Of a stretch of 52,156 nucleotides of DNA, positions 1 to 52,156 are shown one piece after another. The number at the start of each line of letters is the position of its first letter. Positions within the stretch are counted from its first letter, which is position 1. The stretch lies in assembly GCA_030682615.1 (NCBI GenBank), contig JAUXNY010000099.1:1-52156 (forward strand), in the 5' to 3' direction. Source of the stretch: Candidatus Aquicultor sp. (lineage in GTDB: Bacteria; Actinomycetota; Aquicultoria; Aquicultorales; Aquicultoraceae). A program made the translations under genes and the position numbers. The notes beneath the pieces are model-generated. The model saw nothing but the letters and a program-made list of their open reading frames with translations, made no database searches and was not told the DNA's origin.

Positions 1-554
1 TAATCGTTGCGCTGGTACTTTATCTTGACCAGTTTCTTTAAGATGTGGTCGAGGTTGTAGTCTTCGCCCTTATTTAAAAATACGACGGTCGCCTGGTAAT
101 CCTCGGGCGAGCCGAGGCCGTAGATGCAGGAGACCGAAGCCACGATGATTACGTCGCGGCGGGTAAAGAGCGCGCTGGTAGCGGCGTGCCGCAGCTTGTC
201 TATCTCGTCGTTTATGGAAGAGTCCTTCTCGATGTAGGTGTCGGTATGCGGGATATAGGCCTCGGGCTGGTAATAATCGTAATAGCTTACGAAATATTCT
301 ACCGCGCTCGTCGGGAAGAAGTACTTGAACTCGTTGCAGAGCTGCGCGGCAAGGGTCTTATTGGGCGCGATTATGAGCGTGGGGCGCCCGATGTTATCGA
401 TGACCTTGGCCATGGTATAGGTCTTGCCCGAGCCGGTAACGCCGAGAAGCGTCTGGTAGCGGTTACCTCCCCTGACGCCTGCGACCAATTTCTCTATCGC
501 TTTTGGTTGGTCCCCTTTCGGCTCGTAAGGGGCCTCGATTTTGAATCTATTCAT
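1..554 (-). CDS. uvrB: UvrABC excinuclease subunit B (N-terminal part, runs off the window)
   Basis: UvrB is the damage-verification helicase of nucleotide excision repair; it is loaded on DNA by UvrA and recruits UvrC. The reverse strand from the ATG at 554 reads [20 protein letters not shown], then a Walker A site GVTGSGKT (about residues 39-46) and the beta-hairpin motif [12 protein letters not shown] that clamps DNA. About 184 residues are visible; the other two thirds lie left of position 1. The order uvrB, coaE, rpsA, polA is the one known from Mycobacterium, which supports an actinobacterial host. The family call is very secure. Confidence 0.96.
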
Positions 555-575
555 GCTACTCGTCTTCCTCACCTA

Positions 576-1139
576 TTAGAACTCGCCCGCGTAGATGTCG
601 GCATAACGTTCTCTCGTCTTTGTCACCTTCTGCACATAAAGCCGCGTCTCTTTGAAGGGGATTGTCTCGAGCATATCGTCTACATTGTCATGAAAGCCAT
701 TGTTAAGCCAGCGGTCGACGTTTTTATGGCCGGAATTGTATGCGGCCAGCGCCAGGCGCTCGTCCCCGTATTTATCGCGCAGATAGTCGAAATACCAGCA
801 ACCCATATCGATGTTGACCCTATGGTCAAGCAAATCGTCCGCACGAAAGCTGCGCTTCTGCTTGCCCGCGACCCACCGTCCGGTATCGGGCATGATTTGC
901 ATCAAACCGACGGCACCTGCCTGGGATTCGGAAGACGGATTGAACTTGCTCTCCTCGTAGATCATCGCCGCTATCAAGTAGGGGTCTATCGAATATTTCT
1001 TGCTCGCTTGGCTTATTTCCTCTTTGTACTCAAGGGGGTAGAACACCTGGTCAAACTTGTCGGTAAAAGACCACTGATACCACATGATGACAAAAAAGGG
1101 CAGTATTACTACGATTATTGCGATTTTGGATAATCTCAT
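576..1139 (-). CDS. Membrane-anchored soluble-type lytic transglycosylase (SLT domain)
   Basis: Predicted peptidoglycan lytic transglycosylase, cleaving MurNAc-GlcNAc bonds outside the membrane. The 187-residue protein begins with one hydrophobic segment (about residues 5-22) that serves as signal anchor. An SLT domain follows, with the catalytic glutamate in MIYEESKFNP, the GAVGLMQIMP motif and the AAYNSG motif near the end, in family order. It has no extra domains, so it is a minimal member. It lies 21 bases from the uvrB start and is transcribed towards it. It may act in wall turnover or in inserting envelope complexes; the sequence does not say which. Confidence 0.9.
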   Translation of the reverse strand: MRLSKIAIIVVILPFFVIMWYQWSFTDKFDQVFYPLEYKEEISQASKKYSIDPYLIAAMIYEESKFNPSSESQAGAVGLMQIMPDTGRWVAGKQKRSFRADDLLDHRVNIDMGCWYFDYLRDKYGDERLALAAYNSGHKNVDRWLNNGFHDNVDDMLETIPFKETRLYVQKVTKTRERYADIYAGEF

Positions 1140-1173
1140 TGCTTCGTCCTAATATGCTAACCGACAGTGACAA

Positions 1174-1779
1174 TCATCGGCTGTCAGCTTGAATTGCTTT
1201 CCATAGTGCTTCCGTTTGTTCTTTGAGTTCATCTAAAGTTCCGTTATTTACGATGACCACATCCGCGAATTTTGCAAGGGAATCCTTACCTTGCTGCGCG
1301 CCGACACGACTTTCGGCCTCTTCTCTTGAAAGGCCTTTTTTGAGAAGGCGCTCCAACCGGATATCTTCATCCGCCGTCACGACCACCGTGTGGGCGCAAC
1401 GCTTGTCCATACCGACCTCTATTAAGAGCGGTACGTCGATGACTACGACGGCATCCGGGCTATTTGTCGCCGCCAGCTCGCGAAGGCGGCTATCGACCTC
1501 CTCCATTACGCGCGGGTGAACGATTTCGTTTAACATCGAGAGTTGCTTGGCATCCCTGAAGACGATTCTGCCCAGCTCGGGCCGGTTTATGCTCTGGTCG
1601 GGCCGGAGCACGCTCTCGCCGAAATGCTCGACTATATCCGTCCACGCCGGCTTACCCGGTTCGACGACCTCGCGCGCGATTTCATCCGCATCGATAACTT
1701 GCGCCCCTTTTTCCCTAAGAAGCGCTGTCACTGCCGACTTGCCCGATGCTATTGGGCCGGTTACACCGATAATCTTCAT
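1174..1779 (-). CDS. coaE: Dephospho-CoA kinase
   Basis: CoaE phosphorylates the 3'-hydroxyl of dephospho-CoA, the last step of coenzyme A synthesis, in the cytoplasm. The P-loop GVTGPIASGKS is at residues 5-15, followed by DADEIAREVV and DVPLLIE, all typical of the family; the length of 201 residues is normal. The ATG at 1779 is preferred because GAGG lies seven bases upstream; an in-frame GTG at 1794 would put that site inside the gene. The gene ends in TGA, which shows that TGA serves as a stop codon in this genome, a point that matters for nifD. Confidence 0.95.
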   Translation of the reverse strand: MKIIGVTGPIASGKSAVTALLREKGAQVIDADEIAREVVEPGKPAWTDIVEHFGESVLRPDQSINRPELGRIVFRDAKQLSMLNEIVHPRVMEEVDSRLRELAATNSPDAVVVIDVPLLIEVGMDKRCAHTVVVTADEDIRLERLLKKGLSREEAESRVGAQQGKDSLAKFADVVIVNNGTLDELKEQTEALWKAIQADSR

Positions 1780-1803
1780 GACAATCCTCAGCACAAAACG
1801 GGC

Positions 1804-2172
1804 CTAGCCCCGCTCTTCCCGGTAATTATGGTCACGCTTGAAAACGAGTCGCCAGACGACCAGCCCAATCGTAGCACCCGCAAAATTCGTGATGATATCA
1901 TCGTAACCGAAACCCCGGTAACTTAGCGATAGTTGGACCAACTCCATTGCTACGCCGTATGCCGACGCGGCCGCGATGGCCGCAACAGCGCTTAATCCGC
2001 CGGCCACCTTCCAAGTATAGACGATTGCCCTGAAGAGGAGTATCCCTAAAATCGCATATTCAAAGAAATGTACGGCGTACGGCCAGAACTCGCTGACCTC
2101 CGGGCCGGTAGGACCGACTGAGAGGATAATAATAAGGGTCGCCCAGAGTGCGACGTGCCACCATCTGTTCAT
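1804..2172 (-). CDS. VanZ-like integral membrane protein
   Basis: A small membrane protein of about 122 residues with four hydrophobic stretches (about 5-20, 31-48, 57-77 and 94-109). The segments HFFEYAILG and DIITNFAGATIG match the conserved HxxxY and D-x-xxN-x-xG pattern of the VanZ family. VanZ proteins give low-level teicoplanin resistance in some enterococci, but most homologues have no known role. The ATG at 2172 is chosen; a GTG at 2181 is an alternative and neither has a clear ribosome binding site. It lies between rpsA and coaE on the same strand. Confidence 0.75.
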   Translation of the reverse strand: MNRWWHVALWATLIIILSVGPTGPEVSEFWPYAVHFFEYAILGILLFRAIVYTWKVAGGLSAVAAIAAASAYGVAMELVQLSLSYRGFGYDDIITNFAGATIGLVVWRLVFKRDHNYREERG

Positions 2173-2252
2173 ATTGAACACTATACCAGATGCGCAGGCG
2201 AACCACCGTCTTTGCGTGGCGATTCTCGCCCTGACGGCAGCGAAAAGGCTAA

Positions 2253-2284
2253 ATTAAAAAAAGGCCCCGCAGTGCAAGGCCCTT
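2253..2284 (-). terminator. Rho-independent terminator downstream of rpsA
   Basis: Read on the minus strand, GGCC arms separated by an 11-base loop are followed by a run of seven T residues, starting 14 bases after the rpsA stop. The stem is short, with a bulged G at its base, but the position and the T-run make it the likely end of the rpsA transcript. Confidence 0.65.
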
Positions 2285-2297
2285 GAAATATTGCGTC

Positions 2298-3809
2298 TTA
2301 CTCCGCGCCCGACCCTTTTTTGGGGTGCTCTTTCTTCATTTGGCTGAGCACGTCCTCAAGCGAGCCCGGCGTGACCGGAACTGCCGCCTTTTCTTCAACC
2401 GCTGTTTCAGTTACTTCTTCAACGGCTTCTGTTGTGGCTTCTTCGACGGCGATTTCTTCTACAACCGGTTCTGCTACGGTTTCCTCAGCTGTCTCATCTG
2501 CTTCCGCAGGAGCCGCGGCTTCTTCGACGACTTCCTCGGCTATAGCTTCTTCGGCGGCGACTTCTTCGGCGGCGACTTCTTCTACCGCGCCTACTTCTTC
2601 GACAGTCTCGACTACTGTGGGCTCGACCTCTTCGACGACTGCCGTTTCAGCCGCAGCTTCGACATCCTCTGTCTCCGCTTCAGCCTCTGCTTTAGAATCG
2701 TCCGGTGCGGGAAGGGTCTGCTTGACGCTCAGGCTTACCCTTCTCTTGTCGACATCGATACCGACGATTTTAACATCGACGCTCTCGCCCACCTTGACGA
2801 TTTCTTCCGGCATCTCAACATGCTTATGCGCGAGTTCCGAGATGTGGATGAGACCTTCGAGGCCCTCTTCTATTTCGACGAACGCGCCAAACGGCACGAG
2901 CTTTGTTACCTTGCCTGTTATGAACTGGTCTACGTTGTAGCTGCCTACCTTTTGTCTCCAGGGGTCTTCCTGCGTCTGGCGAAGCCCGAGCGAGATTCTC
3001 TCGCGGTCGAAGTCAACATCCAAAACCTGGACTTTGACATCGTCACCGACTGCCACGACTTCTGACGGGTGGTCGATATGGTTCCAGCAGAGTTCCGAGA
3101 TGTGGATAAGTCCGTCTATGCCGCCAAGGTCGACGAATGCTCCAAAATCGACGATACTCGAGATTTTGCCTTCGAGCACTGCCCCCTTGACTATCTTCTC
3201 GAGGAGTTTGCCCTTCTCGTGTTTCTTCTCCTCCTCAAGAACCGCACGCCTCGAAAGAACCACGTTATTTCTGTTGCGATCCATTTCGATAATCCGGCAT
3301 TCCATGGTCTGGCCGATGAATTGATGGAGGTCTTTTGTTCGTCTCAAGTCGACTAGCGACGCCGGCAAGAAACCTCTTAAACCGATGTTGACTATCAGCC
3401 CACCTTTTACGACTTCGATGACGCTTCCCTCAATCGTCTCGCTGGTATTTGCGAGCGCCTGGATTCTTATCCAAGCTTGCTCATACTCAGCACGTTTCTT
3501 CGAGAGAATGAGTCTTCCTTCTTTATCCTCTTTTTGAAGGACGAGCGCTTCGATGCGGTCGCCTACTTTGACGATTTCGAAGGGGTTGGCATCGGGTCTA
3601 ATCGAAAGCTCCCTGGCGGGAATCGCTCCTTCCGACTTGTAGCCGATGTCTACGAGCACCTCATCGCGGTCGACTTTTACGACTTCGCCGACGACTATGT
3701 CGCCATCATCGAAGACCTTGATGGTTTGATCGTAATCGGGGACGAGCACTCCGTCCTCGTTCATGATCATGTAGCTTTCCGGATTATCAACTGGTTCTTT
3801 TTCGGACAT
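2298..3809 (-). CDS. rpsA: 30S ribosomal protein S1
   Basis: S1 binds mRNA and helps deliver it to the 30S subunit. Four S1/OB-fold repeats are visible: about residues 28-100 (DIVVGEVVKVDRDEVLVDIG), 115-190, 205-275 (EGKISSIVDFGAFVDLGG) and 290-360 (ITGKVTKLVPFGAFVEIEEG). The last 130 residues form a low-complexity acidic tail rich in Glu, Val and Ala, ending in a basic MKKEHPKKGSG segment. Four repeats plus a tail is the usual actinobacterial form. The ATG at 3809 has GGGAGG ten bases upstream; the longer open frame would start at a TTG upstream of that site. Confidence 0.95.
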   Translation of the reverse strand: MSEKEPVDNPESYMIMNEDGVLVPDYDQTIKVFDDGDIVVGEVVKVDRDEVLVDIGYKSEGAIPARELSIRPDANPFEIVKVGDRIEALVLQKEDKEGRLILSKKRAEYEQAWIRIQALANTSETIEGSVIEVVKGGLIVNIGLRGFLPASLVDLRRTKDLHQFIGQTMECRIIEMDRNRNNVVLSRRAVLEEEKKHEKGKLLEKIVKGAVLEGKISSIVDFGAFVDLGGIDGLIHISELCWNHIDHPSEVVAVGDDVKVQVLDVDFDRERISLGLRQTQEDPWRQKVGSYNVDQFITGKVTKLVPFGAFVEIEEGLEGLIHISELAHKHVEMPEEIVKVGESVDVKIVGIDVDKRRVSLSVKQTLPAPDDSKAEAEAETEDVEAAAETAVVEEVEPTVVETVEEVGAVEEVAAEEVAAEEAIAEEVVEEAAAPAEADETAEETVAEPVVEEIAVEEATTEAVEEVTETAVEEKAAVPVTPGSLEDVLSQMKKEHPKKGSGAE

Positions 3810-3850
3810 TAATCTAAAACCTCCCAAATTTTTAGCAATAGGCGATTAAA

Positions 3851-3874
3851 AACAAAAACGCCACCAGAGGTGGC
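3851..3874 (-). terminator. Rho-independent terminator downstream of polA
   Basis: A perfect six-base inverted repeat GCCACC/GGTGGC with a three-base loop is followed on the minus strand by GTTTTTGTTTTT. It ends the transcript coming from polA, 209 bases after the polA stop, just before the rpsA ribosome binding site region. Confidence 0.75.
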
Positions 3875-3889
3875 TGCGGGCTATCCGTC

Positions 3890-4009
3890 CTAACGGTAAT
3901 TAAAGTGCGACATGGACTCTGTGTTATCTCGGGAAAAGACGAACTTGATCAGTCTGCCCTCAACTCCACTTTTCCTTTCTATCCACGCGGCATCGCCGCT
4001 TACCCGCAA
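3890..4009 (-). CDS. Possible 39-residue small protein between polA and its terminator
   Basis: The stretch between the polA stop and the terminator is not empty. A frame starting at TTG 4009, with AGAGGA four bases upstream, reads VSGDAAWIERKSGVEGRLIK and continues with a mixed, protein-like composition to a TAG at 3890. It matches nothing I recognise. The short spacer, the rare start codon and the small size make it uncertain; it could equally be a structured 3' untranslated region. No other reading of this 270-base gap was convincing. Confidence 0.25.
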   Translation of the reverse strand: MRVSGDAAWIERKSGVEGRLIKFVFSRDNTESMSHFNYR

Positions 4010-4082
4010 GAATTCCTCTAGTTGAACTGCTTTTTCACCTTGCTGGTATATAGCTTAAGCTAAATAAAGCGGTTTGGCAATT

Positions 4083-6758
4083 CTATTTCGCTTCTTTCCA
4101 ATTAAAACCTGAAGAAACATCGACTTTGAGGTGTACGCTCAGCGGAAACGCGTGCTCCATGATATCCCTGACCATCAAGCTCAACGCATCCAACTCGCCT
4201 TCGGAGGTCTCGAAGATAAGCTCATCGTGGACCTGGAGGACCATTCTCGCCTGAAATGCTTGCTCCTCAAGCTCTTTGTCGACCCGGACCATCGCCAGCT
4301 TTATGATGTCGGCGGCACTACCCTGTAGCGGCGCATTTACCGCAAACCTTTCGCCGAGGCTGCGAATCCTGCCGTTGCTGTTTTTAAGCTCGGGGATATA
4401 GCGCCTTCGACCGAGGAGCGTTTCGACGTAGCCTTTCTCTTTCGTCTCGGCTATCGTCTTTGCTATAAATTTCTCGACTTTGGGGAGGCTCTTGAAGTAT
4501 TTGTCGATGAAGGTGCGGGCGTCGCCCACCGGGATACCGAGCCGGTCGGATAGCCCGTACGCGCTCATACCGTAGAGAACACCGAAGTTGACCATCTTGG
4601 CGATGCGGCGCATCTGTGATGTCACCTGCTCGGGCAAGACACCGAAGACCTCTATCGCCGTCACCTCGTGGATATCCTGGTCCGCCTCGAAAGCCCTTAT
4701 GAGCACCTCTTCACCTGAATAATGCGCGAGGAGCCGCAGCTCTATCTGGGAATAGTCAGCGGATAGAAACAGCTCTCCGGGGCGCGAGGGGATAAACGCC
4801 GCGCGCATGCGCGAGCCCAGCTCGGTGCGGACCGGGATATTTTGCAAGTTCGGGTTGCTGCTGCTGAGACGTCCCGTTGTCGTTACGGTCTGGTTGAACG
4901 AGGTGTGAATCTTGCCGGTCTTACGGTTGACAAGTCTCGGGAGCGCATCTATATAAGTAGACTTCAGTTTGGCCAGCTCGCGGAAGCTTACTATCTTCTC
5001 GACTATGGGATGGACGGTGAGCAATTTTGCCAGGACGTTTGCGTCGGTCGAGTAGCCGGTCTTGGTCTTCTTCGACTTCGGCAGGCCGAGTTTTTCAAAG
5101 AGGATGAAGCCGAGCTGCTGCGGGGAGTTGATGTTGAACTCCTGTTCCGCCAGGGAGTAGATATCGTTTTCCAGCGAATCGAGGAGAAGCTCCGTCTCTT
5201 TAGATAGGTCGTTGAGATAGACGGTATCTATGCCGACCCCTTCGCGCTCCATCTTGGCGAGAACGGGTATGAGCGGCATTTCTATCTCGTCGAAGAGCTT
5301 GAACAGGTTTTGTTCTTCGAGGGTCTCCTCGAACTTCGGCTTGAGGCGCAGGTTCGCAACCGCCTCAAGCGCGAGGCGCTCATCGCCGGTCGTGCCTGAG
5401 AGAACCATGCCGAGATAGATAGCGGCCAGCTCCTCTATCGGATAGGACGAGCGGTCGGGGTTGATGAGGTATGCGGCGATTTCGGTGTCGAACGCTATTC
5501 CGCCGAGATCTATATCCTCGTTCCAGAGCGCGAGCATGACTTGCTTGAGGTCGTGCCCGACTTTGGCGATGGCCGCGCTCTCAAGCTGCGTTTTGAGCAG
5601 CCGCAGCAGGTTTTGCGCGCCGATTGTTTGCTCGTTCTCGTCGAAGAGCGTCGTCGCCTCTTTGGCTATGTAGACCTTGTCCTCGCTGTAGGCAATGACC
5701 AGCGCTTCGATATCGCGGTCGATGCTGTTCTCGCCGCTCGCGCGGACCACGATGGCAAACTGCCCCGCTTCGTCGAGTTCAGCGGCGAGTTGCTTTACGT
5801 CTTCTTCGTTTGCTAGATATATGATGTCGGGGCCGGCTGCTGCCTTTATGGTTGCGCCGTCGTTGGACGGCTGAGACGGTTGCTGTTTGCTCTGCGCGAA
5901 AAACCTGTCGAGGAGAGTAAAAAACTCTAGGTCGGCGAAGACGCGGCGAACCTCTTGCTCGTCGAAACCTCCGAAACGGCACGCTTCGAAATCGACCTCT
6001 ATGGGAACATCGCGCTCGAGAATGGCGAGCCTTTTGGAGAGCGCGGCCTCGGCGGCGTTTTCCTCAAGCATCGCCCGCCAGCGCTTATTCTCGATTTTAT
6101 CGAGGCCGGCAAGGATTTCCTCGACGCTTCCGTATTGCTGGATGAGCTTGGCCGCGGTCTTCTCGCCGATACCGGGCACGCCGGGGATGTTGTCCGAGGC
6201 GTCGCCTTTGAGCGCGAGATAGTCGGGCACCTGCTCGGGCGTGACCCCGTAGCGCTCAACGACCTTGGCGCGGTCGTAAATGACGATGTCCGAGATTCCC
6301 TTGCGGGTGGTCATTATTTTTATGTGGTCATCGACGAGCTGGAACGCGTCGCGGTCGCCGGTGACGACAAGCACCTCGTCGTCTTCGGCCTCGGCCCTGG
6401 ACGCAAGCGTCGCCAGTATGTCGTCGGCCTCGAAACCATCGAGTTCATATGTCGGGATATTGAGCGCCCTCAGCACCTCTTTGACAAGCGGAAACTGGCT
6501 GATAAGGTCATCAGGCGTCGGCTCACGGTGCGCTTTATAATCTTCGAACTGCTCGTGGCGGAAGGTCGGCGCGGCACGGTCGAAGGCGACTATGACCACA
6601 TCGGGCTTCTCGTCTTTGAGCAGCTTTAAAAGCATGCTGGTAAATCCGTAGACCGCGTTTGTCACCTGCCCTTTCGAGTTCGCAAGCGTCGTCGGCAGCG
6701 CGAAAAACGCCCTGTACACCAAGCTATTGCCATCGATTAGGATGATTTTATTCTTCAA
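4083..6758 (-). CDS. polA: DNA polymerase I (5' nuclease, inactive proofreading domain, polymerase)
   Basis: Pol I removes RNA primers and fills gaps in replication and repair. Of about 891 residues, 1-290 form the 5' nuclease (ILIDGNSLVYRAFFALP; acidic metal-site segments such as GFEADDILATLA and LKGDASDNIPGVPGIGEKTA). Residues about 310-500 have the exonuclease fold, but the usual DTET metal site is replaced by AIVVRASGEN, so proofreading is probably lost. The polymerase part has motif A SADYSQIELR, motif B RRIAKMVNFGVLYG and motif C VHDELIFE. The start is set at TTG 6758, which gives the standard N-terminus; the frame is open further upstream. The pattern matches actinobacterial Pol I. Confidence 0.95.
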   Translation of the reverse strand: MKNKIILIDGNSLVYRAFFALPTTLANSKGQVTNAVYGFTSMLLKLLKDEKPDVVIVAFDRAAPTFRHEQFEDYKAHREPTPDDLISQFPLVKEVLRALNIPTYELDGFEADDILATLASRAEAEDDEVLVVTGDRDAFQLVDDHIKIMTTRKGISDIVIYDRAKVVERYGVTPEQVPDYLALKGDASDNIPGVPGIGEKTAAKLIQQYGSVEEILAGLDKIENKRWRAMLEENAAEAALSKRLAILERDVPIEVDFEACRFGGFDEQEVRRVFADLEFFTLLDRFFAQSKQQPSQPSNDGATIKAAAGPDIIYLANEEDVKQLAAELDEAGQFAIVVRASGENSIDRDIEALVIAYSEDKVYIAKEATTLFDENEQTIGAQNLLRLLKTQLESAAIAKVGHDLKQVMLALWNEDIDLGGIAFDTEIAAYLINPDRSSYPIEELAAIYLGMVLSGTTGDERLALEAVANLRLKPKFEETLEEQNLFKLFDEIEMPLIPVLAKMEREGVGIDTVYLNDLSKETELLLDSLENDIYSLAEQEFNINSPQQLGFILFEKLGLPKSKKTKTGYSTDANVLAKLLTVHPIVEKIVSFRELAKLKSTYIDALPRLVNRKTGKIHTSFNQTVTTTGRLSSSNPNLQNIPVRTELGSRMRAAFIPSRPGELFLSADYSQIELRLLAHYSGEEVLIRAFEADQDIHEVTAIEVFGVLPEQVTSQMRRIAKMVNFGVLYGMSAYGLSDRLGIPVGDARTFIDKYFKSLPKVEKFIAKTIAETKEKGYVETLLGRRRYIPELKNSNGRIRSLGERFAVNAPLQGSAADIIKLAMVRVDKELEEQAFQARMVLQVHDELIFETSEGELDALSLMVRDIMEHAFPLSVHLKVDVSSGFNWKEAK

Positions 6759-6848
6759 ATGCGAGTCTGTCCTTTTCTTGGAGATTTTGTTCGTGAAGCA
6801 CGTGGTTCTAACGACAATTGTACCGTTAGCGCTGGGGAATAACAAACC

Positions 6849-7529
6849 CTAGACCGTCCGGCTCGCACCGGCTTTTATATGCTTAAACTCGTGCAGACGA
6901 CGGTCAACGCGTACCCGGGCGCTCACATCCCCCAGCCTCGCCGCTTCTTCGCGATCGTGTGTCACAAGGATGAACGGGATATCCCAGTGTTGTTGCAGCT
7001 CTTTGAGTTCGGATTGTAACTCTATACGGGTATCGGTGTCGAGCGCGGAGAGCGGTTCGTCAAGCAGAAGCAATTCTGGGCGCATAATTAGCGTTCTAGC
7101 TAGGGCTACACGCTGTTTTTCACCTCCAGAAAGCTGTTTCGGGTAACGATGCTTGAGGTGTACGATTTTCAACATTTGGAAGATTTCCTCAGTTTCCACA
7201 GCTCGCCCCGCTAGCGATGGGCAATTTTCCGGCCCATACCTGACATTTTGTTCGACTGTCATATGCGGAAACAAGGCGTAGTCTTGAAAGACAAGCCCAA
7301 CGTTTCTCTCCCTCGGTTTCAGGTCTATTGAATCGAGTGACGAATACAGGGTGCGCTCGTTGAGCCGTATGAACCCGTCGGCGGGCGTCATCAGGCCGGC
7401 AATGCTCCGCAGAATCGAGGTCTTGCCGCAACCGGAAGGACCCAGCAACGCAATAATCTCGTTACCGACGGAAATATCCGCCGCGAGCGTAAAGTATTCT
7501 AGTTTAAGGGTAAACTTCATTGCCAACAC
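6849..7529 (-). CDS. modC: Molybdate ABC transporter ATP-binding protein (short form)
   Basis: The ATPase that powers molybdate import through ModB. Visible are Walker A GPSGCGKTS, the signature LSGGEKQRVALARTL, Walker B LLLLDEP and the switch histidine in LVTHDREEA. At 226 residues it ends soon after the ATPase domain, so the C-terminal molybdate-sensing TOBE domain of typical ModC (about 350 residues) is absent. A GTG at 7529 has GGAGG ten bases upstream and is preferred; ATG 7520 is possible. It is the last gene of the nif-mod run, and molybdate is needed for the FeMo cofactor made upstream. Confidence 0.9.
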   Translation of the reverse strand: MLAMKFTLKLEYFTLAADISVGNEIIALLGPSGCGKTSILRSIAGLMTPADGFIRLNERTLYSSLDSIDLKPRERNVGLVFQDYALFPHMTVEQNVRYGPENCPSLAGRAVETEEIFQMLKIVHLKHRYPKQLSGGEKQRVALARTLIMRPELLLLDEPLSALDTDTRIELQSELKELQQHWDIPFILVTHDREEAARLGDVSARVRVDRRLHEFKHIKAGASRTV

Positions 7530-7545
7530 TGGTCGTCACCCTCCA

Positions 7546-8202
7546 TCATAGCCACAGCACTGAGCGTCTTTTCCAGAGGTTCAGGCTGAACACCATCGAG
7601 AAACTAGCTACCAGCAAGATGGCTACCAGGATTCCCGAGTACTTGAGGTCGCCGCTTTGCGATGCCGTGTAGATAGCCAGGGGGATGGTCTGCGTTTCCC
7701 CCGGAATGTTGCCGCTTATCATCAGAGTCGCGCCGAACTCACCTAGCGACCTCGCAAACGCGAGCACGGTTCCCGCGACGAAACCGGGCCATGCCAGCGG
7801 CAGGGTCACCGTTCGCAATACCGTCGCCTCGCTCGCGCCGAGCGTCCGAGCCGCCTGTTCGAGCTCGGGCTGAACCTGCTCTAGCGCGGCCTTGACCGAT
7901 TGATAGATAAGCGGCAGCGCGACCACGGCCGACGCGATGACCGCCGCGTACCACGAAAAGATTACCTGTATGCCCATCATGTCGAGAACCTTGCCGACCG
8001 GGCCGTACTTGCCGAGCAGTACCAGGAGTAAAAAGCCCGCGACCGACGGCGGCAATACCAGCGGCACCAGGATGAGCGATTCGACGACGCTTTTACCGCG
8101 AAAATCGAGGCGCAGCATGAGCACGGCAAGAAGCGTTCCGATTACAAATACAATGCTCACCGCGACTAACGACACTTTTATCGACAGCCAAATAGGGCTC
8201 AT
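7546..8202 (-). CDS. modB: Molybdate ABC transporter permease
   Basis: Inner-membrane channel for molybdate. About 218 residues with five or six hydrophobic spans; it shows LVLPPSVAGFLLL and the cytoplasmic loop EQAARTLGASEATVLRTVTLP (about 140-160) with the EAA-G motif that docks on ModC. GEFGATLMISGNIPGETQT is a typical ModB signature. ATG 8202 has GGGGGTGA ten bases upstream. It starts 28 bases after the modA stop and is followed closely by modC, so the three are one unit, placed at the end of the nif cluster. Confidence 0.93.
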   Translation of the reverse strand: MSPIWLSIKVSLVAVSIVFVIGTLLAVLMLRLDFRGKSVVESLILVPLVLPPSVAGFLLLVLLGKYGPVGKVLDMMGIQVIFSWYAAVIASAVVALPLIYQSVKAALEQVQPELEQAARTLGASEATVLRTVTLPLAWPGFVAGTVLAFARSLGEFGATLMISGNIPGETQTIPLAIYTASQSGDLKYSGILVAILLVASFSMVFSLNLWKRRSVLWL

Positions 8203-8230
8203 GTCCACCGTGTCACCCCCTTTCAACGAA

Positions 8231-9118
8231 TCATTCAGACAGAACCGTATAACCGGACTTCTCGAACTCACTCGCCGCTCGCGCCGCTCTTAAATATTCG
8301 ATGAATTTCGCGGCGAGCACCGGCTCGCTCGTATCGGCTAGCGCCGCGACCGGATAGACGATTGGCGAGTGAAGCTCGCTCGCGACTATGTGGGCGATGC
8401 GCGACGCTTTGGAATTATGCACGTCTGAGCGGTAGACTAAACCGGCGTCGACATTGCCTGTTTCGACGTAGGTCACCACTTGGCGCACGTCTTTCGCCAT
8501 AACGAGTTTCGGCTGCAACCCTTCCCAGATGCCCGCTTTGATTAGCGCTTCCTGCGCGTACTTTCCGGCGGGGGAGGTCTCAGGGATGCATATCGCGAGT
8601 TTTTTAATATCCCGGTTGTTTAGGACGTCGTCGATAACGGAGATAGTAGTGCCTTCTTGTTCGGGCACAATGACGACAAGATCGTTGCCGAGTATATTAA
8701 AACGCGTCTCGGGCAATATCAAATCTTTCTCCTCGAGCGCATCCATCTGCTTTTTGCCGGCCGAGATGAAGAGGTCGGCGGGGGCGCCCTGCTCGATTTG
8801 CATCTGCAGATCACCGGATGAGGCGAAGCTGAAGATGATTTTCGCGTTCTCTTTCGACTCGAACTCCGGCGCAAGGGTCTGCAGCACGTCTTTCAGGCTA
8901 GTCGCAGCCATGATGCGAAGTGTGGTCGGCTTTTCTTTTGCTAACGGTTGTTCTGTTCCGACATCCGCGGCCGATTTTGAGCTGGTGCAACCGGCCAGCG
9001 CCGAGGCGGCAAGAAATAGTATCGCGATGATAGGAAGCACAACGAGGATGCGAAGGTCCTGCTTGTGCGCCTCGTCGATGCGATTATCGCAATCTGTGTG
9101 TGCAATGTCTCTTTTCAT
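8231..9118 (-). CDS. modA: Molybdate-binding lipoprotein
   Basis: Extracytoplasmic molybdate receptor. The N-terminus has a charged leader, a hydrophobic span (about 25-42) and a lipobox ending LAGC, so it is tethered to the membrane by lipid. The mature part starts with TLRIMAATSLKDVLQTLAPEF, the family motif that contacts the oxyanion, followed by FSFASSGDLQMQIEQGAPAD with a second ligand serine. The leader before the hydrophobic part is unusually long (about 24 residues), so a later start is possible. It lies 113 bases downstream of nifB and leads modBC. Confidence 0.92.
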   Translation of the reverse strand: MKRDIAHTDCDNRIDEAHKQDLRILVVLPIIAILFLAASALAGCTSSKSAADVGTEQPLAKEKPTTLRIMAATSLKDVLQTLAPEFESKENAKIIFSFASSGDLQMQIEQGAPADLFISAGKKQMDALEEKDLILPETRFNILGNDLVVIVPEQEGTTISVIDDVLNNRDIKKLAICIPETSPAGKYAQEALIKAGIWEGLQPKLVMAKDVRQVVTYVETGNVDAGLVYRSDVHNSKASRIAHIVASELHSPIVYPVAALADTSEPVLAAKFIEYLRAARAASEFEKSGYTVLSE

Positions 9119-9231
9119 GCTATTCCCGCCTTTCGTTTTAGAACGCCTGTTTTCAAAGATTTATTTAGTGAGCAGGGGCGGAACCCGCCATTGCTCGCAT
9201 AACAGCTCGTCTGTTTTCTCCGTTCGGTCGC

Positions 9232-10122
9232 CTAGTGATACAGCGGAACGCCGGTGAAGATGTCGGTTAGCGTGCGCCTCTCACCCGCCCCTTTGGCTCC
9301 ATTGTCGTGGCCGGGATGCGTCGCCAGCCCCGGGATGCCGACTGCGTCCGCGCGGCATTGCTTGCACGCCCTGAACTGCTCAACGTGCTTTTCAGCATAG
9401 TATCTTGCCTCTTCGAGTTCGAGACAGGTCGGAGCCCGGTAGCCGCTCATATCGCCAAGGGGCTTAAGCGGCATGATATTCATTAGCGACACGCCGAGCG
9501 TCTTCAGGGTGCGGGCGATATCCTCGATGTGATTCCCGTTAAGCTCGGGAACGAGCACGGTGTTGACCTTGACGATAAGCCCCTCACTGACAGCGGCTTC
9601 GAGCCCCATTAGCTGACGGGCGCTGAGCACGTCGAAGGCATTCTCGAAATAGTTGCGGCCGTTAAGCCTGACCTTGCGATAGAATTCCCTGCCGACGGAT
9701 GGCTTGACCGCGTTGACCGTTACCGATATCGTCGACACGCCCACGCGCACCAGGTCGTCAACGCACTCGGCCAGGCGAAGGCCGTTAGTGCTGATACACT
9801 TCTTCAAGTGCGGAAACTCCTTATGGATAAGCGCGAGCGAACTGAATGTCGCATCGTTTGCGAGAGCGTCACCCGGTCCGGCCACACCGATTACCTTAAT
9901 GGTTTCATCTGTGGCGACGACGGAGCGGACCGCCTCGAGCGCTTCGAGCGGCTTGAGTATCTTGTAAGCGACGCCGGGGCGGTTGTCGCTGCCGCCGATT
10001 TCGCGGTAGCAGTAGCGGCACTTGATATTGCACGCCGGTGCCACTGGAATATGCATCCTTCCTACCCGGTGGTGCGCCGACTCGTCAAAACACGGATGGC
10101 CTTGTGCTTTTATCGGAATCAT
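9232..10122 (-). CDS. nifB: Nitrogenase cofactor biosynthesis radical SAM protein NifB (divergent)
   Basis: NifB fuses two [4Fe-4S] clusters and inserts a carbide, giving NifB-co, the core of FeMoco. The 296-residue protein has HPCFDESAHHRVGRMHIPVAP, the radical SAM triad in CNIKCRYC (about 31-38), RPGV, GVAGPGDALAN, STNGL and the C-terminal CKQCRADAVG. It has no NifX-like extension. Canonical NifB continues the SAM motif with N-R-K-Y-D-C; here it is YREIGG, so the cysteine six positions after the third SAM cysteine is replaced by glycine. ATG 10122 follows AAGGAGG by eight bases; the longer frame would overlap the ferredoxin gene. Confidence 0.9.
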   Translation of the reverse strand: MIPIKAQGHPCFDESAHHRVGRMHIPVAPACNIKCRYCYREIGGSDNRPGVAYKILKPLEALEAVRSVVATDETIKVIGVAGPGDALANDATFSSLALIHKEFPHLKKCISTNGLRLAECVDDLVRVGVSTISVTVNAVKPSVGREFYRKVRLNGRNYFENAFDVLSARQLMGLEAAVSEGLIVKVNTVLVPELNGNHIEDIARTLKTLGVSLMNIMPLKPLGDMSGYRAPTCLELEEARYYAEKHVEQFRACKQCRADAVGIPGLATHPGHDNGAKGAGERRTLTDIFTGVPLYH

Positions 10123-10213
10123 GGTCATAACCTCCTTGATTAAATGCCGGACTCTCAAAAACGGTGCGAACCGCGCCAACCCGCTTTTACTTACATAGGG
10201 GACGCTGCTCCAC

Positions 10214-10498
10214 TTACAATTCAACATGTAGATGGGCGCGCTTTGTGCATGTGTGATTACACGCTTCGCAACCCGTGCAGTCATCCGGATTAGCGACTGA
10301 CATGACCTTGTTGCCCATGTCGTCGCCGTAATCGTCATCACCCTCGAACGGTTTTTCGATGAGTTCGAGAACATCTCTGCCGCAGACCTTATAGCAGCGC
10401 CCGCAACCGATACACTTATCAGGGTCGATAGAATCCAGAAAGCGCGGTGTCCATTCGGCGCCGCCACGCGTATAACCTACCACCTTCGTTAAAGTCAT
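10214..10498 (-). CDS. Nif-associated 2[4Fe-4S] ferredoxin (ferredoxin III type)
   Basis: A 94-residue ferredoxin with two cluster motifs, CIGCGRCYKVCGRDVLEL (about 33-50) and CTGCEACNHTC (about 75-85), and a longer insert between them than in ordinary clostridial ferredoxins. This spacing and the neighbourhood match the nif-specific ferredoxin III family. It is a candidate electron donor to NifH or to NifB. ATG 10498 has GGGAGG eight bases upstream. It lies between nifI2 and nifB in the same transcript. Confidence 0.88.
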   Translation of the reverse strand: MTLTKVVGYTRGGAEWTPRFLDSIDPDKCIGCGRCYKVCGRDVLELIEKPFEGDDDYGDDMGNKVMSVANPDDCTGCEACNHTCTKRAHLHVEL

Positions 10499-10548
10499 CT
10501 TCACGCCTCCCACCATCCGTCTAGTATCTTTTATGCTTGCGCTTTGCG

Positions 10549-10965
10549 CTACGAAATCGATTCACCACCGATTTCTCCGGTTCGTATCCGCACCGCCGTA
10601 TCGATGGGCATCACGAATATCTTTCCATCACCGCGCTTGCCCGTCTGGTTGACCTTGATAATGGACTTAACAACCTTGCTCACCACATCATCCGGGACGA
10701 TCATGGTGAGCATCCGCTTCGGCACAAACAGGGCGACTTTGGGAAGCGTGTGCTCAATAGCGTACTCCGAAGATGTCGGAACCAACTTCACGGCCGTGCA
10801 AAAGCTCTCCGGCATCTCCGAGTCCATCTCGACGCACATATCACCCTTCTGCTGCCCCCTGCCGTCGACGCTCTGAATCGTGACAGATGGATAGCCAAGC
10901 TCGTCGAGGACCGTCTTCGTCTCCGGGACCTTGTCTCGCCTGATAATCGCCGTAAGCTCTTTCAT
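10549..10965 (-). CDS. nifI2: Nitrogenase-regulating PII protein NifI2
   Basis: NifI1 and NifI2 form a hetero-complex that, in methanogens, binds dinitrogenase and inhibits it when ammonium is high; 2-oxoglutarate and ATP relieve this. The 138-residue protein has the PII fold start MKELTAIIRRDK, a T-loop stretch VDGRGQQKGDM and the C-terminal GKRGDGKIFVMPIDTAVRIRTGE. It is longer than NifI1, as is usual for NifI2, with an insert after the T-loop. It overlaps nifI1 by four bases, so the two are translationally coupled. Confidence 0.9.
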   Translation of the reverse strand: MKELTAIIRRDKVPETKTVLDELGYPSVTIQSVDGRGQQKGDMCVEMDSEMPESFCTAVKLVPTSSEYAIEHTLPKVALFVPKRMLTMIVPDDVVSKVVKSIIKVNQTGKRGDGKIFVMPIDTAVRIRTGEIGGESIS

Positions 10966-11279
10966 AGCACGGCCTCCCCGGTCCTTACGGTATACACCGA
11001 TTCCACCGGGCTGACAAATATCTTGCCATCGCCGATGAAGCCCGTGCGCGCCTTGTCTTGGATGATGCCGACTACCGCGTCGAGGTCCTTATCCTCGACG
11101 ACGGTCATGAGAAGGGTCTTGGGTAACTCATCGTAGTGGATCGGCCCTACCTGCAATCCTTTCTGTTTGCCCCTTCCGAACACGGGCATCTTCGTGAGTG
11201 ACGGATACCCGGAGCCCTCCAGGGCGAGCACGACTTCTTGCTCTTTTTCGGGCCTGATAAACGCTCTGATCATCTTCAT
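10962..11279 (-). CDS. nifI1: Nitrogenase-regulating PII protein NifI1
   Basis: PII-family partner of NifI2. The 105-residue protein has MKMIRAFIRPEKEQEVVLAL, a T-loop FGRGKQKGLQVGP without the uridylylated tyrosine of GlnB, and RTGFIGDGKIFVSPVESVYT. ATG 11279 has GGAGGAG nine bases upstream. In most archaeal and firmicute clusters nifI1-nifI2 sit between nifH and nifD; here they come after nifX. The expected role is rapid post-translational switch-off of nitrogenase. Confidence 0.9.
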   Translation of the reverse strand: MKMIRAFIRPEKEQEVVLALEGSGYPSLTKMPVFGRGKQKGLQVGPIHYDELPKTLLMTVVEDKDLDAVVGIIQDKARTGFIGDGKIFVSPVESVYTVRTGEAVL

Positions 11280-11327
11280 GCCTATCTCCTCCTAACTTCT
11301 CTGATGTGCGGATATATTGACGGCGCG

Positions 11328-11726
11328 TTAGCGCCCGTTGGCGATCGCCCGCTTCAACCACGGAGGCGGAGCATTGTTTATCGTCTCAAGGAGCCTCTGA
11401 AGTTCTTGTCGTATCGGGACGACCTCTTTGACTTTTAGCGGCATCAAACCTTTGTTGACGAGGCGTGCGGCCGACGGCGCGCCGATGTTTGTGAAGTAGA
11501 TGATTTTGCAGTCGGACAGGTTCTCGACTTTGCGCCGCATGACGTTGTCGTGTTCGACCTCGTCGCCCTTGGTCTCTTCAACGGTCGTGTCGCGGCCGTC
11601 GGCGAAGACTCGCTCTTCGATGAAGATAAACCCGTCGACCGTCACCTCGTATACCGAGAATTTCCCCGACCGGCCGAAGTGCTCATCCACATTTACGCCG
11701 TCGGTCGTCGCAAACGCTACTTTCAT
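11328..11726 (-). CDS. nifX: NifX-type FeMo-cofactor carrier protein
   Basis: NifX/NafY-fold proteins carry NifB-co or VK-cluster between NifB and NifEN. The 132-residue protein starts MKVAFATTDGVNVDEHFGRSGKFSVYEV, the family hallmark, and contains IIYFTNIGAPSAARLVNKGLMPLKVKE in the second half. The C-terminal tail RQELQRLLETINNAPPPWLKR is typical of NifX. ATG 11726 follows GGAGGTGAG closely. The position directly after nifEN agrees with its role. Confidence 0.9.
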   Translation of the reverse strand: MKVAFATTDGVNVDEHFGRSGKFSVYEVTVDGFIFIEERVFADGRDTTVEETKGDEVEHDNVMRRKVENLSDCKIIYFTNIGAPSAARLVNKGLMPLKVKEVVPIRQELQRLLETINNAPPPWLKRAIANGR

Positions 11727-11793
11727 GGTCTCACCTCCTGTTTGGTTCGTGATTTACAAATTCATCGACGCCGCCGTCTCGCGGCCGTGTCGA

Positions 11794-14481
11794 CTAGTGC
11801 CCGGCCATCAACAGGTTGGCCAGCTCGTATACGCCGGCGAGCGTTCCCCGGTAGCCTATGGTCACCTGAGATGTGGCGCCGAGCCGTTTATAGGCAGGAA
11901 AGCCCGTTTCATAGAGCGGTACCCCTAGGCGCTTAGCCGTATCTTCGCCGTGCGAGCCGGCGATAAGGACATCGAACTCGCCCTTAACCGAGAACAAATC
12001 CCCGGTGGATACGTTTTTCGCATGGATTCTGTCTGCCCTGCTGTTTTTGGACGATTCGGGTACCGGAATCACCGCCAGCTCCACATCGACACCGGTCTCA
12101 TAGAGCCACCTCGATGTTTGAGCGGCGAGGTCGGGTTCGAGCGCGAGACACGCCTTTTTGCCGCTCAGGTAGACATGCGCGTCTCTTAAACCGTCCGTCA
12201 GAATTCTACGCTGCCGTTCGTACTTTGCCGGTATTGCCTTACCGCTGAGCGCCGAGAGCGTCTCCATAAGCTCATCGACGTCTTTGATGCCGGAGATGCC
12301 CTCGAAGACCTTGAATTCGATGCCGAATCTGTCATGCAAAAGTTCCGCCGCCCGGCGCATGCTCGCGCCGATGGCCAGGGTAAACCCCGAGAGGCGCATC
12401 GATTGAATCTCGGCGAACGTCGTCCCTCCGGTCGCCAGCGCCGAGAAATCCCGCCTGCTCCCATCGAGCGCTGCAAGGTCGGGCAGGATGATCGGTGTCA
12501 TCCCGAATGACTCGACGATATCGCGGAGCTCGGTGAAGTCGGCCGGCGTGAGATGCGACCCGGCAACGATGTTGACCTGTTTTTCGATTCGAGCCGCGGT
12601 GTCGAGAGTAAAGAGCGCTTCCGCGGCCGCCTCGATGACGGCTTCGACGGCTTTGGCATAACCGGTCTCCAGACCTCCCTCATAGTCGGGCGTCGAGACG
12701 TGTACGAGCGCGGTTTTCGCCCCATTGCGAGAGCGCATCTGTTTGATGAGACCATCCACGTCGTCACCTTTGACCGCGCTGAGACCGGATGAGAGTACGG
12801 CAACGACCTCGGGATGGTTCTTTTCGACAAAACTCTCGACGACTTTGACTAGCGCGTCGTCGCTCCCCATCACGACATCCTCGGTAAAGAGTTTGGTGCT
12901 CGCAAGCGCGACCGGCTCACGAAAGTGCTTGGTAAGAAGGACTTTACCCAGAAAGCCGCAGCCCTGCGCCCCGTGGATAACAGGGAGCGCGCTGTGTATG
13001 CCCTGCATTGCGATGGCCGCGCCGAGCGCGGGGGAGTGCTTTAACGGATTTATTAGTATGTCTGGAGCCGATTGAGCGTAGGTTGTGCCGGTCTGCGCGT
13101 CGTCGGGCTTGCGCTCGTCTTCGGTGGTGCGCATGACGTTTGAGCTTTGATGGCCCCCGGCTGCGGTGCGTCCGAAAAACTCTACGCTATTACTGATTTG
13201 CTCCGCTAGGTTGACGAGCCCCTGATAGCCTGCGAAGGCGATATGGCGCTCCTGGTTGACATCGACGAAGGGGAAACCCTCCTTCATCGCAAGGTACTGG
13301 TTGCGTCCCCCGGCGATGAGCATGTCGGCGTTGCCCTCACTCATCAGCTTAAGCAGGTTGCTCGCGGCGACATCCTCTACGAGCGGCGCGTTCTCGCCGA
13401 GCAACGCTTTCATCTTCTCTTCATCCTCGAAGGTGCTTTTCTTTGTGCCTACAGCGACGATGTCGATGCCGAGATCGCGCAGGGCCGAAATGATAGACCA
13501 GCTCTTGACGCCTCCGGTGTATAAGACCGCACGCTTCCCCTTGAGGTGGGCGTATTGCGTGAGCGCCGCGTCGAGCGCCGCCTCTTCATCAAGGATTGCC
13601 GACTCGACTGTCGCCGAAAGACCGCCGCCTAATTGCGCCGCGATAGCCCTGAGCGCCTTCGTCGTCTCAGTCTTGCCAAAAAACGACACCTCCACATAGG
13701 GGATGCCGTAGCGCTCCTCCATCTCCTTCGCGACATTGATAAGGGCGCGGCTGCAGACGACAACGTTTAGTTTCGCCCGGTGAGCGTAGGTTATCTCCTC
13801 GAAGGTCGCATCGCCGGTGATGCGCGAGAGCACCCGCAAACCCGCCTCTTTAAGGGTCGGCTCTATGAGCCACTGGTCGCCGGCTATATTGTACTCGCCG
13901 ATGAGGTTGATATCGGTGTCGGTGGTGTACGCAGGCTCGCCGGTGCCTATGACATGCTCCAGCAAGACCTCGCCCGCAATACGGTTTCCGAGGTTCTTGG
14001 GGCCGACAAAACCGGGCGCGTTGACCGGGATGACCCTGACGCCCGCCGCATGCGATTGCCCCTGCGCGCCGTTAATGGTCTCCTCGGCTCTCCTGCATAT
14101 AGACTCGATGTCTTCACCTATAAGCCCGCTGACACAGGTCGAATAGACGAATATCGCCTTCGGTGCGACCGACCGGTACGTCTGGATGATGGCGTTGTAG
14201 AGCTTGTCTTCCGCGCCATATATGATATCCAACTCGCTCATATCGGTCGTGAAACCCATCCGGTGCAAGTCGCCGCGGGTCGATAACGTCCCCCGGCCCT
14301 CCCAGGAGTTGCCCGCGCAAGCGATAGGCCCGTGGACGAGGTGAGCGGCGTCGGCGATGGGCTGCAAGACTATCATCGCTCCGTCAAAAGCGCACGACTC
14401 CCCGCCGCGCGAGCGACAGACTTTATTCTTCTTCTCTATAGAACAGCCTTTTTCGGTCAATCTTTCTATGTTGTTCAGCAT
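11794..14481 (-). CDS. nifEN: Fused NifE-NifN cofactor scaffold protein
   Basis: NifEN is the scaffold on which the FeMo-cofactor precursor matures. The 895-residue chain is NifE (about 1-440: GGESCAFDGA, HGPIACAGNSWEGRG, STCVSGLIGEDI, GEYNIAGDQW) joined by a linker of about 30 residues rich in polar residues to NifN (about 475-895: NPLKHSPALGAAIAMQGI, HGAQGCGFLGKVLL, SSGLSAVKGDD). The frame is continuous with no stop or start signal at the joint. NifE keeps a cysteine (GESCAF) where nifD has TGA. ATG 14481 is chosen, with GGTGG eight bases upstream; GTG 14493 is possible. Confidence 0.93.
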   Translation of the reverse strand: MLNNIERLTEKGCSIEKKNKVCRSRGGESCAFDGAMIVLQPIADAAHLVHGPIACAGNSWEGRGTLSTRGDLHRMGFTTDMSELDIIYGAEDKLYNAIIQTYRSVAPKAIFVYSTCVSGLIGEDIESICRRAEETINGAQGQSHAAGVRVIPVNAPGFVGPKNLGNRIAGEVLLEHVIGTGEPAYTTDTDINLIGEYNIAGDQWLIEPTLKEAGLRVLSRITGDATFEEITYAHRAKLNVVVCSRALINVAKEMEERYGIPYVEVSFFGKTETTKALRAIAAQLGGGLSATVESAILDEEAALDAALTQYAHLKGKRAVLYTGGVKSWSIISALRDLGIDIVAVGTKKSTFEDEEKMKALLGENAPLVEDVAASNLLKLMSEGNADMLIAGGRNQYLAMKEGFPFVDVNQERHIAFAGYQGLVNLAEQISNSVEFFGRTAAGGHQSSNVMRTTEDERKPDDAQTGTTYAQSAPDILINPLKHSPALGAAIAMQGIHSALPVIHGAQGCGFLGKVLLTKHFREPVALASTKLFTEDVVMGSDDALVKVVESFVEKNHPEVVAVLSSGLSAVKGDDVDGLIKQMRSRNGAKTALVHVSTPDYEGGLETGYAKAVEAVIEAAAEALFTLDTAARIEKQVNIVAGSHLTPADFTELRDIVESFGMTPIILPDLAALDGSRRDFSALATGGTTFAEIQSMRLSGFTLAIGASMRRAAELLHDRFGIEFKVFEGISGIKDVDELMETLSALSGKAIPAKYERQRRILTDGLRDAHVYLSGKKACLALEPDLAAQTSRWLYETGVDVELAVIPVPESSKNSRADRIHAKNVSTGDLFSVKGEFDVLIAGSHGEDTAKRLGVPLYETGFPAYKRLGATSQVTIGYRGTLAGVYELANLLMAGH

Positions 14482-14544
14482 CTCTTTCACCACCCCGGTT
14501 TTAGTTAATCGTTAATGAGATTCTTCAAATCCGCTCCACGTCGA

Positions 14545-16050
14545 CTACCGGATAACATCGAAGCTTGCCGTGTGCATCGTCTCCCTATCGAGTTCGTCGA
14601 GGACGGTGTTGACGATAGAGGTGACGATGTTTATCGCGCCCTGGTAGCCGATAATAGGAACCCGGTGTAAATGATGCCGGTCGAAGAGCGGAAAACCGAT
14701 TCTCACCAGCGGCGTACCGACGTCTCTCCAGAGAAACTTAGCGTAGGAGTTGCCGATGAGCATATCGACCGGCTCGGTGAACATCAGCGAGCGCATGTGC
14801 CACAGGTCTTTGTTGGTGTAAATCTGGCCTTGCGCTCCGAACGGGCTTTGGCTCAACAGCTCTTCAGCCTGCGCCTTGAACTTCTTGTCGCCGTTGGTGC
14901 AGACAATATGCGCCGGGTAACCGCCCAGCTCCATAATGATGCTTATCAGGCCGAGCAATTGGTCGGGGTCGCCGGTCATCGCGAAACGCTTGCCGTGGAC
15001 ATACGGATGCGAGTCGACCATCACATCGACGGCGCGGCCGCGCTCATCCTCAATGTCCTTTGGGATGGGCTTGCCGGTTATCTTGACGACCGCTTCGAAG
15101 AAAGCATCGGTGTTCTTTATGCCGATTGGGGTCACCGTCTCGGTCTTGTGCACCCACTCGGTCTTGATAAACTGCATCGTCTTTGCGGTCGAGAATCGCT
15201 GGAGCGCGATGGTCCCTACACCGTTGACCGAGTCGGCGGCGTCCGCCAGCGGCGTGCCGCCGGGGTATATCGTGTACTCTCCCGTCGTCGGCGAGTCATA
15301 GGTCTCGCTGATATCGCCGAGTGTCGTGTGCTCGACCCCCATGATATCGAGTAGCCGTTTAAGTTCACGGTAATTTCCGGTATAGGTATCGAAGCCCGGG
15401 ATGATATTGAGCTTGCCGTTGGGCTCACCTTTTTTGCCCTGAGTTACGGTGCTCAAGATGCCCTTCATCATGTTGTCGTAGCCGGTGATGTGCGAGCCGA
15501 CAAAGCTCGGCGTGTGCGCGAAGGGGACCGGTAAATCCTCGGGGATGGTGCCCTTGCCCTTCGCCGAGCGGATGTAGGCGTTGAGGTCGTCACCGATGAC
15601 CTCGGCCATGCAGGTCGTAAAGACCGCCATCATCTTCGGCGTGTAGAGGGCGTACGCGTTCTCGAGCCCCTCGAGCATATTGTTCATGCCGCCGAATACC
15701 GCCGCATCCTCCGTCATCGACGACGAAACCGCAACGCTCGGCTCCTTGAAATGCCGGGCCAGGTGGCTTCTGAAGTATGCCGCGCAACCCTGCGCCCCTT
15801 GAACAAAGGGGAGTGTGTCTTGAAAACCGCCCGAACAAAGGAGCGCCCCGAGCGGCTGGCATGCTTTTACCGGGTTTATCTTGATATTCTTGCGAGCGAA
15901 GTTCAATTCCTTGTACTCCTCGGTCTTGGTCCACTCCGAGATTTCCCGCACTTTTTCGGGCGGGGCCATACCCTCGAACTGTCTCTTGTTCTCGAACTGC
16001 TCCAGATATTCCGGTCGCTGGAAGAGTTCATTATGGTCGAGTATTTTCAC
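14545..16050 (-). CDS. nifK: Nitrogenase MoFe protein beta chain
   Basis: Beta subunit of dinitrogenase, sharing the P-cluster with NifD. About 501 residues. The three beta-side P-cluster cysteines are present in ACQPLGALLCSGG, GAQGCAAYF and TTCMAEVIGDD, together with the serine in SFVGSHITGYDN. The C-terminal RIGFPLFDRHHLHRVPIIGYQGA is conserved. A TAAGG-T-AGGTGA ribosome binding site lies just upstream of GTG 16050; the GTG at 16059 falls inside that site, so 16050 is preferred. The N-terminus has the extended form that packs on NifD. Confidence 0.95.
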   Translation of the reverse strand: MKILDHNELFQRPEYLEQFENKRQFEGMAPPEKVREISEWTKTEEYKELNFARKNIKINPVKACQPLGALLCSGGFQDTLPFVQGAQGCAAYFRSHLARHFKEPSVAVSSSMTEDAAVFGGMNNMLEGLENAYALYTPKMMAVFTTCMAEVIGDDLNAYIRSAKGKGTIPEDLPVPFAHTPSFVGSHITGYDNMMKGILSTVTQGKKGEPNGKLNIIPGFDTYTGNYRELKRLLDIMGVEHTTLGDISETYDSPTTGEYTIYPGGTPLADAADSVNGVGTIALQRFSTAKTMQFIKTEWVHKTETVTPIGIKNTDAFFEAVVKITGKPIPKDIEDERGRAVDVMVDSHPYVHGKRFAMTGDPDQLLGLISIIMELGGYPAHIVCTNGDKKFKAQAEELLSQSPFGAQGQIYTNKDLWHMRSLMFTEPVDMLIGNSYAKFLWRDVGTPLVRIGFPLFDRHHLHRVPIIGYQGAINIVTSIVNTVLDELDRETMHTASFDVIR

Positions 16051-16136
16051 CTGTCTCACCTACCTTATAAATAGCCATCGTCTTTCAGCTATCAGCCGCC
16101 GGCGATGTAGTTCTCAGTTGCTTGTGTCCCGTCTAG

Positions 16137-17588
16137 CTACTTCTTCTTGCGAACCAAATCCCAGGTGGGACTGTTTACCGTCATGTCCATATCGCGGGCA
16201 AAGACCGCGAACCCGTCGAAACCGTGGTACGGCCCCGAGTAATCCCAGGAGTGCATTTGCCTGAAAGGAACCCCCATCTTGTGATAGTTGTACTTCTCCT
16301 TGATGCCGGCGCCTATCATATCGGGCCGCAGGCGATACGTAAACTCCTCGAGCTCGTACGAGGTGGCGTCATCCATGATGACCGCGCCCTCCGGCATGAC
16401 CGGGTAGGTCCGCTTGTAGTCATCGCTGTGTCCGAACTCGTAGCCGGTTCCGATTATCTCCATGCCGAGATCCTCGTAGGCGCCGACCGTGTGGCGCGGG
16501 CGGAGGCCGCCGACGTAGAGCATGACCGTCTTGCCCTCGAGCTTCGGCTTGTACTCGGCAATTACCGCGTCCATCACCGGTTTGTATTTCTCGATGACCT
16601 TCTCGGCGTTCGCCTGTATCGTGTCATCGAACAGGGCCGCTATCTTGCGGATACTCTCGTAGGTCTTGGTAGGGCCGAAGAAGTTGAACTCCAGCCACGG
16701 TACACCGTATTCTTCCTCCATGTGCCTGCAGATATAGTTCATCGAGCGATAGCAGTGGATAAGGTTATACTTCGCCCTCGAGGCGATTTTCATCTCGTTG
16801 ACACTCGCGTCGCCCGTCCACTGGGTGATGACCCGCAGGCCCATCTCTTCGAGTATCTTCCTCGACGACCAGCCGTCACCGCCGATGTTGTAGTCGCCTA
16901 TTAGGTTGACGTCGTAGGGCGTTTCTTCTTCGAGGATGCCGCCTTTGCCTAGTATGTGGTCGCGGATGGTGTCGTTTGCGATATGATGCCCGAGCGACTG
17001 GCTCACCCCGCGAAAACCCTCGCAGCGTACCGGCACAACCGGTATCTCGAGGTCCTTCTCCACCTGTTTAGATACCGCTTCGATGTCGTCGCCGATGAGG
17101 CCGACCGGGCACTCGGAGAGAACACCGATGCCGTTTGCGAGCGGAAACAATCCCTTTAACTCGCGCATGGCGGCATCCAGACCCTTGTCCCCGCCGTAGA
17201 CGATATCTTTCTCCTGAAAATCTGTAGTGACATGCATCGTGCCGAATGTATTGATTCCTGTCTGTCCGTTATAGTAGTTTCTCCTTGCCCACCAGCTATA
17301 CTGTCCACACCCGACCGGGCCGTGGGAAATGGTGATCTGGTCCTTCACGGGACCCCAGACCACACCTTTCGCTCCCGCGAAGGCTCAGCCGCGTACGGTC
17401 ATAACCCCAGGCCGCGACTTGACGTTCGCCTTGACCTGGCAGCTGGAGCACGAACCCGACGGGTCATTGGCCTTGACGTGCTGCTCCCTGAACTTGCGCG
17501 CTTTCTCGGGATACGCGCTGATGACCTCGTCTATCATCTTCTTGGTACGTTCGATTTTGGGACTCAAACGCTCTTCTTTTGCGCTCAT
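16137..17588 (-). CDS. nifD: Nitrogenase MoFe protein alpha chain with in-frame UGA at the P-cluster Cys62 position (possible selenoprotein)
   Basis: Alpha subunit of dinitrogenase, carrying FeMoco. Read through one TGA (17385-17387, codon 68) the gene gives 483 residues, normal for NifD. The N-terminal part ends [10 protein letters not shown] and the next frame-matched residues are [15 protein letters not shown]; NifD proteins have RGC(A)YAG there, the cysteine being P-cluster ligand Cys62 of Azotobacter. All other key residues are intact: GPVGCGQYS (Cys88), [11 protein letters not shown] (Cys154), HCYRSMNY (FeMoco Cys275) and [15 protein letters not shown] (His442). Hence selenocysteine insertion, a base-call error or a single nonsense mutation are the options. 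A hairpin follows the TGA directly. The gene starts 48 bases after the nifH stop. Confidence 0.85.
17342..17387 (-). promoter_or_regulatory. Candidate SECIS hairpin following the nifD UGA
   Basis: On the coding (minus) strand the TGA is followed after one base by CCTTCGCGGGAGC, a 16-base loop, and GGTCCCGTGAAGG. The arms form 11 contiguous pairs (one G-U), then one G-G mismatch and a further C-G pair. The loop (17355-17370) contains GGTCTG, the same hexamer found at the loop of the E. coli fdhF SECIS. A small inner stem in the loop would leave a five-base apical loop about 20 bases from the TGA. The outer loop alone is larger than the usual bacterial model allows, so this remains a candidate. 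Confidence 0.5.
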
Positions 17589-17636
17589 ATCAGCATGACC
17601 CCCTCTCTAAATCAAAAGCGTCCCTTATCATGATTC

Positions 17637-18575
<939 letters not shown>

Positions 18576-18622
18576 TTAGGCTTACGGAAGGGGTCTATCA
18601 TTGGCCGGACGCACAAAGTATT

Positions 18623-18636
18623 TAACCGGCGGGTTA
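18623..18636. promoter_or_regulatory. Inverted repeat in the nifH upstream region
   Basis: A perfect TAACC-GGCG-GGTTA dyad about 140 bases upstream of nifH is a candidate operator. No consensus sigma-70 or sigma-54 promoter was evident between 18492 and 18776 on the minus strand, so the nif promoter is not located. The known methanogen NrpR site GGAA-N6-TTCC was not found here. The rest of the gap contains two direct copies of CGGGGAC near the nifH leader. Confidence 0.3.
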
Positions 18637-18720
18637 TACGGGGGGATAAAAGCGTGAAGCACGGGAGCACTTTTATTAGCTATCGAGCATGAAATTATTG
18701 ATAATTCACGCAATATGCAT

Positions 18721-18744
18721 TACTATTAGCATGTGCTAATAGTA
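18721..18744. promoter_or_regulatory. Perfect 11-base dyad upstream of the rhodanese gene
   Basis: TACTATTAGCA and its exact reverse complement TGCTAATAGTA are separated by two bases, ending 32 bases before the rhodanese start. Such a long perfect dyad so near a start codon is most likely an operator for a dimeric repressor, although the binding protein is unknown. It could also form a hairpin in the leader RNA if transcription starts upstream of it. Confidence 0.5.
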
Positions 18745-18776
18745 CATATAAGCGTTTCTTAATATAGGGAGGAAGC

Positions 18777-20138
18777 ATGCGTACAAAATTTGCCCTGGCA
18801 ACACTGCTTATTCTTTTTGTAAGTCTAAGCATCCTCGCTGGATGTGGCGGCAACAAACAGACAAGCAACAAAGCAGTCGAACAAAAAAGCGATAGCGCAA
18901 CCATCACAACTAAAGAGCTATCAAGCAAGCTCGGTGGTGATAACCTAGTGGTTGTCGATATTCGAACCAAAGAAGAATTCAACGGCTGGCCGACCCAAGG
19001 CGAGGCTCGCGGAGGCCACATCCAAGGCGCGGTCGATTTCCCCATCCACTGGACCAAGAACATCAGCGATGGCGATATTATAAAGAGCCTGGAAGCTAAA
19101 GGGATCACTGCGGACAAAACCGTTGTCGTCTACGATGCTAAAGGTAAACAAACTGCTGAGATGGCTGGTGTGCTCAAAGGCCTTGGCTACAGCAAGATCC
19201 TCGCATACAACGACTTCATGTCCTGGACAGAAGCTGACTCCCTGCCGATGGACAGGCTCGGCCGCTATGAGAAGCTCATCCACCCGGCGTGGCTTAAGGA
19301 TCTCGTCGACGGCAAAATGCCGGCAACCTATGATGGCCGCCCGTACGTTATATTAGAGGTCAGCTGGGGCGAACCGAAAGACTATAACCAAGGCCACATA
19401 CCGGGCGCCATCCACCTTAATACCGACGACCTCGAGGGCTTGCCGAAGTGGAACTTCTGGCCGGACAACAAACTGGAAGCCCTCTATAATAAGCTAGGTA
19501 TCACCAAGGATACGATGGTCATCGTCTACGGCAACGAGACGATTGCGGCGGCCCGTGCGCTTATCCAGTTCATGCGTGCCGGTGTCGAAGATGTACGCTT
19601 CCTCGATGGGGGCTACAAATCGTGGACCGACGCAGGCTATGCGGTTGAGACCAAAGCTAACAACCCGATCGCTGTTTCGGGTTTCGGTGCGAAGATTCCC
19701 GTACATCCCGAATACGTCATAGGCATCGACCAGGCCAAAGATGTGCTCAAAGACCCGAACGGCCGACTCGTCAGCATCAGAAGCTGGGATGAGTTTATCG
19801 GCAAGATAAGCGGTTACGACTATATCCCCCGCGCCGGTGAGCCGAAAGGCGCCGTGTGGGGCCATGCCGGTTCGGACAGCAGCAATGTGAACGATTTCCA
19901 CGATCAGGACGGCCGCATGCGCAACTACGATGAGATAACCGAGATGTGGGCGGAGTGGGATATCACGCCGGAGAAGAACGTCGCGTTCTACTGCGGAACC
20001 GGCTGGCGTGCAGCCGAGACATGGTTCTACGCCTATCTCATGGACTGGCCGGAGATTAGCCTCTATGACGGCGGCTGGTTCGAGTGGCAGATGGATAAGA
20101 ACAACCCGATCCAGACCGGCGATCCGCGTAAGAAATAA
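18777..20138 (+). CDS. Triple-domain rhodanese (sulfurtransferase) lipoprotein
   Basis: Predicted extracytoplasmic sulfurtransferase. Residues 1-23 are a lipoprotein signal ending LAGC. Three rhodanese modules follow: about 42-160, 165-300 and 310-445. The active-site loop has no cysteine in the first (VVVYDAKGKQTAE) or second (VIVYGNETIAAA), but the third has FYCGTGWRAAE with the catalytic cysteine, so the first two are probably structural. CRHTGG-like conserved parts such as GHIPGAIHL and FLDGGYKSW are clear. ATG 18777 follows AGGGAGG. It diverges from nifH and may serve sulfur transfer for other processes; a nif link is unproven. Confidence 0.88.
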   Translation: MRTKFALATLLILFVSLSILAGCGGNKQTSNKAVEQKSDSATITTKELSSKLGGDNLVVVDIRTKEEFNGWPTQGEARGGHIQGAVDFPIHWTKNISDGDIIKSLEAKGITADKTVVVYDAKGKQTAEMAGVLKGLGYSKILAYNDFMSWTEADSLPMDRLGRYEKLIHPAWLKDLVDGKMPATYDGRPYVILEVSWGEPKDYNQGHIPGAIHLNTDDLEGLPKWNFWPDNKLEALYNKLGITKDTMVIVYGNETIAAARALIQFMRAGVEDVRFLDGGYKSWTDAGYAVETKANNPIAVSGFGAKIPVHPEYVIGIDQAKDVLKDPNGRLVSIRSWDEFIGKISGYDYIPRAGEPKGAVWGHAGSDSSNVNDFHDQDGRMRNYDEITEMWAEWDITPEKNVAFYCGTGWRAAETWFYAYLMDWPEISLYDGGWFEWQMDKNNPIQTGDPRKK

Positions 20139-20153
20139 GGCGATTGATGCTAT

Positions 20154-20196
20154 AGCGGACAGTGCTTGCAATGGCGCTGTCCGCTTCTTATATTTA
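20154..20196 (+). terminator. Rho-independent terminator after the rhodanese gene
   Basis: AGCGGACAGTGC pairs with GCGCTGTCCGCT (12 pairs, one G-U) around an eight-base loop, followed by TTCTTATATTT. It starts 16 bases after the rhodanese stop and is the strongest hairpin in this stretch. Confidence 0.8.
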
Positions 20197-20258
20197 GAGG
20201 ATAACCAACAGGATCATTGAACGATAATTAATTGGATATACAAGCGGAGAATTGTGTA

Positions 20259-20825
20259 ATGGAAGCAACCGTTAACGGCACGCGCCGGAAACGATCATTT
20301 ATGTCGCTCCTTATCGAGCGATTCATCCCCGCGCTTTCCTGGCTTTTAGTTACGGCAAGTCTTACGTTGGAAAAATTCGCCGAATCGAGAATGGGCGTCT
20401 ACAGAAGCCTGTCGGTGCGAAACCAGTCGCTAAGCACAGGTTTGTTTGCACCGAGTAACCTCTCACTTTATATGGGGATTATTGCGATAGGCTTAGCGGT
20501 CTGTTTACTGTTGTTCGTGATGAGCAGGGCGCGTTTTTCAAAACAAGGGAAAGAAAGGAGCACGAGCGAAGGCTCTCAGACGTTTAGAGAATCAAGCAAG
20601 CGTCGCCGGCTCAACTACCTATTACGCACATCGTTGCTGAGCGTTTTGTTGGTGGTATTGCTCTGGTTCTATCCGTCCGCAACGTGGCCTGCATATCCAT
20701 GGATTGTTATTTCAACAGGCGCTGTGCTTATGACGCATTATTTGAGGATTGCATGTGTTGGGGTTATGACTATGGGTAGCGAAGAGGCCGGCGATTACGG
20801 TAATGTTTCCGGCGATAATAGGTGA
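20259..20825 (+). CDS. Integral membrane protein of unknown function
   Basis: Not recognised. The 188-residue protein has four likely membrane spans (about 21-38, 70-90, 126-145 and 150-168), a basic start (TRRKRSFMSLLIERF) and a charged cytoplasmic-type loop between spans two and three (RARFSKQGKERSTSEG). The ATG at 20259 has GGAG nine bases upstream; the open frame extends to a TTG at 20232. It follows the rhodanese terminator on the same strand. The 140 bases after it, before the HEPN gene, show nothing I can name. Confidence 0.55.
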   Translation: MEATVNGTRRKRSFMSLLIERFIPALSWLLVTASLTLEKFAESRMGVYRSLSVRNQSLSTGLFAPSNLSLYMGIIAIGLAVCLLLFVMSRARFSKQGKERSTSEGSQTFRESSKRRRLNYLLRTSLLSVLLVVLLWFYPSATWPAYPWIVISTGAVLMTHYLRIACVGVMTMGSEEAGDYGNVSGDNR

Positions 20826-20965
20826 TTTTTAGCTCCCCGGATTCGCACTTATTCAAACTTTATACAGAAATTGTTAGTTTGATTGCGTAGCCTACTGGGG
20901 CAAGTTACCTGGTTTTTAGACTGCGCTATCTGAAAAGATGGTAACAGTAATGAAAATACAATCGC

Positions 20966-21391
20966 TTATTTCACAAGCTTCTTAGCAGTTTCCAAAAACT
21001 CCTGTGCGTTTTTAATCATTTGGTCAGCCGCTTCCTCAGAAAACTCACTGTAGTAATCGGCATTTTCTCTGAGGGTTTTGCCTAGCTGCAAAGCTTCAAC
21101 AAGCGTCACACTAAGTTTGCCTTCGGCAACAAACAATTCCCTTATAGCAATATTTAGGCAATAGTGACTTCTTTCACGGTATCCTTTTGAATATATTAAA
21201 GTCCTGGCCGAATGAAACATGGAATAATAGGACTGGACTATAGACCATTTATAGTTTTTCTCATCAAAGCTGTCTTTTGCAGACTTAAGATCAGAGACGG
21301 CTGAATCTAATTCTTTAGAAACGAGGCTAACGGCCCTTTCGAATTCAGTTATTTTTCTTTTCTTTAAGCATTCATCAAATTCTTTGCTCAT
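20966..21391 (-). CDS. HEPN-domain protein (putative toxin of a HEPN/MNT pair)
   Basis: HEPN proteins in such pairs are RNase toxins held in check by a nucleotidyltransferase partner. The 141-residue, largely helical protein has the HEPN core DLKSAKDSFDEKNYKWSIVQ, SYYSMFHSARTLIYSKGYRE and a later SHYCLNIAIRELF. A clear Rx4-6H motif of active HEPN nucleases is seen only loosely (RERSHY). The ATG at 21391 overlaps the stop of the partner gene by one base (TAATG), so they are co-translated. Its AT-rich composition differs from the GC-rich neighbours and suggests acquisition by transfer. Confidence 0.78.
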   Translation of the reverse strand: MSKEFDECLKKRKITEFERAVSLVSKELDSAVSDLKSAKDSFDEKNYKWSIVQSYYSMFHSARTLIYSKGYRERSHYCLNIAIRELFVAEGKLSVTLVEALQLGKTLRENADYYSEFSEEAADQMIKNAQEFLETAKKLVK

Positions 21392-21951
21392 TATTTTTTC
21401 TCCCAAAGAATAAGACCCCGGGATACTTCTTCATAGAACACCGGATCTTTTTTCTTTAGCGTTATATAATCAATTGGTTTCTTAGCCACAAGCTGAATTT
21501 TTTCAGCAAGTTCAAAGCCCCTAACTCTAGCTTGAGCTTCACTTGGATTATTGGTTAGAACAAAAAGATCGATGTCACTTTCCTCGATATTCATCCCTGT
21601 TGCACTGCTACCGAAAAGAATAATTTTCTCTGATACTTCCTTAAGAGCTAGGATTAGCGGCTCGATTTTAATAAGATTGATAAACACTTTAATCTGACGT
21701 ATTAGAGGATTTTCTAGGCTCACCGAAAAAAAAGACATTCGCCCTCTTTTATTAAGAATCACCAACCCGGCTTCAGCTAATGCCCGCAATGCAAAATTAA
21801 CCCCGGATTTGCTGACACCCGTAGCCTCTTTGATTTCTTTCTCTGTGTACTCCCCGCTTGGGTGAACAGCCAAATATTCCAAAATCTTGTGGTAATTTGT
21901 AGAGAAGAAGCTCTCTTGAAAATTAGACATATGTTCCAATATTTTAGACAT
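21391..21951 (-). CDS. Winged-helix/minimal nucleotidyltransferase fusion (putative antitoxin and autoregulator)
   Basis: The first ~70 residues form a winged helix (YTEKEIKEATGVSKSGVNFALRALAEAGLV, then a beta wing), able to bind DNA. Residues about 105-186 are a minimal nucleotidyltransferase with the catalytic LFGSSATGMNIEESDIDLFV (GS-x10-D-x-D). In HEPN/MNT modules this protein modifies or neutralises the HEPN toxin. The extra winged helix would let it repress its own promoter, where a 16-base palindrome covers the -10 box. It begins directly after that promoter and has no ribosome binding site. Confidence 0.82.
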   Translation of the reverse strand: MSKILEHMSNFQESFFSTNYHKILEYLAVHPSGEYTEKEIKEATGVSKSGVNFALRALAEAGLVILNKRGRMSFFSVSLENPLIRQIKVFINLIKIEPLILALKEVSEKIILFGSSATGMNIEESDIDLFVLTNNPSEAQARVRGFELAEKIQLVAKKPIDYITLKKKDPVFYEEVSRGLILWEKK

Positions 21952-21953
21952 AA

Positions 21954-21985
21954 GTCTATTATAATAGACAAGAATATGGGGTCAA
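21954..21985 (-). promoter_or_regulatory. Promoter of the HEPN/MNT pair with palindromic operator; leaderless start
   Basis: On the minus strand TTGACC (21980-21985), a 16-base spacer and TATAAT (21958-21963) form a near-consensus sigma-70 promoter. The perfect palindrome GTCTATTATAATAGAC (21954-21969) contains the -10 box. The ATG at 21951 starts six bases after the -10 hexamer, so the message should be leaderless. Binding at the palindrome would block RNA polymerase. Confidence 0.7.
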
Positions 21986-22098
21986 GGGTTTTTATTTTCT
22001 CAGCCCAAGCCACAACTGTACCCCATAACTGTAGGCAGAAACAAAATAATGCCTGTTTGCAGGCATAATTTAGGATTTGCTGATACATGGAATAATAC

Positions 22099-22147
22099 TG
22101 GCTCCCCGGATCGGATTCGAACTCCGCCCGAGTCATAAGCTCGAAGG
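22099..22147 (-). other. tRNA-like 3' fragment (possible integration-site remnant)
   Basis: On the minus strand there is a stem-loop CGAG-CTTATGA-CTCG like an anticodon arm, a GTTCGAATCC T-loop motif, then GGGGAG and CCA, as at a tRNA 3' end. No acceptor or D-arm half is present upstream and the T-stem does not pair properly, so it is not a functional tRNA. Such 3' fragments are typical att-site duplicates, and the AT-rich HEPN/MNT pair begins beside it. Confidence 0.4.
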
Positions 22148-22154
22148 CCAATGA

Positions 22155-22646
22155 TTATTCCGATATTCTTTGGGATTTAGATATTCTCTGGATTAAGCTG
22201 ACCAGATTCATCTCAGAAAACCCGCACGCCGCATAAAATTTAAGCGCGGCGGTGTTGTCCTTGTCGGCGACGAGCATAAGCCGTGTAAGGCCTCGCTCAG
22301 CAGCTAGCGCGCGCAGCTCTTCCAGCACGCGCGACCCTATCCCCAGCCGCCGGAACTCGGGTTTCAGGTATACGTCCTCGATGCGGCCGCACCATCCGCC
22401 CTCCGCTGTGCTTATAGCCAGGTGAAGTGCGACCATGCCGGCGGTCTCCCCGCCGACCCTGACGATATAGACCGTCGCATACCCGGGGTTTGCCAGAATC
22501 AGCTCGAGCGCCGCTGCCTGCCGCTCTGCATCGGGCTCAAAATCTTCTTCGAGCTTAAAGAGTTCGCATAAGAACCCGGCAAGCGTCGGCATGTCCTCGC
22601 GCGCCGCGCTCACCAGCTCGAGCTTCAAATCCATATAACTCTCCAT
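22155..22646 (-). CDS. GNAT-family N-acetyltransferase
   Basis: Predicted acetyl-CoA-dependent acetyltransferase, 163 residues. The acetyl-CoA pyrophosphate loop is in EDVYLKPEFRRLGIGSRVLEEL (R-x2-G-x-G/S), and the last strands LMLVADKDNTAALKFYAACGFSE are typical of GNAT enzymes. The substrate is unknown. The ATG at 22646 shares one base with the stop of the PucR-type gene (TGATG), so the two are translated together. This hints that the acetyltransferase belongs to the same response, but no target can be inferred. Confidence 0.85.
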   Translation of the reverse strand: MESYMDLKLELVSAAREDMPTLAGFLCELFKLEEDFEPDAERQAAALELILANPGYATVYIVRVGGETAGMVALHLAISTAEGGWCGRIEDVYLKPEFRRLGIGSRVLEELRALAAERGLTRLMLVADKDNTAALKFYAACGFSEMNLVSLIQRISKSQRISE

Positions 22647-24352
22647 CAAGACCGTGCATATAAGATGAGCTGCCGCAGCTTGACCGCCACGCGCAGAATT
22701 TCGCGGCCGTCGGGGTCGAACGGGTCGAGGCCGGACAACTCGGCAATCCTCTGCAGCCGGTAACGTATCGTATGGCGATGGGTAAAGAGCTGGGCAGCTG
22801 TCTCGTTGATATTCTCGCGCGCGGCGAAGAAGACCTCGAGTGTGTTGAGGAGGCCGCCCTCGCGCTTGCGGTCGTATTCCTCGACCGGCCCGAGTGTGTC
22901 GAGATAAAACCTGCGCGCCTCCTCCGGGTGCGAGCTGTTGAGATGGAGCAGCAGTTTATAGAGCCCAAGTTCGCGGAAGTTGCCGATACCGCCCGCCTGG
23001 CCTGTGGCCGAAGCGATAAGCGCGGCAGTGACAGCCTCGGTGTGTGCGACATGGATTTCGGCGGCATTTACATGATAGGCACTCACACCGATTCTGAATG
23101 TCACCGACGGCAGGGCTTCTCGCAATCCCTGCGCCACTTTCTCTACCGTCAGCCCGACCATCTTCGCGCGGGCTTGGGCCTCCTGGTCCCGGGCCGGTAC
23201 CAGTAAAATATGTATCCCTTTACCGTCGAGCGCGACCAGCGACCCCGGAAAATCCACACTGACGATGCGTTTTACGATACTGAAAGCGCGCTCGCACATC
23301 TGCTCGATGCTGCGCAGAGCCCCTTCATCGGCCGAATCGTGCGCAGCGTGGACCAAGTCGACCGCACAGACGATAAAGCCATGCGTGAGGTCTATCTGCA
23401 AGAACGAAGCCCTGCTCACCGCCTGCTCGTGGGTCAGGTTACCGCTTCTGAGCATCGAGAATAGGTTGCCCATCAAGCGCATCTCGGCGTCGAGCGAAGC
23501 CCTCATCCTGGAGAGTTCGATGTTGGCGGCCTCGACCGCCTTATCGATAGCGAGCAGGCGCATCTCGGCGGCGGCCGGCGCCCCGTCGTCTTCGTCGATG
23601 ATGACAACGAGATATCCGCAGCGGTCGTGACCGTCGTCGAGTTCGAATGCAAGCTTTCGTATGCCACCCGCCTTGCGCCCGATTATCTCATAGTAAAGAA
23701 ACGAGCCGGCCGAGATGTTCTGGCTAATGCGAAAACGGCCGGAGTCTTTCCCGAGCTGCAGAGATACCGGCGTTTTAGTGTGTTCCGCAGGTAGCTGCTC
23801 GGGCTCAAGGCTGTGCGCGAAGACACCCCCCAGGAGGTCTTCGATGACGACAGTATGCCCGGCCAGGCCGGCCAGCGTCTTCGCTACCGAGAGCAGCCCG
23901 CCGTCGCCCGCGTTTATTCGCCCGAACTGCCGGCGTATCGTCTCGAGCCAGGTGAGTTTTGCCAGCTCCTCTTGCCCGAGCAATCGAGAGATGTCTTTGA
24001 TGACATTCGTCCAGCGAACATCCGACGGCAACGAGATGATGGGGAACTTTCGCTCGTTGGCCAGTTCGATTATCTCCGGCGGCAACGCCTCGACAAACCT
24101 GCCGAGCTTGACGACGAGCGCACCGGCAGGACCCTCGATGATGCTCTCGACGATATCGAATTTATCGATACCGGCCTCTCGCGCCGAAAAAAGTGTGGTC
24201 AGCACCATCTCGCCACCGGTCAACCAGTTGGCGATATCGGGCACTTCCCCCACCGTAACCGAATCGACGGCCGGTACATCAAGGTCGGAGCAGGTCAGAA
24301 GCTCCGCATTTTGAAAGGATGCGGCTTTTAAAACTTGTTCAATGGTAAGCAT
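22646..24352 (-). CDS. PucR-family transcriptional regulator
   Basis: A 568-residue regulator. Residues about 1-130 are the PucR N-terminal sensor domain (LTIEQVLKAASFQNAELL, VGEVPDIANWLTGGEMVLTT, ERKFPIISLPSDVRW). The middle (about 280-430) is a CdaR/GGDEF-like domain. The last ~60 residues are the PucR helix-turn-helix (ARENINETAAQLFTHRHTIRYRLQRI). PucR proteins control purine, amine or other nitrogen-source use. ATG 24352 has GAGG seven to eight bases upstream. It is divergent from nrpR, and the two share a 219-base intergenic region. Confidence 0.87.
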   Translation of the reverse strand: MLTIEQVLKAASFQNAELLTCSDLDVPAVDSVTVGEVPDIANWLTGGEMVLTTLFSAREAGIDKFDIVESIIEGPAGALVVKLGRFVEALPPEIIELANERKFPIISLPSDVRWTNVIKDISRLLGQEELAKLTWLETIRRQFGRINAGDGGLLSVAKTLAGLAGHTVVIEDLLGGVFAHSLEPEQLPAEHTKTPVSLQLGKDSGRFRISQNISAGSFLYYEIIGRKAGGIRKLAFELDDGHDRCGYLVVIIDEDDGAPAAAEMRLLAIDKAVEAANIELSRMRASLDAEMRLMGNLFSMLRSGNLTHEQAVSRASFLQIDLTHGFIVCAVDLVHAAHDSADEGALRSIEQMCERAFSIVKRIVSVDFPGSLVALDGKGIHILLVPARDQEAQARAKMVGLTVEKVAQGLREALPSVTFRIGVSAYHVNAAEIHVAHTEAVTAALIASATGQAGGIGNFRELGLYKLLLHLNSSHPEEARRFYLDTLGPVEEYDRKREGGLLNTLEVFFAARENINETAAQLFTHRHTIRYRLQRIAELSGLDPFDPDGREILRVAVKLRQLILYARS

Positions 24353-24475
24353 CGGCGCGCCTCGCATAGTCGAAGAGACGAAAGGACATCTGCCCTTTCG
24401 CACGTGTTAGGTTTAGTCTATAGACCTGATGTTTCTCCGGTATTACCCGCGTGTGAAGGATATGTTAATTCTATT

Positions 24476-24541
24476 TGCATAAGAACGCCCACCTGCCGTA
24501 TTATATAGGCTATAGTTTTCTGGACGGCAAACGGTTGCCGT
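24476..24541 (+). promoter_or_regulatory. Putative nrpR promoter with palindromic operator
   Basis: TTGCAT, an 18-base spacer and TATTAT resemble a sigma-70 promoter for nrpR. Downstream lies ACGGCAA-ACGG-TTGCCGT (24524-24541), a perfect seven-base inverted repeat between the probable transcription start and the ATG at 24572. A repressor bound there would block elongation, so autoregulation by NrpR is plausible. The repeat differs from the methanogen site GGAA-N6-TTCC. Confidence 0.45.
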
Positions 24542-24571
24542 ATGCCGATGGCTTGCTGAGGGTTCGCTTAC

Positions 24572-25552
24572 ATGCACGAAATCGAAAGAAAATCGGTGAC
24601 GATTCTCGACATCCTATCAAAGGAAAAAGAACCGCTTGGGGCAGGTATTATTTCTAAGCGGCTTAAGTCATTCGGCATCGACCTTAGCGAGCGAGCCGTT
24701 CGGTATCATCTTCAATTGATGGACGAACGAGGACTGACCGAAGTCCGTGGAAAAGAGGGGCGACTCCTGACAGTAAGGGGCAAAGAAGAACTTTCCAACG
24801 CCCTCGTCGCCGATAAACTCGGCCTGGTAATCACCAAAATCGACACCCTCTCTTTCATGGCGGATTTGAATCTCGCCGAGAAGACCGGTCGCGTAATTCT
24901 AAATGTGACCCTTATGCCGCGAGAGGTCTTAGACGAAGCGCTCGGCATCATGAAGGACGCGTTCGCCGCGAAGCTCGGCATCAGCGACCTCGTCGCCATC
25001 GCGACCGAAGGCGAGTTCATTGGCTCTATCGAGGTCCCGCCAGGCTCGGTTGCTTTTGGCACGATTTGCAGCATAACGCTTAACAGCATATTTCTTCAGG
25101 CGGGTATTCCCGTCGATTCTAAGTTCGGCGGCATTCTCCAGTTCGACAAGGGAGAGCCGTTGCGTTTTACCGAGTTGATAACCTATGCGGGTACGACAAT
25201 CGACCCGCTGGAAATATTTATCGCCAGCAAGATGACGTCAGTTCAGGAAGTCGCCCTCACGGGCAGCGGCAAGATATTGGCGGGTTTTCGCGAAATACCG
25301 GCGGTCGCCGCCGACAAATCCAGAGCGCTCCTGGCGATGCTGGAGGAGTCCGGCTTCTATGGTGTTTTGCGTTTCGGCCGTCCCGGACAGGCCATACTCG
25401 AGACCGAGGTCAGCCCCGGTCGGATGGGCTTGGTCGTCATGGGCGGTCTTAATCCCCTGGCCGCTCTGGAAGAGTCGGGTATAAAAACCGACAGCAAGGC
25501 TATGAGCACGCTTATCGACTTCGATAGGCTGGTCAGTTTTTGGAATCTCTAA
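24572..25552 (+). CDS. nrpR: NrpR-type nitrogen repressor (winged helix + one DUF128 domain)
   Basis: NrpR represses nif and glnA genes in methanogens, and 2-oxoglutarate releases it from DNA. Residues about 1-70 are a winged helix (RKSVTILDILSKEKEPLGAG, ISKRLKSFGIDLSERAVRYHL). Residues about 80-326 form one NrpR regulatory domain, with TGRVILNVTLMP, GEFIGSIEVPPGSVAFGTICSIT and GGILQFDKGEPLRFTELITYAG. The single regulatory domain differs from two-domain forms seen in some archaea. The ATG at 24572 follows GAGGG by nine bases. It leads directly to a glutamate-synthase-like gene, as expected for a nitrogen regulator. Confidence 0.88.
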   Translation: MHEIERKSVTILDILSKEKEPLGAGIISKRLKSFGIDLSERAVRYHLQLMDERGLTEVRGKEGRLLTVRGKEELSNALVADKLGLVITKIDTLSFMADLNLAEKTGRVILNVTLMPREVLDEALGIMKDAFAAKLGISDLVAIATEGEFIGSIEVPPGSVAFGTICSITLNSIFLQAGIPVDSKFGGILQFDKGEPLRFTELITYAGTTIDPLEIFIASKMTSVQEVALTGSGKILAGFREIPAVAADKSRALLAMLEESGFYGVLRFGRPGQAILETEVSPGRMGLVVMGGLNPLAALEESGIKTDSKAMSTLIDFDRLVSFWNL

Positions 25553-25627
25553 TTGGGAAGGAGGTATCGACAAAATTTTCGAGCGCGAATAACGGTAAGT
25601 CCAACTCTATTGCAAGAGGAGAGGAAA

Positions 25628-27226
25628 ATGAATCTACAGCGTCCAAACGCCAATGACGCGACGGGCACTACTAACCGCTCGCGCAGCGTCGTTCCCGGCT
25701 CGGGTCTTTGCACTCGCTGCGAAGACGGCTGCCGGGGCAACTGCGAGGTATTTAAAGCCTCGTTCCGCGGAAGAGAAGTAATCTACCCAGGTCCCTATGG
25801 TACAGTCACCGCCGGAGCCGACAAAGATTACCCGATCGACTACTCCCACCTCAATATCATGGGATATGCTTTCGGGGCAAAAGGCTTGCCCGCAGGCGTA
25901 GTAGGCGACCCGGACAACAGCCTCTTCCCCATGGTCAGCACCGAGACCGAGTTCGGTGTCGACAATAAGGTCAAGATGCACGTGCCGGTCTTTACCGGGG
26001 CTCTCGGCTCGACCGATATCGCCCGCCGCAACTGGGAGCATTTCGCAGCCGGAGCCGCAATCGCGGGCATCAGCCTCGTATGCGGTGAGAACGTTTGCGG
26101 TATCGACCCGCAAGCCGAATTCAAGAACGGCAAAATATCCGAGTCACCCGAGATGCGCCGCCGCGTCGAGACCTACAAGAAATGGCATGAGGGCTACGGC
26201 GACATGATAGTCCAGCTCAACGTAGAGGATACGCGTTTTGGTGTGGCCGAGTACGTTCTAGACAAGCTAGGCGTCGAGACTATCGAGCTGAAGTGGGGCC
26301 AGGGAGCCAAGTGTATCGGCGGCGAGATTAAAATCGACACGCTAGAGCGCGCGCTCGACCTGCAAGGGCGCGGCTATCTCATAACGCCGGACCCATCGGT
26401 CGAAGCAAACCAGGCCGCTTTTAAAGACGGCGCTCTCAAGCAATTCGAGAGGCATTCCCGTCTCGGCTTTATCGATGAGGAAGAGTTTATAAAAGAGGTT
26501 GAAAGGCTAAGGGGCCTCGGCGCAAAACGCGTTACACTAAAGACCGGCGCATATCCGATGCGCGAGCTTGCTATGGCGCTGAAGTGGGCGTCTGACGCAA
26601 AACTAGACCTCGTCACCATCGACGGCGCACCAGGCGGCACCGGCATGAGCCCGTGGCGCATGATGGAAGAGTGGGGCGTTCCTACCTTCTATCTCCAGTG
26701 CATGACCTATGAGTTGGCCGAGAGACTTCGCCAAAACGGTGCTTTCGTGCCCGACCTGGCCATGGCCGGCGGTTTCTCGACCGAAGACCACATCTTCAAG
26801 GTGCTCTCCATGGGCGCGCCGTACTTCAAGGCGGTCTGCATGGGAAGGGCGCTCATGATTCCCGGTATGGTCGGCAAGAACATCGGCCTCTGGCTCCAAG
26901 AGGGCGCAGCCAGCCTGCCGAAAGCAGTCGCAAACTTCGGTAGCACCAGAGAAGAGATCTTCGTCAACTACGAAGAGCTAATCGCAAAATATGACCGCGC
27001 CACAGTCGACAATATGCCGGCAGGCGCAATCGCCATCTACACATTCTCGGATAAACTCAAGGTCGGCCTCCAGCAGCTCATGGCCGGCAGCAGAAACTAC
27101 ACTGTTCCGAGCATCACCAGGGACGACTTGATGGCCCTGACCGAAGATGCGGCTCAAATCTCCGGTATCCCGTTTGTAATGGACGCCTACCGCGAAGAAG
27201 CGATGAGAATCATCGACGGAAAATAG
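25628..27226 (+). CDS. FMN-binding glutamate synthase family protein
   Basis: A 532-residue protein with the FMN-binding (alpha/beta)8 domain of glutamate synthase: ETIELKWGQGAKCIGGEIK, VTLKTGAYPMRELAMALKWA, DGAPGGTGMSPWRMMEEWG and MAGGFSTEDHIFKVLSMGAPYFK. The N-terminus has five cysteines (GLCTRCEDGCRGNC...) that could hold a cluster, but no ordinary two-cluster ferredoxin domain, and the family's CHxCxxC [3Fe-4S] motif is not evident. The ATG at 25628 has GAGAGG just upstream. It lies 75 bases after nrpR, so probably one transcript. Whether it makes glutamate or another product is open. Confidence 0.8.
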   Translation: MNLQRPNANDATGTTNRSRSVVPGSGLCTRCEDGCRGNCEVFKASFRGREVIYPGPYGTVTAGADKDYPIDYSHLNIMGYAFGAKGLPAGVVGDPDNSLFPMVSTETEFGVDNKVKMHVPVFTGALGSTDIARRNWEHFAAGAAIAGISLVCGENVCGIDPQAEFKNGKISESPEMRRRVETYKKWHEGYGDMIVQLNVEDTRFGVAEYVLDKLGVETIELKWGQGAKCIGGEIKIDTLERALDLQGRGYLITPDPSVEANQAAFKDGALKQFERHSRLGFIDEEEFIKEVERLRGLGAKRVTLKTGAYPMRELAMALKWASDAKLDLVTIDGAPGGTGMSPWRMMEEWGVPTFYLQCMTYELAERLRQNGAFVPDLAMAGGFSTEDHIFKVLSMGAPYFKAVCMGRALMIPGMVGKNIGLWLQEGAASLPKAVANFGSTREEIFVNYEELIAKYDRATVDNMPAGAIAIYTFSDKLKVGLQQLMAGSRNYTVPSITRDDLMALTEDAAQISGIPFVMDAYREEAMRIIDGK

Positions 27227-27253
27227 TCGATTCTTGGTGCATAAACGTAAGAG

Positions 27254-27295
27254 GAGCCCGCCCCTTTATTGGGAGCGGGCTTCTTGTTGTTGTGG
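27254..27295 (+). terminator. Rho-independent terminator after the FMN-binding gene
   Basis: AGCCCGCCCC and GGGAGCGGGCT form a stem of about ten pairs with one bulged A around a short AT loop, followed by TCTTGTTGTTGT. It starts 28 bases after the stop codon and closes the nrpR transcript. Confidence 0.75.
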
Positions 27296-27337
27296 TAGTT
27301 GTCGGTCTAGAATGTTGGTATCACCCTCACCGCGACC

Positions 27338-28081
27338 CTACCCTAAAGATTCAAGGCTTGCCGGCATGCGGCGTTTATGCTCGCTCGCGCTTTTCATCGT
27401 TTCTATGCGCTCTTTTATTTCATTTACAGCGTCTCCGGTTAATATATAGCGGTCTAATTGCTCATAGGTGACGCCCATCTCGGCTTCGTCGGTCTGTCCA
27501 CCCCATAAACCCGCCGATGGGGGCTTGTCGATTACTTCCCTCGGCACTCCCAGATGCTCTGCGAGCGCCCTCACCTGATCCTTAACAAGATGAGCGATTG
27601 GCAATATGTCGACACCGCCATCGCCGTACTTCGTATAGTAACCGACCGTTATCTCACTCCTATTCCCAGTGCCCACCACAAAATAATTGAGACGATTTGC
27701 CTGAAAATACAGCGATATCATGCGAAGACGGGGTTTGAGATTGCTGACGGCAAGGTCGCGCCTGCCCTGCGCTTCGGCGTCCGGGTCGAGCAGGCCAAGG
27801 AGCGAGTCATAGACGTCATCGAGCTTTATTAGTTTTACCGGTGTGTCGAAAGCCTCGGCTACGAGCATCGCGTGCTCGACGTCGGTCGGCGCGCTATGGC
27901 AAGGCAGGATGACGCCGAGAATATCGACCCCAAATGCATTTCGACACAGCGCCGCGACTACCGCGGAATCGATGCCCCCGCTTAAACCAAAGACCGCGCC
28001 CTTGACGCCCGCCGCCGCAGCCTGCTCTTTTAACCACCCGACAATCCGTTCTTCTTCGAGCCTTGGATTGAAATCACTCAA
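27338..28081 (-). CDS. nadE: NH3-dependent NAD+ synthetase
   Basis: NadE amidates nicotinate adenine dinucleotide to NAD+, the last step of NAD synthesis, here with free ammonia since there is no glutaminase domain. The PP-loop ATP site GLSGGIDSAVVAALC is near residues 31-45; VVGTGNRSEITVGYYTKYGDGG and KPPSAGLWGGQTDEAEMGVTY are family signatures. The length of 247 residues is normal. The start is set at TTG 28081 by homology to the family N-terminus (LSDFNPRLEEERIVGWL); the upstream open frame overlaps a terminator and is unlikely to be translated. Confidence 0.92.
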   Translation of the reverse strand: MSDFNPRLEEERIVGWLKEQAAAAGVKGAVFGLSGGIDSAVVAALCRNAFGVDILGVILPCHSAPTDVEHAMLVAEAFDTPVKLIKLDDVYDSLLGLLDPDAEAQGRRDLAVSNLKPRLRMISLYFQANRLNYFVVGTGNRSEITVGYYTKYGDGGVDILPIAHLVKDQVRALAEHLGVPREVIDKPPSAGLWGGQTDEAEMGVTYEQLDRYILTGDAVNEIKERIETMKSASEHKRRMPASLESLG

Positions 28082-28129
28082 TCTAATACACCACCATAAT
28101 CGATTTAATGTATAATCGGCTTGTGGAAA

Positions 28130-28196
28130 AAATAGAATTGGGTAAAGGGGTTGCAAGAGGAGAGGGTGTTAATCCCTGATCCGTGCCCCTTTACCC
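28130..28196 (-). terminator. Terminator downstream of glnA (long-loop hairpin)
   Basis: GGGTAAAGGGG and CCCCTTTACCC (28140-28150 and 28186-28196) are perfectly complementary over 11 bases, with a 35-base loop that contains a further small hairpin. On the minus strand AATTCTATTTTTT follows. It begins 12 bases after the glnA stop. Confidence 0.7.
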
Positions 28197-28208
28197 AAAT
28201 AGTTTATA

Positions 28209-29531
28209 TTAGAGTATCGGGAGGTACCTTTTTAGCTCGTACTCCGTGACCTGCATCTTGTAGGTGTCCCACTCCGCCCTCTTGTTCCTCAAGAAGTATT
28301 CGTAGACATGGTCACCTAGGGCCTTGCGCAGGAATTCACTGCTCTCCGCTAGCTTAATCGCTTCGTGCAGGTCCGCCGGGAGCGAGCCGATACCGGCATC
28401 CGCACGTTCGACCTCGGTCATCTCGTAGATATTATTATTGGCCTCAGGGGCTAATTTGTAGCCTTTCTCGATGCCCTCCAGACCAGCCGCAAGCATAACC
28501 GCAAATGCAAGATACGGGTTGCAGGCCGGATCCGGGCTTCTCAGCTCGACGCGGGTGGCGGTTTCTTTGCCCGGTTTGTACATTGGTACGCGCACCAGAG
28601 CGCTCCTGTTGCGGCGGCTCCAGCAGACATAGACCGGTGCCTCATATCCCGGAACCAATCGCTTGTAGCTGTTTACCCATTGGTTCAACACTATGGTCAT
28701 CTCAGGTGCGTGCTTCAAGACGCCCGCAATGTAGCCCTTGGCGACGTCTGAGAGATGATATTCATCGTTCGCGTCGAAGAACGCGTTGGAGTCTCCCTTA
28801 AAGAGTGACTGGTGGACGTGCATGCCGCTCCCGTTCTGGCCGAAGATAGGCTTCGGCATGAAGGTCGCATAAACGCCGTGCTCGTGTGCGATTTCTTTTA
28901 CCGCTAGGCGATACGCCATGACGTTATCGGACATCGAGAGCGCATCAGCGTAGCGTAGATCTATCTCATGCTGGCTCGGGGCCACCTCGTGATGCGAGTA
29001 CTCGACGGTAATACCCATGCTCTCCAGCGCGAAAATCGTGTCTCTGCGATAAGGAGTGGCCAGGTCGAGCGGGGTCAAATCAAAGTAGCCGCCCTTGTCC
29101 AACACTTCTGTGCCATTTGAGTCCTTGAAATAGAAGAACTCGAGTTCCGGGCCGACATACATGGTATAGCCCATGTCGGCAGCTCTTTTAAGTTGGGTCT
29201 TGAGAACATTTCTCGGGTCGCCCTCGAAAGGCGTGCCGTCGGGTTTCTCGATATCGCACATGACTTTAGCGACGTTTACCTCTTTCGACCACGGCAAGAG
29301 CGTAAAGGTGCTCGGGTCCGGCTTGGCTATCATGTCCGACTCTTCGATCCGTGTAAAGCCCTCTATTGAGGAACCGTCAAAGCCCATACCCTCCTCGAAC
29401 GCCAGCTCCAACTCAGCTGGTGTCACGGAGAAACTCTTCAAAAAGCCCAAAACGTCGGTAAACCAGAACCGGATGAACCTTACATTTTTGTCCTTTACTT
29501 GCTTTAGGACATACTCTTGATCTTTCTTCAC
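28209..29531 (-). CDS. glnA: Glutamine synthetase, type I
   Basis: Condenses ammonium with glutamate using ATP; a cytoplasmic dodecamer. The 440 residues include GFDGSSIEGFTRIEESDM, GPELEFFYF, HHEVAPSQHEID, NGSGMHVHQSL and RVELRSPDPACNPYLAFAVMLAAG. The length and the lack of the ~25-residue insert place it with the short GSI-alpha form, which is generally feedback-controlled and not adenylylated. GTG 29531 is chosen, with AGAGGGTG nine bases upstream. A three-unit GlnR-like box lies in the upstream gap, so transcription is probably under GlnR control. Confidence 0.95.
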   Translation of the reverse strand: MKKDQEYVLKQVKDKNVRFIRFWFTDVLGFLKSFSVTPAELELAFEEGMGFDGSSIEGFTRIEESDMIAKPDPSTFTLLPWSKEVNVAKVMCDIEKPDGTPFEGDPRNVLKTQLKRAADMGYTMYVGPELEFFYFKDSNGTEVLDKGGYFDLTPLDLATPYRRDTIFALESMGITVEYSHHEVAPSQHEIDLRYADALSMSDNVMAYRLAVKEIAHEHGVYATFMPKPIFGQNGSGMHVHQSLFKGDSNAFFDANDEYHLSDVAKGYIAGVLKHAPEMTIVLNQWVNSYKRLVPGYEAPVYVCWSRRNRSALVRVPMYKPGKETATRVELRSPDPACNPYLAFAVMLAAGLEGIEKGYKLAPEANNNIYEMTEVERADAGIGSLPADLHEAIKLAESSEFLRKALGDHVYEYFLRNKRAEWDTYKMQVTEYELKRYLPIL

Positions 29532-29556
29532 AAAACAACACCCTCTCACAATATAT

Positions 29557-29620
29557 GCGAATTAACTTCTATATTTTATCTTTTGAATGTTACAGCCATG
29601 TTACATCTGAGTTAATTTGC
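29557..29620 (-). promoter_or_regulatory. GlnR-like box upstream of glnA
   Basis: Three half-sites repeat with an 11-base period: GTTAC (29589-29593), GTTAC (29600-29604) and GTTAA (29611-29615), each separated by six bases, as in the known actinobacterial GlnR box gTnAC-N6-GaAAC. A near-perfect inverted repeat flanks them (GCGAATTAACT at 29557 and AGTTAATTTGC at 29610). The gap of 190 bases lies between glnA and the glnR-like gene. Confidence 0.55.
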
Positions 29621-29721
29621 AATAAAATCGCGTGATTCTGGGATATTTCGACTCGCTCGCGCGATGCAAAATCCCTGCAGTGAGAATGGAGTTTGGGGGA
29701 GTGCTTTAGTTGAAGCGCTTC

Positions 29722-30354
29722 TTATCTCTTAAACCGGTAGCCGACGTTGCGAACCGTCTCGACTAGGGACTCGTACCGGCCAAGCTTGGACCTCAATCTC
29801 CTGATGTGCACATCGACCGTTCGCGCTCCGCCATAGTAGTCATATCCCCAGACGTCGTTTAGGAGCTGGTTTCTCGAGTAGACGCGCCCTTTGTGCGTCA
29901 TCAGACACTTAAGAAGCTCGTATTCTTTGAAGGTGAGATCTATGGTCTTTCCGTCGAGCCAGACCTCGTAGGTTTCGAAGTTGATGGCGATGCCGTTCTC
30001 TTGGAGAACATTCTCATCGATTTCGATTTCGACCTCGACCGCTCCATGTCTCAACTGCGCCAACTGTAACCTAAGCGCTAACTCGTCAATATCATAATCC
30101 ATAACGAGTATGTCGTCGGCATCGAGAAGAATTTTGAGCGACCCGTCGAGGTGTTTTCGTGAGCGAGCATTGACAAGTGCAATGATGACCGAGCGCGGGT
30201 CTTTGGGCAAGCGTTCCAGGTTTTCTTCATCGACTATGCATATGTCGGCGACTTCGGTCGTTGGTGTGCCAACCGAGTAGCCCAGGGCCGTAAGGTCGAC
30301 CTGTAGCCTCTCTTTAACTAGTGTGTTCTTCGTAATAATCGATACGGTCGTCAT
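29722..30354 (-). CDS. GlnR-like orphan response regulator (OmpR type, degenerate receiver)
   Basis: A 210-residue OmpR-family protein. The N-terminal receiver (about 1-110) is degenerate: SIITKNTLVKERLQVDLTAL and ADICIVDEENLERL lack the usual acidic phosphorylation pocket. The C-terminal winged helix is strong (about 115-210): LTFKEYELLKCLMTHKGRVYSRNQLLNDVWG and RTVDVHIRRLRSKLGRYESLVETVRNVGYRF. GlnR of Streptomyces and Mycobacterium is exactly such an orphan regulator. Its place just upstream of glnA, beside GlnR-like boxes, supports a nitrogen role. Other orphan OmpR regulators cannot be excluded. Confidence 0.75.
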   Translation of the reverse strand: MTTVSIITKNTLVKERLQVDLTALGYSVGTPTTEVADICIVDEENLERLPKDPRSVIIALVNARSRKHLDGSLKILLDADDILVMDYDIDELALRLQLAQLRHGAVEVEIEIDENVLQENGIAINFETYEVWLDGKTIDLTFKEYELLKCLMTHKGRVYSRNQLLNDVWGYDYYGGARTVDVHIRRLRSKLGRYESLVETVRNVGYRFKR

Positions 30355-30460
30355 AGTCTATACCCGGCCATTTTAATTGTCATTGTATCAAATAAAAAGC
30401 TGCAAATATAATATCGGCATGGGTGTTCACGCCAAAAGCATAAGCGTGAAAAACAAAAGG

Positions 30461-31201
30461 CTAATATGCGTACAAATTCCCATAAGGCCGGTGCGAGACC
30501 GCTTTTATCTTTACGAAATCGCCTTTGAGAATCTCTTCGGCGTCCATCCCGAAATCGGCGGCGAACTCGGTCACGTAAGCGCGGAGCACCTCGCGGTCTT
30601 TGTCGTCCATCTCCAACTGCTTGACCTCTTTACCGAGCTGGTAATCGTCGAGCCGGCCGCGGACGTAGATGACCCCGCCGTGCATGCCGGTGCCGAAATA
30701 GTTGCCGGCTATCTCTTCCTGGCCGTTGCCGCCGGTATCGAGACCGAGCAGAATCAACGTCCCGCCCGCCATGTACTCTCCGAAGAAATCACGCGCCTTG
30801 CCGCCGATGACCATCACCGGCACCTTGTCTTTGTACTCTTTCATATGGATGCCGACGCGGTAGCCGACATCGCCTTTTACAAAGACCTTGCCCCCGCGCA
30901 TTCCGTATCCCAGCACGTCTCCCGCGTCGCCGTGGACTATTATTTTGCCGTCGTTCATGGTGTTCGCGATATGGTCTTGACCGTTCGCGTGGACGACCAG
31001 GCTCGGACCGTTCATAAACACGCCGAGGTCGTTGCCGGGCACACCCTCTATAGTGATGCTGACCGGGGTGTCGATGGCGTCGGCGATGTATCGCTGACCG
31101 TTTACGTTCAATAATGTCAAATCGGTCTCTCCATCAGCTACGGCGGCTCTCACCTGCTCGTTAAGCTCGCGGTAGTGTAATCCCTTTGCGTCTATTATCA
31201 T
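30461..31201 (-). CDS. Glutamate synthase GXGXG-domain subunit (archaeal-type GltB3)
   Basis: The C-terminal structural domain of glutamate synthase as a separate 246-residue protein. It is a right-handed beta helix with repeats of the type GxxxxGGxxxVxGDVG: GDVLGYGMRGGKVFVKGDVG, GTLILLGLD and GTGMHGGVIYVRG. It packs the amidotransferase and FMN domains around the ammonia tunnel. It overlaps the oxidoreductase gene by four bases (ATGA type) and is the last gene of the five-gene GOGAT operon. It ends 106 bases upstream of the glnR-like gene. Confidence 0.88.
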   Translation of the reverse strand: MIIDAKGLHYRELNEQVRAAVADGETDLTLLNVNGQRYIADAIDTPVSITIEGVPGNDLGVFMNGPSLVVHANGQDHIANTMNDGKIIVHGDAGDVLGYGMRGGKVFVKGDVGYRVGIHMKEYKDKVPVMVIGGKARDFFGEYMAGGTLILLGLDTGGNGQEEIAGNYFGTGMHGGVIYVRGRLDDYQLGKEVKQLEMDDKDREVLRAYVTEFAADFGMDAEEILKGDFVKIKAVSHRPYGNLYAY

Positions 31202-32457
31202 AGAGCCACACCCAGCCTTTCTTTCCTTAATTCGACGGGGAAGTCGATGTACCCGAAATCGTCCGCAAGCAAGCGCTCGCGCATCGCGCTTATGTCTATC
31301 CGCTCGCGGATAAGGCCCGTTACCAGGCCGGCGCGGTCGATATTGCCGACCAGTACCGCTCCGACGACTTTGTTATCCCGCAAGACGATTTTCCGGTATG
31401 AACCGCCCTCGCTCTTCTTCAACACCTCGAGGTCGTCCGAGTCCACATTCGACATACCCGCCGTGACGACCGGTACGCCGAAGAGCTCTATCGAGTTGAC
31501 GGCTAAACCGCCGGTGAATATACGCTCCTCGCCTGTCATATTAAAACCGGCTATCTTGCCCTGGATGTAGGCGTTCGGCCAGATGGGCATGACGCGGTTG
31601 TCGCCGCTCAAATAATCCAATCCCTCGGTGACGTCGCCCGCCGCGTAGACGTCGGGGAGATTCGTCCTCATGTGGTCGTCGGTGATGATGCCCCTGTTGA
31701 CCTCGACGCCGCTCGCTTTAGCGAACGCCGCGTTTGGCACGACCCCAATCGCCACGATGACCGCGTCGCAGTCGAGAGCCTCACCGCTCTTCATCTTGAC
31801 GCCGTTTACCAGGCCCATATTGTCGCCGAGAATCTCATCGACCGTGTCTCCGGTGATGATGTCGATGCCCGCGTTCTCGAGCGCGTCCTGGACGACCTTG
31901 CCGGCCTCGACATCGAGGACCGTCGCCATCACGCGATCGGCAAGCTCTACCACCGTTACTTTGACGCCGCGATGGTGCAGACTCTCCGCCGCCTTAAGTC
32001 CGATAAGCCCCGCGCCGATGACGACCACGTGCTTCAACTCGGGCAGCATCTCTTCTATCTTCTTCGCGTCATCCATCTTGATAAAGGTCATGACCCGACC
32101 GAGCTCACGGCCTTTCATCGGCGGTACGAACGGCGTGCCGCCGGTGGCGATAAGCAGCTTGTTGTAGCCTATGCTCTCGCCCGCCTCGGTCTTGACGGTC
32201 TTTTTCTTAGAGTCTATCGATACGACGCGCGTGCCCAGCTTCGCCTCGACACCGTGGCGCTCGTAAAAGTCGGGCGCCCGGTAGCCCATCATCTCTTCCT
32301 TGACCTGGCCCGCGAGCAACTCGGAGATGAGCGGGCGCGAGTAGACCGCGTACGGCTCGTCCGAGATGACCGTTATGGGCGTTTCCTTGTCTATCCTGCG
32401 GATTGCCTCGATGGCACCGACGGCGGCCACCGAGTTACCGATAATTACGTAACTCAC
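31198..32457 (-). CDS. FAD/NAD(P)-dependent oxidoreductase of the GOGAT operon
   Basis: A 419-residue flavoprotein with two dinucleotide-binding folds. The FAD site is YVIIGNSVAAVGAIEAI (about 3-19), the NAD(P) site VVVIGAGLIGLKAAESL (about 145-161), and the C-terminal FAD motif is DVYAAGDVTE. It resembles the NADH oxidase/NirB N-terminal group. Together with the neighbouring ferredoxin it should feed electrons from NAD(P)H or another donor into the FMN subunit. The nucleotide used cannot be told from the sequence. Confidence 0.87.
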   Translation of the reverse strand: MSYVIIGNSVAAVGAIEAIRRIDKETPITVISDEPYAVYSRPLISELLAGQVKEEMMGYRAPDFYERHGVEAKLGTRVVSIDSKKKTVKTEAGESIGYNKLLIATGGTPFVPPMKGRELGRVMTFIKMDDAKKIEEMLPELKHVVVIGAGLIGLKAAESLHHRGVKVTVVELADRVMATVLDVEAGKVVQDALENAGIDIITGDTVDEILGDNMGLVNGVKMKSGEALDCDAVIVAIGVVPNAAFAKASGVEVNRGIITDDHMRTNLPDVYAAGDVTEGLDYLSGDNRVMPIWPNAYIQGKIAGFNMTGEERIFTGGLAVNSIELFGVPVVTAGMSNVDSDDLEVLKKSEGGSYRKIVLRDNKVVGAVLVGNIDRAGLVTGLIRERIDISAMRERLLADDFGYIDFPVELRKERLGVAL

Positions 32458-32463
32458 CTCTAC

Positions 32464-32898
32464 CTACCTCTCCTCGTACACTAAGGCCCTGTTCGGACAC
32501 ATCTCGACGCAGGCCGGGGTTTCTCTATCGGGACAGAGGTCACATTTGGCGACCTTTCTTCTCTCAAGGTCACGGCGCGGGGCTCCGTGGGGGCACACCA
32601 GCACGCACGTCCAGCAACCGACACATTTCTCTTCATCGTGGACGACTTTGCCGCTCTCGTCTTTGGTTATCGCGCCGGTTATACATGCTTCGACGCAAAC
32701 CGGCTCGTCACAATGGCGGCACTGGACCGCAAAGGATACCGGCCGCAGCTCCTCGACGAGCACGCGCGAGATCGCCCGCGGAAATTCTTTCTTATGCGCT
32801 TTTATTATGTTCTTCGAACGGGAGTGCTCGGTCAGGCAGTGGACTTCACACAGCCTGCAGCCGATACACGCCTCTTCTTTCGTATAGACTCGTTTCAT
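32464..32898 (-). CDS. Four-cluster ferredoxin-type electron transfer protein
   Basis: A 144-residue iron-sulfur protein with four Cys-rich motifs in HycB-like order: CIGCRLCEVHC, CRHCDEPVCVEAC, CVGCWTCVLVCPHG and CDLCPDRETPACVEMCP. This suits a protein relaying electrons between the flavoprotein encoded next to it and the FMN subunit of glutamate synthase. It starts at ATG 32898 and ends six bases before the oxidoreductase start. A ferredoxin-like partner is a known part of split archaeal-type GOGAT systems. Confidence 0.87.
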   Translation of the reverse strand: MKRVYTKEEACIGCRLCEVHCLTEHSRSKNIIKAHKKEFPRAISRVLVEELRPVSFAVQCRHCDEPVCVEACITGAITKDESGKVVHDEEKCVGCWTCVLVCPHGAPRRDLERRKVAKCDLCPDRETPACVEMCPNRALVYEER

Positions 32899-32955
32899 CT
32901 TTCACACCATCCATCCGGTACCATTTATATCATCCAAAAGATCGTAAATTTTTCC

Positions 32956-34473
32956 CTAAGCCATCGGCGAGCCGGCGGCTTGCAGACCGAGTATGTCCAT
33001 CTCCTCCGTGGAGAGGCCTATCGAGCGCAAGTGCAGCCGGTTGCCCCGGAGCGACTCGATCGCGTTTAAGCCCATGCCGCCGAGCATCTCGGCTATCTCA
33101 TGCGACCATCCGCTCACCAGGTTAAAGAGGCGCTCCGCCGCGACATCCGGGTTGAGGCGCTTCTCGAGGTACGGGTCTTGCGTCGCGATACCCCAGTTAC
33201 ACTTGCCGGTGTAACACATCTGACAGACGTGGCAACCCATCGCCACCAGCGCCGCCGTGCCCAGATAGACCGCGTCCGCGCCGAGCGCGATGGCCTTGAT
33301 GACATCGGCGCTGTTCCTAAAACCGCCCGCCGCTATAACCGAAACGCGGTTGCGGATTGCCTCATCGCGCAGACGCGTGTCGACCGCCGCGATGGCAAGC
33401 TCAATCGGGATACCGACGTTGTCGCGAATCATCGTCGGCGCCGCGCCGGTGCCGCCGCGGAAGCCGTCGATTGCGATGATGTCGGCGCCCGCGCGCGCGA
33501 TACCGCTCGCGATGGCGGCTACATTGTGGACCGCCGATATCTTGACCGATATCGGTTTCGTATATTCAGTCGCCTCTTTGAGGCTGTAAATCAGCTGGCT
33601 TAAATCCTCGATGGAGTAGATGTCGTGGTGCGGCGCGGGCGATATCGCGTCCGAGCCCTCCGGTATCATCCTGGTGCGGCTGACGACCGGGCCGACCTTC
33701 TCGCCGGGAAGGTGTCCGCCGATACCGGGCTTCGCGCCCTGGCCGATTTTAATCTCGATGGCCGCCGCGGCGTCGAGGTACTCGCTATGGACGCCGAAAC
33801 GTCCCGACGCTACCTGCACTATCGTGTTCGGTCCATACTCGTAGAGGTTCTGGGGGAGGCCGCCCTCGCCCGTATTCCAAAAGGTGCCAAGCTCTTTCGA
33901 CGCGCGGGCCAGGCCCTCGCAGACGCTATAGCTGACCGCGCCGAACGACATCGCCGAAAAGAGAATCGGTGTCTTTACCATGAGCTGGGGGGCAAGCTTG
34001 GTGTTGAGAACCGGCTCGCCGTCGACCATCTTTATGTCTATTTTATCCGGCTTGCTGCCGAGATATGTCCTAAGCTCCATCGGCTCGCGGAGCGGGTCGA
34101 TGGACGGGTTGGTAACTTGGCTCGCGTTAAGTAACATATGGTCCCAGTAAATCGGGTACGGTTTTGGATTACCCATGCCGGTCAAGAGCACGCCGCCGGT
34201 CTCCGCCTGTTTCCAGATATACTTCTGGGTCTCGGCGGTCCAATTGGCGTTGTCTTTTACAAACGGTGTATTGTCCTTTATCGTCAGGGCGTTCGTCGGA
34301 CAGAGAGAGACGCAGCGCTGGCACGCGACACACTTTTCGTCTTCGCTGTAGACGTCGCCGTCCTCGTCGACTTTGTGCGCCTCGAACGCGCACTGGCGCA
34401 CGCAGACCTGACAGTCTATACATCTATCCTTATCCCGTTCAATTTTGACTTCGGGTAACTGGTAGGTCTTCAT
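32956..34473 (-). CDS. Glutamate synthase FMN-domain subunit with N-terminal ferredoxin domain (archaeal-type GltB2)
   Basis: The catalytic synthase module. About 1-70 hold two [4Fe-4S] motifs (CIDCQVCVRQCAF and CVACQRCVSLCP). The rest is the FMN barrel: FSAMSFGAVSYSVCEGLARA, NTGEGGLPQN, IKIGQGAKPGIGGHLPGEKV, DGFRGGTGAAPTMIRD and the [3Fe-4S] motif CHVCQMCYTGKCNWGIATQDP. It takes ammonia released by GltB1 and adds it to 2-oxoglutarate. Starts at ATG 34473, directly after the GltB1 stop at 34474, so coupled translation is likely. Confidence 0.92.
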   Translation of the reverse strand: MKTYQLPEVKIERDKDRCIDCQVCVRQCAFEAHKVDEDGDVYSEDEKCVACQRCVSLCPTNALTIKDNTPFVKDNANWTAETQKYIWKQAETGGVLLTGMGNPKPYPIYWDHMLLNASQVTNPSIDPLREPMELRTYLGSKPDKIDIKMVDGEPVLNTKLAPQLMVKTPILFSAMSFGAVSYSVCEGLARASKELGTFWNTGEGGLPQNLYEYGPNTIVQVASGRFGVHSEYLDAAAAIEIKIGQGAKPGIGGHLPGEKVGPVVSRTRMIPEGSDAISPAPHHDIYSIEDLSQLIYSLKEATEYTKPISVKISAVHNVAAIASGIARAGADIIAIDGFRGGTGAAPTMIRDNVGIPIELAIAAVDTRLRDEAIRNRVSVIAAGGFRNSADVIKAIALGADAVYLGTAALVAMGCHVCQMCYTGKCNWGIATQDPYLEKRLNPDVAAERLFNLVSGWSHEIAEMLGGMGLNAIESLRGNRLHLRSIGLSTEEMDILGLQAAGSPMA

Positions 34474-35610
34474 CTATGCCACTGTCTCCTCTAATTCACG
34501 TACCGCGTCCGTATTGCTAACCGGGATTTTTAACTCGCCGATGACCGGCTCGCCGGCTTTAGGGTTCCAGACTCTATCCAGACCCGATGCGACCTCGCGA
34601 ATCGCCGACTCCTCGCTCGCGATGTAGAGCATGTCATCCTTGCGCGCCGCGACCAGCGGGCGAAGTTTGACGCGGTCGCTCAAGCCCACCATGCCGTTAG
34701 CATGGCCGAGAATTATAGCGAATGGGCCGTTTAAGAGACCGCTGCCATAGACCATCCTGAGCGCCTCGTATACATCGGCGACCTTCTTGCCCTGTGCTTT
34801 CATGCGGTCGATGTCGGTCCAGAACGAGGCGGCCAGCGCCTTGCAGGCCAGCTCTATCGGGAGGTTGTGTCGCCTCAGCAAGAGGTCGAACGAGTACGCG
34901 ACGACCTCGGTGTCGGTGAGCATCGTGCATTTATAGCCGAACATCTCGAGGTAGCGCTTGTTGATACCGTAGGACGAAATCTCGCCGTTGTGGACTATCG
35001 CCCAGTCGAGGATGGTAAACGGGTGCGCCCCGCCCCACCAGCCCGGTGTGTTCGTCGGGAACCGGCCGTGTCCTATCCAGGTGTAGCCCTCGTACTCGTT
35101 GAGGCGGTAGAACTTGCCCACGTCTTCGGGGAAGCCGACCGCTTTGAACGCGCCCATGTTCTTCCCCGAAGAGAAGATAAAGGCGCCCTCGACCGTCGAG
35201 TTGACGAGCATGACCGCGTCGATGACGTAATCTTCCTCGCAAACGCCACACTCGTTGAAATCGGCGCTCGGCTTTACGAAATACCTCCACAGAAGCGGCG
35301 CTTTGCCGACTCCCGGCACTCTTTTCGTCGGGATGACCTCTTCGGCGTCGACCTCGAACCACTCGTCGATGAGCACATCGGTCATCTCTTTGGCTTTGAT
35401 GTCGTCGTACATTATGTGTAGCGCGTAGTGGTCTTGTCTGTCCGGGTAGATTCCGTAACCCGCAAAACCGCCGCCAAGCCCGTTCGAGCGGTCGTGTAAT
35501 ACTTCCATCGAGCGGATGATTCCCTCGCCGCTCATCAGCCGGCCGTCTTCGCTCATCATCCCCGCTAAACCGCATCCGGATATATTCCTGCGGTGTATTC
35601 GACCTTTCAA
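34474..35610 (-). CDS. Glutamate synthase class II amidotransferase subunit (archaeal-type GltB1)
   Basis: The glutaminase part of GOGAT as a separate protein of 378 residues. After a 12-residue basic leader, Cys13 begins the typical class II sequence CGLAGMMSEDG, so the catalytic cysteine should become N-terminal by processing. Later signatures are IGHGRFPTNTPGWWGGAHPF, HNGEISSYGINKRYLE, LTDTEVVAYSFDLLL and GPFAIILGHANGMVGLSDRVKLRPL. TTG 35610 follows AGGAGGTG by four bases. It is first in the operon, behind a consensus promoter and a leader terminator. Confidence 0.9.
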   Translation of the reverse strand: MKGRIHRRNISGCGLAGMMSEDGRLMSGEGIIRSMEVLHDRSNGLGGGFAGYGIYPDRQDHYALHIMYDDIKAKEMTDVLIDEWFEVDAEEVIPTKRVPGVGKAPLLWRYFVKPSADFNECGVCEEDYVIDAVMLVNSTVEGAFIFSSGKNMGAFKAVGFPEDVGKFYRLNEYEGYTWIGHGRFPTNTPGWWGGAHPFTILDWAIVHNGEISSYGINKRYLEMFGYKCTMLTDTEVVAYSFDLLLRRHNLPIELACKALAASFWTDIDRMKAQGKKVADVYEALRMVYGSGLLNGPFAIILGHANGMVGLSDRVKLRPLVAARKDDMLYIASEESAIREVASGLDRVWNPKAGEPVIGELKIPVSNTDAVRELEETVA

Positions 35611-35722
35611 AACGCACCTCCTGTATAAATCAATGTTCTTTATAAGCTGTCTTCTTAAACTGTTTTGGTAAGCTTTTTCTTAAGTTGACTTCGTCTTGCT
35701 GCAGAAAAACTCTTAGTGCAAC

Positions 35723-35755
35723 AAAAAAAGCCAACAAACCTTGTGGTTTGTCGGC
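35723..35755 (-). terminator. Leader terminator of the GOGAT operon (attenuator or end of a small RNA)
   Basis: GCCGACAAACC, a TTGT-type loop and GGTTTGTTGGC (35730-35755, one mismatch) are followed on the minus strand by TTTTTTT. The hairpin lies about 30 bases downstream of the predicted start of transcription and about 110 bases before GltB1. The leader sequence CCAACAA just after the -10 box can pair with TTGTTGG of the terminator's 3' arm, an alternative fold that would allow read-through. Confidence 0.65.
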
Positions 35756-35785
35756 ACCATTGCCAAAATATTTAATTGTTGGTTC

Positions 35786-35814
35786 ATTATATTAAATTTG
35801 TGTTACGTTGTCAA
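35786..35814 (-). promoter_or_regulatory. Consensus sigma-70 promoter of the GOGAT operon
   Basis: On the minus strand TTGACA (35809-35814), a 17-base spacer and TATAAT (35786-35791) match the sigma-70 consensus in every base. A GTAAC element in the spacer resembles a GlnR half-site. Transcription would run left through the leader terminator to the glutamate synthase genes. Confidence 0.8.
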
Positions 35815-35994
35815 ACGCTGAAATCCATCAAAAACGTAGTCGAAACAGATTCGTTGCCTCATATAAAAAGTACTTGAACTTTCAACATTTTTCAATCACA
35901 GCGCTGTCTTGCCATCACAAAGACTATAGCGTATGGTTTGAATTAGCAGTTATAAACACAAGAAATACGTTTGATAAGGACAAGAGTACCACTC

Positions 35995-36084
35995 ATGAAA
36001 TTACCGAAACTGTATCTGGAAACATCAGTCTGGAATTTTTATTATGCAGAGCCGATAACGCCCATGGAGGTTTCAGATGAGTAA
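35995..36084 (+). pseudogene. Truncated PIN-domain toxin fragment
   Basis: The 29-residue frame starts MKLPKLYLETSVWNFYYAE, the typical first strand of a PIN-domain ribonuclease with its leading acidic region, but ends in TAA shortly afterwards, where a full PIN protein needs about 130 residues. The remainder is not found downstream. It overlaps the start of the following small gene by eight bases. A deletion in a toxin-antitoxin locus is the simplest account. Confidence 0.45.
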
Positions 36085-36265
36085 GTATGACAAGTCGCTA
36101 ACTGAAGTGTGGAAATGGAAGGAAAGCGTTTATCAAGACGTAAAAGATTTAACACCCAAAGAGTTCATCGATAAAATTAAACGTGATGCAGATCAGGTGT
36201 TGAAAGAGAGCGCGATTGAGTTGGAAACAATCCCAGCGAAAGAAGACCGTCGCAAGACCGGCTAG
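36077..36265 (+). CDS. Small antitoxin-like protein
   Basis: A 62-residue acidic-basic protein, SKYDKSLTEVWKWKESVYQD at its start, then KDLTPKEFIDKIKRDADQVL. It resembles small partners encoded beside PIN toxins, but I cannot assign a family firmly. The ATG at 36077 has GGAGG six bases upstream, so it is well placed for translation. With its toxin broken, it may be a leftover or act on a toxin elsewhere. The 135 bases between it and the CRISPR array hold nothing I can identify. Confidence 0.5.
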   Translation: MSKYDKSLTEVWKWKESVYQDVKDLTPKEFIDKIKRDADQVLKESAIELETIPAKEDRRKTG

Positions 36266-36400
36266 TATTCAGAGGACTAGATCATAACCCTAGCTGATAC
36301 GAGCTAAATTATTTCTTGATAAGTGATACGGCACTGTTCTTGAGCAATAAGAATTGGTAATACCTCAAGGACTCGAGTCGGGCACCGCATCCTAAGTATT

Positions 36401-36558
36401 GTTCATCCACGCCCCTGCGCGAGGGGCGACCCGATACCACCGTGCATGCAGTCGCGGATACGACGTTTCAATCCACGCCCCTGCGCGAGGGGCGACGCCG
36501 AGGACGCGGCAACCATATGCGACATGACAGTTTCAATCCACGCCCCTGCGGGGAACTT
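36401..36558 (-). CRISPR. I-C-type repeats and chimeric I-C/I-E repeat at the leader-distal end of the array
   Basis: Three repeat units differ from the rest. 36401-36430 is a 30-base unit GTTCATCC + ACGCCCCTGCGCGAGGGGCGAC; 36465-36496 is a 32-base unit beginning GTTTCAATCC with the same end, a standard type I-C repeat in shape; 36530-36558 begins as the I-C repeat (GTTTCAATCCACGCCCCTGC) and ends as the I-E repeat (GGGGAACTT). Spacers between them are 34, 33 and 32 bases. The hybrid is 29 bases long and keeps the 61-base phase of the I-E array. Confidence 0.85.
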
Positions 36559-36590
36559 AAAAAACACATACGACGTGGTGTAGTTTGTCG

Positions 36591-38388
36591 CGGTTCATCC
36601 CCGCGCCTGCGGGGAACTTTTACGGTTTCTGCGCTCCGACAATATTACTACCGGTTCATCCCCGCGCCTGCGGGGAACTTGTTCCAACCTTCGTCAAGTC
36701 CGAAAAGATAAGCGGTTCATCCCCGCGCCTGCGGGGAACTTGGCGTGTTAGTGCCTGCCACGTTGCGGACAACCGGTTCATCCCCGCGCCTGCGGGGAAC
36801 TTGTTGCAATGGTGCTGATTATAGATGCCGTCGCCGGTTCATCCCCGCGCCTGCGGGGAACTTTTTAAACTCTTCCGTCTCACGAACAGGGTCTCCGGTT
36901 CATCCCCGCGCCTGCGGGGAACTTTTTTATAATGTTGTCTCCGACCAGCGCCAGCGCGGTTCATCCCCGCGCCTGCGGGGAACTTTACCTATTTTGGCTA
37001 TATGGCGATAATGTGGGCGGTTCATCCCCGCGCCTGCGGGGAACTTGATTTACCCTCCATCATAAAATCAAATGTTCTCGGTTCATCCCCGCGCCTGCGG
37101 GGAACTTTCCAGCAAGTTGATTAAGTAGAGACTGGCGACCGGTTCATCCCCGCGCCTGCGGGGAACTTGCTCTGATTGAAACGGGGGAGAGGGGGGCTGG
37201 CGGTTCATCCCCGCGCCTGCGGGGAACTTTCGGCTGCAAGTTTGAGCCTATCCTCGATAACCGGTTCATCCCCGCGCCTGCGGGGAACTTTCATCGGCAC
37301 GATCACAGAGCCTCTATATTACCGGTTCATCCCCGCGCCTGCGGGGAACTTTCAATAACTAGCGCTAATTGAGCTAGCCCCAACGGTTCATCCCCGCGCC
37401 TGCGGGGAACTTACTCTGATAACGCCCATGTACCACAAGTTCGGCGGTTCATCCCCGCGCCTGCGGGGAACTTTTTACCGAGTTCGAGCCGTCACTGATT
37501 TCGTACGGTTCATCCCCGCGCCTGCGGGGAACTTTTCTTCATGTTTTCTCTGGCAGCAGGCGAAAGCGGTTCATCCCCGCGCCTGCGGGGAACTTGATAC
37601 GCTGACAGCCCAGACCGCGGCCAAGGCCGGTTCATCCCCGCGCCTGCGGGGAACTTACGGGCTCAGGGAATCGCGAATGGTACTGTTACGGTTCATCCCC
37701 GCGCCTGCGGGGAACTTGGAGGGTGTTACAAGCCCCTCCGTTGAAAAATCGGTTCATCCCCGCGCCTGCGGGGAACTTATCCAAAACCAACACGCCACCG
37801 CTCATATCATCGGTTCATCCCCGCGCCTGCGGGGAACTTATCTATTCGCACAATGTCTACATGCTGCATGACGGTTCATCCCCGCGCCTGCGGGGAACTT
37901 AGACCGACAACAATCATCAGCATCTGCACAAGCGGTTCATCCCCGCGCCTGCGGGGAACTTGCCGCATTGCGGATGTCGTCGGCCTTGTTGAGCGGTTCA
38001 TCCCCGCGCCTGCGGGGAACTTTTGGGGTGGGCCGGGGCTATCGCTACGGTAGGCGGTTCATCCCCGCGCCTGCGGGGAACTTAGTTTTGTCATGCCTTC
38101 GTCCTCCTCAGTTGTCGGTTCATCCCCGCGCCTGCGGGGAACTTGGAACAAGCGTTGATGTGCTGGGGCATTCTGCCGGTTCATCCCCGCGCCTGCGGGG
38201 AACTTGCCACCTACATTAATCGTAGCATCATTAATCACGGTTCATCCCCGCGCCTGCGGGGAACTTAGCAAGGAGCGCACCAAAATAAAATGTAGCCGCG
38301 GTTCATCCCCGCGCCTGCGGGGAACTTCTCTAAGGTGGTTGCCGTTCCATCAGCTATCGCGGTTCATCCCCGCGCCTGCGGGGAACTT
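36591..38388 (-). CRISPR. Type I-E CRISPR array, 30 repeats
   Basis: Thirty identical-looking 29-base repeats occur with a strict 61-base period and 29 spacers of 32 bases. On the plus strand each begins CGGTTCATCC and ends GCGGGGAACTT; on the minus strand the order is AAGTTCCCCGC...GGGGATGAACCG, with a CCCCGC/GCGGGG hairpin as Cas6e needs. The cas operon and leader lie to the right, so transcription runs leftwards and the newest spacers are near 38388. I could not match any spacer to a target by eye. Confidence 0.98.
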
Positions 38389-38510
38389 ACCAAACATAGG
38401 TTCGTTCATCTTACGACACTTCAAGTGTGCGCTTCTGCTGTTTTTCTAAACTATTATCCATTTGTGCAATTAAGTATCTACTATACATAACGCCACAAAA
38501 CCGCTTATCT
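38389..38510 (-). promoter_or_regulatory. CRISPR leader region
   Basis: An AT-rich stretch of 122 bases between the last repeat and the cas2 stop codon. Adjacent to cas2 and the identical repeats, it is in the position of the leader where new spacers are added and from which the array is transcribed. No individual promoter boxes were assigned. Confidence 0.7.
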
Positions 38511-39722
<1,212 letters not shown>

Positions 39723-39726
<4 letters not shown>

Positions 39727-40391
39727 ACCCGCCTCACCAGCATTAGTCCACAGCCAAAGCCCTTAGCAGGGCCGATCCCTCTATATAATGTTTCAAGAAA
39801 CAGCTCTGGCTCAGTAACCGTCAGCACTCCGTTAAAATCCAATGTGCTGAGACTTACCTGTTTATTGCCCTTCCCTTTGAAAAATCGATGCTGTTGGTAA
39901 CCATCTACACGAATATGTTCCGGCATAAATGCGAACCCACATCTTGCCGCACGAGCGGAAAGCCAATTGCTTCCTTCCTCCTGTGTTAGCAAAGAAAGCA
40001 ACCTAGACTCGCCCTGCTCCCGCAGACGGGATTTAGCCTCCATAACAACATCATGTCGATGCTGCTTGTTTTCTTCATCCCTTTTTGAACAAATAGGATT
40101 CGCACGCAGCATGAAAGATAAGCGCTGCCCAGCACTGAGTTTCGGGCTGTATTCCTTGCTTTTAACTTCCCAATCTCCGGTGATAACACTTGGTTTCCGC
40201 TCCGAAACAGTGTAGAACGTCGGCCAATTATCAACGGTTTCATGGCGATAGAGAAAATCTCGACGGCGATCAGGGTTGTCGGCGAACAGATTCCAGATGA
40301 GACGATGCAACTGGTAGCCGTCCCCTTTGGTTAGCGCAAATACATCGCGGGGCGACATATTCCTACCAAGTTTTATCACACTTAAAAACAT
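39723..40391 (-). CDS. cas6e: CRISPR pre-crRNA endonuclease Cas6e (CasE)
   Basis: Cas6e cuts pre-crRNA at the base of each repeat hairpin and stays bound as part of Cascade. The 222-residue protein has FLSVIKLGRN at its start, YQLHRLIWNLFADNPDRRRDFLYR (with the conserved histidine), and the glycine-rich GIGPAKGFGCGLMLVRRV close to the end, a Cas6e hallmark. ATG 40391 follows GGGGGAG by five bases. The strongly paired array repeat fits it as substrate. Confidence 0.95.
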
Positions 40392-40393
40392 GT

Positions 40394-41110
40394 CTACTCC
40401 CCCTTTCGTATAGTACAATGATTCTCGCGCCGCTCGCCGAATTGCCAGCGTGTACGGGAAAGCGGCGCATCGCGGCGCGTTATAACGTGCTCGCGCTCAA
40501 ACCCACTCGTCTGTTCCTCTTCCCAGTAGATAGAGGCATGGGAACCCTGTATGATCCCGGGCAATTCGTCATCATCGAAAATCACGGTTGCCAATGCGTC
40601 CCTAAGCGTTGCAGCACTAACGACTCGCGGCTGAAGTGGCAATGCCAAAGGGCACGATTTTCGTCCGAGATAGAGGGTGAATATCGGTTTCAGTAGTGCG
40701 TCAGCAAGTTGCTGAGCAGTGAACGCCGCTCCCTTGCGCATACTGATTGCCACAGTATAGGCGGCATCACAGCGGTAGTCACGGCTGGAAAGAATAGTGT
40801 TGAGACCATCAACCGCAAGCTCGGAACGCCGCGTGTAATGAGTGATGCCCTTCTTGGCAGAAGGAACCTGGCTAGTATGATAATCACGAAGTAGCGTTCC
40901 CATGGCATCCACTCGCACAGCAAATGAACAAGCTTCGGCCAGCGACTTTTGTCGTTCTGCTTCGTCTCTGCGGATACCAAGGGCTGCCGCTAGCAAACCG
41001 ATAATCGCCGACTTTGATGGATGAGCGAAACTGGGTCGGTATTCCCCCACAGCAATATCGCCCCATGCTGCTAATGGACCATACAGGCGAAAGATAAGAT
41101 AGTCTTGCAT
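40394..41110 (-). CDS. cas5e: Cascade subunit Cas5e (CasD)
   Basis: Cas5e caps the 5' handle of the crRNA in Cascade. The 238-residue protein starts MQDYLIFRLYGPLAAWGDIA and continues with RPSFAHPSKSAIIGLLAAALGIRRDE, the typical Cas5 segment with its glycine-rich loop. The C-terminal domain (about 150-238) is less conserved. It lies between cas7e and cas6e with gaps of two to four bases. Intact in all visible respects. Confidence 0.95.
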   Translation of the reverse strand: MQDYLIFRLYGPLAAWGDIAVGEYRPSFAHPSKSAIIGLLAAALGIRRDEAERQKSLAEACSFAVRVDAMGTLLRDYHTSQVPSAKKGITHYTRRSELAVDGLNTILSSRDYRCDAAYTVAISMRKGAAFTAQQLADALLKPIFTLYLGRKSCPLALPLQPRVVSAATLRDALATVIFDDDELPGIIQGSHASIYWEEEQTSGFEREHVITRRDAPLSRTRWQFGERRENHCTIRKGE

Positions 41111-41114
41111 AGCA

Positions 41115-42173
41115 TTACTCCGTCACGAATGTGGTAATGTCGTTCAGGCTGCCTTTGCCGGTTTCGGCGTTCATAATTATTGGGTCGCCTACCGCACAGG
41201 GACCGTAGACCTTTTCCATGTTTGCGCGCTTTGCCTCCAATGTTGCAATCGCCTCATTCATGACATCCTCACCGCGCACCGGCTTAAGAAAGGCTATGGA
41301 AAGAGAGCGGGGCTGCTGATCGCCTTTTTCGGCCATGATGTATGATGCATAGGCACGCGAGGCGAAGCTGTTCTGTTTACCGTTGGGGGCAACTTTCGCA
41401 GCGGACTCAACCAGCGCCGTAAGGGTCTTCTTTGCAAGGTCTTTGTCCCCGCCAAGGTTTTCTTCTAGCAAATCTCGATTAATGCATAGGTAGAGATAGA
41501 ATACACCGGAAGCGAACTCAGTCTCGCCGATGTGTGCCGCACCGGCGTCTTCTTCTCCTTTATTTAGGTCATCGACGGCGGTAAAGTAATCGTCTTCGAC
41601 GGCTACTTCGTGAACGGTGACGGCATGAGCCACCTGCACGGCGGCTTCAGTGTTGTAAGCTGGTGCGCTTGCCAGCATCCTGCCAAACATAGCAATATCT
41701 GCGGCGGTATGCTTTTTCATGAGCAACGAAAGGTCTTCTTGAGAAGGTGCCGTGTTGCTTGAAGCCAACTTGGCAGCTAAACAAAAAATGCCTTCTTTCT
41801 CTTCGGGGCTGAAATGAGCAAGCTGCTCAATCTCAAGATCTTCAAGTATTTTTGCAGCATTTTCTTTTTTGCTTTTGCCGAATACCTCGGCAATTTTCTT
41901 GGCCCACTCCTTTGCATGCCCTTCGGCGACATTCTTCTTGCGCAGCTCATTATAGACTTCAACGCCCATAGTCTTGGTGCGAATTCCGATATGGCTCTTT
42001 AGCGCTTCTGCAAACATATCCGACGTTCTCCAGGCGCGCTTGAGACTTTGTGAAGACACCCTCAGCCTGGTCTTGCCGCCCATGACTGCAGTCTTGGGTC
42101 GCCCTAAGTCATCCCGATTTAGATTGGATGGCGGATACGAGGTCAACAGATGCAACTGGACAAATGTACTCAT
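41115..42173 (-). CDS. cas7e: Cascade backbone subunit Cas7e (CasC)
   Basis: Cas7e polymerises along the crRNA spacer to form the Cascade backbone. The 352-residue protein starts MSTFVQLHLLTSYPPSNLNR, followed by the family motif LRVSSQSLKRAWR. AVQVAHAVTVHEVAVEDDYFTAVDDL marks the central fold and ASGVFYLYLCINRDLL the later strands. It is the middle gene of the effector part and its length is normal. Confidence 0.96.
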   Translation of the reverse strand: MSTFVQLHLLTSYPPSNLNRDDLGRPKTAVMGGKTRLRVSSQSLKRAWRTSDMFAEALKSHIGIRTKTMGVEVYNELRKKNVAEGHAKEWAKKIAEVFGKSKKENAAKILEDLEIEQLAHFSPEEKEGIFCLAAKLASSNTAPSQEDLSLLMKKHTAADIAMFGRMLASAPAYNTEAAVQVAHAVTVHEVAVEDDYFTAVDDLNKGEEDAGAAHIGETEFASGVFYLYLCINRDLLEENLGGDKDLAKKTLTALVESAAKVAPNGKQNSFASRAYASYIMAEKGDQQPRSLSIAFLKPVRGEDVMNEAIATLEAKRANMEKVYGPCAVGDPIIMNAETGKGSLNDITTFVTE

Positions 42174-42227
42174 ATTTTTAGTCTCCTTCGATTATATGAA
42201 ATTTAGTTGAATCAGCCTTAGAGGCTA

Positions 42228-42728
42228 TTACGCTTCTTCGGGTGCCCTTGAATAATAATCGAACGCCCACTGCTTGCGGGTCCTATCGTTCCAGAAGTAA
42301 ACGCTCTGGACAAGGCTCTGAAGGTTTGTCGTGCCTCCCAACAGAGCGATGATTCGAGCCATGGCGGTAAATAAGTCGTCCTTTTCCTGCACTTTTAACA
42401 ACCGCCGAAAACGTAACCCGCTGACCCTGGCAGAGCCATCTGATTTGCCGGTTGCCATCTGCTCAGCAATGGAACTTCCCTCACTATTTGACTTAATCCG
42501 AGCAGCAAGCCCAACAATAAGGGCCAAACCGTTATCGTCAACTGAACCGAAACGGCTGACAGCCCATCGTAAACGATGATACGCTGGTGAAAATACAACC
42601 TCAGTAAGGCTGCGACAGCGCCGAAGCACAGCCCGATCGCCACGGTTATTTTCCAACTCCCTCCACCAATCTGTTAGTGCCTTGAATTCGGGCGAATCTA
42701 TGTCAAACCGCAGATACGAGAAACTCAT
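42228..42728 (-). CDS. cse2: Cascade small subunit Cse2 (CasB, Cas11e)
   Basis: Cse2 forms the inner belly of Cascade and stabilises the displaced DNA strand. The 166-residue, helix-rich protein includes FKALTDWWRELENNRGDRAVLRRCRSLTEV and GSARVSGLRFRRLLKVQEKDDLF, both typical of the family. The ATG at 42728 fits the upstream region (AGGAGGTAGC); an upstream in-frame start would add eight residues and is less likely. Confidence 0.93.
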   Translation of the reverse strand: MSFSYLRFDIDSPEFKALTDWWRELENNRGDRAVLRRCRSLTEVVFSPAYHRLRWAVSRFGSVDDNGLALIVGLAARIKSNSEGSSIAEQMATGKSDGSARVSGLRFRRLLKVQEKDDLFTAMARIIALLGGTTNLQSLVQSVYFWNDRTRKQWAFDYYSRAPEEA

Positions 42729-42780
42729 GCTACCTCCTTTCGCTTTGTGCAAATCCTAACCTCGACTTTAACTATATCTA

Positions 42781-44403
42781 TCATTTTGCTGCTTCCTTAT
42801 TCTTCTTACCCTTACCTGATGCCTGCTGTTCTACCGGCAAGCCCAGAAGCTCTTTAATTCTATTGCTTCTATTGAAAAACTCCAGTTCTCGCCGAGCCAT
42901 AACGACTCTTTTGGGATCGGCATCCTCGATCGGCCCTTCCCAAGCATAGGCATCAAAAAGCTTCGACGCCTCATTACAGAGAACGGCATGCCACGCTTTA
43001 AGGGTCTCCGTGCCGTCGTTGGCTGATTCAAGGGCTGTTTTCAGATTACGTAACGCCTCATAAAATGCTGGTTCGGTGTTCTGCCAGAAACTATTATCTA
43101 TAAACGAGGTGTCACCCTTCACATCACTGTAGCGCTTGAACCAAGCCTTTTTTACGGCAGTCCGCGCATTTCTAGCAATCGCTGCAGCCGCATTAACCAT
43201 ACCGGCCACAGAATGCTCATACTCGCCCCGTACAGATGTCTCCACGTAGAGCAGGGGCATTTTTGCTTCGTACCAACAGCGAGCTTTCATATTATCCATG
43301 TCGAACCCAAAAGCCCACAACCGAAATTGCCAGTCTTGAAGTTTTCCCAGTCGGCCTTCCCGAAATTCATGAACAATACGGGCAGGCACTCGACGTTCTT
43401 CTGTATTTTCTTGTACAATACCAAGCCAGTGCCGGTAACTAACGCCGCTTGGTTGCGCATGGATAGGCAGCGGGAGGCCGTCTTTGTAACGGTACGGAGA
43501 AAGGGGGTGCAGCCAAGCACCTGTGAAGTTCATTCCATAATTCTTGTCTTGATAACCTTGGATTAAGTGGCCAGATGACGTGCCGCACATATAGCATACA
43601 CCCGCCTTCAAAGAGTCTAAATTCAACTTGATTCGGCGTGACATCCCCCAAAACACCATTGCCGGGTGGGCGTCTTCGGGAGTGACATCGATACCTTTTG
43701 CACCTTCGCCGACTCTGGTTTTCCCTAGCCAAGGAAACTTGTCGCTCTCATCTATCCGGGCCGTGTTGCCGCAAGTCCGTAGAAAAACATCGTTTTCTAA
43801 TACATTGAGCCAAATCAAATGCCAGAGCATGTTGTGGCCTTGATCACCAAGCACAAGTGTCGTTAATGGACCTCCGCCACGTAACGACGTCCTAAAACCC
43901 ACGCCACCAGTGGGCGCATTAGTCTGCATCGTAAACAAAGCCGTCGCGCAGCAGGACGGACACATGGCATTGACGGTGTCACGTTTCACAAAATGGTCAG
44001 TGTTTTTCTTAAGTGCGTTCTCTCCTGGCATATCTATCAATAAACTGCCAATGCCTCTTTCTTCGACCTCCAGCTTCTCGCTATCCTGCATGAACCTTGC
44101 TCCATCCCCGCCAAGTTCAAGGGCATGCCGAACAGTTGAAAACTTTTCCTGCAACTCCACCGACGCAGGTGGCTTTAAAAGCTCCTTCTTCCATTCGATT
44201 CTGTTGGCAGGAGCTGCCACCGTCTGCACGAGCCCAATGAGGAATTGGATAAGCGCGCCGTTAAAATCTGGTCGTGGGGCATTCAGTGCAACAACAGGGT
44301 TAACATCAAAATCGGAAGTCACCTGCCAGGGTGCAATCATCATTTCTGTTCCATCGCGTCGTTTAACTGGAATCCACTTTTCATCTATAAGATTGAACTG
44401 CAT
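42781..44403 (-). CDS. cse1: Cascade large subunit Cse1 (CasA, Cas8e)
   Basis: Cse1 recognises the protospacer-adjacent motif and recruits Cas3. The 540 residues begin FNLIDEKWIPVKRRDGTEMMI, the usual start, and include a zinc-binding set MCPSCCAT and CYMCGTSSGHLIQGYQDKNY. GAWLHPLSPYRYKDGLPLPIHAQPSG is the central conserved segment. It starts at ATG 44403, the base next to the cas3 stop, so cas3 and cse1 are coupled. The lysine-rich tail is not conserved. Confidence 0.95.
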   Translation of the reverse strand: MQFNLIDEKWIPVKRRDGTEMMIAPWQVTSDFDVNPVVALNAPRPDFNGALIQFLIGLVQTVAAPANRIEWKKELLKPPASVELQEKFSTVRHALELGGDGARFMQDSEKLEVEERGIGSLLIDMPGENALKKNTDHFVKRDTVNAMCPSCCATALFTMQTNAPTGGVGFRTSLRGGGPLTTLVLGDQGHNMLWHLIWLNVLENDVFLRTCGNTARIDESDKFPWLGKTRVGEGAKGIDVTPEDAHPAMVFWGMSRRIKLNLDSLKAGVCYMCGTSSGHLIQGYQDKNYGMNFTGAWLHPLSPYRYKDGLPLPIHAQPSGVSYRHWLGIVQENTEERRVPARIVHEFREGRLGKLQDWQFRLWAFGFDMDNMKARCWYEAKMPLLYVETSVRGEYEHSVAGMVNAAAAIARNARTAVKKAWFKRYSDVKGDTSFIDNSFWQNTEPAFYEALRNLKTALESANDGTETLKAWHAVLCNEASKLFDAYAWEGPIEDADPKRVVMARRELEFFNRSNRIKELLGLPVEQQASGKGKKNKEAAK

Positions 44404-47175
44404 TTAAACCTCCTCTTCATTAACAATAATCCCCGTTGCATGATTGTAGGATAAAATCACTTCGGCACCTTTCTTGTTCAGCGCCTTGCCCCGCCATATT
44501 CCATCCTCATCAATGGACAACGGAACAAAGACACTCCATTTGCCTCTGTCCGGCAAGCGGGCTTTCAACTGCTCGATCTCATACCTGAGAACAGGATCGT
44601 CGTGCTCAGCCTCAGCGCTTACCACGACACTCCGCAGACTCACCTGGCTCATATCCCATGGAAAATCACTCTTCCCATACCATGACGACAAGACTTTGCC
44701 GTCCCAGCGAGCAAGACGAACCGTCGTCTCCATATCTCCCAGCCGTGTCGGGGTCCGCATGTCTTCGAGCCACTGGTTTGTTGTGGCAGTGTACCCTTCT
44801 TCGAGTTTCAACATATTTATATGAGCAAGAGACCTATCGGCCTGCCATTGCGCCTCAGCCCGCAAATCGCGTTGCTGGAGTGGCGCGGGTATTAAATCGA
44901 CGGCCTCATCGGAATAGGCGGCTTCAATCAATGTCCTCGCATCATCAGGCATACGTAGAACACCCTTATCCTGTAAAAGTCGCGCAGACAACCAGAGGCA
45001 TCCATGGCTAGGATAAACGAAAGCTCCTTTCGGAAAAACCTTTTTGTACCAGTCTTTGTCAGCATCATCGTCCGGCAAAGGTCCAGGAATAACAAAACAC
45101 GGCGGCTCACGCCGGTCAGTAGCTGCGCCAACCGGCAACGGATTCCCTTGTTCGTCACGTAGATGACGGTGCAGTCTCCCGGCACGCTGGATCAACAAAT
45201 CCATAGGCGCAAGATCAGAGATAAGCAAATCGAAGTCCAGGTCAAGAGATTGTTCCACCACCTGCGTTGCAATCAGAACTTTCCCCCTCCGTTCTTTTTC
45301 TCCACTCTGTTTACCGAAAGAGGCACAAACAACCTTCTCGATATCCAGACGATCCCCCATGGCGAAGCGAGCATGAAAAAGCATGAGCCGATCTGCTTCG
45401 AGCTCCGCCCTAAGAGCTTCGTACGCAGCCATAGCGTCATGCACAGTATTCCGTATCCAGCAGACGCACTTTCCCTTCCGTGCAGCCTCGACTATCAACC
45501 GCTCTACCTCATCCCGCTCTGCAACGATCTGCACACTGACGCTACTCTTTCGCTGCGAGAAGGCTTCCACCGGATATTCGGCAATTCCGTCACCGGACAG
45601 ATGTGTTGACAACGGATATGCAGCGCATTTTACCTGCGGCGAAGCTTGCATAGTAAGCCCTTGGGCGAAACTGTCAACCAACCTCTGCCGCACCTTCATC
45701 GGCAGGGTAGCAGAGAGCAAAATCGCGCTCCCCCCTAAAGCCGCATGGAAAGTTAGCAAAGTTTGCAGAAGCCTGTTCATATACGGGTCGTAGGCATGAA
45801 CCTCATCGATGATGAGAATATGTCCAGCAAGACCCAGAAGCCTCAGCGACTGGAAACGGGAGGGAAGAATTGCCAGCAGCGCCTGATCGAGAGTTCCTAC
45901 CCCCACATCAGCCAGCAGCGCCTTCTTCCGATGATCAGCCAGCCAGGTTGCACACTGTGCTCCAGCGGTTTCATCATTGTTTCCATATCCCTGCTGAATT
46001 TGATGAGAAGCCGCTATCGAGCGAAGAAAGGATTCAGAAAGATGCCGCGCCCCGTGGGTCAAAACAAGAGAGGGGGAAGATTCTTCGGTGAAGAGCTTGT
46101 TATACACCGCAGCTATCCGCTCATACATAGCGTTCGAAGTCGCCATGGTGGGCAAGGCGATGAAGATTCCGTTTCCCGCTCCGCCTGCCATGAGGCGTTG
46201 CGCCAGAGATAATGCCGCTTCAGTTTTGCCGGAGCCAGTAACGTCTTCTAGAATGAACAGCTGTGGCGCGCCTGTAATCGGACATTCGGTGACATGCTGC
46301 TGCAGCGGGGTCGGCTTACTAATCGCCGGGAATAGGCCCTTGAATGTGTTCCCATATTTTCGTGGAAATGCTGCATCAAGACCCGCCTCTCGGATAGCCC
46401 GTTCCGCCTGCGGCATGGCATGTTGGCGCCAATATTCGGCAAGTGACATTTGGTTTTCATAAAAAGGAAACCATTCGCTATTCGACCCTATCCAGTCGCA
46501 GAGCACCGTGAAACCAGCCATGAGCCAAGAAGCTCTTGGCATTAACTCATAAATGCTCGTTGCCGACTGTGTGCTGGAGGATACTCTATGCTCGTGAAGT
46601 AAAAGAGTATGAAAGTCCACAAAAAAGTCTACTGCAGCATTTATATTATTAGGGTCAAAAAAACTTGGTAAGGCAAGGCGCAAGCCGTTCGGCCCTTTCA
46701 TGCGCGGCGGCTCCCCGTGATGGCCAGTATGTGCCTTAGCGATGAAAGCAAAAATCTCTTCCCAATATTCTGAAAACGCTTCAAAATCAGACAGGTTAGA
46801 GAAGACCTTCGCGCATGATTGCCACAAACTATCAGTCCACAGCAGATTCCCAAGGCTGTCATGTCGGACAGAGTACGGTTTACTACAGGTTCTATCTTGT
46901 AGCTTTACAAGTAAATCCGGACGCAGACCCTGAAAGCTCTCGGCAAGTTTACCGATATCATGGAGTCCCAGAAACAACACGACAAGGTGCGCACAAGTTG
47001 ACTCATCGAACCCAGTAAGCTCAATAAACTTTTTCTGTATTTTCTCACGCCGCTTTAGTAACGTATGTCCCACTGCCGCCACATCAAGGCAATGGTAAAC
47101 GAGCAGATGATAACCCGATCCATCCTTCTCTGCCTTGCCCCAATAGTCGAAGTAAGTTTGTGCTGAGTTATTCAT
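44404..47175 (-). CDS. cas3: CRISPR-associated helicase-nuclease Cas3 (I-E type)
   Basis: Cas3 is called in by Cascade to unwind and degrade target DNA. The 923 residues contain an N-terminal HD nuclease (YHCLDVAAVGH, LGLHDIGKLAESFQ, KAHTGHHGEPPRM) and a superfamily 2 helicase: Walker A DVTGSGKTEAALS, IIDEVHAYD, SATLPMKVR, ATQVVEQSLDLDFD and QRAGRLHRH. All catalytic motifs are intact. ATG 47175 is the first gene of the cas operon. The promoter was not located in the 760-base gap upstream, which contains decayed reading frames. Confidence 0.96.
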   Translation of the reverse strand: MNNSAQTYFDYWGKAEKDGSGYHLLVYHCLDVAAVGHTLLKRREKIQKKFIELTGFDESTCAHLVVLFLGLHDIGKLAESFQGLRPDLLVKLQDRTCSKPYSVRHDSLGNLLWTDSLWQSCAKVFSNLSDFEAFSEYWEEIFAFIAKAHTGHHGEPPRMKGPNGLRLALPSFFDPNNINAAVDFFVDFHTLLLHEHRVSSSTQSATSIYELMPRASWLMAGFTVLCDWIGSNSEWFPFYENQMSLAEYWRQHAMPQAERAIREAGLDAAFPRKYGNTFKGLFPAISKPTPLQQHVTECPITGAPQLFILEDVTGSGKTEAALSLAQRLMAGGAGNGIFIALPTMATSNAMYERIAAVYNKLFTEESSPSLVLTHGARHLSESFLRSIAASHQIQQGYGNNDETAGAQCATWLADHRKKALLADVGVGTLDQALLAILPSRFQSLRLLGLAGHILIIDEVHAYDPYMNRLLQTLLTFHAALGGSAILLSATLPMKVRQRLVDSFAQGLTMQASPQVKCAAYPLSTHLSGDGIAEYPVEAFSQRKSSVSVQIVAERDEVERLIVEAARKGKCVCWIRNTVHDAMAAYEALRAELEADRLMLFHARFAMGDRLDIEKVVCASFGKQSGEKERRGKVLIATQVVEQSLDLDFDLLISDLAPMDLLIQRAGRLHRHLRDEQGNPLPVGAATDRREPPCFVIPGPLPDDDADKDWYKKVFPKGAFVYPSHGCLWLSARLLQDKGVLRMPDDARTLIEAAYSDEAVDLIPAPLQQRDLRAEAQWQADRSLAHINMLKLEEGYTATTNQWLEDMRTPTRLGDMETTVRLARWDGKVLSSWYGKSDFPWDMSQVSLRSVVVSAEAEHDDPVLRYEIEQLKARLPDRGKWSVFVPLSIDEDGIWRGKALNKKGAEVILSYNHATGIIVNEEEV

Positions 47176-47353
47176 CTTTTAATCGTTTCCAAATTCCCAC
47201 ATCACTCAGTTCTTCCTCAACCCTCTCCCAAGCACCTCAATCGCTGCCTAGCTGTTGCGCAGTTCCCTATCCATAATCGCTCGCTGCATACTATCGTCAT
47301 TTGGCGTAACGCGAGATTTTGCTGAGATATTCGATTTTTCTTTCTGTAACCAT
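47168..47353 (-). pseudogene. Decayed small gene upstream of cas3
   Basis: By stitching frames: from ATG 47353 the strand reads VTERKIEYLSKISRYAK then stops; a shifted frame reads NDDSMQRAIMDRELRNS, a TAG, AAIEVLG; a third reads ERVEEELSDVGIWKRLKDE and ends in a TAA overlapping the cas3 start (GATGAATAAC). The composition of all pieces is protein-like, so a ~60-residue gene with two frameshifts and a nonsense codon is likely. The family is not recognised. Sequence errors could also explain part of it. Confidence 0.35.
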
Positions 47354-47627
47354 TAATTTCCGATTCGAATTTCACTTCGGGCAAGCACTTTCAGCATCTC
47401 GTGTGCCAACTTATTAGACATGTGCTTGTTAGAAACTCTACTTCCATCATTGTATTTTAGTCAGATATAAATAGACCTTGTTTCCATATCGCTTTATTCG
47501 TCCTTCGCGAACGCTTTTTCGGAAGCCCGGACATGGACTTTTCAAGTTTGTCGAGCATCACCTTATAGCACTTGAATTCGTCCCGGCGAACGCCTCGTAT
47601 GCGCATATCATATCCCACAACACACAT
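47353..47627 (-). pseudogene. Decayed gene preceding the one beside cas3
   Basis: The first frame (from about 47627) reads MRIRGVRRDEFKCYKVMLDK and LEKSMSGLPKKRSRRTNKAI, then stops at 47457. Another frame continues YNDGSRVSNKHMSNKLAHEM and LKVLARSEIRIGN to a TAA that overlaps the next start (TAATG). It looks like one basic protein with a single frameshift, co-translated with its neighbour. I cannot name the family. The other bases from 47628 to 47934 contain nothing I can identify. Confidence 0.3.
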
Positions 47628-47934
47628 ACTATGATTGTGCCTATTGCTGTGGAAAAACACAAGGCAAGACATCGCCTTAATGCACCCTAGGAGATAGCCA
47701 AAAGCGAGCGTTTTTGCAGGATGTTTTCTCACCCCTATGTATCCTGTTGCGAATGGCCTAACACAGACGGTTTTTTAAACAGGCCCCAGTGAGATCAAGC
47801 GGAGGCGAGACGACTATTTATCCATTTTCGATTCTCTATTATCCAGCCCTTAACGCAGATACTGGCTTGAGCGAGCACAGTTTTGACGAGGGAATTCGAC
47901 AGTCGACCAATACACATATAGACGATAAGGTAGC

Positions 47935-48426
47935 CTAACCAACAGCTCCCCCAACCTCAAGCCCCCTCACGCTCACCTCAATCTCCCCCAACACAAACCC
48001 CTCAAGCTTGTCCATCTTCGCCTCGACGGAGGGCGAGAGCGACTCGCCCCATGCAAATGTCTCGGGCTCGATGCCGAAGATGACCGTTGGCGGGAGCACC
48101 TCCATCGCTTGGGCTATGCGCAAGAAGTCGTAGATGCCGAGGTCGTGGAAGGATATCTTGTATTTCTTGGGGATAACATCGATGGCGTCGGGCTCGAAGC
48201 GATAGATGCTGCCGGGCTCTTCGCCCGCTTTTACGCAGTCGACGATGATGAGTTTGGCGACATCGTCCATGTAGCCCAATAGTTCGAGCCCTTGCGTGCC
48301 GCCGTCCTGCACCTCGACGCAGGCGGGCAGCTCTATTTCTTGAAGCCGGCGCGCCAGATGCACGCCGGCCCCCTCATCGCTCAGTATTAAATTCCCCACA
48401 CCTAAAACTAAAATCTTGTCTTTCAT
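47935..48426 (-). CDS. hyaD: [NiFe]-hydrogenase maturation endopeptidase
   Basis: This protease removes the C-terminal peptide of the large subunit after nickel insertion. The 163-residue protein has the family start ILVLGVGNLILSDEGAGVHL with the nickel-sensing Glu/Asp, QDGGTQGLELLGYMDDVAKLIIVDCV (second Asp) and the late histidine in KISFHDLGIYDFL. It is the last gene of the operon, six bases after the cytochrome gene. Confidence 0.9.
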   Translation of the reverse strand: MKDKILVLGVGNLILSDEGAGVHLARRLQEIELPACVEVQDGGTQGLELLGYMDDVAKLIIVDCVKAGEEPGSIYRFEPDAIDVIPKKYKISFHDLGIYDFLRIAQAMEVLPPTVIFGIEPETFAWGESLSPSVEAKMDKLEGFVLGEIEVSVRGLEVGGAVG

Positions 48427-48432
48427 AAGAAC

Positions 48433-49077
48433 CTACTTCTTCGCCTTCGCCTTCGCCCCCGCCGGCATCGACACATCGAGTTCCGTCAGCTTCGGCTTCT
48501 CTTTACCTACGCCGAAGAACATCAGTTTTACCTTATCGAACTCCTCAGCCATCGCCATGTAGTGGTGGACGATGATAAAGCAGACCATCACCCACATGAA
48601 GAAAAAGTGTATCGAGCGCACCATGGTGAGACCGCCGAGGTAATAGGTCAGCCCGGACAAGAGCCGGCTCTCAGGATAGTAAAGCAGAAAGCCTGTCACT
48701 ATCTGCAAAAAGAACAGGTTGACGATGACGACATGAGCGATATTCTGAAAGACCCCGCATCTGCCTTTTTCCGGGCAGTCCCGGAAAAGGAGGTAGTGTT
48801 TGAGCGACCAGACGATGGTGTCTTTGCTGATATCGAGCTTGATAAAGCGCTCCCAGTCGCCGGTCTTGCCGAAAAACCCGTAGTATATACGGAGCATCAG
48901 GTTGATCGTGAATATATACATGAACACAAAGTGTATCATCCGCATCGTGCCCATCAGGCCGGGTGCCCACGAAAACGGCATGTAAATATACCAGCCCGTT
49001 ATGATAAGAGCGACCACGCTTACAAAATCCACCCAGTGATATATCCTTCTGGGGACGGTAATATCAGACGTTACCAT
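48433..49077 (-). CDS. hyaC: Hydrogenase cytochrome b subunit
   Basis: The di-heme cytochrome b that passes electrons from the hydrogenase dimer to the quinone pool. The 214 residues hold four membrane spans (about 17-37, 48-68, 117-137 and 155-175) with heme-ligand histidines in YHWVDFVSVV, MIHFVFMYIF, IHFFFMWVM and IVHHYMAM. The C-terminus is a charged tail. ATG 49077 follows AGGAGG closely. It anchors the hydrogenase to the outer face of the membrane. Confidence 0.9.
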   Translation of the reverse strand: MVTSDITVPRRIYHWVDFVSVVALIITGWYIYMPFSWAPGLMGTMRMIHFVFMYIFTINLMLRIYYGFFGKTGDWERFIKLDISKDTIVWSLKHYLLFRDCPEKGRCGVFQNIAHVVIVNLFFLQIVTGFLLYYPESRLLSGLTYYLGGLTMVRSIHFFFMWVMVCFIIVHHYMAMAEEFDKVKLMFFGVGKEKPKLTELDVSMPAGAKAKAKK

Positions 49078-49086
49078 GTCGACCTC

Positions 49087-50646
49087 CTATCCTATCTTAA
49101 ATTTCAGGATTCGATTCGAGTTCGGCTCAATCACATGGACCGCGCAAGAGATGCACGGGTCGAACGAGCGTACGATTCGAACGAGATTGATGGGATTCTC
49201 CACATCGGGAACCGGAGCACCGATAAGCGCCTGCTCCACAGGACCCAACACTCCGCTGTCGTCTCGCGGCGAAAGGTTCCAGGTAGACGGCACAACGAGC
49301 TGGTAGTTCTCGATTTTCTTATCCTTGATTTTAATCCAGTGGCCGAGCGCGCCGCGCGGGGCCTCGGTCAGCCCGACGCCGGTTCCACTCTCGGGTCCTT
49401 CCCAGGTCGCCGTGGCATGAATCTCGCACTTGCCGCTCGCGACAAGCACTGTTAGTTCATCCAACCATTTTAATATCTGCTGCGTTAAAGCGAGCGTCTC
49501 GACCGCGCGAGCCGCGTGCCTGGCTACCGCGCCCGGCTTGACACCGTAGTCGACGACAAGTTTCATGAAAGCATCCGGCTGGGCGACGAGCATGCGCGCC
49601 AGCGGCCCGACCTCCATCGCGCGCCCCTCATAGCGCGGCGATTTGATGAAGCTGTACGCGTCCTTTTTGTCGGGGTTGACCGCGGTCTCGCCCTGCGACG
49701 GATGGAGACCTTTGTTATCGTCATACCAGGCGTGCTTGACGTATTCTTTAATGAGGTCGGTATCGACCGCCTTGATGTTCTTCAAGTCGCTGTCGATGAC
49801 GACACCGGCCGGATAGAGCAGGTCTTTCTTGTCACCCGAATTCTGGAACCCTCCGAACGAGAGATAATGTCCGGCGGCGGCGCCGATACCCGCCTTGGCG
49901 AGCGGGAAGAGCGGCCCTGTGCCGAAAGTCACGACATCCGGCACATAGACATTCTCGATGAATGCTGTCTGCTCTGTTAGTAACGACCGGTACTGGTCGA
50001 GATACTGCATCTCCGGGTACATTGTGACCCCGCCGACGACGATAGACGCGCTATGCGGCATCTTGCCGCCGAGAAGCGCCCCCATCTTTTTAGCCTTGGC
50101 CTGCATCTCCAGCGCTTTCAGATAGTGCGCCACGGCCATCGTCACCAGCTCGGGGTCGTCTACCGAAAACTCATCCGGCTCATACCGGGGCGTCAGCGGC
50201 GCCGTATCCTGCGCCTTGACCAACTTGAGTATCTTGTCCTTGACGGCGTTCAGGCCCGCGTCGTTGCCCTTATACTTGGCGACCGCCATCACATCTATGT
50301 AATCGAGCGCCGAGAGATGGTAGAAGTGGAGCGGGTGGTCGTGCAACCACTGCGCACCTAGTATCAGGTTTCGCACCAGCCTGCCGCCGTCCGGAACATC
50401 CGCATCGAACGCATCGTCGAGGCAAAGGGCCGAGGCCCACTGGTGTGAACCGCTGCATACGCCGCAGACCCGGTCGGTTACGTAAGAGGCGTCCCGTGGG
50501 TCCCTGCCTTTCAAAAGCTCCTCGAAACCCCTAAACATGGTCCCCTTAGACCATGCGTTCGTTACTTTACCACCGTCGACCTCGACCTCGATAGCCAGGT
50601 GACCCTCGATTCTTGTTACCGGGTCGATTTTTATCTTCTGAACCAT
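49087..50646 (-). CDS. hyaB: [NiFe]-hydrogenase large subunit (group 1)
   Basis: Catalytic subunit that oxidises H2 at the NiFe(CN)2CO centre. The 519 residues carry the L1 motif RVCGVCSGSHQW (about 60-71) and the L2 motif DPCISCAVHV near the C-terminus. All four nickel ligands are cysteines, so it is not a [NiFeSe] enzyme. After the L2 histidine a 15-residue extension VIEPNSNRILKFKIG remains for removal by the maturation protease. It should be exported together with the small subunit. Confidence 0.95.
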   Translation of the reverse strand: MVQKIKIDPVTRIEGHLAIEVEVDGGKVTNAWSKGTMFRGFEELLKGRDPRDASYVTDRVCGVCSGSHQWASALCLDDAFDADVPDGGRLVRNLILGAQWLHDHPLHFYHLSALDYIDVMAVAKYKGNDAGLNAVKDKILKLVKAQDTAPLTPRYEPDEFSVDDPELVTMAVAHYLKALEMQAKAKKMGALLGGKMPHSASIVVGGVTMYPEMQYLDQYRSLLTEQTAFIENVYVPDVVTFGTGPLFPLAKAGIGAAAGHYLSFGGFQNSGDKKDLLYPAGVVIDSDLKNIKAVDTDLIKEYVKHAWYDDNKGLHPSQGETAVNPDKKDAYSFIKSPRYEGRAMEVGPLARMLVAQPDAFMKLVVDYGVKPGAVARHAARAVETLALTQQILKWLDELTVLVASGKCEIHATATWEGPESGTGVGLTEAPRGALGHWIKIKDKKIENYQLVVPSTWNLSPRDDSGVLGPVEQALIGAPVPDVENPINLVRIVRSFDPCISCAVHVIEPNSNRILKFKIG

Positions 50647-50665
50647 ACTCTAGCGGCCTCCCTTT

Positions 50666-51718
50666 CTACTCTTCTTCATCATTGCTCTTCGAGGCCAAGC
50701 GGCCCAAACCGTGGACTATGACGCCGGCGCCGGCGACACCCATCATGGTGCGCCCAACCGTATCGAGATTGACCGTTGTGTTCGGTCCGATATTGAATGT
50801 CTGCTGCTTCTCATAGAGCGGCGAAAAGACGTTATAGAATTCGGGTTGCGAGCAGCCCGAACACGGCGCGCCCGCGTTGATGCAAAAATTAGCGCCGTCG
50901 TTCCACCAGACCTGCGCGCAATCGGTATAGGTCTTCGGCCCCTTGCAGCCCTTGAGAAGGAGACAATACTCGCGCTGGCCCGAGTCGTTCCAGTCGGTAA
51001 CGAATTCGCCGCGCTCGAAGTGACCGCGCCGCGGGCAGTTCTCATGGAGCAGCGTCGAGTAAAACGCGAGCGGGCGCCCGTATTTATCCATTTCAGGCGC
51101 CTTACCCGACGCCAAGAAATACATGACCGTCGCAACCAGCCGCGACGGTTTAAGCGGGCAAGAGGGCAAATTGATTACCGGCTTGTCTTTAATAAAATGC
51201 GTAACGCCTCGGCCTTTTGACGGCGTCGCGCCGGGTATTCCCCCGCTGAACGTGGCGCAAGAGCCGACCGCGATTATGACGGCGGCGTTCTTAGCCGTCT
51301 CCAGAAGTATCTCCCTGAACGGCTTTTCGGCGATCATGCAAAACCGGTCGTCCGCGGTCGGTATGGAGCCCTCCACAACGAGCACATAGCCGCCTTCTTT
51401 TATGGTATCCTCGCGGGCTTTCTCGGCGACATAGCCCGACCCCGCCATTATCGTCTCGTGGTAGCGTATCGATAGCGTATCGAGCACGATTTCGGCGACC
51501 GAGGGATTAATCGACGCGAGCAGCGACTCGCTGCACCCCGCGCAATCCTGGCCCTCAAGCCAGATGACCGCCGGTTTTTTCATCGCGTTTTCCGCGGCAA
51601 AAGCGATATCTTTCGAGAAAGCCTTCGGCATGCCAAAGACCGCCGCGACCGCCGCGCAAAGCTTCGTGAAATCCCGGCGGTTGATTTCTTTTGCGACTAG
51701 TTCTTTTAATATGTCCAT
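50666..51718 (-). CDS. hyaA: [NiFe]-hydrogenase small subunit with Tat signal
   Basis: Electron-transfer subunit with three Fe-S clusters. The start NRRDFTKLCAAVAAVFG is a twin-arginine signal, so the folded dimer is exported. The mature part has VIWLEGQDCAGCSESLL (proximal cluster), VGSCATFSGGIPGA, NLPSCPLKP and HENCPRRGHFERG, then CLLLKGCKGPKTYTDC and APCSGCSQPEFY. The C-terminal hydrophobic segment (about 325-340) anchors the subunit to the membrane near the cytochrome b. The 350-residue length is usual for group 1. Confidence 0.95.
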   Translation of the reverse strand: MDILKELVAKEINRRDFTKLCAAVAAVFGMPKAFSKDIAFAAENAMKKPAVIWLEGQDCAGCSESLLASINPSVAEIVLDTLSIRYHETIMAGSGYVAEKAREDTIKEGGYVLVVEGSIPTADDRFCMIAEKPFREILLETAKNAAVIIAVGSCATFSGGIPGATPSKGRGVTHFIKDKPVINLPSCPLKPSRLVATVMYFLASGKAPEMDKYGRPLAFYSTLLHENCPRRGHFERGEFVTDWNDSGQREYCLLLKGCKGPKTYTDCAQVWWNDGANFCINAGAPCSGCSQPEFYNVFSPLYEKQQTFNIGPNTTVNLDTVGRTMMGVAGAGVIVHGLGRLASKSNDEEE

Positions 51719-51736
51719 CTCCTGGCACCTCCATTA

Positions 51737-52156
51737 TCAGAGCTTAACTAAGTGTATGTGGCCGTCTTTCACGGTAAGCGGATATACCGGCAAATCGATG
51801 GTTATTCGTCCCTCCGTTCGTCCCAGCGTATGCTTTTTCTTGCAGGCGCCGCAATATAGGGCATCTTCTTGTGGGATATATGATAGGAGAAACCCGTCCG
51901 CCGCGCAGACCGCGCGGACGCCGACCATCTCATCTTCGACGGTGCCGAAGATAAATAGCGGGGGCTTGCTTGAAGTAAGAAGCTGGGGGTTCTCGGTGAG
52001 TTCTTCGACCGCTATCAGCGGCGTGCTCAGTAGTTTTCCGGCCGTCGCTCCGGCTTCCCGCAGCGGCTCTATCATATTCTCCGCGAGCTGAAACGCGGTC
52101 CTGCTCGTCCTTTGAAAGACTTGTTTCAAAAAACCGGCTCGGCCAATCTTCTCATC
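51737..52156 (-). CDS. Hydrogenase-associated protein of unknown function (5' end outside the window)
   Basis: The frame is open to the right edge, so the start lies beyond 52156. The visible part, about 140 residues, includes EPLREAGATAGKLLSTPLIA, then a C-terminal half with ADGFLLSYIPQEDALYCGAC, KKKHTL and LPVYPLTVKDGHIHLVKL. That half resembles a Rieske-like beta fold but has only one CxxC pair and no CxH. It ends 18 bases before the small-subunit start and is read in the same direction, so a role in hydrogenase electron transfer or assembly is likely but unproven. Confidence 0.55.
   Translation of the reverse strand, partial: DEKIGRAGFLKQVFQRTSRTAFQLAENMIEPLREAGATAGKLLSTPLIAVEELTENPQLLTSSKPPLFIFGTVEDEMVGVRAVCAADGFLLSYIPQEDALYCGACKKKHTLGRTEGRITIDLPVYPLTVKDGHIHLVKL

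What the first reader, a model, noticed from the sequence alone, without database searches (positions are those of the whole stretch)
36401..36558. CRISPR array with I-C-type repeats and hybrid I-C/I-E repeats at the old end
Seen: the third unit joins the I-C 5' part (GTTTCAATCCACGCCCCTGC) to the I-E 3' part (GGGGAACTT), and the first unit may be the reciprocal hybrid (GTTCATCC then an I-C end). The hybrid keeps the 61-base phase. This is what recombination between two different arrays at the shared CGCCxCTGC-like core would leave. Only I-E cas genes are present, so spacers in the I-C part may be fossils or need another Cas6/Cas5.
Basis: partly seen in the sequence, partly recalled or inferred. 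Interest (0 to 1): 0.72.

Follow-up and report, generated by a model that had tools for sequence, protein, structure and literature searches.

The report
CRISPR array fused to older array
A bacterium's type I-E CRISPR array ends in two leftover units of a different type, I-C, joined through one half-and-half repeat; this looks like the scar of two CRISPR arrays being spliced together, and similar scars turn up in about a dozen other bacterial genomes.

Summary
Read in the array's own direction (minus strand), the window holds an I-E cas operon, an I-E leader, 30 identical 29-nt I-E repeats with 30 spacers of exactly 32 nt, then one hybrid repeat (36530-36558), one perfect 32-nt I-C repeat (36465-36496) and a degenerate terminal I-C repeat (36399-36430). 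The hybrid is the first 14 nt of the I-E repeat plus the last 21 nt of the I-C repeat, overlapping in 6 bp (CGCAGG), flanked by a 32-nt I-E-length spacer and a 33-nt I-C-length spacer. The I-C repeat is identical to the terminal repeat of an I-C array in a same-family genome that has cas8c. A congener has I-C repeats in the same gene neighbourhood. No cas8c was found in the window's genome, so the tail is a fossil. Recombination between an I-E and an I-C array, losing the I-C leader side, is the best explanation. Reciprocal-hybrid status of unit 1 is not supported. A scan of about 85,000 species found eleven further I-E-to-I-C junctions, several with their own hybrids, and one relative has another. 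No earlier description was found in the held library; the opposite order could not be tested at scale.

The parts
36399..36430 (-). terminal (oldest) I-C repeat, degenerate 3' end
   Evidence: first 26 nt identical to unit 2, end GGATGAACAA instead of GGATTGAAAC
36431..36464 (-). 34-nt spacer of I-C length
   Evidence: I-C spacers in the same-family array are 33-35 nt
36465..36496 (-). intact 32-nt I-C repeat
   Evidence: identical to the terminal repeat of the I-C array in G007 and to a repeat of congener G001
36497..36529 (-). 33-nt spacer of I-C length
36530..36558 (-). hybrid repeat: I-E first 14 nt, I-C last 21 nt, 6-bp overlap CGCAGG
36559..38388 (-). type I-E array: 30 identical 29-nt repeats and 30 spacers of exactly 32 nt
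38389..38510 (-). I-E leader
   Evidence: the 300 bp upstream of the first repeat align at 87% over 222 bp to the same stretch upstream of the I-E array of same-family genome G005
38511..38825 (-). cas2e
   Evidence: TIGR01873
38803..39726 (-). cas1e
   Evidence: TIGR03638
39723..40418 (-). cas6e
   Evidence: TIGR01907
40394..41110 (-). cas5e
   Evidence: TIGR01868
41115..42173 (-). cas7e
   Evidence: TIGR01869
42228..42752 (-). cse2/cas11e
   Evidence: TIGR02548
42781..44403 (-). cse1/cas8e
   Evidence: TIGR02547, PF09481
44404..47175 (-). cas3
   Evidence: PF18019, TIGR01587

Best explanation
This is the scar of a fusion between a type I-E array and an older type I-C array. A crossover or deletion joined an I-E repeat to an I-C repeat at a 6-bp shared stretch (CGCAGG) in the hairpin. 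It kept the I-E leader, cas operon and younger I-E repeats, and lost the leader side of the I-C array and any I-C cas genes. The I-E Cas1-Cas2 and leader then probably went on adding 32-nt spacers at the leader end. Shown: the hybrid anatomy, spacer lengths, leader type, absence of a detectable cas8c, and I-C relatives. Inferred: that the joining step was microhomology-mediated or unequal recombination, and whether the partner array lay next to it or came in on other DNA. The last I-E spacer still has a normal I-E 5' handle. The two I-C-side spacers do not, and the predicted hybrid hairpin is half as stable, so those two spacers are probably inert.
For: Hybrid = 14-nt I-E prefix + 21-nt I-C suffix with 6-bp overlap; its 7 differences from I-E all match I-C. 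Spacers are exactly 32 nt on the I-E side and 33 and 34 nt on the I-C side. Leader is I-E, not I-C. I-C repeat identical in same-family G007, which has cas8c. Congener G001 has an I-C repeat-spacer-repeat upstream of the same gltB/GATase genes. No cas8c and no Cas10 palm-domain hit in G000. Cse1 was not found in congeners G001-G003, and the window's Cas1 is 93% identical to that of G005, whose GATase is only 76% identical, so the I-E module may have arrived by transfer. Eleven more loci and G012 show I-E-to-I-C junctions at different positions.
Against: The parent, unfused I-E and I-C arrays were not found side by side in any congener. The flank just outside the I-C repeats differs between this genome and G001. 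The window is from a draft genome and reads were not available.
Confidence: 0.82

Rival explanations
1. The three odd units are simply decayed I-E repeats at the old end of the array.
For: The terminal repeat of arrays is often heavily mutated (stated in PMC11472070), and unit 1 does look decayed.
Against: The hybrid matches the I-C repeat over 21 contiguous nt and unit 2 is a perfect 32-nt I-C repeat found identically elsewhere; the 30 I-E repeats have no mutation at all.
Confidence: 0.02
2. Assembly chimera: an I-C array and an I-E array were wrongly joined in the draft genome.
For: The genome is a 153-contig draft; congener contigs break at or near this spot (G001 inside an I-C repeat, G003 about 240 bp away), as assemblies do at repeats.
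Against: The two parent repeats share only 6 bp at the junction, so the half-and-half k-mers should exist in reads; similar junctions occur in a dozen independent assemblies; G001 carries the I-C repeats near the same genes.
Confidence: 0.06
3. Stepwise takeover: the I-E adaptation module with its leader captured an orphan I-C array by recombining into its first repeat, so the array grew on as I-E from that point; a repeatable, directional route by which I-E systems adopt old arrays.
For: The order I-C, hybrid, I-E from old to young fits; 12 of the 13 genomes with composite arrays have no cas8c hit.
Against: One crossover between two finished arrays gives the same product. Only this order was searched at scale; the reverse order was checked in just 36 class genomes and in viral contigs. 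Junction positions vary and several fall inside shortened spacers, which looks like undirected deletion.
Confidence: 0.1

Closest known systems
Type I-E CRISPR-Cas
   Same: Full cas3-cse1-cse2-cas7-cas5-cas6-cas1-cas2 set, 29-nt repeats, 32-nt spacers, I-E leader
   Different: Array ends in a hybrid repeat and two I-C units
Type I-C CRISPR array (e.g. G007 here; Nitratidesulfovibrio vulgaris plasmids)
   Same: 32-nt repeat identical to a repeat of G007, spacers 33-34 nt; N. vulgaris plasmid records, known from general knowledge to carry I-C arrays, match at about 76%
   Different: No leader, and no cas8c detected in the genome
Recombination between CRISPR arrays (stated to be rare, citing Kupczok et al., in PMC11472070)
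   Same: Exchange at repeats
   Different: Here the partners are arrays of two different subtypes and the crossover lies inside a 6-bp match, not in identical repeats

Membership tests
Type I-E CRISPR-Cas | signature cas8e (cse1) and cse2 with cas6e, cas1e, cas2e | tested here: met
Type I-E CRISPR-Cas | 29-nt repeats with 7-bp hairpin and 32-nt spacers | tested here: met
Type I-E CRISPR-Cas | activity: spacer acquisition and crRNA processing | not testable with these tools
   needs small-RNA sequencing or an acquisition assay
Type I-C array (tail units) | 32-nt repeat of the GTCGC...GTGGATTGAAAC class linked elsewhere to cas8c | tested here: met
   identical repeat ends G007's I-C array; cas8c and cas7c lie with the same repeat type on G007:C44
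Type I-C system in this genome | cas8c (PF09709) | tested here: not met
   no match in G000
Reciprocal I-C/I-E hybrid (unit 1) | I-E 3' end that cannot be explained by small deletions of the I-C end | tested here: inconclusive
   GGATGAAC shared with I-E, but equally two 1-nt deletions; not where a single crossover would put it

The most novel reading that the evidence does not exclude
Type I-E systems across many phyla repeatedly take over orphan I-C arrays by recombining their leader and first repeat into them, so composite arrays with hybrid repeats are a recurrent, directional stage in CRISPR evolution and the I-C tail spacers may still be used through the I-E machinery.
Probability: 0.1. 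Interest if true: 0.65.

Novelty: new variant of a known kind. Interest (0 to 1): 0.42.

Why it matters
Exchange between arrays is usually discussed within one repeat type. A clean cross-subtype scar, with about a dozen parallels, shows that arrays of different subtypes can be spliced. It also shows that array tails can preserve a record of a CRISPR system that the genome has since lost, and that repeat-based classification can mislead at array ends.

Tried and rejected
Decayed I-E repeats (rejected by the 21-nt I-C suffix and the perfect unit 2). A living I-C system in the genome (no cas8c). A type III owner of the I-C-like repeats (no Cas10 palm hit in G000-G003; most hits of that family in other genomes are weak and probably GGDEF cross-matches, since E. 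coli rings too). Reverse-order junctions: none in 36 class genomes; in viral contigs all hits in both orders were chance matches. Protospacers: the array has no megablast match in phage records. In the wide scan most hits were a dispersed non-array element or chance matches and were set aside. Rfam gives only a sub-threshold CRISPR-DR9 hit on unit 2. Literature searches turned up no title or abstract describing I-E/I-C hybrid repeats, and four papers were searched for the terms without one.

Full report
What is there. The window is contig C44 of a 2.14 Mb draft genome (153 contigs). A complete I-E operon runs on the minus strand from cas3 (47175) to cas2 (38511); each gene passes at least one curated Cas model, and all but Cas3 pass an I-E-specific one. 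After a leader come 30 identical 29-nt repeats, AAGTTCCCCGCAGGCGCGGGGATGAACCG, with 30 spacers of exactly 32 nt. At the old end sit the hybrid AAGTTCCCCGCAGGGGCGTGGATTGAAAC (36530-36558), a 33-nt spacer, the I-C repeat GTCGCCCCTCGCGCAGGGGCGTGGATTGAAAC (36465-36496), a 34-nt spacer and a terminal I-C unit with a decayed end (36399-36430).

The hybrid. It shares its first 14 nt with the I-E repeat and its last 21 nt with the I-C repeat; 14 + 21 exceeds 29 by 6, so the two sources overlap in CGCAGG. It differs from the I-E repeat at 7 places, and all 7 agree with I-C. In 200,000 random 7-substitution versions of the I-E repeat the best shared suffix was 5 nt. The spacers on either side have the length of their own subtype: 32 nt towards I-E, 33 and 34 nt towards I-C (I-C spacers in the same-family array G007 are 33-35 nt). 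The predicted fold of the hybrid keeps the I-E hairpin register with one mismatch, at -7.0 against -14.3 kcal/mol.

Where the I-C part comes from. The unit 2 repeat is identical to the terminal repeat of an I-C array in same-family genome G007, whose other repeats differ by one base; G007 has cas8c and cas7c beside a second contig-end stretch of the same repeats. Congener G001 has one identical complete I-C repeat, a 33-nt spacer and a second repeat cut by the contig end, upstream of the same gltB and GATase genes (DNA about 94% and 90% identical) as in the window, though separated from them by different genes. G003 shares the window's flank up to position 36158, where its contig ends. No cas8c was found in the window's genome or in G001-G003, so the I-C units have no visible effector of their own.

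Where the I-E part comes from. The 300 bp upstream of the first repeat align at 87% over 222 bp with the same stretch in G005; the I-C leader of G007, compared by eye, is different. Cse1 was not found in the three congeners. The Cas1 and Cas2 proteins are 93-95% identical to those of G005, while its GATase is 76% identical. This suggests the I-E module moved between genera, though it does not prove it. In G007 a hydrogenase cluster ending in HycI lies about 2 kb from GATase with no I-E or I-C repeat between; in the window the whole CRISPR island lies between HycI and GATase. The hydrogenase proteins are only 39-53% identical, so this is a similar neighbourhood and not a proven empty site.

Is it unique? 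One scan of about 85,000 species genomes for an I-E repeat end followed at the right distance by GTGGATTGAAAY gave 78 stretches. By inspection most were a dispersed element in Azoarcus, Accumulibacter and Thiocystis genomes, or chance; eleven were I-E-to-I-C junctions. Seven are clear (L042, L052, L060, L077, L087, L098, L107); L045, L046, L057 and L097 are short remnants. G012, in the window's class, has another. L060 runs at least 24 I-E repeats into at least six I-C repeats. L052 has its own hybrid with a different 6-bp overlap and two intact I-C repeats behind it; L107, L087 and L042 have further hybrid-like repeats at other points, the last two without an I-C repeat behind them (for L042 and L107 the I-C partner was taken from the class pattern, not from the genome, and for L087 the script's suffix count failed on the final T, so it rests on reading). 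In L077, L097 and L098 the join lies inside a shortened spacer. Of the 13 genomes with composite arrays (these eleven, G012 and the window's) only one, that of L077, has a cas8c hit; many are incomplete drafts, so this is a soft result.

How it most likely arose. Variable join positions, some in spacers and some in short matches inside repeats, suggest that deletion or exchange joins an I-E array to an I-C array at more or less random points, and that the survivor keeps the I-E leader and cas genes. The window's case fell inside a repeat. The search covered only this order at scale, so direction cannot be claimed.

Limits. No reads, no strain series and no all-genome scan of the opposite order were available. 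Cross-subtype hybrid repeats were not found described in the held library, but most subscription papers are not in it.

Noticed in passing
L004:6051-6082; L160, L161, L162 (rpsB-tsf spacer of G001, G003, G002): All four genomes of the genus carry one or more I-C-like repeats, mostly decayed, between rpsB and tsf; in three of them the stretch also holds a TCAGCCCTAAAGGGC hairpin. The other family members examined show no such repeat there, though G008's spacer is partly masked.
   Followed up: partly
L034:7435-7466 (G002:C1:97434) and L137:1501-1532 (G002:C22:21053): Two more solo I-C-like repeats in intergenic DNA of congener G002, a genome with no cas8c hit.
   Followed up: partly
L041, L047, L058, L070, L103, L035 and other hits: Azoarcus, Accumulibacter, Thiocystis and Thiocapsa genomes carry many dispersed copies of a roughly 120-nt element with hairpins that ends in an I-C-repeat-like ...GGGCGTGGATTGAAAC; no Rfam family reached its threshold in the three loci tested.
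   Followed up: partly
L144 and L145 (G005): Same-family genome G005 holds both a full I-E system and an I-C system with 49 matching I-C repeats, unfused, on different contigs.
   Followed up: no
window 35800-36270: The strip between GATase and the array holds short frames shared with G003; the same spot in G002 holds other small genes and in G001 an HD-domain gene, so it looks like a hotspot for variable genes.
   Followed up: no
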